From NCBI RefSeq assembly GCF_018986435.1, contig NZ_JAHMIN010000045.1, positions 1 to 40,234 on the forward strand: a DNA stretch of 40,234 bases. The letters are read 5' to 3'. Below the pieces are notes generated by a model. It did not search any database and was not told the origin of the DNA. It saw only the letters and a list, made by a program, of their open reading frames with translations. Positions 1-40,234 of the stretch are shown here, piece after piece. Each line of letters starts with the position of its first letter. Position 1 is the stretch's first letter. The DNA is from Hahella sp. HN01. Lineage in GTDB: Bacteria; Pseudomonadota; Gammaproteobacteria; Pseudomonadales; Oleiphilaceae. The position numbers were made by a program, and so were the translations under genes.

Positions 1-25
1 CTACACTTTCATTTCTCAGTGTCAA
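1..25 (-). promoter_or_regulatory. Possible second stable-RNA promoter, cut by the window edge
   Basis: A consensus TTGACA -35 box on the minus strand (20-25) lies about 80 bp downstream of the first promoter. Its -10 box would fall at or just beyond base 1, so it cannot be read. Tandem P1/P2 promoters are the usual arrangement for rRNA operons. No gene is visible anywhere in 1-190. Confidence 0.4.
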
Positions 26-104
26 CTCCTTTTTAGCGCCGCCGACTCTCTCGAACCAGCTCTTTCCCTCCCCTCCGACCGGCTTCCCCGTCGAAGTGGG
101 GCGC

Positions 105-132
105 ATTATACGCCCCTCCTTTTTCCCGTCAA
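105..132 (-). promoter_or_regulatory. Strong sigma-70 promoter of stable-RNA type, firing leftwards
   Basis: On the minus strand a TTGACG -35 box (127-132) is followed after 16 bp by a perfect TATAAT -10 box (105-110) and then a GC-rich discriminator (GCGCCCC). That combination is typical of growth-rate-controlled rRNA and tRNA promoters. The same bases form a small inverted repeat, GGGGCG/CGCCCC, around the -10 box. Transcription would leave the window at its left end. In P. aeruginosa, from memory, an rRNA operon lies next to msrQ, which fits. Confidence 0.7.
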
Positions 133-190
133 CTCCATTTTTTAACTTTCTTCCAAAAAACTTAAAATCGTATCACTGCATACAAATCAA

Positions 191-805
191 TCAATTAAGC
201 GCAGTTCCTCGCGCTCTGCTGGCGGAGCCAAAGCGGCGATAGGCTGGGCGCATAACGAGAAGCAATGCCAATATAAATGCATACGTAAATGGCTCGGTGT
301 AATCAGCTCTAGCCAGCCAAATAAAATGCACAACCGCGAGAACGCCACTTAGATAAACCAGCTTGTGTAACTTCTTCCAGTTTCTTCCCAATTTACGGAC
401 CATGAATTTAGGGGATGTCACAGCAAGCATCACCAAAATCACAAAAGCCACAAAGCCTACCGTTATATAAGGACGTTTAGTTATTTCTTGGACGAAGTTT
501 TGAATGTCCAGCACCAGCAAAAAACCCGCACTAAAGTGCAATGCCGCATAGAACCAGGAATAAAGCCCCAACATTCTTCGAAAGCGAACCAACCAACGCA
601 GCTTTAACCATTGATTTACTGGAGTGACCGCAAGCGTTATCAACAGGAAGTTCAAAGCCCAAAGGCCTGAAAAACGCGTAATCGCTTCACCGGGGTCCGG
701 CCCTAAGTCTCGGGATACGATCCGATAGATCAAATACGCTAGCGGCCCTAGAGACAGTATAAATATTCCCCACCAACGGGCAATGCCCCACTTATCTGCA
801 GCCAT
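191..805 (-). CDS. msrQ: MsrQ, heme-binding membrane subunit of the periplasmic methionine sulfoxide reductase
   Basis: This 204-aa integral membrane protein of the ferric-reductase-like (YedZ/MsrQ) family passes electrons from the respiratory chain to MsrP. Hydrophobic segments lie roughly at residues 13-30, 48-62, 80-100, 115-130, 148-165 and 172-187. Conserved histidines that can serve as heme ligands are visible at 90, 147 and 160, in the family contexts ALHF, KLHKL and VHFIW. The start lies 1 bp after the msrP stop, so the two genes are translationally coupled. The gene is last in the apparent ilvC/pssA/msrP/msrQ run. Length and context fit the family. Confidence 0.95.
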   Translation of the reverse strand: MAADKWGIARWWGIFILSLGPLAYLIYRIVSRDLGPDPGEAITRFSGLWALNFLLITLAVTPVNQWLKLRWLVRFRRMLGLYSWFYAALHFSAGFLLVLDIQNFVQEITKRPYITVGFVAFVILVMLAVTSPKFMVRKLGRNWKKLHKLVYLSGVLAVVHFIWLARADYTEPFTYAFILALLLVMRPAYRRFGSASRARGTALN

Positions 806-806
806 A

Positions 807-1817
807 TTAGTAATTCTTCCTTAGGTCCAAGCCCGTATAAAGACTCGCAACCTCATCCGCATAGCCATTGAACATTAGGGTATCTATGCGTTTAGGGCCA
901 AAGAGGCCTCCAGGTAAACGCCGCTCACTCTTCTGACTCCAGCGGGGATGATCAACACTGGGATTTACGTTGGCGTAAAAGCCATACTCATTGGGAGCTA
1001 AAGCATTCCACGTTGTATACGGCTCATCCCTCATGAACTTAATCCCAACTATCGACTTAATACTTTTAAAGCCGTATTTCCATGGCGTCACCAAGCGTAT
1101 CGGGGCGCCGTTTTGATTAGGGAGGATTTTGCCGTAAAGACCAACTGCAGCCAGGGTAAGAGGATGCATTGCCTCGTCAATTCTCAACCCTTCTCTATAA
1201 GGCCACTCAATGCTGCTGAACAGTGAGCGCTGCCCCGGCATTTGCTCTGGCCTGACCACCGTCTCAAAAGCGACATACTTCGCATTAGAATTAGGCTCAA
1301 ACTTTTTCAGAATAGTCGCCATGGGTATTCCCACCCAAGGAATCACCATAGACCATGCCTCGACACAGCGCAGACGATACACACGCTCTTCCAGCTGACT
1401 TTCTTTGACAAGGTCTTCAAGTTGATAGCTTCCGGGCTTTCCGCATTCGCCATCTACTTTGATAGACCATGGCTGAATATCCAACTGCTCCGCATATCTG
1501 GACGGATCAGTTTTATCAGTGCCAAACTCATAAAAGTTGTTGTAGCGAAGAATGTCTTCGTAGGGAGTTTGCTCCTCAGTAGTGCTGAAAGGCCCAGCTT
1601 TAATATTTTGAAACTGGGGAGCCACCAACTGTTCCCATGCTTGCCTTGAAGGAGTAACCGCCGCACTCGCAGAACTAGTGCAACCAATGAGTGACCCAGC
1701 AGCGGAGCTTGATACTGCCGCAACCGCTACGCCCCTCATAAAGCTACGGCGTGACAGGTAGACTTTTTCGTCGGTTATCTCTGATGAGGGAATGACTGAA
1801 GAGGTTTTGATGAGCAT
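807..1817 (-). CDS. msrP: MsrP, periplasmic molybdopterin-dependent methionine sulfoxide reductase
   Basis: MsrP repairs oxidised methionines in periplasmic proteins, using electrons from MsrQ. The 336-aa protein starts with a twin-arginine signal (SRRSFMRG at about residues 22-29, then a hydrophobic stretch), so it is exported folded with its molybdenum cofactor. The cysteine in RLRCVEAW (about residue 151) is the expected molybdenum ligand of the sulfite-oxidase fold. The ATG at 1817 is preferred over an in-frame TTG 30 bases upstream because an AAGGA box sits 8 bases before it and the resulting length matches the E. coli protein (334 aa). It is followed directly by msrQ. Confidence 0.95.
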
Positions 1818-1896
1818 TGAAGCGGTCCTTCCAACAAGGTGTAACAACTAAATCATTAATTCACACCAAGGTTAGACCGCTAGGATCAGAAAAAAT

Positions 1897-2736
1897 TCAA
1901 CTGGTCTGCCGTTTCTTTTTTCTCCAGCGCTGCAGCGCCTGGAATGGACCTGAAACGGTGTACAGCAAAAAGCCGCCCAACAGCACTTGCGCAGGAGCTG
2001 TGGCAATGACCGCATAGATCAAGACAACAACCAGTATGGCGACAAAAGGCACTCGTCCTTTGAGGTCGAACTCCTTAAAGCTATAAAACAGAATGTTGCT
2101 GACCATCAGCACGCCAGCGCCAGCGACAATCAGCACTGCCCCGTATGACAGCCAAATGGAGTGCTCTAACGTATGCAGCGTCCAAACCGTTCCTGCAACG
2201 ACCGCCGCAGCAGAGGGGCTAGGCAGACCAACAAAATACTTTTTATCCACTGACCCTATTTGGGTATTAAATCTGGCTAATCGCAATGCTGCGCCAGCCA
2301 CGTATATAAAAGCAGCAACCCAGCCGATCTTTCCAAGGTCAGACAATGTCCAAGTGAAGGCCACCAGCGCAGGGGCCACACCAAAGGCCACCATATCGGC
2401 CAAACTGTCGTATTCAGCGCCAAACGCGCTTTGCGTGTTGGTCAGACGCGCCACTCGCCCGTCCAAGCCATCGAGAATCATACAAATGAATATCGCAATA
2501 GCGGCATTCTCAAAGTTTCCATGCATTGCGGCGACAATAGCGTAAAAGCCTGAAAATAAGGATCCTGTAGTAAAAAGATTGGGTAACAGGTATACCCCTC
2601 TCCGCCGCACCTTGGCCCCACCGACAACTTCTTCTTCAACGACTTCAGCACCAGCAACCGTTTCATCTTTTTTGCGGGAAGCATCAGCCTTGATGTCAGC
2701 AAGCTCGACTTCTTTTTTAGAGTTTGAAGAGGTCAT
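1897..2736 (-). CDS. pssA: CDP-diacylglycerol--serine O-phosphatidyltransferase
   Basis: PssA makes phosphatidylserine, the precursor of phosphatidylethanolamine, from CDP-diacylglycerol and L-serine at the inner membrane. The CDP-alcohol phosphatidyltransferase signature DG-x2-AR-x8-G-x3-D-x3-D is complete (D92, G93, A96, R97, G106, D110, D114). Several hydrophobic helices follow. The first 45 or so residues are charged and rich in Lys and Glu, a hydrophilic extension before the first membrane helix. This is the multi-spanning type II enzyme, not the E. coli phospholipase-D-like one. It lies between ilvC and msrP as in P. aeruginosa. An intrinsic terminator after ilvC suggests it has its own promoter or depends on read-through. 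Confidence 0.93.
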   Translation of the reverse strand: MTSSNSKKEVELADIKADASRKKDETVAGAEVVEEEVVGGAKVRRRGVYLLPNLFTTGSLFSGFYAIVAAMHGNFENAAIAIFICMILDGLDGRVARLTNTQSAFGAEYDSLADMVAFGVAPALVAFTWTLSDLGKIGWVAAFIYVAGAALRLARFNTQIGSVDKKYFVGLPSPSAAAVVAGTVWTLHTLEHSIWLSYGAVLIVAGAGVLMVSNILFYSFKEFDLKGRVPFVAILVVVLIYAVIATAPAQVLLGGFLLYTVSGPFQALQRWRKKKRQTS

Positions 2737-2803
2737 ATATCACTCAATAATTTCCAATAGAGCAAACAACTATACATGAGAGCAGGATTAGACAACCAGC
2801 CCC

Positions 2804-2831
2804 AAAAAAAACGCGGCATACGCCGCGTTTT
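2804..2831 (-). terminator. Intrinsic terminator of ilvC
   Basis: On the minus strand the arms AAAACGCGGC and GCCGCGTTTT form a 10-bp perfect stem with a 4-base loop (2808-2831), followed by a run of eight T. It begins about 23 bases after the ilvC stop codon. Confidence 0.9.
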
Positions 2832-2854
2832 CAGGTCTGTAGCATTATCGCCGA

Positions 2855-3880
<1,026 letters not shown>

Positions 3881-3911
3881 CTATTTCTGTGCGCGCTCGC
3901 GCCCTTACTCG

Positions 3912-4403
3912 TTAAACTGATAATGTTTTTTCACCGCGCGCAATACCGGAAACCCCGCTGCGCACGACTTCTAACACGCTGCTCTTCCCAATCGCCTGGA
4001 TAAAAGCATCTAATTTGTCACTATCTCCGGTTAACTGAACGGTATAGACCGTACTGGACACGTCAACAATCTGTCCCCGGAAGATATCAGCCGTTCTCTT
4101 TATTTCGGCCCTTAATGCGCCACTGGCTTTCAGCTTGATCAACATCAGCTCGCGCTCAATATGGGCACCCTCTGTCAGGTCGACCACCTTCACGACTTCC
4201 ACCAACTTGTTAAGTTGCTTGGTAATCTGCTCAATGACCCGATCAGAGCCAATTGTGGTGACAGTCAGCCTGGAAAGTGTCGGATCCTCTGTTGGAGCCA
4301 CCGTCAGCGTTTCAATGTTGTAATTCCGTTGCGAAAACAGTCCTACCACTCGGGACAGCGCGCCAGGCTCATTCTCCAATAGCATTGATATGATTCGACG
4401 CAT
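3912..4403 (-). CDS. ilvH: Acetolactate synthase small (regulatory) subunit
   Basis: IlvH is the 163-aa regulatory subunit of acetohydroxyacid synthase III-type enzymes. It activates the catalytic subunit and confers valine feedback inhibition through its N-terminal ACT domain (about residues 4-78, beginning RRIISMLLENEPGALSRVVGLF). A second, C-terminal ACT-like domain follows. The ATG at 4403 gives the usual family start; the GGAGAGGG before it lies in the last codons of ilvI, so translation is probably coupled. A longer in-frame start upstream would overlap ilvI and has no family support. Confidence 0.97.
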   Translation of the reverse strand: MRRIISMLLENEPGALSRVVGLFSQRNYNIETLTVAPTEDPTLSRLTVTTIGSDRVIEQITKQLNKLVEVVKVVDLTEGAHIERELMLIKLKASGALRAEIKRTADIFRGQIVDVSSTVYTVQLTGDSDKLDAFIQAIGKSSVLEVVRSGVSGIARGEKTLSV

Positions 4404-4408
4404 GCCGT

Positions 4409-6136
4409 TTACACCCTCTCCGTTTTGCTTAGCCACATGTCTTTCATTGCGCCACGCGCCACCTGCATCGGGTAAACGTGCTCATGAGGGTCAACATATA
4501 TATCGACAAACACCAGACGGTCTTTCATTGCGAAAGCTTTTCTTAAACCTTCCTCTAGTTCTTCCGGCTTACGAATGGTAATCCCGACATGCCCATAAGC
4601 TTCCGCCAACGCCATGAAGTCCGGCAAAGACTCCATATAGGACTGCGAATGACGCGCCTCGTAATTCATGTCCTGCCACTGACGAACCATTCCCAAGGAG
4701 CGGTTGTTCAGGTTGATAATCTTTATCGGAAGATTGAACTGTTTGCAGGTTGAGAGCTCTTGAATATTCATTTGAATACTGCCCTCACCAGTCACGCACA
4801 CGACCTCTTCTTCAGGAAAGCTAAGCTTGACGCCCATCGCCGCAGGCAAACCGAACCCCATGGTTCCCAGGCCGCCAGAATTAATCCAGCGATTGGGTTT
4901 ATTGAAGCGGTAATACTGCGCGGTAAACATCTGGTGCTGGCCAACGTCAGTGGTGACATAGGCATTGCCTTCCGTGATCTTGCACAGCATTTCAATTACT
5001 TGCTGCGGCTTGAGCATCTCGCTGTCGTCGGTACGATAGCGTCCACCGTGGTAGGCGCGCCATTCATTAATCTGTTTCCACCATGACGATAGCGCTTCTT
5101 TATCTGGACGTGAGTTGTCCTCTTTCACAAACGCAATCATATCGCGCAATACAGAAACGGCTGGTCCGACAATAGGAACATCGACCTGAACGGTTTTTGA
5201 GATAGACGCAGGGTCGATATCCACATGGATAATCTTGGCGCCAGGACAGAATTTTTCTGTCGCATTGGTGACGCGATCATCAAATCGCGCGCCGACAGCC
5301 ACAATCAGGTCGCTATGGTGCATAGCCATGTTAGATTCATAGCTACCGTGCATTCCAAGCCAGCCAAGACTATGCTTGTCATCCGCAGGAAATCCGCCAA
5401 TGCCCATCAAAGTAGTGGTGACGGGAAAATTCAACTGGTGCGACAGATCAACCAACTCTTTTGAGGCATGCCCCAAAACGATACCGCCGCCTGCATATAT
5501 GATGGGGCGTTTCGCCGCCAACATCATATCTACAGCTTTTCTAATCTGCCCTGCATGCCCACGGGTAGGCGGACTGTATGAGCGCATTTTTACCTTTTTG
5601 GGGTATACGTACTCGTACCTCTCGTTAGGCGTAGTCATATCCTTAGGTATATCGACTACAACCGGTCCAGGACGACCAGTAGAGGCCAGATAGAAGGCTT
5701 TTTTCAATACGACGGGGATTTCGCTGGGGTCTCTGACGCTCAGGTTATGCTTCACGACAGGACGAGAAACGCCCATCATGTCAGTTTCCTGAAATGCATC
5801 TTCGCCAATCAAAGTGGAGGGAACCTGCCCACACAGCACTACCATGGGAATTGAATCCATGTAGGCGGTTGCAATGCCTGTCACAGTATTGGTGGCGCCA
5901 GGACCTGAAGTCACCAGAACAACGCCTGGCTTGCCTGTCGCCCGAGCATAGCCATCCGCCATATGAGCGGCCGCTTGCTCATGTCTCACCAGGATATGTT
6001 TTACTTTATTTTGGCGAAACAGCGCGTCATATATATGAAGCACCGCACCGCCAGGATATCCGTATATGTATTCGATACCCTCGTCTTGCAGAAAGCGCAC
6101 GATCATATCGGCGCCGGATAACATTTCTGCCGTCAC
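4409..6136 (-). CDS. ilvI: Acetolactate synthase large (catalytic) subunit
   Basis: IlvI is the 575-aa thiamine-diphosphate enzyme that condenses pyruvate with a second pyruvate or with 2-oxobutyrate, the first common step of branched-chain amino acid synthesis. The catalytic Glu that activates ThDP is E53 in [19 protein letters not shown]. The ThDP/Mg motif reads GEGS...NLNNR rather than GDGS...NN, a variant I recall from Pseudomonas homologues. GTG at 6136 is taken as the start because a GAGG box lies 5 bases before it; the next in-frame ATG, four codons in, is too far from that box. It heads an ilvI-ilvH-ilvC operon with 5-bp and 40-bp gaps. Confidence 0.97.
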
Positions 6137-6573
6137 GTCTTCCTCTCTTAATACGCGCAGAATGCGTCAGCGCGAATTAGGGCTGGTTGCTAATAACTTC
6201 CACTCAAATATAGACCCAAAAGGATACATATGGTGGACGCCGCCACACTAGCTGTTTATCGCGAGAGGTTATCTCTTGACTTGCTCACACATGCCTGTTG
6301 GGCATTTACTCAAAGACTGCTCCTGGTGTTAGGAGTCTGTGGTCTGCAGATATCGTGTGGTCATGATCGTTCGTAGCTTTGTTGGTTTTGCCGTAAAAGT
6401 TACGTCGATGTTCGAGCAATCGACAATTCTGACATCCCATCCGTCTCTGTCAATAGAAAATGCGCAATTCAAGGCTCCCGCGGCTTTACCAACGCTGCGC
6501 TTTCATCTATCTTTCCGGTATTATGTACTCTCTGTTGTTTATGAATTTCAGTGGCTTGGAGATCCTTGATTTT
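6137..6573. promoter_or_regulatory. Divergent region between ilvI and the DUF4124 gene
   Basis: These 437 bases hold no convincing gene. The best minus-strand promoter candidate is TTGACA (6448-6453), 16 bp, CAGAAT (6426-6431), which would give ilvI an untranslated leader of about 280 bases. That leader contains several short hairpins: CTCC/GGAG near 6320-6335, ATGCC/GGCAT at about 6289-6303, AGAG/TCTC near 6264-6277. On the plus strand a TATTAT -10-like box (6519-6524) lies about 50 bases before the DUF4124 start, without a good -35 box. All of these are read by eye. Confidence 0.4.
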
Positions 6574-7017
6574 ATGCGTACAGCCATCTTTTCTATTTTT
6601 CTGTTAAGTATCAGCTCTCTGTCCTTTGCAAGCGGCGTGTATAAGTGGACCGATGAGAATGGCGTTATCCACTATTCTGATAAAAAGCCGGATTTTAAAA
6701 CCAGTGAAGAACTTAACGTTCAAACAGGAACACCAACGAGAGAGCGCCAAGACCTCAACGAGCAATCTCAACAGCTAAGCGACCAGCAGGAACTGGAGAA
6801 AATCAAGGCGCAGCAAGCTCAGGAAAACGCTGCTGCCGATGCACAATTGAAAGAAATGTGCAGCCAATTAAAAGAGTACATGCAAACCATGACGAATAGC
6901 GCACGCATTCGCGAAAAGCAAGAAGATGGAAGTTTGCGTTATTTAACACCAGAAGAAATACTGGAAAAGCGTAAAAGCACGCAGAAAAGAATTGACGAGA
7001 GATGCGGAGAGCAATAA
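6574..7017 (+). CDS. Secreted DUF4124 domain protein
   Basis: The 147-aa product has a clear Sec signal peptide (MRTAIFSIFLLSISSLSFA, cleavage expected after Ala19). A DUF4124 domain follows at about residues 20-55, with the family hallmark VYKWTDENGVIHYSDKKP. The remainder is hydrophilic and Gln/Glu/Lys-rich, probably coiled coil (about 60-110). The family is common in the periplasm of gammaproteobacteria and has no established function. The ATG at 6574 is chosen because it begins the signal peptide; longer in-frame starts would put about 38 residues before it. A GGAG lies 12 bases upstream. The gene is monocistronic, divergent from ilvI and convergent with clpB. Confidence 0.85.
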   Translation: MRTAIFSIFLLSISSLSFASGVYKWTDENGVIHYSDKKPDFKTSEELNVQTGTPTRERQDLNEQSQQLSDQQELEKIKAQQAQENAAADAQLKEMCSQLKEYMQTMTNSARIREKQEDGSLRYLTPEEILEKRKSTQKRIDERCGEQ

Positions 7018-7028
7018 GCGCTCCGCAT
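7002..7028 (+). terminator. Terminator-like hairpin containing the DUF4124 stop codon
   Basis: ATGCGGAG (7002-7009) pairs with CTCCGCAT (7021-7028), with two more G-C pairs inside, and the TAA stop (7015-7017) falls in the 5-base loop. A broken T-rich stretch follows. It lies between the convergent DUF4124 gene and clpB. Confidence 0.6.
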
Positions 7029-7042
7029 TTAATTCCGTATTT

Positions 7043-9622
7043 TTACTTTTGACTGAAGACTAGTTTTCCACCTTTTACTTCTACCGCAATCGCATCCCCA
7101 CGCTGAAACTCACCATTAAGAATGGATTGTGCTAATGGGTTTTCTACTCGCTGCTGTATCGCCCGTTTCAGCGGGCGGGCTCCATATATAGGATCAAAGC
7201 CAACTTCCGCCAGCGTCGCCATAGCTTCGGCGCTCAGCTCAACTTTAAGGTCCTGCTCTTGCAAGCGGCGATTCAAGATTTCCAGCTGTATCAGGGCAAT
7301 GCCGCGAATCTGTTCAGCGGTCAACGGATGGAAGACGACCACTTCGTCGATTCGGTTAATGAACTCTGGACGGAAATGCCTGCCAACCACTTCCAACACA
7401 GCATCTTTTATTTCTTCGTAGTTTTCATCTTGTCCGCCCATCGCCTGAATCAGGTCAGACCCCAGATTAGAAGTCATAACAATGACTGTATTGCGAAAGT
7501 CTACGGTACGCCCTTGTCCATCCGTCAGGCGACCATCTTCCAGCACTTGCAGAAGAATATTGAATACGTCAGGGTGCGCCTTTTCCACTTCATCCAAAAG
7601 CAAGACAGAGTATGGTTTACGCCTGACAGCTTCCGTCAGGTACCCTCCCTCTTCATAGCCCACATAGCCAGGAGGAGCGCCAATTAATCTAGCGACGGAA
7701 TGCTTCTCCATAAATTCCGACATATCGATGCGCACCATCGCTTCTTCAGTGTCAAACAAGAAGCTCGCCAGGGACTTGCAAAGCTCTGTTTTACCGACTC
7801 CTGTCGGCCCCAAAAACAGGAATGAACCGTTCGGGCGATTAGGATCGCTAAGGCCTGCTCTTGAGCGACGCACCGCATTGGCGACCGCAACGACAGCCTC
7901 GTCTTGCCCGATAACGCGCTGATGCAATGCTTCTTCCATGCGCAACAGTTTCTCACGCTCGCCCTCAAGCATTTTGGCGACAGGAATACCGGTCCATTTG
8001 GAGACTATTTCGGCAATTTCCTCTTCAGAAACCTTATTGCGTAGCAAGCGCATTTCCAGCATTTCGGCTTGGCTCGCCATATCCAGCTGCTTCTCCAGTT
8101 CAGGAATCCGCCCATATTGAAGCTCCGACATTCTAGTCAGGTCGCCCTGTCTGCGGGCATTTTCCAAGTCCACTCGGGCTTGCTCCAGCTGGCTCTTGAT
8201 TTGTTGTGTACCTTGCAGCGCTGCTTTTTCAGAACTCCATACCTCTTCAAGGTCCGCAAATTCCTTTTCCATCTCATCAATTTGCGTATTCAGCTCATCC
8301 ACACTTTTTTTGGATGCGGCATCTTTCTCTTTTTTCAGCGCTTCTCTCTGCATCTTCAACTGAATCAAGCGGCGTTCCAATCTATCCAGCGGCTCGGGTT
8401 TGGAATCTATCTCCATCCGGATCTGACTGGCGGCTTCGTCGACCAAATCTATAGCTTTGTCAGGCAGCTGACGATCTGCAATGTAGCGATGCGACAACTT
8501 CGCCGCAGCGATAATGGCGCTGTCAGTGATTTCGACGCCATGGTGCACCTCATAGCGTTCCTTCAAGCCGCGTAATATCGCGATGGTGTCCTCAACATTC
8601 GGCTCATCAACCAACACTTTCTGAAAGCGACGCTCCAAAGCAGCATCCTTTTCAATGAACTCCCGGTATTCATCCAATGTAGTGGCTCCAACACAATGCA
8701 GCTCGCCGCGGGCCAAAGCAGGCTTTAACATATTGCCCGCATCCATCGCGCCCTCCGCCTTACCCGCGCCAACCATGGTATGGAGCTCATCAATGAATAA
8801 GATAATCTGCCCTTCTTGCTTCGCAAGCTCGTTAAGCACCCCCTTCAGGCGCTCCTCAAACTCGCCGCGAAATTTGGCCCCCGCTATCAAAGCCCCCATA
8901 TCCAGAGCCAGTACACGCTTATTTTTCAGCCCTTCAGGGACTTCACCGTTCACGATACGCTGCGCAAGCCCTTCGACAATTGCGGTTTTACCCACGCCGG
9001 GTTCACCGATTAGAACAGGGTTATTTTTGCGGCGGCGCTGCAATACCTGAATCGTTCTGCGGATTTCATCGTCCCTGCCAATAACAGGGTCCAATTTGCC
9101 TTCCGTCGCACGGGCGGTAAGGTCGATAGTGAAGCGATCAAGCGCCTGACGGCTCTCTTCCGCACCTTGGTCTTGTACTTTTTCACCGCCACGCATAGTT
9201 TCTATCGCCCTCTCCAAACTTTGTTTATCAGCGCCGCACTCTTTTAGCAGCCTTCCTACGACACCCCGGTCGTCTATCGCCGCCAGAAGCACCAACTCAC
9301 TGGAAATAAACTGATCGCTACGTTTCTGCGCCAGCTTGTCCGCCAGATTCAACAGCCGCCCTAAGTCGTTGGATAAATGAACATCCGCGTCAGAGCCCTG
9401 GACTTGTGGCAGCTTATCCAGTTCCTGCGCCAACATGGATTTAAAGCGAACCACGTCAACACCGGCCTGCTGTAGCAGCGGCGCCGTGGAGCCTCCAGAC
9501 TGGTTCAACAGTGATTGAAACAGGTGTACAGGCTCTATGAAGTTATGATCTTTACCCAAGGCAAGCGACTGGGCTTCTGATATCGCCATCTGTAGACGGC
9601 TGGTGAATTTATCAAATCGCAT
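7043..9622 (-). CDS. clpB: ATP-dependent disaggregase ClpB
   Basis: ClpB is a hexameric AAA+ chaperone that works with DnaK to pull proteins out of aggregates after heat shock. The 859-aa protein has the N-terminal Clp repeat domain (about 1-145), a first AAA+ module with Walker A GEPGVGKT (about residue 205), the coiled-coil middle domain typical of ClpB (about 400-525), a second AAA+ module with GPTGVGKT (about 605), and the C-terminal D2-small domain. The ATG at 9622 gives the family start MRFDKFTSR and sits 8 bases after a GGGG box; an ATG two codons earlier is too close to that box. It has its own heat-shock promoter and follows pgeF. Confidence 0.98.
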
Positions 9623-9685
9623 CTGCATTACCCCAAAATTTCGATGTTATCCGCGTGCACTATGACGCGGTTTCAATTACCGAAA

Positions 9686-9714
9686 ATGTGGGGCCAAGCT
9701 CTAAAAGCTTCAAG
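9686..9714 (-). promoter_or_regulatory. Sigma-32 (RpoH) heat-shock promoter of clpB
   Basis: On the minus strand CTTGAA (9709-9714) is followed after 15 bases by CCCCACAT (9686-9693). This closely matches the RpoH consensus CTTGAAA-N13-15-CCCCATNT. It lies 64-92 bases before the clpB start, inside the pgeF-clpB gap. It would let clpB respond to heat independently of bamD, rluD and pgeF. Confidence 0.85.
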
Positions 9715-9774
9715 GCTGTGCGCTAAGAAGAGAAAGAAAGTGAGCGGGATATTGACCTATCTCAAGCCTTAATC

Positions 9775-10539
9775 CTAAGAAGAAGAGTCGAGCCAAATAA
9801 CTGACGCCATGCGTCCCGTTACGCCATCTCTGCGATAGGAGAAAAACCTGCCTGAATCCGTATAGGTGCAATAGTCGCCGCCAAAGATTTGTGCAACTCC
9901 AAGTCTATGCAACCTAAGCCGAGCCAGAGCGTATAAGTCCGCATGCCATTTACCAGCGTTAGACGATGAAGGGATAAAGCAAGTTGCAGACTCTGGTTCT
10001 TGTGCGACAAAAGCATCCATCACCTCCTGGCCGACTTCGAAAGCCGCCTGACTGATCGCAGGACCTAGCCAAACCAGCAATTCAGTCCGGTTACTAAAGC
10101 ATTTGGCTGTATTTTCCAACACCCCAGCGGCCAGCCCCCGCCATCCCGCGTGAGCCGCAGCCACTGCAGAGCCGTCAGCAGCCGCGAATAGAACGGGAAG
10201 ACAGTCCGCTGTCAGAATGCAACATGCCTGCTGCGACTGAACAGTAAACGCAGCATCCGCAGTAAGTGGCTGGGGAGACCCGATACTATTCAACACGGCC
10301 ACATCGAGGCCATGCACCTGCTCTAGCCAATGAAAGCGGTCAGCAGGCAACTTCGCCTCCGCCGCTAGAAGACGCCTGTTAGTATCGACTGCATTTGCAT
10401 CGTCCCCAACATGACCGCCAAGGTTCATGCTGGCGAACTCCCGCTGACTGACTCCGCCCGCTCTCGTCGTGACCAGCGCTCGGACATTGGCAGGAACTGG
10501 CCAATCAGGTTGAATCAACTGCAGTCCAGCGGCATCCAT
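9775..10539 (-). CDS. pgeF: Peptidoglycan editing factor PgeF (YfiH/laccase-domain family)
   Basis: The 254-aa protein belongs to the YfiH family (Pfam Cu-oxidase_4). Members have been reported as PgeF, which removes mis-incorporated residues from peptidoglycan precursors, and as purine nucleoside phosphorylases or multicopper-oxidase-like enzymes. The three metal-site motifs are present: the His in EQVHGLDV, the Cys in ILTADCLPVLF and the His in AAAHAGWRGLAAGV. The ATG follows immediately after the rluD stop codon (TAGATG), so the two are coupled. The rluD-pgeF-clpB order is conserved in E. coli and Pseudomonas. The exact biochemical role is taken from the family, not from this sequence. Confidence 0.93.
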   Translation of the reverse strand: MDAAGLQLIQPDWPVPANVRALVTTRAGGVSQREFASMNLGGHVGDDANAVDTNRRLLAAEAKLPADRFHWLEQVHGLDVAVLNSIGSPQPLTADAAFTVQSQQACCILTADCLPVLFAAADGSAVAAAHAGWRGLAAGVLENTAKCFSNRTELLVWLGPAISQAAFEVGQEVMDAFVAQEPESATCFIPSSSNAGKWHADLYALARLRLHRLGVAQIFGGDYCTYTDSGRFFSYRRDGVTGRMASVIWLDSSS

Positions 10540-11499
10540 CTATGCAGCATCCTCTTCTTCCATATCCAAGCGGTTTAACAGGCCTTTCATATCCTCCGGC
10601 AAATCCACCTCCCAACTCAGCACCTCGCCAGTTGTTGGGTGCGATAGCTCAAGCGCTTTCGCATGCAAGGCCTGCCTGCCAAAAGAGCGTAGATATTCGA
10701 TGGTTTCCGACGCCAGTCCTTTCGGAAGACGTGGGCGTCCCCCATACAGCGGGTCGCCTAATATAGCGTGGTTAACATGCGCCATATGCACTCGAATTTG
10801 ATGCGTTCGCCCGGTTTCCAGTTTCAACCTCAAATGGGTGAAACCCCGCCAGCGTCGCATCAGCCTGTAATGAGTCACCGCGTCTTTCCCCCCACGGGTC
10901 ACCGCCATCTTCTGGCGACTCTGCGGATGCCTGCCAATCGCCGCGTCAACCATCCCTCCGCCAGTTAACTCGCCGTATACGACAGCCTCATACTCCCTTC
11001 CCATTTCTCTTGCCTGCAGCTGTTCAACGAGAGAACTGTGCGCAACAAGCGTTTTCGCAATGACCATCAAACCTGTCGTATCTTTGTCCAGCCGATGCAC
11101 AATGCCGGCGCGGGGGAGTTCCGCCAATGCAGGACAGTGATGTAAGACTGCGTTAACCACCGTTCCGTCGCTATGGCCCGCAGCAGGATGAACGACGAAG
11201 TCCGCTTGCTTATTAATAACCAGGAGGTGCTCGTCTTCGAAAACGATATCCAACGCAATTGGCTGCGCTTCCCAGTCACCTTGCGCTTCCAATTCAACAT
11301 CCAGCTCAATCTGGTCGCCTTCAATTACCTTTTCTTTAGGTTTAACCTGCTTTCCATTGACGCGCAGGGCTCCCTGCTTAATCCAGCTTTGTATCCTGGA
11401 CCTTGAATATTCAGGCATTAGCTCGCTTGCAGCCATATCCAACCGCTGCTCGCCAAGCTCAGCGGGAACAATCAATGACTGTTGTATGCGATGACTCAT
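10540..11499 (-). CDS. rluD: 23S rRNA pseudouridine(1911/1915/1917) synthase RluD
   Basis: RluD makes the three pseudouridines in helix 69 of 23S rRNA, which matter for ribosome assembly. The 319-aa protein has an N-terminal S4 RNA-binding domain (about 18-75, SRIQSWIKQGALRVNG) and the RluA-type catalytic domain. The motif GIVHRLDKDTTGLM carries the catalytic aspartate, D138. The later motif TGRTHQIRVHMAHVNHAILGDPLYG is intact. It is divergent from bamD and translationally coupled to pgeF. No strong ribosome binding site is visible before the ATG. Confidence 0.97.
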   Translation of the reverse strand: MSHRIQQSLIVPAELGEQRLDMAASELMPEYSRSRIQSWIKQGALRVNGKQVKPKEKVIEGDQIELDVELEAQGDWEAQPIALDIVFEDEHLLVINKQADFVVHPAAGHSDGTVVNAVLHHCPALAELPRAGIVHRLDKDTTGLMVIAKTLVAHSSLVEQLQAREMGREYEAVVYGELTGGGMVDAAIGRHPQSRQKMAVTRGGKDAVTHYRLMRRWRGFTHLRLKLETGRTHQIRVHMAHVNHAILGDPLYGGRPRLPKGLASETIEYLRSFGRQALHAKALELSHPTTGEVLSWEVDLPEDMKGLLNRLDMEEEDAA

Positions 11500-11525
11500 A
11501 AATTAAATCCGTCGGCTGTGGGGTG

Positions 11526-11552
11526 TTGTCAAAACTATGGTTGTGGAATAAT
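11526..11552 (+). promoter_or_regulatory. Probable bamD promoter (extended -10)
   Basis: TTGTCA (11526-11531), a short 15-bp spacer and AATAAT (11547-11552) are preceded by TG at the extended -10 position (TGG-AATAAT). A GC-rich stretch (GGCGCGCC) follows. It lies 77-103 bases before the chosen bamD start, in the rluD-bamD divergent gap. Confidence 0.5.
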
Positions 11553-11628
11553 GGCGCGCCAATATTCACGAAAGCCTTGCTGCGCAAGACTGCTCTATTC
11601 CATGAAATTAGTGAAGTTTAATTCAAAT

Positions 11629-12456
11629 ATGCATCGTATTCGCGCCCTTTTTGCCATGCTGGCCTTCCTTCTACTGACAGCATGCGCCTCCGCCCCACCA
11701 AAAGTGTTGAGTGAAAAGGAATACTACGACAAGGCAAAATCCGCTTTGGACTCAGGCAACTTTTTGGAAGCAGCGCGCCATTTGGAAGACCTGGAGACTT
11801 ACCATCCATTCGGGCGCTATGCAGAGCAAGCTCAGCTGGATTTGATATACGCCCACTATAATTCTCTGAATCCAGAAAGAGCGGAGTCTGCGGCAGAGCG
11901 GTTTATCCGCCTTCACCCTGAGAGCCCTCATGTAGATTATGCCTACTACATCAAAGGGTTGGCCGCCTATTATGCAGATTTGGGCTTAGGCCCAAGATTT
12001 CTCCCCATCGACGTTAATTCCCGTGACCCAGGGCGCGCGAAAGAGGCCTTCAGAGACTTCTCCACCCTTGTCACCAACTTCCCAGACAGTCCCTATGCGG
12101 CTGACGCGGAAAAGCGCATGCTGGCGATAAAAGAACGCTTGGCCCAGTATGAAATGCATGTCGCACGTTATTACATTCGTCGCCAGGCTTACGTTGCAGC
12201 AGTAGCCCGCGCTCAATACGTCGTCGAGAATTATCCTGAGACGCCTGTCGTACCAGAAGCCTTATCTTTAATGGTAGAGCTTTACAGGTATCTGGGTATG
12301 CAGCGTCACGCCGATGACGCCTTAGTGTTGCTCGCCACCAGTTATCCAGATTACAAATCTTTCGACGCCAACATGCGCTTCAATGGCTCTGAGTTCAAAG
12401 AAGAAGATCGCAACATCAGCAGCGTCTTCGATTTTGACTTTGGTCTTGGCGACTAA
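11629..12456 (+). CDS. bamD: BamD, essential lipoprotein of the outer-membrane protein assembly complex
   Basis: BamD (ComL) works with BamA to insert beta-barrel proteins into the outer membrane. The product has a lipoprotein signal peptide with lipobox LLTAC; from the ATG at 11629 the acylated Cys is residue 20, the usual position. An alternative ATG at 11602 would add nine residues; neither start has a clear ribosome binding site. The mature protein is a run of tetratricopeptide-like repeats (LDSGNFLEAARHLEDLETYHPFGRYAEQAQLDLIYAHYN and following). Total length is 275 aa, slightly longer than E. coli BamD (245). It is divergent from rluD and ends at a strong terminator. In P. aeruginosa pilS comes next; here nadE intervenes. 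Confidence 0.95.
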   Translation: MHRIRALFAMLAFLLLTACASAPPKVLSEKEYYDKAKSALDSGNFLEAARHLEDLETYHPFGRYAEQAQLDLIYAHYNSLNPERAESAAERFIRLHPESPHVDYAYYIKGLAAYYADLGLGPRFLPIDVNSRDPGRAKEAFRDFSTLVTNFPDSPYAADAEKRMLAIKERLAQYEMHVARYYIRRQAYVAAVARAQYVVENYPETPVVPEALSLMVELYRYLGMQRHADDALVLLATSYPDYKSFDANMRFNGSEFKEEDRNISSVFDFDFGLGD

Positions 12457-12473
12457 GCCCTGGTTCATATGCA

Positions 12474-12507
12474 GAAAAGGCCGCATCAGCGGCCTTTTCT
12501 TTTTTTG
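12474..12507 (+). terminator. Intrinsic terminator of bamD
   Basis: GAAAAGGCCGC (12474-12484) pairs perfectly with GCGGCCTTTTC (12489-12499) across an ATCA loop, followed by eight T (12500-12507). It sits between the convergent bamD and nadE genes. On the minus strand the T-tract is short, so it probably serves mainly bamD. Confidence 0.92.
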
Positions 12508-12524
12508 TCTCCAAGAAAACTAAC

Positions 12525-14165
12525 TCATTCCCCCAGCTTCCAGCCAGAAGTTATCGGGTAACGACGATCCCGTCCAAAGCCACGCATAGTGATTCTTGCT
12601 CCTACAGGAGCTTGGCGACGCTTATATTCGTTGATGTCCACCAAACGCACCACTCGGTAAACCGTCTCCTTATCAAAGCCTTTCGCAACAATACCGTCAG
12701 CACTAATGTCATGCTCAACATATAAGGACAATATTTCATCCAGAATTTCGTAGGGAGGTAAGCTGTCTTCATCTTTCTGATCTGGAGCCAGCTCAGCCGA
12801 TGGAGGGCGCGTGATAACCCTTTCCGGAATAACTGGAGACAAGGTATTACGGTACCAGGCAAGGCGAAACACCATGGTTTTAAATACATCCTTCAGGACG
12901 TCATAGCCCCCCGCCATATCGCCATACAGCGTCGCATAGCCCACAGCCATTTCGCTTTTATTACCCGTGGTCAACACCAGTGCGCCAGTCTTATTCGAAA
13001 TCCCCATCAGAATAACACCACGGATTCGCGCTTGGATATTCTCTTCCGTCGTATCGCGATCCAAACCGGCAAACAAAGGGTTTAACGCTCCCATAAACTG
13101 ATCATAGATAGGCTCAATGGGAACTACATCATACTGAACGCCCAGCGCCTTCGCTTCCGCTTCTGCGTCCTCCAGACTCATCTGGGAGGTGTAGCGGAAA
13201 GGCATCATCACCGCTCTCACTCTATCAGCGCCAATCGCATCAACAGCAACCGCCAAGGTAACAGCCGAGTCAATGCCGCCAGACAAACCAATCACGACCG
13301 ATTTGAACCGGTTTTTGTTCACATAATCCCTTACCCCGGTCACCAACGCTTTATAGATGCTCTCCTCTACTGTCATAGTGGACGCAGAATCGGCGACCTG
13401 CCGGCTTTCGCCGTGAATGACGTCATTTAACTCAAGCAGAAAAATCCCTTCCTCAAATTGAGGGGCGCTGAAACAGACTCTTCCATGACGATCAACCGCG
13501 AACGAGCCGCCGTCAAAAATAAGTTCATCCTGACCGCCGATCATATTCACATACAGGATCGGGACGCTATTGGTCACTGCGCGAGACTGAACAAGCGTGC
13601 GCCTTTGTTGGTGCTTAGCCATATCGTAGGGAGATGCATTGATATTGACGATAAAGTCAGCGCCTGCTGCAGCTGTCGCAGCGATAGGGGCTTCTTCCCA
13701 CACATCTTCACAGATCGAAATGCCCAGATTGAAGCCTCGCCAAGGCAGAACCACAGTTTCAGAGCCCGGCTCAAAGTATCGTTTCTCGTCAAACACCTGA
13801 TAATTTGGCAAACATTTCTTACGATACTTCGCCTTAATTTCGCCACCATCAATAAAGGCGGCGCAATTGAACAACTTGCCCTGCTCCCTCCAAGGAAAGC
13901 CAATAACCAGAGCAACATCCTTCACCGAATCCAGAATCCGCTCCAAGGCTTTCTCGACTCTGACTTGCAAACTAGCCCTCAGCAACAGATCTTCGGGCGG
14001 ATAGCCGGTCAAAGTTAACTCGGGAAATATCACCAAGTCGGCGTTATATTTTGTCTTCGCCGTCTCAACGGCCTCTATGACTTTATCTACGTTGCCGGGT
14101 ATATCCCCGACCAAACAGTCGATCTGTGCGAAAGCGACTTTAAGCTGCGTCATTCTGGTTACCAT
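12525..14165 (-). CDS. nadE: Glutamine-dependent NAD+ synthetase
   Basis: NadE amidates nicotinic acid adenine dinucleotide to NAD+ with ATP, taking ammonia from glutamine. The 546-aa protein is the two-domain form. An N-terminal nitrilase-type glutaminase shows the Glu-Lys-Cys triad: E49 in VIFPEL, a Lys in YRKKCLPNY near 117, C152 in ISICEDVW. A C-terminal synthetase domain has the pyrophosphatase loop SGGIDS at 295-300. An ATG four codons in (14153) could also be the start; no ribosome binding site settles it. A minus-strand TATAAT (14194-14199) lies 29 bases upstream. The gene separates bamD from pilS, which are neighbours in PAO1; the NAD synthetase I recall from PAO1 is elsewhere and shorter. 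Confidence 0.95.
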   Translation of the reverse strand: MVTRMTQLKVAFAQIDCLVGDIPGNVDKVIEAVETAKTKYNADLVIFPELTLTGYPPEDLLLRASLQVRVEKALERILDSVKDVALVIGFPWREQGKLFNCAAFIDGGEIKAKYRKKCLPNYQVFDEKRYFEPGSETVVLPWRGFNLGISICEDVWEEAPIAATAAAGADFIVNINASPYDMAKHQQRRTLVQSRAVTNSVPILYVNMIGGQDELIFDGGSFAVDRHGRVCFSAPQFEEGIFLLELNDVIHGESRQVADSASTMTVEESIYKALVTGVRDYVNKNRFKSVVIGLSGGIDSAVTLAVAVDAIGADRVRAVMMPFRYTSQMSLEDAEAEAKALGVQYDVVPIEPIYDQFMGALNPLFAGLDRDTTEENIQARIRGVILMGISNKTGALVLTTGNKSEMAVGYATLYGDMAGGYDVLKDVFKTMVFRLAWYRNTLSPVIPERVITRPPSAELAPDQKDEDSLPPYEILDEILSLYVEHDISADGIVAKGFDKETVYRVVRLVDINEYKRRQAPVGARITMRGFGRDRRYPITSGWKLGE

Positions 14166-14193
14166 CTGTCACACAAACATTGGGAAAGTTTGC

Positions 14194-14230
14194 ATTATAC
14201 TGTTTTCATTAAAATTCTGAGCACTATACC
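14194..14230. promoter_or_regulatory. Divergent nadE / pilS promoter region
   Basis: For nadE (minus) there is a perfect TATAAT at 14194-14199 with no good -35 box. For pilS (plus), TTTTCA (14203-14208), 16 bp, TATACC (14225-14230) is a weak candidate. The two would be back to back within 40 bases. These are read by eye. Confidence 0.35.
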
Positions 14231-14322
14231 GAAATAATTCCAATGCCGGACACTTCTCCGTCAACATCGAATTAAATAGACAGCTCACTTCTTCAAGGAT
14301 AGTTTTGTTGCAGGCTCCGCGC

Positions 14323-15912
14323 ATGTCTGATTTAAGCACCGATGTAGAACAAACCACCAACCGGCTATTCCGGGTTTATAACCACTATAGGGTGACGGTG
14401 GGCATCATTCTGGTGAGCGCCTTATATCTACAAAACCCATCCAGCGTCAGCCAATACCTATCGCCGTTTTACTTTGAAGTCTCTGTCATATGCTATCTGG
14501 CGATTCACGTATTTACGGGCTTTTTACTCTTAGCAGGGTTCCGTCCCGAAATACGCCACGCCATGGTGTCGGTTGTTTTAGAACTCCTCCTGATCTCAGC
14601 AATGCTCTTATTCGGGACCGGCGTTTCAAGCGGCCTGGGAAATATGGTGGTCATCAGCGTCGCCGCCGGCAATATAATTTTACGAGGACAGTTAGGGACG
14701 CTGCTGGCGGCCATTGCCAGTCTGGGTGTTGTCTCCCAGGAAATATACCGAATGGTCGCACAATACAGTGACGTGGATAACGTATTCCGGGCAGGCATTT
14801 TAGGTGTCGTGTACTTCGCCACCGCCTTGCTCGTTAAAAACCTGTCGATACGCATCGCAACTACTGAAAACCTTGCGCGTAAGCGTGCGCAAAACATTCT
14901 GGAGCTTGAGCGCCTCAACCATCAGATCATACAAAGAATGCTAACCGGCATTATCGTCGCGGATGAGAACGGCGGTGTAAGAATGGCCAATCAGGCTGCA
15001 CAGAGTTTGCTTAACGTCGATGAAACCCATGAGTTAACCTCACTACCCGAGGACTTGCTGCTCCGATTACAGGAATGGCAGGAAGATCCAAGTAAGAAAA
15101 CCACCCCTTTTCGAGGCTCCGCGATCAGAGCGCCAATACAAGCCAATTTCGCTATATTGCAAAAAGAAGAAGGTCAGGACATCCTCATTTTTCTCGAAGA
15201 TACAGGCAAAATCGCGCAACAGGCCCAGCAACTCAAATTAGCCTCACTGGGCAGATTAACTGCGGGCATAGCTCATGAAATCAGGAATCCGCTAGGGGCC
15301 GCCAGCCACGCCGCGCAGTTGTTATTGGAGTCACACGAGTTAACGCCGCCCGATAAACAAATGGCGGAGATAATTTTACGACATGCCACCCGCATGAACG
15401 GCATCATCGAAAACGTGCTAAGCCTGTCACGCAGGAAAATCAGCTCACCACAAATGCTAACCCTCATTCCCTGGCTCACGGACTTTGTATGCGACTACAC
15501 TGCCGCCGGCACCCGTGACGCAGAAATTGAGATATTGCCCTTAAAAGACGACATCCATGGCCGCTTTGACCCCAATCACCTCAATCAGATCCTCAATAAT
15601 CTCGTGGGCAACGGCTTGCGCTACAGCAAGCTGGAAAGCGCGCGTTCCTGGGTTAAGCTAGTCGTGGGTGAAATTGAAGAGACAGGGCAAGCTTTTATTG
15701 ACGTAATAGATATTGGTCCGGGCATCAAAGAGGAGCAATTAAATCATCTATTTGAGCCTTTTTTCACAACTGACCCCAAAGGGACAGGCTTGGGTTTATA
15801 CTTATCCAAAGAGCTATGTGAAGCTAATCAAGCGCAATTAGACTATCTCACAAGACAGGAAGGGGGCGGCTGCTTCCGCATCACCTTTCCCCATCCGAAA
15901 CGAGCTATATAG
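14323..15912 (+). CDS. pilS: PilS, membrane sensor histidine kinase for type IV pilus expression
   Basis: PilS phosphorylates PilR and, in Pseudomonas, senses PilA in the membrane. From ATG 14323 the protein has 529 aa, matching PilS of P. aeruginosa (530). Order: several transmembrane helices (about 25-175), a PAS-like linker (about 205-300), a HisKA domain with phospho-acceptor H318 in AGIAHEIRNPLGAASHAAQLL, and a HATPase domain with N box NQILNNLVGNGLRYS, G1 DIGPGI and G2 GTGLGLYLS. TTG codons at 14305 and 14308 follow an AAGGA box and could be used instead, adding five or six residues. It lies 11 bp before pilR, in one operon. Confidence 0.97.
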   Translation: MSDLSTDVEQTTNRLFRVYNHYRVTVGIILVSALYLQNPSSVSQYLSPFYFEVSVICYLAIHVFTGFLLLAGFRPEIRHAMVSVVLELLLISAMLLFGTGVSSGLGNMVVISVAAGNIILRGQLGTLLAAIASLGVVSQEIYRMVAQYSDVDNVFRAGILGVVYFATALLVKNLSIRIATTENLARKRAQNILELERLNHQIIQRMLTGIIVADENGGVRMANQAAQSLLNVDETHELTSLPEDLLLRLQEWQEDPSKKTTPFRGSAIRAPIQANFAILQKEEGQDILIFLEDTGKIAQQAQQLKLASLGRLTAGIAHEIRNPLGAASHAAQLLLESHELTPPDKQMAEIILRHATRMNGIIENVLSLSRRKISSPQMLTLIPWLTDFVCDYTAAGTRDAEIEILPLKDDIHGRFDPNHLNQILNNLVGNGLRYSKLESARSWVKLVVGEIEETGQAFIDVIDIGPGIKEEQLNHLFEPFFTTDPKGTGLGLYLSKELCEANQAQLDYLTRQEGGGCFRITFPHPKRAI

Positions 15913-15923
15913 AACAATCAGTT

Positions 15924-17282
15924 ATGATAAAGAAAGTACTCATCGTTGACGACGAACCCGATATTCGCGCGTTACTGGAAATCACTTTAAGCCGCATGCA
16001 AATAGAAACACGGGCGGCTGAAAATATTACGCAAGCCAAGCAATTATTGAGCGAAGAGAGCTTCAGTCTCGTACTGACCGATATGAATATGCCGGATGGC
16101 AATGGCATCGACCTTGTCGCCCACATCCAAAAGCAGTCGTCCAATACGCCTGTAGCAGTGATTACAGCTTATGGCAGTATAGATACGGCCATTTCCGCAC
16201 TAAAAGCCGGCGCCTTTGATTTTGTCTCTAAACCTGTAGATCTTGCTCGTCTGCGCGAGCTGGTTAACAGTGCATTAAAACTTCCAAAAAGTGACACCCC
16301 AAAAGCAGCCCCTCAAGTAACCCAACTGCTCGGCGAATCATCCACCATGGATAAACTTCGCGGACAAATCAGAAAGCTCGCACGCAGCCAGGCGCCGATT
16401 TATATCAGCGGCGAGTCGGGTAGCGGAAAGGAAATGGTGGCCAAATCGATCCATGAGCAAGGGCCGCGAAGCGAAGGCCCCTTTGTGCCAGTCAACTGTG
16501 GCGCTATACCCAGTGAGTTAATGGAAAGTGAATTTTTCGGTCATAAGAAAGGGGCATTTACTGGCGCAGTTGAAAATAAAGTAGGGTTATTCCAGGCGGC
16601 GAATGGCGGGACGCTTTTTCTTGATGAAGTTGCTGACTTGCCTTTAACCATGCAAGTAAAACTACTGCGAGCGATTCAGGAAAAAGCTGTTCGTCCTGTT
16701 GGCGAACAAAAGGAGATTCCTATCGATGTACGCATATTGTCCGCTACTCATAAAGATTTGCACAATGAAGTAGATGAAGGCCGGTTCCGCCAAGACCTTT
16801 TTTATCGAATAAATGTCATCGAGCTGAGAGTCCCAAGCTTGCGTCAGCGAAAAGAAGACATTCCGCTTCTCGCCAATCATTTCCTAAAACAACTGGCGGA
16901 TGAATGCGAAATTCCTAACGCCTCAATTAGCAAAGCGGCGATGCAGAAACTGGAGGCTTATTATTTTCCAGGTAACGTTCGCGAACTCGAAAATATTATG
17001 GAGCGCGCCTTTACCCTGTGCGAAGACGATGTCATTAACGAAGAGGACATCCACCTGCCTAAAACAGATACGGAAGGCTCTTCAACAGACGCCATGGAGC
17101 TGGATGTGCCGGAGTTCGACGAGAACAAGGTCAACCTTGAACACTTTCTCGAAAACATTGAGAAGCAAGCTATTGAGAAGGCGCTTGAAGAAACACGATG
17201 GAATAAAACAGCTGCCGCTAAGAAGCTGGGCATTAGCTTTCGCGCCCTACGCTACCGCCTGAAGAAACTGGGGATGGAGTGA
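15924..17282 (+). CDS. pilR: PilR, sigma-54-dependent response regulator
   Basis: PilR, phosphorylated by PilS, activates sigma-54 (RpoN) transcription of the major pilin gene pilA. The 452-aa protein has a receiver domain with phospho-acceptor D53 (TDMNMPDGNG), T81 and K103. An AAA+ domain follows with Walker A GESGSGKE (163-170), the sigma-54 contact loop GAFTGA (210-215) and Walker B LFLDEV (231-236). A C-terminal Fis-type helix-turn-helix (about 425-450, NKTAAAKKLGISFRALRYRL) ends the protein. No pilA and no convincing sigma-54 (GG-N10-GC) promoter was noticed in this window, so its main target is elsewhere. No clear terminator follows the gene. Confidence 0.98.
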   Translation: MIKKVLIVDDEPDIRALLEITLSRMQIETRAAENITQAKQLLSEESFSLVLTDMNMPDGNGIDLVAHIQKQSSNTPVAVITAYGSIDTAISALKAGAFDFVSKPVDLARLRELVNSALKLPKSDTPKAAPQVTQLLGESSTMDKLRGQIRKLARSQAPIYISGESGSGKEMVAKSIHEQGPRSEGPFVPVNCGAIPSELMESEFFGHKKGAFTGAVENKVGLFQAANGGTLFLDEVADLPLTMQVKLLRAIQEKAVRPVGEQKEIPIDVRILSATHKDLHNEVDEGRFRQDLFYRINVIELRVPSLRQRKEDIPLLANHFLKQLADECEIPNASISKAAMQKLEAYYFPGNVRELENIMERAFTLCEDDVINEEDIHLPKTDTEGSSTDAMELDVPEFDENKVNLEHFLENIEKQAIEKALEETRWNKTAAAKKLGISFRALRYRLKKLGME

Positions 17283-17372
17283 TCCATCTCCCACGCTATA
17301 ACTAACCGGGCAAAATCCAGCCTCACTGATCAAACACTAGCCAAAGGCTCAAAAATCTGCATAATACGCCTT

Positions 17373-17386
17373 CCGATTGGAATCGG
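17373..17386. repeat. Short perfect inverted repeat upstream of fimT
   Basis: CCGATT-GG-AATCGG lies 27 bases before the fimT ATG and 7 bases downstream of a possible -10 box (CATAAT, 17360-17365). It could be an operator or a small hairpin in the 5' end of the mRNA. Only the symmetry is seen directly. Confidence 0.4.
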
Positions 17387-17412
17387 TTTAACCACACAGA
17401 AGGAACTGAATT

Positions 17413-17946
17413 ATGCACCGCAAGGGATTTACCCTCATTGAGCTTTTGGCTGTTCTCGCCATTATTGGCATAGTCGCTGGCATCGGCTATCCGCAACTCC
17501 TCCAATTTATTCAGAACCAAAAAGCGATTACTGCAACTAACCAGTTATTGGGTGTCATAAACTTTACCCGCAATACGGCCGTAAGCTCCAAGCAAGAAGT
17601 GACTCTCTGCCCTTCTCCTGACGCTAGAAGCTGTGACGATAACTGGAATAATCCACTCTATGTATTTATTGACGCAAATGACAATAAAGAGATAGATAGC
17701 GAGACCGTGTTGCTTAAATACGAGCCGTCTGCCGACTATCAATTAATATGGAGGAGCTGGGGCGGGAATTCGTTTATACGGTTTCAGCCAACCGGATTAA
17801 CGTATAGACAAAATGGAACATTGGCTTTATGCCACAAAAGCAAAAACACGGCTCTGGCCAGAGGAATAGTCATAAATCGCGGAGGACGGGCAAGAATTTC
17901 CAGGGAACTTACTCCAGAGCAGCTTGAATCCTTCAAGTGCAAGTAA
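17413..17946 (+). CDS. fimT: FimT-like type IV prepilin (GspH/FimT family)
   Basis: The 177-aa product begins MHRKGFTLIELL, a class III prepilin signal cleaved by PilD after Gly5, and then a hydrophobic helix to about residue 30. The C-terminal globular part fits the GspH/FimT family of minor pilins (NFTRNTAVSSKQEVTLCPSPD near the middle; GRARIS near the end). FimT of some species has been shown to bind DNA during natural transformation; whether this one does cannot be read here. AAGGA lies 9 bases before the ATG. It occupies the position of fimT in PAO1 but stands alone and faces pilE, because the rest of the minor pilin operon is inverted. Four cysteines are present (CPSPDARSC, LCHKS, FKCK). 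Confidence 0.88.
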   Translation: MHRKGFTLIELLAVLAIIGIVAGIGYPQLLQFIQNQKAITATNQLLGVINFTRNTAVSSKQEVTLCPSPDARSCDDNWNNPLYVFIDANDNKEIDSETVLLKYEPSADYQLIWRSWGGNSFIRFQPTGLTYRQNGTLALCHKSKNTALARGIVINRGGRARISRELTPEQLESFKCK

Positions 17947-17950
17947 AGCA

Positions 17951-17976
17951 AACGAAGGCGCAACTGCGCCTTCGTT
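17951..17976. terminator. Hairpin between convergent fimT and pilE
   Basis: AACGAAGGCGC (17951-17961) pairs perfectly with GCGCCTTCGTT (17966-17976) across a 4-base loop. The plus strand lacks a T-run after it; the minus strand continues TTGCTTTACTT. It is probably a bidirectional terminator, stronger for the pilE side. Confidence 0.7.
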
Positions 17977-17992
17977 CCGAGTGGGGCAAGAG

Positions 17993-18433
17993 CTATCTCC
18001 AGCAGTCGTCTTCACCAACAGCAGCAGTCCTCACTCCGGTCGAAGTTAGCTGCAGATTGCCGCACCGGTCTCCAACCATCGCTCCTATCGGTTGGGCCTG
18101 AATAGTAAAGCTATTCGTCGTAGAGGAGGTAATCCTCAAATTATAATATTTGGTCCCGCCATCCAGAGGCGCCTGGGAAGGATAGAGCGCCGGTAACGGC
18201 GCTCCAGTATTCTTCTTACCTTCCGCTGCACCGCCATAGGTAAACCCTTCGCTATAAAAGCGCTCAAGGGCTGAGGAAAGCCCGATGAGGGCTCCCTGCG
18301 CATCAGCTCTTCGCGATTTAGCTACGGACTCCTGATAGCTCGGGTATGCAAAAGCTGCAATGATTCCAATGATTGCTATCACTATAAGCAGCTCAATCAG
18401 AGAAAATCCCTCGTTGTTCAGTTTTATCTGCAT
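17993..18433 (-). CDS. pilE: PilE, type IV minor pilin
   Basis: The 146-aa prepilin has a short leader ending in Gly9 followed by FSLIELLIVIAIIGIIAAFAYPSY, the canonical N-terminal methylated helix with Glu5. Near the C-terminus two cysteines (GDRCG and DDCWR) can form the disulfide D-loop found in type IV pilins. In Pseudomonas, PilE is a non-core minor pilin linking the FimU-PilV-PilW-PilX-PilY1 priming complex to the fibre. It is last in the operon: pilY1 ends 4 bp before it and its GGAG ribosome binding site overlaps the pilY1 stop region. No pilY2 lies between them, unlike PAO1. Confidence 0.93.
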   Translation of the reverse strand: MQIKLNNEGFSLIELLIVIAIIGIIAAFAYPSYQESVAKSRRADAQGALIGLSSALERFYSEGFTYGGAAEGKKNTGAPLPALYPSQAPLDGGTKYYNLRITSSTTNSFTIQAQPIGAMVGDRCGNLQLTSTGVRTAAVGEDDCWR

Positions 18434-18437
18434 ACCT

Positions 18438-21400
18438 TTACTCCACTAGCTCTCGCCATCCAAGACGCCCTTCTCTTTCAGAACCTTTGCCGAAGTCGAC
18501 CAAGTCTTTCACTATCTCGCCGCCTTCAGTAATACCGTAACAGAAGTTACCAAGGCACACGGGCTTGTTAGGTTGAGGGTCACGAGGGTCAACAATAATT
18601 GGCGGCCCCTTGCCAACAGAAATCGGATCAGTGCCATTAATCACTCCATCGCTATTTATATCAAGAGTTGGTGAATCAGGCGGAAGCCCATCCACAATGG
18701 GTAGCACCATTAGCCAACTGCGCCCAACGCTCTGACATCCATCGCCCGATCCATCCAGCGGCACCAGCGTACTGAAGACAGCCAGACCTCCGCGAATATA
18801 GACCTTATCAATAACTCTTTCGCCGTCTTCACCGTCTATATTGGAGCCATCAGGGTTTTTAGCATCCAGGTCCATATACCAGCCGTGATAGGGATCAGCC
18901 CATGGATCAGTCACTGTGCTAGAAGTAAGTCTCTTCCAATATTTTTTCCCATCAATCTCAACGACCTCCTGAGTTAGTTTGCGACTAGCCAAGTCGCTAC
19001 GGACCATACTGTCCTTTCCATGATCCCATACCGCATAGAACGTTTGAACGTCTGTAATGCTGGGATCCTCAGTAGTTAAATACCGTCCTGTACCAAACAC
19101 CACTACTACATTAGGCGCAGCTCCCGAGTTGTCGGTTGGGTGGAACGTCAAATTTGGAGCCCCAGTAATCGGCTGGATCTTGCCTGTACTGTCTTTCGCT
19201 GTAAACAGAGGCTTCGGCGTAGTACCCGACTTGTAAGCCACCTTCCATGAGCCTTCATTCGAAGCAGAAACATCAAACGCCCACATATTGCCACGTGTGT
19301 CACCGGCATATACGCGATCAGCTACTCTATCACCGTCCAAATCAGCAACGGCGACGCCACCGAGACCTCCCGACAACGAACCAGTCCCATCATCAATCTC
19401 TATCTCTACATAGTCGTCGCCAACCGTCCAAGTACCATCTGCGCCATCTTCGATAAATAAAATCATCAACTTAGTTGAGTCATCTGTTGTTGATGCATCG
19501 CTGCCGGCATTGTAACCATTTCCAAATATCAAGGCCCATTTGCCATTGTTCATCATGGCCACGACAGGAGGCGATGTGATATACCCCAAATCAGAGTCGT
19601 CCTTGTCCGTAAACTCCCACATCACAATGTCGTCGGCTTTGGCGGCAGTGAAGTTGGCTGGATTCGTCACGTCTAGAGCGAAAAGCCCCTTACCTCCACC
19701 GCGCAAACCACCAACTAGTACCGTACGCCATGAGCGTGAGCTACCACCTGCGGGATCAATCCATACATCCGCCGCGATAGGAGTTAAGTCAACATAACTC
19801 TTGTGACCGTAATCAGGGTCCGCCAAGTAATGCAAACCAGAATATGCAGCATCAGAAAAGACTTTCGCCGGGATATAGGCCAAGACTTCCTCACCAGCAC
19901 CACTTCCTGACTCTTTCCCATTAAAGCCATGCAGCATGCCATCGTTTGCGCCGACATAGACAGCAGGAGTTCTCGAAGTCGCCGCGAAAGTCGAATAGGG
20001 GTCCACCGTCGAAGACGCTGGAGCTCCTGGAGCCACGCCGAAAGGAGCTTTGTCAGGATAACCTTGAGACGGCGCACCTACGTATACAGGCGTTGAGCTA
20101 ATAATATCTCCAAGTCGACTCGACCTGTCTCGCAATGATTTACCTTCGTTTGTCGTGTCGCCTCGAATAAAGTCCACTAGAGGCTTGGCCAACGCCCTTT
20201 TCTGACTTTCATCCAGACCAGTTAAGTCCTTGCCGTATAGCAAATCAGCTTTCTGAGCCTTAGTCAGGTTTGACCAGCTAGTGTCAGTGTCCGCGCTGAA
20301 AACCACTCCCCCTATATGCCCATCGCTTCCGCCGCTATTCGCTCCCTTATCGTTATCGTAAGTCAGAATCAATCTTGAGGTATAACTTCTAGAGTCCAAG
20401 TCCGTCTTTGCGGTCCATGCATTGCCGAGTACGTCCCCTGTTTTGGGATCAAGCCGAACAGCCTTCAAGTCACCTTCCCAAGTCGCCGAGCTGAAGGTTG
20501 CAGCAAATACTACACTGTCTGTTTGCAGCGAGGAGGTATTGAAAGTTACCCCAGACGAGGCTCCCGTCTTTTTCAATATCGACTTCACGGCATTGCCAAT
20601 TGCGTCCCCTAAAGCGGACGGGCGATCTGCGGAGAAGATCTCACCCCGCCCATTCACCGCTGCATGGTATAGGTCATCAACTTGGCTCTCATTATCGATC
20701 TTACCATCGACTACCCAAGATGGCGGATGGGCATAGGCGTCCTTCACTGTCATATATTTACCGCCACCGCCAGGGAAGTCCTGACCAAACACATATTTTC
20801 CGAGGCTTCCGAGACCGACTGTGTAAGTATTCATGTGCAAATTCTTGTTACAGTCTTCAGGCGAGGGCACACCTGCCTTAACGGCATTACAAGCCTCTGT
20901 ATCAATAGGCACTTGGCCAGCCTTCATACTGGTATTCAGATTCTCCTTATAATATTTCATTGCAACATCAGCCAAAGTATTCGACTGAGGATCCTTATCA
21001 GCGTATGGGACTCCTTCAGCAGTATCGACATCGCCAATACCTGAAATCTCTCCGTTATTAAATCCGTCAGTAAATAGAAGCGCAAAGTTCTTCTGGCAAG
21101 CGCCCTGAATAATATTGGGAGTATTTATATATTGGCTACCTGCGTGATTCAATGCTGTTCTCAGAGGCGTAGATCCACTACCAACATCGTTATAAAGATC
21201 CTTCAGAAACTTATTAACGCCCGCAGACTGGTCCATTTCATTCATAGCAACAGTTGGAGGAGAACCGCTTGCCGCATCGTTAATAGTAAACATACCTGTC
21301 CGTATACCATTAACACTCTGGAAGGCTTTGCCAATAGCGCCCCGAGTCGCTTGGTGTCTACGGCGGTAAAAGGAAAACCAATTAGCGAAGTTTTGCTTTT

Positions 21401-22940
21401 CTTGAAGAACAGTAACCCCTGTCCTGGCAGTACTACCATTGTTAAAGGTATCTGAGTCTGCACCTGTAATTTTATATTGCTGTAAGCAAGAACCATCAGG
21501 AGCAAGTGCAACGACATTGTCTGAAAACACAAAGCTTTTGGGGGAAGAGAGATAGTCATCATAATGGGAATAAGCAGCATCTGTTCCGCAGTTCCGCTCC
21601 ACATAACTTCCACTTGTATATGCAACCTTACCAGAGGGGACTATACTATCTTCTGTTGTGACAAATATTTGATCTATATACCCACCATCTTCGCGATGCC
21701 TTATTCTTAACGTCGCTGGAGATGATAAAGTAATGGAGCCAAATTCCTCCCAGTCCCATGCATATGAGTTTGAATGACTATTGTACCATTTATTCCAGTG
21801 TTCACCGCCACTTGAGTACCAATTTCCTGAGTTAGTTGGCATAGAAAACTCGGTATTCGTATGCCCTATCATATTAATCCAGAATGAATCATCGTTACTC
21901 GATGGAAACCAGCGACGAACCCATATCTTAATCTTACCTGTCAAAGTAATATTAACAGACACCTCACCGTCGGAAGACGACGGAATACTGTTACTAGAGT
22001 TGTCACTTCCACCTTGATTTCTAGTTCCGACAAACTCGCCCTTGGATGCATCCGCCGCAATGTCAGAGTAATTATACAACCGACCCAAACTATTTAAATC
22101 CGCTCCTTTTTTAAAAATAGTTCCAGATGAATAATTATCTTCAGCCTCAAATATCTGACTATTTGATGTAGTTATAGCAGCGTCAGTGTAGTATCTATAT
22201 GTACTCGTTGAGTTCTTGAGATAATACGTTCCAGGATAATATGTATAGTGCTTATCGTTAGTAGTACTGCAATTGTCAAATGTAGACATTTCACAAGGCA
22301 TATTACTACGACCGATATAAAACCCCCACCCAGTACCGCTCGTACTAGTATTAAAATCAGAGAATAAAGAAATCGTCCTTGAGGGAATAAGGGGATCGTA
22401 ACGTGTTGCAGTAACACTAGCATTAGGTATACTGCTTATCTTTCCTTCAAATGGAGAGTCTAGCTCACCGTATAGTGGCCAAGGAGTATAAGTTTCATTA
22501 GGATCATAATATGCTTTGTTATATTCTGAACTACGAGCAAAAGCATACGCTTTAATAGGAGGTATTTCTTTCCAACCTGTAAGCAGCATCCCACCACTAC
22601 TCGCCTGTGTTGAGGCATAATAGTTTGTACTGGACCCGTTTGGAAACAGATATCCATATGAAACAGCTCCATATGTATTAACTACTCCACTACTTGAAAA
22701 GCGGCCATCTGTCCCGAGATATAATAATCCTCCAGGAGTATCAAACATGGTTTCCCAGTCCATACTTCCTGAGTCGTCAACAATAACCATCAGGTTACTT
22801 TTCAAACCGCCTGATAGATAAAGCGGCTCATCAGCCAAACTCTTTAAGCCTGGGGTATAGCCAGCCGAGTATGAGTAAACTGGCGCAACCAGCCAAAAGC
22901 CAGCGGCAAGCCAAAAACTTTTCTTGATATACTTTTTCAT
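18438..22940 (-). CDS. pilY1: PilY1, type IV pilus tip adhesin with an extra lectin-like insertion
   Basis: PilY1 sits at the pilus tip, primes assembly with the minor pilins and acts in adhesion and surface sensing. The 1500-aa product has a Sec signal peptide (about 1-26) and a von Willebrand A domain whose MIDAS motif DDSGSMD (55-61) is separated from later vWA elements (GSTPL at 589-593, FTDG at 623-626) by a long insertion. It ends with a C-terminal PilC/PilY-type beta-propeller (about 940-1400) containing the calcium loop D1200-L-D1202-G-D1204-R-V-A-D1208. An RGD triplet lies at 926-928. A dockerin-like loop (1427-1438) lies near the end. PAO1 PilY1 has 1161 aa, so most of the extra length is N-terminal. 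GGAGG lies 7 bases before the ATG. Confidence 0.96.
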   Translation of the reverse strand: MKKYIKKSFWLAAGFWLVAPVYSYSAGYTPGLKSLADEPLYLSGGLKSNLMVIVDDSGSMDWETMFDTPGGLLYLGTDGRFSSSGVVNTYGAVSYGYLFPNGSSTNYYASTQASSGGMLLTGWKEIPPIKAYAFARSSEYNKAYYDPNETYTPWPLYGELDSPFEGKISSIPNASVTATRYDPLIPSRTISLFSDFNTSTSGTGWGFYIGRSNMPCEMSTFDNCSTTNDKHYTYYPGTYYLKNSTSTYRYYTDAAITTSNSQIFEAEDNYSSGTIFKKGADLNSLGRLYNYSDIAADASKGEFVGTRNQGGSDNSSNSIPSSSDGEVSVNITLTGKIKIWVRRWFPSSNDDSFWINMIGHTNTEFSMPTNSGNWYSSGGEHWNKWYNSHSNSYAWDWEEFGSITLSSPATLRIRHREDGGYIDQIFVTTEDSIVPSGKVAYTSGSYVERNCGTDAAYSHYDDYLSSPKSFVFSDNVVALAPDGSCLQQYKITGADSDTFNNGSTARTGVTVLQEKQNFANWFSFYRRRHQATRGAIGKAFQSVNGIRTGMFTINDAASGSPPTVAMNEMDQSAGVNKFLKDLYNDVGSGSTPLRTALNHAGSQYINTPNIIQGACQKNFALLFTDGFNNGEISGIGDVDTAEGVPYADKDPQSNTLADVAMKYYKENLNTSMKAGQVPIDTEACNAVKAGVPSPEDCNKNLHMNTYTVGLGSLGKYVFGQDFPGGGGKYMTVKDAYAHPPSWVVDGKIDNESQVDDLYHAAVNGRGEIFSADRPSALGDAIGNAVKSILKKTGASSGVTFNTSSLQTDSVVFAATFSSATWEGDLKAVRLDPKTGDVLGNAWTAKTDLDSRSYTSRLILTYDNDKGANSGGSDGHIGGVVFSADTDTSWSNLTKAQKADLLYGKDLTGLDESQKRALAKPLVDFIRGDTTNEGKSLRDRSSRLGDIISSTPVYVGAPSQGYPDKAPFGVAPGAPASSTVDPYSTFAATSRTPAVYVGANDGMLHGFNGKESGSGAGEEVLAYIPAKVFSDAAYSGLHYLADPDYGHKSYVDLTPIAADVWIDPAGGSSRSWRTVLVGGLRGGGKGLFALDVTNPANFTAAKADDIVMWEFTDKDDSDLGYITSPPVVAMMNNGKWALIFGNGYNAGSDASTTDDSTKLMILFIEDGADGTWTVGDDYVEIEIDDGTGSLSGGLGGVAVADLDGDRVADRVYAGDTRGNMWAFDVSASNEGSWKVAYKSGTTPKPLFTAKDSTGKIQPITGAPNLTFHPTDNSGAAPNVVVVFGTGRYLTTEDPSITDVQTFYAVWDHGKDSMVRSDLASRKLTQEVVEIDGKKYWKRLTSSTVTDPWADPYHGWYMDLDAKNPDGSNIDGEDGERVIDKVYIRGGLAVFSTLVPLDGSGDGCQSVGRSWLMVLPIVDGLPPDSPTLDINSDGVINGTDPISVGKGPPIIVDPRDPQPNKPVCLGNFCYGITEGGEIVKDLVDFGKGSEREGRLGWRELVE
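21651..22157 (-). other. Segment of pilY1 encoding a carbohydrate-binding-like jelly-roll domain
   Basis: PilY1 residues about 262-430 read as a galactose-binding-like module of the CBM6/CBM35 kind. They start with FEAED (264-268), pass through KIKIWVRRWFPSSNDDSFWINM (336-357), a W-x-W pair (395-397) and FGSITLSSPATLRIRHRED (400-418), and end GGYIDQIFVTTED-SIVPSG (419-437). That order of Glu-Ala-Glu, DDSFW, WxW, HTL-like strand, REDG and LD-I-L-T is what I know from secreted glycan-binding proteins. It lies in the loop between vWA MIDAS elements. The assignment is by pattern only. Confidence 0.65.
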
Positions 22941-22970
22941 ACCAATCCCTCCAATAACTTACAGCAATTA

Positions 22971-23504
22971 TTAGAATCGCTTACCGTAATAACTTTCGAC
23001 AATACGTTGCGACACTCCTGACGCACCCGTACTCCGCGCGATAATTTTAAAGCCCACTATTTCGCCCGCTCCCGACTCATGACTGTATGTTTCAATATTC
23101 AGTTTTGTTTTCTCATCTGGAGCAGCAACTTTACCAACATGTTGGATGAAGTACTTAGGGGCTTCACTTAGCCCGCTAACTTTAGTCGCACTTTTTACCT
23201 TAGTCGCATTAGCCCAGTCAGTCGTAGAGAATGGATCAGGAATCGTTGTAGAATTCATAGCGTATAGCCCACCGGTATTATCAAACGCAGCAGTACTCGC
23301 CACTCCAGTCTCAATAAAGCTTTCAGCCTCTCGCAAAGTAGCCTCAACCCCTTGCAAAGCTATATTGGAGTCCTGAACTGCACCCGCCATCTTGCCCTGC
23401 ATAACACTATCATTCATTGAGGCAAGGCCCAGTATTGTAAGTACAAGAAGCAGTATCAAACTGACGAACAGGGCCGCGCCTGACTGTCTATTGTTAACTT
23501 TCAT
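22971..23504 (-). CDS. pilX: PilX, type IV minor pilin
   Basis: The 177-aa protein begins with a basic leader and QSGAALFVSLILLLVLTILGLASMNDS. This is the PilX-type variant of the prepilin N-terminus, in which Ala replaces the usual Phe1 and Glu5 is absent. PilX is one of the core minor pilins that prime pilus assembly together with PilV, PilW, FimU and PilY1. It starts 1 bp after the pilW stop and ends 30 bp before pilY1. The coding sequence is visibly richer in A and T than the housekeeping genes on either side. The identification rests on the N-terminus and on its place in the conserved operon order. Confidence 0.9.
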   Translation of the reverse strand: MKVNNRQSGAALFVSLILLLVLTILGLASMNDSVMQGKMAGAVQDSNIALQGVEATLREAESFIETGVASTAAFDNTGGLYAMNSTTIPDPFSTTDWANATKVKSATKVSGLSEAPKYFIQHVGKVAAPDEKTKLNIETYSHESGAGEIVGFKIIARSTGASGVSQRIVESYYGKRF

Positions 23505-23505
23505 C

Positions 23506-24516
23506 TCAATTAACCCTATTTCTTAAAGTACTAACTGATTGAAACGTTGTAGTGAGAGGGTTACCGGAGACAGTAAGTACATTATCCTCAGACTCCAAAG
23601 TAAAACTCGTTTTCACTGCAACTATACGACCTATTACTAACGCGGCATCCTCGGGCTCAAGAAACCTATCTACTGATTTATCACCGCCGGAGCTGTCCTC
23701 CCCCATAAGGAACTGCATATCTGAAATACCTTCCGCTAACTCGTGAGTAACTAGTGTGGTTCCTTCTAATTGAGTAACAAACAACGATGGTCTGCTATTT
23801 GCCCCATTAGCCACGTAGTAAACTTTAGCTGTATACCTTAATAAGAAAGAATCATTTGAGTAGCTACCATCCAGTTTAGGCGGAGACACATTCCAGTTGG
23901 CGCCATGAGTTACTGTGTCAGCACTAGCACCACCAGAAATTGGGTTGTTTGTAATCGCAAACATATCCGCATACTGACAATTAGATACAACGACAATATC
24001 ATTCTGGCTTATACCACATGCTTTAGCGTCTTCTATCTTAAAGCTAGCAGATGACTGATTGTACGAAACAACCTTCCCGCCATTACAAGGCGAAGCCCCT
24101 TTTATAACAATAGCATCAGTGCCAGTTATAACTTGGCCACTTGCAGTCCCTACAGTCAAACCAAAGTTGTTTAACTCACTACCACTTGCGATAGAAGATA
24201 TATTATTATAGGCAACAATTCCTTTACTCGAATCAAAGTCAGGAATACCTGCTTTATATTTGGATGGCTCAACAATGCTATTAAAATTTACGCCATTTGA
24301 GCACCCAGTATAGGCGGCATTCCTTATATCTCTATTCAGCATTTCCATTGCCAAGCGCCCACTTTCTTGAACTCTGGCGTAACCGTCCTGGAGCTGAAAT
24401 GCTTGTTTATTAGAGTTAAATATTTGAAAAATCCCAATAAGTAATAATGCACTAAGCGCCAATGCGATCATTACTTCAACGAGTGATAGCCCCTTCTGCG
24501 CAATCAACCTGCTCAT
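23506..24516 (-). CDS. pilW: PilW, type IV minor pilin
   Basis: The 336-aa product is the largest minor pilin of the set, as in Pseudomonas. It has a prepilin signal ending in Gly9 (MSRLIAQKG) followed by LSLVEVMIALALSALLLIGIFQIF, with Glu5 present. The region FQLQDGYARVQESGRLAMEMLNRDIRNAAYTGC is the family hallmark (PilW superfamily). PilW takes part in the core priming subcomplex with FimU, PilV, PilX and PilY1. AAGG lies 8 bases before the ATG. Spacing is tight on both sides (18 bp from pilV, 1 bp to pilX). AT-rich like pilX. Confidence 0.94.
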   Translation of the reverse strand: MSRLIAQKGLSLVEVMIALALSALLLIGIFQIFNSNKQAFQLQDGYARVQESGRLAMEMLNRDIRNAAYTGCSNGVNFNSIVEPSKYKAGIPDFDSSKGIVAYNNISSIASGSELNNFGLTVGTASGQVITGTDAIVIKGASPCNGGKVVSYNQSSASFKIEDAKACGISQNDIVVVSNCQYADMFAITNNPISGGASADTVTHGANWNVSPPKLDGSYSNDSFLLRYTAKVYYVANGANSRPSLFVTQLEGTTLVTHELAEGISDMQFLMGEDSSGGDKSVDRFLEPEDAALVIGRIVAVKTSFTLESEDNVLTVSGNPLTTTFQSVSTLRNRVN

Positions 24517-24534
24517 AATGTGTGCCTTTACGTA

Positions 24535-25005
24535 TTAGGGTTGAAAAGTAAGTGAAACCGTACTTTGCTCGCTGGAAGTATCCGCATCCGCTCCCTCCGC
24601 TTGCTTAACACGATCATTCCATGTGACAGTAATGGTAAATAAACCGCCATTGTTGGCAATGGTCCCTGCGCCACCAGGCAACTCATCGCCTAATTCCTGG
24701 AGCCACTCGAACTTATCATTCGCAGCCATTTGCGCGGAGGTACAACCTGCCGTCGTTAGGCAAGCTGCGTTCTGTGCAGATCCTGTTTCGTTATCATAGC
24801 TACCCGCAGCAACACCAACCCTATTAGCTCTTATTCTGTCGGCCATATCATTGGCAAGATATACCGCAACGCTTCTCAGGTTCGCATTTGTAGAACTCTT
24901 GACAGACATAACCTGGAGGCCAGCAATTCCAAGCAACCCAATCGCCAGGATAACTACCGCAACCAATATCTCTATTAGTGTGAAACCCCTCTGCCTGCCT
25001 ATCAT
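24535..25005 (-). CDS. pilV: PilV, type IV minor pilin
   Basis: From the ATG at 25005 the product has 156 aa and begins MIGRQRGFTLIEILVAVVILAIGLLGIAGLQVMS, a PilV-type prepilin N-terminus cleaved after Gly7. The stretch ANLRSVAVYLANDMADRIRANR is characteristic of PilV. The start codon overlaps the fimU stop by four bases (ATGA), and a GAGG box lies about 8 bases before it; a GTG two codons upstream is less likely. PilV is part of the minor-pilin priming complex. Confidence 0.94.
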   Translation of the reverse strand: MIGRQRGFTLIEILVAVVILAIGLLGIAGLQVMSVKSSTNANLRSVAVYLANDMADRIRANRVGVAAGSYDNETGSAQNAACLTTAGCTSAQMAANDKFEWLQELGDELPGGAGTIANNGGLFTITVTWNDRVKQAEGADADTSSEQSTVSLTFQP

Positions 25006-25487
25006 GAGCACACCTCATCAATAATCGTTACTCGGCCAGCCGAAGAGACGTCAACCTTGCGGCCAGTGGCAATATTTTTATTACCACTACATAATTTTAT
25101 GCTCGTCGCCCCAGAGGCGAAGCCAGAGCCAGAAAAAGAAATCGCAGCGGCAGGGCCTGTGGCAGTGGTCTCATCTTTAAATGCATCGAAGATACGAAGC
25201 TGTTCTTCACCAGCATCGTAGGAGCCATCATTATCCGTATCGATCCAGACTCGATACCCCCCCTGCCATCCTGTTCCCCCACTGGAAGCCGCAATTCGAA
25301 TAGTACGACCACGCTTTACCGCTTCAGACCTAGCAAAGTTAAGAGCCCCTACAAGCTCATTCGTGCTTGAGGTAAGTCTATTACTGTCGATGATATAGCC
25401 CATGCTGGGCAGCCCAAATGCAAGTGCGATAGCAAGTATGGTTAAAACAACCATCAACTCAATTAATGTAAAACCTTTCTGCTTCAT
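25002..25487 (-). CDS. fimU: FimU, type IV minor pilin (GspH/FimT family)
   Basis: The 161-aa product begins MKQKGFTLIELMVVLTILAIALAFGLPSM, cleaved after Gly5. It has a GspH-type globular domain (NELVGALNFARSEAVKRGRTIRI; later DTDNDGSYDAGEEQLRIFD). In PAO1 the equivalent gene heads the minor pilin operon after fimT. Here it is the first gene of fimU-pilV-pilW-pilX-pilY1-pilE on the minus strand, with two LytTR-type repeats 67-95 bases before its start. Two cysteines near the end (KLCSG and EVCS) may form a disulfide. Whether it is the FimU or FimT orthologue rests on position. Confidence 0.88.
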   Translation of the reverse strand: MKQKGFTLIELMVVLTILAIALAFGLPSMGYIIDSNRLTSSTNELVGALNFARSEAVKRGRTIRIAASSGGTGWQGGYRVWIDTDNDGSYDAGEEQLRIFDAFKDETTATGPAAAISFSGSGFASGATSIKLCSGNKNIATGRKVDVSSAGRVTIIDEVCS

Positions 25488-25553
25488 AGATTCTCATCCT
25501 TTTTAAGCACCTTAAAAATAATTTAGATGAATAGCATAGTCATGCGCCGCACG

Positions 25554-25582
25554 ATAAACGGAGCATTTGCGGGATAAACGGT
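25554..25582 (-). promoter_or_regulatory. Pair of LytTR (AlgR-type) direct repeats upstream of fimU
   Basis: On the minus strand ACCGTTTAT (25574-25582) and TCCGTTTAT (25554-25562) are direct repeats 20 bp apart, about two helical turns. Both match the LytTR-family half-site [TA][AC][CA]GTTN[AG][TG] at every position. With the next base they read CCGTTTATC, one or two bases from the AlgR sites (CCGTTCGTC/CCGTTTGTC). AlgR is known to activate the fimU operon in P. aeruginosa. They lie 67 to 95 bases before the fimU ATG. Confidence 0.6.
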
Positions 25583-25603
25583 CTCAATAGGAGGGGAAGT
25601 GTG

Positions 25604-25636
25604 AACTGGAGCACAGGACAATGCTGCGCTCCAGTT
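25604..25636 (-). terminator. Hairpin after ispH
   Basis: AACTGGAGC (25604-25612) pairs perfectly with GCTCCAGTT (25628-25636) across a 15-base loop. It begins 4 bases after the ispH stop on the minus strand. No T-run follows, so it may terminate weakly or protect the mRNA 3' end. Confidence 0.5.
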
Positions 25637-25639
25637 TGA

Positions 25640-26593
25640 TCATGATTCGTTAACGGCGGGAATTCTTAGCTCTTTAGGCATCGAGAAAACGATGTTTTCT
25701 TCGCGCCCAGCTATCTCTGCAGGGGCTTCGCCACCAAGTTCTCTTAGCCTTTGCACGACTTGTTGCACCAATACTTCCGGGGCGGAGGCGCCTGCAGTGA
25801 CGCCGACGCTGGCGGCGCCAGCGAACCAATCTGGTTGGATCTCATGGGCGCCATCAATGAGGTATGCAGGGGTTTGCATACGTTCAGCCAATTCCCGCAA
25901 GCGGTTGGAGTTTGAGCTGTTTACTGAACCGACCACTAGCAACACGTCACATGTTGCCGCCAGCTCTTTGACTGCATCCTGGCGATTTTGCGTCGCGTAG
26001 CAAATATCATCTTTACGCGGACCTTTGATTTCAGGGAATTTTTGGCGTAACGCGTCGATTACCCGAGCGGTGTCATCCACAGACAGGGTTGTTTGGGTGA
26101 CATAGGCGAGATTACCGGGATCATTAACAATAAGTTTGCCAGCATCCTCTTCATCCTCCACCAAGTAGATGGCGCCGCCATTAGCGCTGTCGTACTGCCC
26201 CATCGTACCTTCCACTTCAGGGTGTCCTGCATGACCAATCAGGATGCACTCCCGACCATCTCTGGAATAACGCATCACTTCCATATGAACCTTGGTGACT
26301 AGTGGGCAGGTAGCGTCGAAAACCTTCAGCCCTCTGGCGTCAGCTTCCTGGCGCACTTCCTGAGAAACACCGTGGGCGCTGAAAATGACCAATGCGCCAT
26401 CTGGAACTTCATCAAGTTCATCTACAAATACGGCGCCTCTTGTTCTAAGCCCTTCCACCACAAAGCGATTGTGCACCACTTCATGGCGAACATATATCGG
26501 AGCGCCAAAGACGTCTAAAGCCCGGTTCACAATCTCAATCGCACGGTCTACCCCAGCACAAAATCCCCGTGGATTCGCTAGCTTAATTTTCAT
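25640..26593 (-). CDS. ispH: 4-hydroxy-3-methylbut-2-enyl diphosphate reductase
   Basis: IspH (LytB) is the last enzyme of the MEP pathway and makes isopentenyl and dimethylallyl diphosphate. The 317-aa protein has the three cysteines that hold the iron-sulfur cluster, C12, C96 and C198, at almost the E. coli positions (12, 96, 197), and the substrate motifs SAHG and [11 protein letters not shown]. Its start overlaps the end of fkpB by 11 bp. Its products feed ispB, 11 kb away in this window. It is followed by a hairpin and then the minor pilin operon on the same strand. Confidence 0.98.
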
Positions 26594-27056
26594 GACCGCC
26601 CTCCTGTTCGCCAGCTTGCGCTTCTTTCACCGCCAGAACCTCTACTTCGAAGTCCAGCGTATGCCCTGCGAGCGGATGATTGAAGTCAACGGTCACCATA
26701 CCGCTTTCGATCTGCTTAATCACGCCGGGTAATTCCGCTTTGGCGGCGTCAGCAAATGACATCACCATCCCTACTTCCAGACTTTCCTTATCGGGAAAGC
26801 TGTCTAACGGAAATTCCTGAACATTATTAGGATTAGGCATGCCAAATCCTTTCTCAGGCAAAACAGAAAAGCTCTTGCGCTCTCCAGCTCGCATTCCTCT
26901 TAACAACTCTTCAAAGCCTGCGGGAAGCGCGCCGTCGCCGTACTCAAATTCGCCCGGCTTGCCAGAAAAAGTTGAATCAACAATTTCTCCACTCTCTAAA
27001 CGCAGCTCAAAATGCAGAGTGACAAGCGTTCCGGCGCCGACAAACATTTCAGTCAT
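26583..27056 (-). CDS. fkpB: FKBP-type peptidyl-prolyl isomerase (SlpA/FkpB-like)
   Basis: The 157-aa protein catalyses cis-trans isomerisation of proline bonds. It has a split FKBP domain ([31 protein letters not shown], then [20 protein letters not shown]) with an inserted IF chaperone domain between (about 75-120), the arrangement of SlpA. The stretch [15 protein letters not shown] is the family hallmark. A polar tail rich in Glu and Gly ends it. It lies between lspA and ispH, the same order as in E. coli and Pseudomonas, and overlaps ispH. Confidence 0.95.
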
Positions 27057-27072
27057 TGCATCATCTCGTTAA

Positions 27073-27570
27073 TTACTTATCTTCCGTCGCACCGGAAGGA
27101 TTACGGAATACATCAATCGCAATCATAAAAGCGCCAATAGTTATCGCGGTATCGGCAAGATTAAACGCGGGAAAGTTATATCCGCCATAGAAAAAGTGCA
27201 GAAAGTCAACGACATAGCCGAGCACAGCCCGGTCATATAGATTGCCTAGCGCCCCCCCGAGAACCAAACTGAGCGCGCAGGCCATCCAGCGCTCCTCACG
27301 GCTCAGCCGCACCAGCCATAACGCTAACACAGCACTCACAACAGCCGCGAGAATGATAAAGAACCAGCGCTGCCAACCTGACGCGTCAGCCAGAAAGCTG
27401 AACGCTGCGCCGGTATTATGCAGCAACGTAAAGCTGAAGAAAGGTGCGACAGGCACAGACTCGCCCAGAACCATATTGGCGCTAACATACCACTTGGTTC
27501 CCAGATCAAGGACAATAACCGCCAAAGTCAGCCACAACCAACGCAGCATTGCCGGATTCACTTTTTGCAT
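27073..27570 (-). CDS. lspA: Lipoprotein signal peptidase (signal peptidase II)
   Basis: LspA removes the signal peptide from prolipoproteins such as BamD after diacylglyceryl transfer. From the ATG at 27570 the protein has 165 aa, the usual length, with four membrane helices. The catalytic aspartates D122 (GYVVDF) and D140 (FNLADTA) correspond to D123 and D141 of E. coli; the conserved N-T-G-A-A-F-S stretch is near 52. A GGAGG box lies 4 bases before the ATG. In-frame codons further upstream lie within ileS and are not needed. 41 bp separates it from ileS. Confidence 0.97.
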   Translation of the reverse strand: MQKVNPAMLRWLWLTLAVIVLDLGTKWYVSANMVLGESVPVAPFFSFTLLHNTGAAFSFLADASGWQRWFFIILAAVVSAVLALWLVRLSREERWMACALSLVLGGALGNLYDRAVLGYVVDFLHFFYGGYNFPAFNLADTAITIGAFMIAIDVFRNPSGATEDK

Positions 27571-27611
27571 CTCGCCTCCGCCTTGACTGACTTTACTGGC
27601 CCGCACATCCA

Positions 27612-30437
27612 TTAGGCATATTTCCTTTCTTCTCCTGAGCCATCGATATTTTCGATACAGCGTCCACACAGATCTTCGTGAGATGCGTGCGCGCCAACAT
27701 CTTCGCGATGATGCCAGCAGCGGCCACATTTCTTGTGTTCAGAACTCTTGATGCCCACACGCAAACCTTCTGTTTCCGTAGCGACAGAATTGGCTTCAGA
27801 CGCATCTTCCACACCGAAAACAAATGCTCCGGAAGTAATGAATACAAAGCGCAGCTCTTCACCCAGAGCGCTCAGGTCACGCTGCATTTCAGGAGTAGCA
27901 AACAGGGACACTTCCGTTGTCAGTGAGCCTTTCACTTTGCCTGCATTCCGCGCCTCTTCAAGCGCTTTGTTGACAGATGTTCTGACCCGCAGCAGGCGGC
28001 TCCAATACTCGCGCCCCATCTCAGAGCCTTCAACCAGAGGCTGCAAACCTTCATAGAAAGTTTCAAGGAAGATACTTTCTGAGCGCTTCCCAGGAATATA
28101 TGACCAAATTTCTTCTGCAGTGAAGCTCAGGATCGGCGCAACCCAACGCACTAACGCCTCAATGACATGATATTGCGCCGTTTGCGCTGATCGACAGCCG
28201 CGGCTGTTCAGCTTCATGGTGTATTGACGGTCCTTGATGACGTCAAGATAGAAGCTGCCAAGCTCTACAGAACAGAAGTTATGCACTTTCTGATATACCT
28301 GAACGAAGTTGTACTGCTCGTAAGCCTTCTTCAGTTCTTCCTGCAGCAACCAGGCGCGATCGACAATCCAGCGATCTAACGCCAACAGATCATCCATCGC
28401 CACCATGTCTTTGACCGGTTCAAAATCGTTGATATTCGCCAGCAGGAAGCGAGAAGTATTACGAATTCGGCGATAAGAGTCCGCCGTACGCTCCAAGATA
28501 TTCTTCGACAACACCATCTCAGCGCTGTAATCCGTCGCCGCAACCCACAGCCGTAGAATATCTGCGCCAAGCTTGTTCATAACTTCCTGAGGCTCAATGC
28601 CGTTCCCCAAGGACTTGGACATCTTGTGGCCTTTTTCATCCACAGTGAAGCCATGGGTGAGCACCTGCCGATACGGAGCTTTGCCTTTAATCGCCACAGC
28701 AGTCTTCAAAGAAGATTGGAACCAGCCTCTATGCTGGTCAGATCCTTCCAGATACAGGTCCGCAGGGAACTGCCCCAACTCTTCCCGCTGCTCCAGCACA
28801 GAACTATGTGTGACGCCAGAGTCAAACCAAACATCCAAGGTATCCGTGACTTTCTCATAGCTTTGCGCATCTGCGCCCAGCAATTCTTCCGCATTGATAT
28901 CCCACCAAGCGTCAATGCCTGTTTTTTCAACCTGTTTGGCGACTTCTTCCACCAAGCGAGCAGTATCCGGGTGCAGTTCCTGGGTTTCTTTGTGAACAAA
29001 GAAAGTGATGGGGACACCCCATGTACGTTGGCGAGAGATGCACCAGTCCGGGCTCTGCTCAATCATCGCCTCAATGCGGTTTTGTCCCCAGGATGGAACC
29101 CAACGCACCTGCTTGATTTCCGCCAAAGCCTGATCACGCAACCCTTGTTTATCCATACTGATAAACCACTGCGGCGTGGCGCGGTAGATCAGCGGCGTCT
29201 TGGTTCTCCAGCAATGCGCATAGCTATGGGTAATCTTGCCGTGGCTTAGCAGGCGCCCACGTTCTTTCAATACTTCAATTACATGGTCATCAACCTTGTA
29301 AACATGCTCCCCAGCGAATAACTCAACGTTATCCCGGTACACGCCGCGGTCATCCAGCGGATTGATAGTCTCAATGCCGTATTTGTTACAGACAGCGAAG
29401 TCTTCCATACCGTGATCAGGAGCAGTATGGACAACGCCAGTACCTGCATCCAAAGTGACATGATCTCCCAACAACGCAGGAATGCTGCGGCTATAGAAGG
29501 GATGATGGAAAGTTTTACCTTCAAGGTCCTGACCAGTGCAACGCCCTACGACCTGATAATTTTCAACACCGCAGCGGGACATCACAGACTCAAGCATTTT
29601 TTCCGCTACGATCCAACGTTGCGGACGTCCATCCACGCTGCACTGCGTCAGCGCGTATTCAATCTCCGCCCCTAATGATACCGCCAAAGAAGCAGGCAAA
29701 GTCCAAGGGGTAGTCGTCCAGATAACAATGGAAACATCCCCTTCGCCAGATGCGTCAGCAAACGCACTCAGTACGTCTTGCTCATTTTCGGCGGGATAGC
29801 TGACATCGATGGAGTTAGACGTCTTGTCTTTGTATTCAACCTCTGCTTCCGCTAAGGCGGAGCCGCCAACAACACTCCAGTAGACCGGCTTATATCCTTT
29901 CTGAAGATGCCCGCTCGTCGCGATCTTGCCCAGCGCCCGGATGATGTCCGCCTCAGTTTTGAAATCAAGGGTCAAATAAGGTTTGAACCAGTCGCCGAAG
30001 ACGCCCAGGCGAATAAAGTCTTCCCGCTGCTTAGCCACCTGCTCCAGAGCATACTCACGACATTTCTGCCTGAATTCTTTATAGCCGACCTTGTCGCCAG
30101 CGCGGCCAATCATAGTTTCGACTTTGTGCTCAATAGGCAGGCCGTGGCAGTCCCAGCCAGGAACATAGGGCGCGTCGTAACCCGCCACACTCTTTGACTT
30201 GACGATGATGTCCTTCAGAATTTTGTTAACCGCATGCCCCAAGTGAATATTACCGTTGGCGTAAGGAGGGCCGTCGTGCAGTATGAACTTTTCACGCCCC
30301 TTAAACTCCGTTCTAATCTTCTCGTAGAGCTCAATATCTCCCCAGCGCTTCAGCATATCCGGCTCGCGTTGAGGGAGATTGCCACGCATGGGGAAATCGG
30401 TCTGAGGAAGATTAAGGGTGTGCTTATAGTCGCTCAT
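27612..30437 (-). CDS. ileS: Isoleucyl-tRNA synthetase
   Basis: IleS charges tRNA-Ile and edits misactivated valine. The 941-aa protein (E. coli 938) has the class I signature GNIHLGH near residue 64 and KMSKS near 600, a CP1 editing domain between them, and an anticodon-binding domain. The C-terminal zinc ribbon shows [12 protein letters not shown] and LCGRC, typical of the bacterial IleS1 type that is sensitive to mupirocin. The lspA gene follows as in E. coli. No T-box or attenuator was recognised in the 183-bp gap before it. Confidence 0.98.
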
Positions 30438-30620
30438 AATTTACCTAATATGCCAAAGTCAGGATTTTGCGCCTGCCATCCACTTACATTTTACTGTTTT
30501 CACTTGAAAGTCATCTTACGGCGATCATTTCAATTGCTGCGACCGCCCTACAGCAGGACCTCATCATACTTAATGAACGTATAATTACGGCCGTTCGCCA
30601 CACATCATGCAGACTTCTCT

Positions 30621-31583
30621 TCAGCCTGCGCTGCTGATGTTTTGCAGTGGCAGAGATTGCAGTCGCTGTTTAGCGCCTTCAATATCTCTTTGTATCTGCT
30701 CCTGTAACTGCTCCAACCCGCTGAACTTGCGTTCATCCCGCAGTTTTTCAAGAAATTGCACATTTATCCGCTGGCCGTATATATCCTCGGCATGCTCAAA
30801 AAGATGCACCTCTAAAGCCGGCGTCATTCCCAAACCATCAATGGTAGGACGAACGCCAATATTAGCCACACCGAAACGCACGCGACCTGTAGCCAACGTC
30901 GTCTTAACCACATAAACGCCAGACAGTACGGGCCTTTTGCGGCCTAAAGACACATTGGCCGTTGGCGCGTTGAGCTGTCGTCCCAGCTTACGCCCGTGCA
31001 CCACGCACCCGGTAATACTATAGGGCCTTCCAAGCAGGTCTTCCGCTTGTGCAAATTCGCCTTGCGTCAGTGTGCCGCGAATTCGCGTACTACTGACACG
31101 CTCACCCTCTACTTCTACTGTCGGCGTATTTTCGACACTAAAGCCAGATACCGCGCCAGACTTTTCCAGCAGGCGGAAATCTCCAGAGCGATCGCAGCCA
31201 AAGCGAAAGTCATCGCCAACAACGAGATGCTTAACATGAAGGCCTGTTACCAGAACGTCATCAATGAACTGCTGAGCAGTCAGACCTCGCAGCCGGCGAT
31301 TAAACTGAAGACACAATAAGTAATCCACATTTAAGGCGGCGATAGCATCTAATTTCTCACGGAACCGCATCAAGCGAGCGGGGGCGTCCAACTTCTCAAA
31401 AAACTCTCGTGGTTGAGGCTCAAACACCATGACCACGGCGGGAACGCCAATGCTTTCAGCCCTGGACTGCAACTGACTGATTATGACTTGGTGACCAATG
31501 TGCACGCCATCGAAGTTCCCAATAGTCGCCACACAGCCAGAGGCGAATGGCTTTAAGTTGTGCAGTCCCCGAATAAGTTTCAT
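30621..31583 (-). CDS. ribF: Bifunctional riboflavin kinase / FAD synthetase
   Basis: RibF phosphorylates riboflavin to FMN and adenylates FMN to FAD. The N-terminal nucleotidyltransferase domain (about 1-180) has TIGNFDGVHIGHQ; the C-terminal riboflavin kinase domain (about 185-310) has GRKLGRQLNAPTANV. The ATG at 31583 gives 320 aa and the family start MKLIRGL; an in-frame TTG seven codons upstream is less likely. No strong ribosome binding site is visible. The ribF-ileS-lspA order is widely conserved. The 183 bases between ribF and ileS show no clear terminator. Confidence 0.97.
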   Translation of the reverse strand: MKLIRGLHNLKPFASGCVATIGNFDGVHIGHQVIISQLQSRAESIGVPAVVMVFEPQPREFFEKLDAPARLMRFREKLDAIAALNVDYLLCLQFNRRLRGLTAQQFIDDVLVTGLHVKHLVVGDDFRFGCDRSGDFRLLEKSGAVSGFSVENTPTVEVEGERVSSTRIRGTLTQGEFAQAEDLLGRPYSITGCVVHGRKLGRQLNAPTANVSLGRKRPVLSGVYVVKTTLATGRVRFGVANIGVRPTIDGLGMTPALEVHLFEHAEDIYGQRINVQFLEKLRDERKFSGLEQLQEQIQRDIEGAKQRLQSLPLQNISSAG

Positions 31584-31670
31584 GCGTCTACAGCGGCCAT
31601 GCAAAAGCGCGATTATAAAGCATGTGGCGTCGGCTGCCCAATCTATGAGGTGTCATTTGACGCAAGGCCT

Positions 31671-33239
31671 TTATCCACGCATGAAAAATTGACGGGGCCG
31701 AACGCCAAACACATAAAGAGAGGCGAAATAACTCAACCCGCCCGCGCAACAAATTCCTAACAACCAAAACGCACGCGTCGCCGTATTGGCCGAAAACCAG
31801 AAACCTTCAGCAGGCAATAACGCCATGAGAACAAGCGCCATCACGACATTGGCGCCAATAAGACGCGACAAGAACAGCCTCCAACCAGATTGGTGCTGGA
31901 GCACGCCCGCTTTCACCAGTCCGCGCCATAGCAGCCCTGCATTTAGCGCTGCTGACAAAGAAGTCGCCAGAGCCAAGCCTGCGTGCGCCATGGGGTAAAT
32001 CAATGCGAGATTGAAAACCATATTGGCGATCATCGCTGCAATCCCTATCTTTACTGGCGTCCTGGTGTCTTGGCGCGAGAAATAGCCTGGCGCCAGAACT
32101 TTCACCAACATAAAGAAAGTTAAGCCGAGAGAGTACGCCTGCAAGCTTTGAGCGGACATTTGCACATCGAAGTCAGTCAGCGCCCCGTGCTGGAACAACG
32201 TAGCAATCATAGGCTGCGCCAGCGTCATTAGAGCCACCGCAGCCGGCAGGCCAATCAGAAGGACTGCGCGAATAGCCCAATCGAGGGTGGCGGAGAAGTC
32301 TTTAGCGTTATCTGCTGCATGTTTTCGCGACAGGCTAGGCAAAATCACGGTCGCGATCGCAATTCCAAAAACACCTAAAGGCAGCTCAGATAAGCGATCA
32401 GAGTAGTACAGCCAGGAAACACTCCCAGTTACCAGAAAAGACGCCAGTATTGTGTCCAAGAGAAGATTTATTTGGCTTACCGAAACACCAAACATCGCCG
32501 GCGTCATTAAGCGCAGAATTCTGCGGACACCCTCGTGCTTTCTATCTATTTTAGGTTTGGGAAGCAACTGTAAGCGAGACAGGAAAGGAAGCTGGAACAG
32601 CAATTGCGCCATACCAGCAATTAATACCCCCCAAGCCAGAGCCATTACTGGCTCGTCCATATATGGCGTGATCAAAAACGCCGCACCAATCAATGATAGA
32701 TTAAGCAGCACAGGGGTAAACGCCGGAACAGCAAAATAGTCATAGCTATTTAATATCGCTCCCGCAAACGCCGTCATTGAAATAAGCAGCAGATAGGGAA
32801 ATGTCAGACGCAGCATTTCCACGGTAAGCGCAAACTTATCACCATTATCCAGGAAGCCAGGAGCGAACAATGCCGCCAACAACGGAGCCACCAATACAGC
32901 TAAAACAGTGATGATCAACAAAACCACACCCAGCGTACCGGAAACATTGTCCACAAGAGTTTTCACTGCAACCGGCGATTGCTTCGAGCGATATTCAGAC
33001 AGCACAGGAACAAAAGCTTGTGAAAAAGCGCCTTCAGCAAACAAGCGACGCATAAAATTAGGAATTTTAAACGCCACAAAAAAAGCATCGGCGCCCGCGC
33101 CCGCGCCAAAAAAATTGGCGATTACAATATCCCGAGCCAAACCTAACCCCCGGGAAAGCATGGTCATCAACCCTACCAAGCTGCTGGACCTCAACAACGA
33201 CGGAGTAGGCTTTTCTTTATGCGTATCTGCTGCGCTCAC
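31671..33239 (-). CDS. murJ: Lipid II flippase MurJ
   Basis: MurJ (MviN) moves lipid II across the inner membrane for peptidoglycan synthesis. The 522-aa protein is hydrophobic throughout, consistent with 14 membrane helices. It has the family motifs TMLSRGLGLARDIVIANFFGAG, DAFFVAFKIPNFMRRLFAEGAFSQAFVPV and, later, KVLAPGYFSRQDTRTPVKIG. The start is taken as GTG at 33239, since no suitable ATG lies between it and the first conserved residues; no clear ribosome binding site is visible. It is divergent from rpsT and lies 87 bp before ribF. Confidence 0.96.
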   Translation of the reverse strand: MSAADTHKEKPTPSLLRSSSLVGLMTMLSRGLGLARDIVIANFFGAGAGADAFFVAFKIPNFMRRLFAEGAFSQAFVPVLSEYRSKQSPVAVKTLVDNVSGTLGVVLLIITVLAVLVAPLLAALFAPGFLDNGDKFALTVEMLRLTFPYLLLISMTAFAGAILNSYDYFAVPAFTPVLLNLSLIGAAFLITPYMDEPVMALAWGVLIAGMAQLLFQLPFLSRLQLLPKPKIDRKHEGVRRILRLMTPAMFGVSVSQINLLLDTILASFLVTGSVSWLYYSDRLSELPLGVFGIAIATVILPSLSRKHAADNAKDFSATLDWAIRAVLLIGLPAAVALMTLAQPMIATLFQHGALTDFDVQMSAQSLQAYSLGLTFFMLVKVLAPGYFSRQDTRTPVKIGIAAMIANMVFNLALIYPMAHAGLALATSLSAALNAGLLWRGLVKAGVLQHQSGWRLFLSRLIGANVVMALVLMALLPAEGFWFSANTATRAFWLLGICCAGGLSYFASLYVFGVRPRQFFMRG

Positions 33240-33399
33240 AAATTAGTCATACCCAGGAAAATTGAAAATAACGTTGAGAGGCGGTCGCCCTCTATCGACA
33301 GGCGGCACATCCTATCACGCGAGAGTTAGCGGAAAAATAGATCACTCGACCTCCGCGCTTGCATTGAATGAAAAACAATCATTTTTTTTGCCATAATCG

Positions 33400-33428
33400 T
33401 TGACAAATGACCACGAAAGCGGCATATT
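33400..33428 (+). promoter_or_regulatory. rpsT promoter
   Basis: A consensus TTGACA -35 box (33400-33405) is followed after 17 bp by CATATT (33423-33428) and a GC-rich CCGCG, as expected for a ribosomal protein gene. It lies 61-89 bases before the rpsT start codon. Confidence 0.7.
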
Positions 33429-33488
33429 TCCGCGTCATTTATTTCGGCGACACCAACCGACAGCATTCGAATATTGAGGAGTTTCAAG

Positions 33489-33758
33489 GTGGCGAACAAT
33501 CCTTCATCCAAGAAGCGCGCCAGACAGCAAGTAAAACGCCGCGCTCACAACATGAGCCTGCGCTCCATGGTACGCACATATATCAAGAAAGTTAGCGCCC
33601 AGATCGAGCAAGGCAGCTATGACGGCGCGACACAGGCATTAACTACTGCAGCGCCGATCATTGACTCCATGGTCAACAAAGGCATTTTCAGCAAGAACAA
33701 AGCTGCTCGCACCAAGAGCCGCCTAAACGCCAAAATTAAGGCGCTGAAGGCTAGCTAA
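33489..33758 (+). CDS. rpsT: 30S ribosomal protein S20
   Basis: S20 binds 16S rRNA early in small-subunit assembly. The 89-aa product begins MANNPSSKKRARQ after the first residue is allowed for: the start codon is GTG at 33489 (GTG-GCG-AAC-AAT), with AGGAG 7 bases before it. A longer frame from a TTG at 33474 would translate the ribosome binding site itself and is rejected. A non-AUG start is also used by E. coli rpsT (UUG), where it takes part in autoregulation. It is divergent from murJ and ends at a strong bidirectional terminator shared with proB. Confidence 0.96.
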   Translation: MANNPSSKKRARQQVKRRAHNMSLRSMVRTYIKKVSAQIEQGSYDGATQALTTAAPIIDSMVNKGIFSKNKAARTKSRLNAKIKALKAS

Positions 33759-33773
33759 ATTCTTCTGAACAAT

Positions 33774-33799
33774 AAAAAACCGGCTTAGGCCGGTTTTTT
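33774..33799. terminator. Bidirectional intrinsic terminator of rpsT and proB
   Basis: AAAAAACCGGC (33774-33784) pairs perfectly with GCCGGTTTTTT (33789-33799) across a TTAG loop. The T-runs on both strands make it work for rpsT (plus) and for proB (minus, stop at 33822). Confidence 0.95.
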
Positions 33800-33821
33800 A
33801 TTGTCTGCATTCCAGGCACAA

Positions 33822-34982
33822 CTACAACAAAACCAAATTATCCCGATGTATTAACTCTGGCTCATTGATATAACCCAAAATGGATTCAATTTTCTCAGAG
33901 GCAACGCCAACAATTCGCACCGCCTCATCTGCATCGTAGTTCACCAACCCTCTGGCGACCTCATTACCCTGCAGATCATAGCAACTCACCATTTCTCCAC
34001 GCTGAAAGCCGCCATCCACAGACTTAACCCCGACAGGCAGTAAGCTCCGCCCCTGCTGAGTCAGCACTCGAACTGCACCATCATCCAACACCAGGCGCCC
34101 CCGGGTTTTGAGATGTCCGGCAAGCCACTGCTTACGCGCAACCCAGCGCTCTTGGTCAGGAAGCAGAAGCGTCCCCAGCTCATCCCCATTACGCAAACGG
34201 GTAAGCACCGAATCGATGCGCCCACCCACAATAACTGTCGCAGCCCCCGAGCGACTCGCCAAACGCGAGGCGCGCAGTTTAGTGAACATTCCGCCACGAC
34301 CTAAAGCGCCAGAGCTACCAGAAGCCATACTATCCAGGGCTGCGTCATTAGCCTTGGCAACCCCCACCAAGCTAGCATCAGTATTGGAGCGAGGATCCTT
34401 ATCAAACAAGCCTGACTGATCCGTCAAAATAATCAAATGGTCAGCCTCGACCAGGTTGGCGACCAGAGCAGCTAACGTATCGTTATCTCCGAAGCGAATC
34501 TCATCCGTCACCACCGTGTCATTTTCATTGATGATAGGAGCCACCCCCATATCAATTAAGGTACATAACGCCCCCCGAGCATTCAGGTAGCGCTTGCGGT
34601 CGGACAAATCTTCATGAGTCAAAAGGATTTGGGCGGTCTGCATATTATGACGCTTAAATTGAGCCTCCCACGCCTGAACCAGCCCCATTTGCCCCACTGC
34701 GGCGGCGGCTTGCAGCTCATCCAGCAATTTCGGGCGCTCCTTCCACCCTAAGCGACTCATCCCTTCCGCTACAGCGCCAGAAGAGACAATGACCACTTCT
34801 ACGCCATCTTTGCGCAAAGCCGCCAACTGATCGACCCACAACCCCATTGCGTCCAAGGCCAACCCGCGCCCATCATTTGTCAGCAATGCGCTACCAATTT
34901 TAATCACCCAGCGACGGGTTTCCCGCAGACGCGCTCGCGCCTGCGATTCGTTCAATTGCCCCAGCTGCAGCCTGACCGACAT
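33822..34982 (-). CDS. proB: Glutamate 5-kinase
   Basis: ProB phosphorylates glutamate in the first step of proline synthesis. The 386-aa protein has the amino acid kinase domain ([17 protein letters not shown] near 24-40, [16 protein letters not shown] near 64, [14 protein letters not shown] near 163) and a C-terminal PUA domain (about 290-375). The N-terminus is about 14 residues longer than the P. aeruginosa protein I recall, but a GGAGG box 8 bases before the ATG at 34982 supports this start. It follows obgE by 25 bp, in the conserved rplU-rpmA-obgE-proB order. Confidence 0.96.
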
Positions 34983-35007
34983 AATTCACACCTCCCCATA
35001 GAACCCG

Positions 35008-36246
<1,239 letters not shown>

Positions 36247-36270
36247 TTACCAACATCTTTATAACACAAG

Positions 36271-36293
36271 GTTTGCGCATGTACGGCGCAAAC
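36271..36293 (-). repeat. Second hairpin between rpmA and obgE
   Basis: GTTTGCGC (36271-36278) and GCGCAAAC (36286-36293) form a perfect 8-bp stem with a 7-base loop, immediately after the rpmA terminator on the minus strand. It has no T-run. Confidence 0.6.
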
Positions 36294-36294
36294 A

Positions 36295-36322
36295 AAAAAG
36301 CTCCGCATATGCGGAGCTTTTT
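36295..36322. terminator. Intrinsic terminator of rpmA
   Basis: These 28 bases are fully self-complementary (AAAAAGCTCCGCAT and its reverse complement). On the minus strand a run of six T follows the stem. It starts about 18 bases after the rpmA stop. Confidence 0.92.
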
Positions 36323-36339
36323 AACGTTACGGGTCAGTC

Positions 36340-36600
36340 TTATTCCGCAGCGACAATACTGACTGTTCTGCGGTTTAACGGACCACCAACGTGAAACTTA
36401 ACAAAGCCATCTTGCTTAGCGAACAAAGTGTGGTCACGACCACAACCTACATTGTCACCAGGATGGAACTCTGTACCACGCTGACGAACCAGAATGTTGC
36501 CAGCTTTAACGAATTGACCGCCAAAACGCTTGACGCCAAGTCGTTTGGATTCTGAATCGCGACCGTTACGGCTACTACCCGCCGCCTTCTTGTGAGCCAT
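36340..36600 (-). CDS. rpmA: 50S ribosomal protein L27
   Basis: L27 reaches into the peptidyl transferase centre. The 86-aa protein starts [19 protein letters not shown], the short N-terminal form of gammaproteobacteria without the cleaved Firmicutes extension, and contains [17 protein letters not shown]. It lies 29 bp after rplU in a two-gene ribosomal operon ended by a strong terminator. Confidence 0.98.
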
Positions 36601-36629
36601 GCTATTACTCCTCTAGATTAGTTGCCGTA

Positions 36630-36941
36630 TCAGCCGGAAATTCCGGTGATCTTAACTTCAGTAAACCACTGACGGTGCCCCATACGCTTCATATGGTGCT
36701 TACGACGTCTGAACTTAATGATGTTGACCTTCTTGTGACGGCCGTGAGCTACAACTTCTGCAGTCACTTTAGCGCCTTCAACAACAGGAGCGCCTACTTT
36801 AACATCGTCTCCGTTAGCAACAAGCAGGACTTTGTCGAACTCAACAACACCGCCGGTTTCAACTTCAATTTTTTCCAGCTTAAGACGCTCGCCTTCTTTT
36901 ACGCGATGTTGCTTACCGCCACTCACGATAACTGCGTACAT
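36630..36941 (-). CDS. rplU: 50S ribosomal protein L21
   Basis: L21 binds 23S rRNA in the large subunit. From the ATG at 36941 the protein has 103 aa, the E. coli length, starting [17 protein letters not shown] and ending with the basic [27 protein letters not shown] box lies 8 bases before the ATG; a start five codons upstream would include that box. It is the first gene of rplU-rpmA, preceded by a leader of about 200 bases and a strong promoter. Confidence 0.98.
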
Positions 36942-37148
36942 GAGATAAATCTCCAATCACACGGGTTAAATATGAACTACGCCGCCTGTCTTCATGATCG
37001 TTCATCAGGCTTGCAGGAAGTCCATGCATCACCATTACTTAATACCGGCTTCGCCAGAAAACTGAACGAATAAGCCGCCGCAGCGCCTGTTGCCAGGGGA
37101 AACACTTTGGTGACCCTATGACAGGGAATGGTTTTTTGCGGGCGCGAG
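36942..37148 (-). promoter_or_regulatory. Long 5' leader of the rplU-rpmA operon
   Basis: Transcription from the promoter at 37149-37177 would give about 200 untranslated bases before rplU. The leader can fold a hairpin at 36984-37010: GCCTG/CAGGC outer stem, ATGA/TCAT inner stem, a 5-base bulge. Ribosomal protein operons often carry such leaders for autoregulation; no named Rfam motif was recognised. No gene was found in this stretch. Confidence 0.4.
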
Positions 37149-37177
37149 ATTATACAAAATGCAGAAAGATTGAGCAA
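37149..37177 (-). promoter_or_regulatory. rplU-rpmA promoter
   Basis: On the minus strand TTGCTC (37172-37177), a 17-bp spacer and a perfect TATAAT (37149-37154) are followed by the GC-rich discriminator CTCGCGCC. This is the pattern of a growth-rate-controlled promoter, as at the left edge of the window. Confidence 0.75.
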
Positions 37178-37268
37178 CTAAGTTTATAGAGAGGCGCACT
37201 CTAATTCGAGGCTTGGAGGAAAATCCTGTTTCCGTCGGGCCAACCACCCCATAATTGCCCGCAAAACC

Positions 37269-37298
37269 TTGACATAACACGGACTTCCCCCCTAGCAT
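37269..37298 (+). promoter_or_regulatory. Candidate ispB promoter
   Basis: A consensus TTGACA (37269-37274), an 18-bp spacer and TAGCAT (37293-37298) lie about 145 bases before ispB. Between it and the gene a GC-rich perfect hairpin CCGGCG-ATTG-CGCCGG (37385-37400) is found 43 bases before the start. The rest of 37178-37443 shows nothing else recognisable. Confidence 0.45.
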
Positions 37299-37443
37299 TC
37301 CTGTCCCGTAGGGTGCCAAACCCAGTGTCGACACTCACGCTCCCATCGGTAATCACTTAATCGGCCGCATTTTATGCGAACCGGCCGGCGATTGCGCCGG
37401 ACATCCGATAGCGGGCGCATAGCCTCCCGGTGAACATTCAAGC

Positions 37444-38412
37444 ATGCAGGCAGAAACTATTTACGCAGCCGTTAACGAAGACTTTCTGTCCGTAGACGGA
37501 CTCATCAAAAATCAGCTTTTCTCCAACGTTCCGCTTGTGGAAAAGATCGGTCAGTACATCATCGATTCTGGTGGAAAACGTCTGCGCCCTCTTCTGGTCC
37601 TACTGGTCAGCAATGCGCTAAACGCCAACGCAAAGCATTACCTTAAGTTAGCCGCTATCATTGAGTTCCTACACACAGCCACACTATTGCATGATGATGT
37701 TGTGGATACTTCAGACCTGCGTCGTGGGCGAGACACAGCCAATGCAAAGTGGGGCAACGCCCCCAGTGTTCTAGTCGGCGACTTTCTCTACTCTCGAGCA
37801 TTTCAGATGATGGTAGAGCTGCGAGACATGGATGTGATGGCGGTACTGGCAAACGCCACGAATGTGATTGCCGAGGGAGAAGTGTTACAGCTTACCAACT
37901 GTAAAAATCCTGATATCACTGAAGCGCAATATATGGAAGTGATAACCGCCAAAACAGCCATGCTATTTGAAGCCGCTTCGCATAGCGCAGCAATACTTTG
38001 TCAAGCCAATGCAGATACGACCTCTGATATGAAGGAGTTTGGACTGGAGCTGGGCATTGCATTTCAGCTGATTGACGATGTTCTGGACTATCAGGGCAAC
38101 GCAGTGGAAATGGGCAAAAATGTGGGCGATGACTTAGCTGAGGGCAAACCCACACTACCGCTGCTTTACGCACAGCAACAAGGCGACGATGCACAAAGAA
38201 AACTTATACGCAAAGCAATCAGAGAAGGCGGCTTAGAGCAACTTGATGCCGTAATGATCGCCGTCAGGGAATCAGGAGCTCTGGACTATACCGTCAAGCT
38301 TGCGAAAGAGTATGCCAACCGAGCCGCAGTAAGGCTAGAACGACTAGCTCCTTCGGTATATCGAGACGCATTATTTGCTTTGACTGAAATTGCAGTAAAC
38401 CGCACCAAATAA
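37444..38412 (+). CDS. ispB: Octaprenyl (polyprenyl) diphosphate synthase
   Basis: IspB builds the long isoprenoid side chain of ubiquinone from farnesyl and isopentenyl diphosphates. The 322-aa protein is a trans-prenyltransferase with the first aspartate-rich motif D84-D85-V-V-D88 (LLHDDVVDTSDLRRG), GGKRLRP near 43, and the second motif D211-D212-V-L-D215 (LIDDVLDY). Chain length (C40 to C50) cannot be read from sequence; the genus suggests C40 or C45. It is divergent from rplU, as in E. coli and Pseudomonas. Its start lies about 10 bases after a weak GGTGA box. Confidence 0.97.
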   Translation: MQAETIYAAVNEDFLSVDGLIKNQLFSNVPLVEKIGQYIIDSGGKRLRPLLVLLVSNALNANAKHYLKLAAIIEFLHTATLLHDDVVDTSDLRRGRDTANAKWGNAPSVLVGDFLYSRAFQMMVELRDMDVMAVLANATNVIAEGEVLQLTNCKNPDITEAQYMEVITAKTAMLFEAASHSAAILCQANADTTSDMKEFGLELGIAFQLIDDVLDYQGNAVEMGKNVGDDLAEGKPTLPLLYAQQQGDDAQRKLIRKAIREGGLEQLDAVMIAVRESGALDYTVKLAKEYANRAAVRLERLAPSVYRDALFALTEIAVNRTK

Positions 38413-38512
38413 GCTCAAACGAGAGCACTAGGACAAGCGAAACAACCCGCTATCGCTGACTGCGCCGTACTGATAAAGTGAGCGGTAGGCCATTACAGGA
38501 CATTAAGCGGAT

Positions 38513-40090
38513 ATGCAGCAGCTAAGCGAACTGGATGCGTCCTTCCTCTACCTGGAAACAGAAAACGCCCCCATGCATATCGGCGGCGTATATGTCCTCG
38601 ACTGCTCAGAACAAAATAGTGGGCTGAGCTTTGAGGCGCTTTACCAACACATCGAATCCCGCTTGCCTACCGCCAGACAATTCAGACAACGCCTTGTGGA
38701 GGTGCCGCTCAAACTGGACCACCCCTACTGGGTAGACGATCCGGACTTTGATCTACGCAATCACCTTCGACACGTCCATCTCCCTGCACCCGGCGGAGAG
38801 GAGCAATTACTCCAACTCACTTCGGCAATACTTGCAGAACCTTTAAGCCGCGAACGACCGCTTTGGGAAATAACTCTAGCTGGCGGACACCGGTCAAATG
38901 GCGCAAAAAAATGCAACTCTTGCGCCTTAATTGTCAAAATCCATCATTCAATCATCAATGGCGCGACAGGCGAGGAACTGATGAGCGCCCTGCTCGACTT
39001 TTCTCCCGAGCCAACCAAAAGGGCTCCACAACAAGTCTGGAGCCCGAGCCCTTTACCATCCAAGACGCGCTTGATCAGTAATGTCTACGGCTCCGCCCTG
39101 AACACCCCATTCAGACTCGCCAATATGGCTAAAGATGCAGCCGCATCAGCTTTCTATACATTATTGGTCCAGCGTTTACATAGACTGGCGCTTCCACCAG
39201 CCCTTTTCAGCGCGCCACCTACATCACTCAATTGCGCTATTGGAAAAGAACGCAGCCTTGCCTACTTCGCATGCGACCTCGAGAGGCTTAAGCAGTTAAA
39301 AAAACAGCATGAAGACATTACACTTAACGATGTAGTAATGACGCTATGCTCTGAAGTCTTAATACGCTACCTACAAGCCCTGAACGAGGACGTCGAACGC
39401 CCGCTAATTGCTGTGTCGCCCATCTCGGTTCGTTCCAAGCGTATTAATAGCCCCACAGGCAGCCAGCTCTCAGCCATGTTGATTTCGCTCGCAACGAATG
39501 AGCCCAACCTGGCCATCCGGCTCAAGTCTATCCATGACAACGCAACTTCATCACAAATATATGGCCAGGCGATCTCCGCTGCCCGGTTAACCCAGCTCAT
39601 ACCCTCGTCCATGCTGGGCCTCTCTGCTCGCATCTACACCGAGTTTCAACTCGCTCAGAGACACAAGCCACTATTCAATATACCGATTACCAATATTCCA
39701 GGCCCACAAACCCCTCTTTACTTTAACGGGGCTAAAGTGACCAAACAGCTTGGCAGCGCACCTTTGTTCGATGGACTCGGCCTTTCTATCGTCGTGGTAA
39801 GCTACAACGGAGAAGTAACATTTACGCTAACCAGCAACCCGAAGGTCATTACAAATCCAGCAGATTTGACCAAGCATTTTGAGAACGCAATTACTCAACT
39901 GGAAAAAGATTTAGCGCATACAGATTTCGACTCTCTGGAGACTGCGCCAGAATTAACAGAGCAACGCCCTCCGAATATCCTCGCAGCCTTGTTGGGGGAT
40001 ATCACGGCTCTTTTTAGCAACTTATTTTCCGAAGCAAAGAAAACGGATGAAATCGGAGAGAAGCAAAAGGACGTCAACTCGGAGCACTAG
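38513..40090 (+). CDS. Wax ester synthase / diacylglycerol acyltransferase-like protein
   Basis: Bacterial WS/DGAT enzymes make wax esters or triacylglycerols from acyl-CoA. Family marks seen: LSELDASFLYLET at the N-terminus, DFDLRNHLRHVHLP (about 78-91), PLWEI (116-120), NDVVMTL in the middle, NIPGP late, and DGLGLSIVVVSYNGEVTF. The active-site motif HHxxxDG reads HHSIING (144-150), with Asn149 in place of Asp. At 525 aa it is longer than typical members (about 450-480), mainly through a polar C-terminal tail. It may make storage lipid, or the Asn change may alter or remove activity. It follows ispB by 100 bp and its stop codon abuts an IS end. Confidence 0.85.
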   Translation: MQQLSELDASFLYLETENAPMHIGGVYVLDCSEQNSGLSFEALYQHIESRLPTARQFRQRLVEVPLKLDHPYWVDDPDFDLRNHLRHVHLPAPGGEEQLLQLTSAILAEPLSRERPLWEITLAGGHRSNGAKKCNSCALIVKIHHSIINGATGEELMSALLDFSPEPTKRAPQQVWSPSPLPSKTRLISNVYGSALNTPFRLANMAKDAAASAFYTLLVQRLHRLALPPALFSAPPTSLNCAIGKERSLAYFACDLERLKQLKKQHEDITLNDVVMTLCSEVLIRYLQALNEDVERPLIAVSPISVRSKRINSPTGSQLSAMLISLATNEPNLAIRLKSIHDNATSSQIYGQAISAARLTQLIPSSMLGLSARIYTEFQLAQRHKPLFNIPITNIPGPQTPLYFNGAKVTKQLGSAPLFDGLGLSIVVVSYNGEVTFTLTSNPKVITNPADLTKHFENAITQLEKDLAHTDFDSLETAPELTEQRPPNILAALLGDITALFSNLFSEAKKTDEIGEKQKDVNSEH

Positions 40091-40234
40091 GGAACCTCTG
40101 AATAACCCCAAGAATCAGTCATAATACGGCAGCCCAACTCAGCAGGAACACTTTTCATGGAACAGATGACTTTCTCCGAAGCCGAATACCAGAATAAAAA
40201 GCGTAAGACCCGCCGGGAAATCTTTCTGGAGCGG
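40087..40234 (+). mobile_element. Left end of an IS5-family insertion sequence (truncated by the window)
   Basis: Directly after the acyltransferase stop, GGAACCTCTGAATAA (40091-40105) resembles the terminal inverted repeats of IS5-type elements. The bases CTAG (40087-40090) before it fit the 4-bp YTAR target that the IS5 group duplicates. A transposase start follows 66 bases inside. The right end is outside the window, so the repeat and duplication cannot be confirmed. Confidence 0.75.
40157..40234 (+). CDS. IS5-family transposase, N-terminal fragment
   Basis: Only 26 codons are inside the window: MEQMTFSEAEYQNKKRKTRR and six more. The pattern M-x-Q-M-T/S-F-x-E-A-E-Y-x-x-K-x-x-x-T-R-R-E-x-F-L is the start of IS5-group (DDE) transposases as I know them. 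The frame is open to the end of the window. It would catalyse cut-and-paste movement of the element. Confidence 0.8.
   Translation, partial: MEQMTFSEAEYQNKKRKTRREIFLER

Follow-up and report, generated by a model that had tools for sequence, protein, structure and literature searches.

The window analysed in this work, a 40,234-nt stretch of contig NZ_JAHMIN010000045.1 from Hahella sp. HN01, contains a pilY1 gene preceded by pilX, pilW, pilV-type and fimU/GspH-type minor pilin genes and followed by a pilE/ComP-type one (Table 1). The product is assigned to PilY1 by its PF05567 propeller and by the location of its gene amid the minor pilins, and it matches the solved structure of the C-terminal part of P. 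aeruginosa PilY1 (PDB 3hx6). As the propeller family was found in a single place in the genome, the module-bearing gene described below is the only PilY1 found there. The pilin in the pilE position (17993-18433) scores as ComP_DUS, a DNA uptake sequence receptor family.

Table 1 Features of the pilY1 locus (positions in the window) and Golvesin_C domains in three other loci (positions in those loci). Residues are those of PilY1.
Feature	Position	Strand	Residues	Support or remark
pilE/ComP-type minor pilin	17993..18433	-		PF16732 E 4.3e-23
pilY1, type IVa pilus tip adhesin	18438..22940	-	1500 aa	PF05567 E 3.3e-53; PDB 3hx6 E 1.6e-58
PilY1 beta-propeller (PF05567)	18996..20114	-	943-1315	E 3.3e-53
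vWA domain, whole, split by a long excursion	20562..22805	-	about 46-793	
TDGFNNG, later vWA/MIDAS element	21051..21071	-	624-630	
NFANWF, conserved, in vWA helix 1	21375..21392	-	517-522	downstream slot border
Excursion from vWA strand 1 to helix 1	21411..22757	-	about 62-510	houses the module; model secondary structure
Inserted CBM35/GH115_C-like beta-sandwich module	21627..22157	-	about 262-438	homologues, AlphaFold, profiles
MIDAS motif DDSGSMD	22758..22778	-	55-61	sequence
pilX minor pilin	22971..23504	-		PF13681 E 9.9e-14, PF14341
pilW minor pilin	23506..24516	-		PF16074 E 1.3e-9
pilV-type minor pilin	24535..25011	-		PF22150, PF07963
fimU/GspH-type minor pilin	25002..25487	-		PF12019 E 2.8e-23
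Golvesin_C domains	L120 5413-5808; L125 5440-5820; L133 2248-2688			between the MIDAS and NFANW motifs

The module and its position in the vWA domain

The initial annotation described a lectin-like jelly-roll domain within the vWA domain of PilY1, and the marks by which it was recognized, namely EAED (from residue 265), WDW (395-397), LRIRHREDGG (411-420), IDQIFVT (422-428) and VPSG (434-437), are all located where it had placed them, as are DDSGSMD (55-61), RGD (926-928) and the TDGF starting at residue 624; the module also contains WVRRWF from residue 340. As for the proposed limits of 21651-22157, the N-terminal end agrees with the homologues, whereas the other one falls about 24 bases short of the end that they support.

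The alignment of nine modules, including that of the window, has 16 invariant columns and 28 columns with at least eight of the nine carriers identical, and the tryptophans W395 and W397 are invariant in 9/9. The segment is thereby confirmed as real and conserved as a unit rather than a chance resemblance. The mean pairwise identity among the nine carriers is 36% for the module, 44% for the region before it and 50% for the region after it, and the dN/dS values for the window and genome G002 are 0.074 for the module and 0.055 for the whole gene, both of them rough because dS is near 1. The module is kept under purifying selection and evolves faster than the surrounding frame.

The domain that harbors the module possesses the DxSxS motif and the vWA fold, and the MIDAS pattern DDS[GS]SMD is present in the 11 carriers examined. 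No Pfam vWA family was reported at E 10 for the complete PilY1, nor at E 0.001 for the N-terminal half, and the Pfam vWA model is a poor detector here because VWA_2 was found in just 2 of the 51 PilY1 segments scanned. According to the secondary structure of a 776-residue model, with a strand at 24-30 and a helix at 487-500 in its own numbering, the proposed location within the vWA domain, past the MIDAS, is borne out and can be refined to the excursion that links strand 1 to helix 1. In an alignment of 35 PilY1 proteins, seven carriers and 28 others, the non-carriers hold a few residues at most opposite the module, which supports a clean insertion, lying after the MIDAS strand and ahead of helix 1 as predicted by the model.

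The slot from YNxxYYDP to NFANWF, measured solely at loci with a recognizable upstream motif, comprises 360-403 residues in carriers and 116-194 residues in the remaining loci that have both motifs, with five exceptions (L087, 264 residues; L091, 274; L120, 249; L125, 431; L133, 271). This variation of the excursion among the PilY1 proteins measured would suit the view that the segment is a longer version of the normal vWA excursion, or disordered; nevertheless, a confident separate fold, the clean insertion and homologues of its own outside PilY1 (see below) contradict that view at the level of prediction and make it hardly credible.

The insertion had also been argued from the RGD motif, said to lie at residues 619-621 in PAO1 PilY1. 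PMC3248442 gives this position for strain PAK and 657-659 for PAO1, which lowers the N-terminal excess relative to PAO1 from about 307 to about 269 residues, with the module accounting for about 177 of them. The argument was set aside since it used the PAK position and since the motif, located at 20157-20165 in the window and at the same place in 12 of 21 aligned PilY1 rows, is common in PilY1. The motif is so widespread that it does not argue for integrin binding in this protein.

Fold and relatives of the module

AlphaFold predictions, which rested on 8 and 35 sequences, give a confident, mostly beta, separate domain with the jelly-roll of the CBM35/CBM6 type, and the best solved structural matches of the module model are CBM35, CBM6 and GH115 C-terminal domains. 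Comparison with GH115_C-type domains by hhalign yielded a probability of 98.2 (E 6e-14) across 93 columns, in the C-terminal two thirds. The module profile also finds a 943-aa Ig-repeat protein (L058) with three copies, one copy in a giant cadherin-repeat protein (L012) and one in a 264-aa protein matched in two pieces (L011), and the domains in question are named GH115_C (PF17829) by Pfam. Profile search and structure prediction, both named in the initial annotation as checks, thus point to a carbohydrate-module-like fold rather than to disorder or a part of the normal vWA domain, and its jelly-roll stands on prediction together with profile kinship.

No credible match to the module was obtained with Pfam or NCBIfam on the whole protein, with Pfam on the nine modules or with a PDB sequence profile, and no CBM family was hit by the nine modules in Pfam at E 10. 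The GH115_C model has two places below its cut-off in the Hahella sp. HN01 genome, PilY1 being at neither, and it does not appear in the Pfam scans either. Since the Pfam model does not report it, the PilY1 module is regarded as a distant branch of GH115_C, and since no Pfam model reports it, ordinary domain searches miss such modules. Further lines, those of glycosyltransferases (E 0.37, PDB sequence profile) and one of LolA_2 (E 0.049, Pfam on the modules), look like chance.

The module shares with the GH115 C-terminal domain and CBM35 the same fold and the same motif order, EAE, WxR, DS, WxW, RE and D, but it is devoid of some of the conserved residues, is missed by the Pfam model and is placed in a pilus protein.

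Possible ligand and role at the pilus tip

The target gripped by PilY1, which is both tip adhesin and proposed touch sensor in type IVa pili, has been established in few species. The reading that we favor, with some reserve, is that the module is a beta-sandwich of carbohydrate-binding type with the CBM35/CBM6 fold, its closest profile relative being the C-terminal domain of GH115 glucuronidases, which was inserted in an ancestor of a Hahella/Marinobacter lineage, most simply once, into a surface loop of the vWA domain. If PilY1 has the pilus-tip location known from other bacteria, the module would be the outermost head and would bind a glycan, either the exopolysaccharide of the cell itself or an algal or particle polysaccharide. 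Pulling on the bound glycan during retraction would then load the element thought to sense force, because both chain ends of the module connect to the vWA domain after its MIDAS strand and ahead of helix 1. Sugar binding is plausible from kinship, and a glycan is the likeliest ligand in view of the fold, the two invariant tryptophans and the kin among polysaccharide enzymes. A separable sugar-binding-type module near the metal site would provide a testable ligand for one lineage, and close relatives with and without it constitute a natural experiment.

Two other functions have to be weighed. The ligand might be a protein instead of a glycan, as related folds bind proteins or membranes. The vWA module of Streptococcus sanguinis PilB binds host proteins according to PMC8179133 and PMC9934059. 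Polysaccharide enzymes, however, account for most of the nearest structures and for the linked Pfam family, which makes a protein ligand rather improbable. Alternatively, the module may have a sugar-binding fold without binding sugar and act as a rigid arm shaping or shielding the MIDAS, in the manner of the arms next to the MIDAS of PilB and of RrgA or of the Acinetobacter ComC finger. These have been described as a loop, as a four-stranded sheet and as a ~90-residue protrusion, whereas the module is an entire domain that has relatives beyond PilY1 and shows W395 and W397 invariant in 9/9, and we consider such an arm unlikely, though less so than a protein ligand.

Insertions in the vWA domain of PilY1/ComC and sugar modules at pilus tips have both been published, so the suggestion that the arrangement is little described applies to their combination, which was not found in the literature searched. 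In PMC10374093, ComC of Acinetobacter baumannii, a PilY1 orthologue, is, like the protein from the window, a tip adhesin with lineage-specific insertions in its vWA domain, and an insertion there matters for function; the ComC finger (residues 166-256) is, however, a Tyr-rich protrusion and not a carbohydrate-binding-type domain. Myxococcus xanthus PilY1.1 and PilY1.2 possess a sugar-binding-type module, DUF4114, with proposed exopolysaccharide binding, but it is N-terminal, replaces the vWA domain and belongs to another family (PMC9109919 and PMC13190605). PMC9934059 reports for S. sanguinis PilC a glycan-binding module placed at the type IV pilus tip by modelling, with binding shown, although the carrier is a pilin with a ConA-like lectin at its C-terminal end and no vWA nesting. 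No report of a CBM-like module in the vWA domain of PilY1 was found in the literature searched, subscription journals lying mostly outside it. According to PMC13190605, vWFA and DUF4114 were the sole N-terminal domains that had been identified in fifteen published PilY1/PilC proteins; InterPro has 68 PilY1 architectures according to PMC8179133, and a module of such kind could be among them.

Distribution and other insertions in the same excursion

A search with the segment against 97 related genomes, the Hahella sp. HN01 genome included, gave, at E 0.01 or better, matches in 12 genomes, of which nine lie in frames of 1443-1534 aa and the remaining three (G010, G090 and G067) in frames of 943, 264 and 5736 aa, respectively. 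The taxon survey of PilY1 proposed in the initial annotation was carried out with the module profile, which matches 13 of 163 family genomes at E 1e-5, 12 of them in PilY1 and one (G010) in other proteins. Within the genus, the module is present in Hahella sp. HN01 and three further genomes and absent in G001, G003 and G006, with the lack in G003 possibly being an assembly gap, as this genome shows no PilY1 at all. Among 390 genomes drawn from the order, 369 from the class and 398 from the phylum, overlapping draws with at most 8-9 candidates scored per genome, 7, 5 and 2 genomes matched, respectively, and the only PilY1 match was that of the genome under study.

The contig scan, covering the best 80 of 534 confirmed relatives, found the module in 8 of 78 loci, one of them a fragment: Hahella sp. 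CCB-MM4, four Marinobacter strains, an Oleiphilaceae MAG and two gammaproteobacterial MAGs. We take the named carriers to be mostly bacteria of marine or saline habitats. At the loci where the profile matches proteins other than PilY1, the longest frame has no MIDAS and NFANW motifs, apart from a stray DGSAS in L150.

In a quick tree of 36 hand-chosen PilY1 proteins, built without the module and including several rows of odd composition, all 11 included carriers fall to the same side of a branch with SH-aLRT 88 (not starred), with carrier G438 and the fragment L070 left out; the nearest non-carriers belong to Marinobacter, Vreelandella and Saccharospirillum. The tree needs one change, and a single gain would be the simplest account of the carrier distribution. 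The PilY1 of G001 (L053), from the same genus, has 1138 aa, differs strongly in its N-terminal half and is placed far off in the tree; this placement hints at replacement of the pilY1 gene.

Pfam detected Golvesin_C (PF25275) in three of the 51 PilY1 N-terminal segments, belonging to Desulfobacteraceae, Desulfobacterales and Desulfatibacillum; the domain was individually confirmed in L120 and L125 and assigned by its sequence in L133. Golvesin_C is carbohydrate-binding. Like the module in the window, it is a complete foreign domain in the same vWA excursion, but the two are unrelated, a Golvesin_C identity of the module having been rejected by profile comparison (probability 0.2), and by eye Golvesin_C lies before the AxYY strand and the window module after it. 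The larger slots of L080, L087 and L091, inspected by eye, gave no match with the module profile; the Pfam scan of the 51 segments took in L080 and left out L087 and L091.

Since two unrelated domains share one excursion, although two kinds are few, we suggest tentatively, as a possibility still open to considerable doubt, that this excursion from vWA strand 1 to helix 1 is a reusable socket into which lineages have independently plugged unrelated sugar-binding-type domains. If so, the pilus tip would gain an interchangeable head for gripping glycans, connected directly to the metal site and to the force-sensing helix.

Several further architectures were observed. L125 seems by eye to contain another sandwich-like stretch just ahead of Golvesin_C. 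L101, L107, L109, L115, L121 and L122 have PilY1-like frames of 1720-2411 aa, and in L101, L107, L109 and L121 long arrays of cadherin/Ig-like repeats are visible by eye ahead of the vWA domain. In the L058 protein, the three GH115_C-type domains alternate with Ig-like domains, and its genome (G010) has six further module-profile matches on two other contigs.
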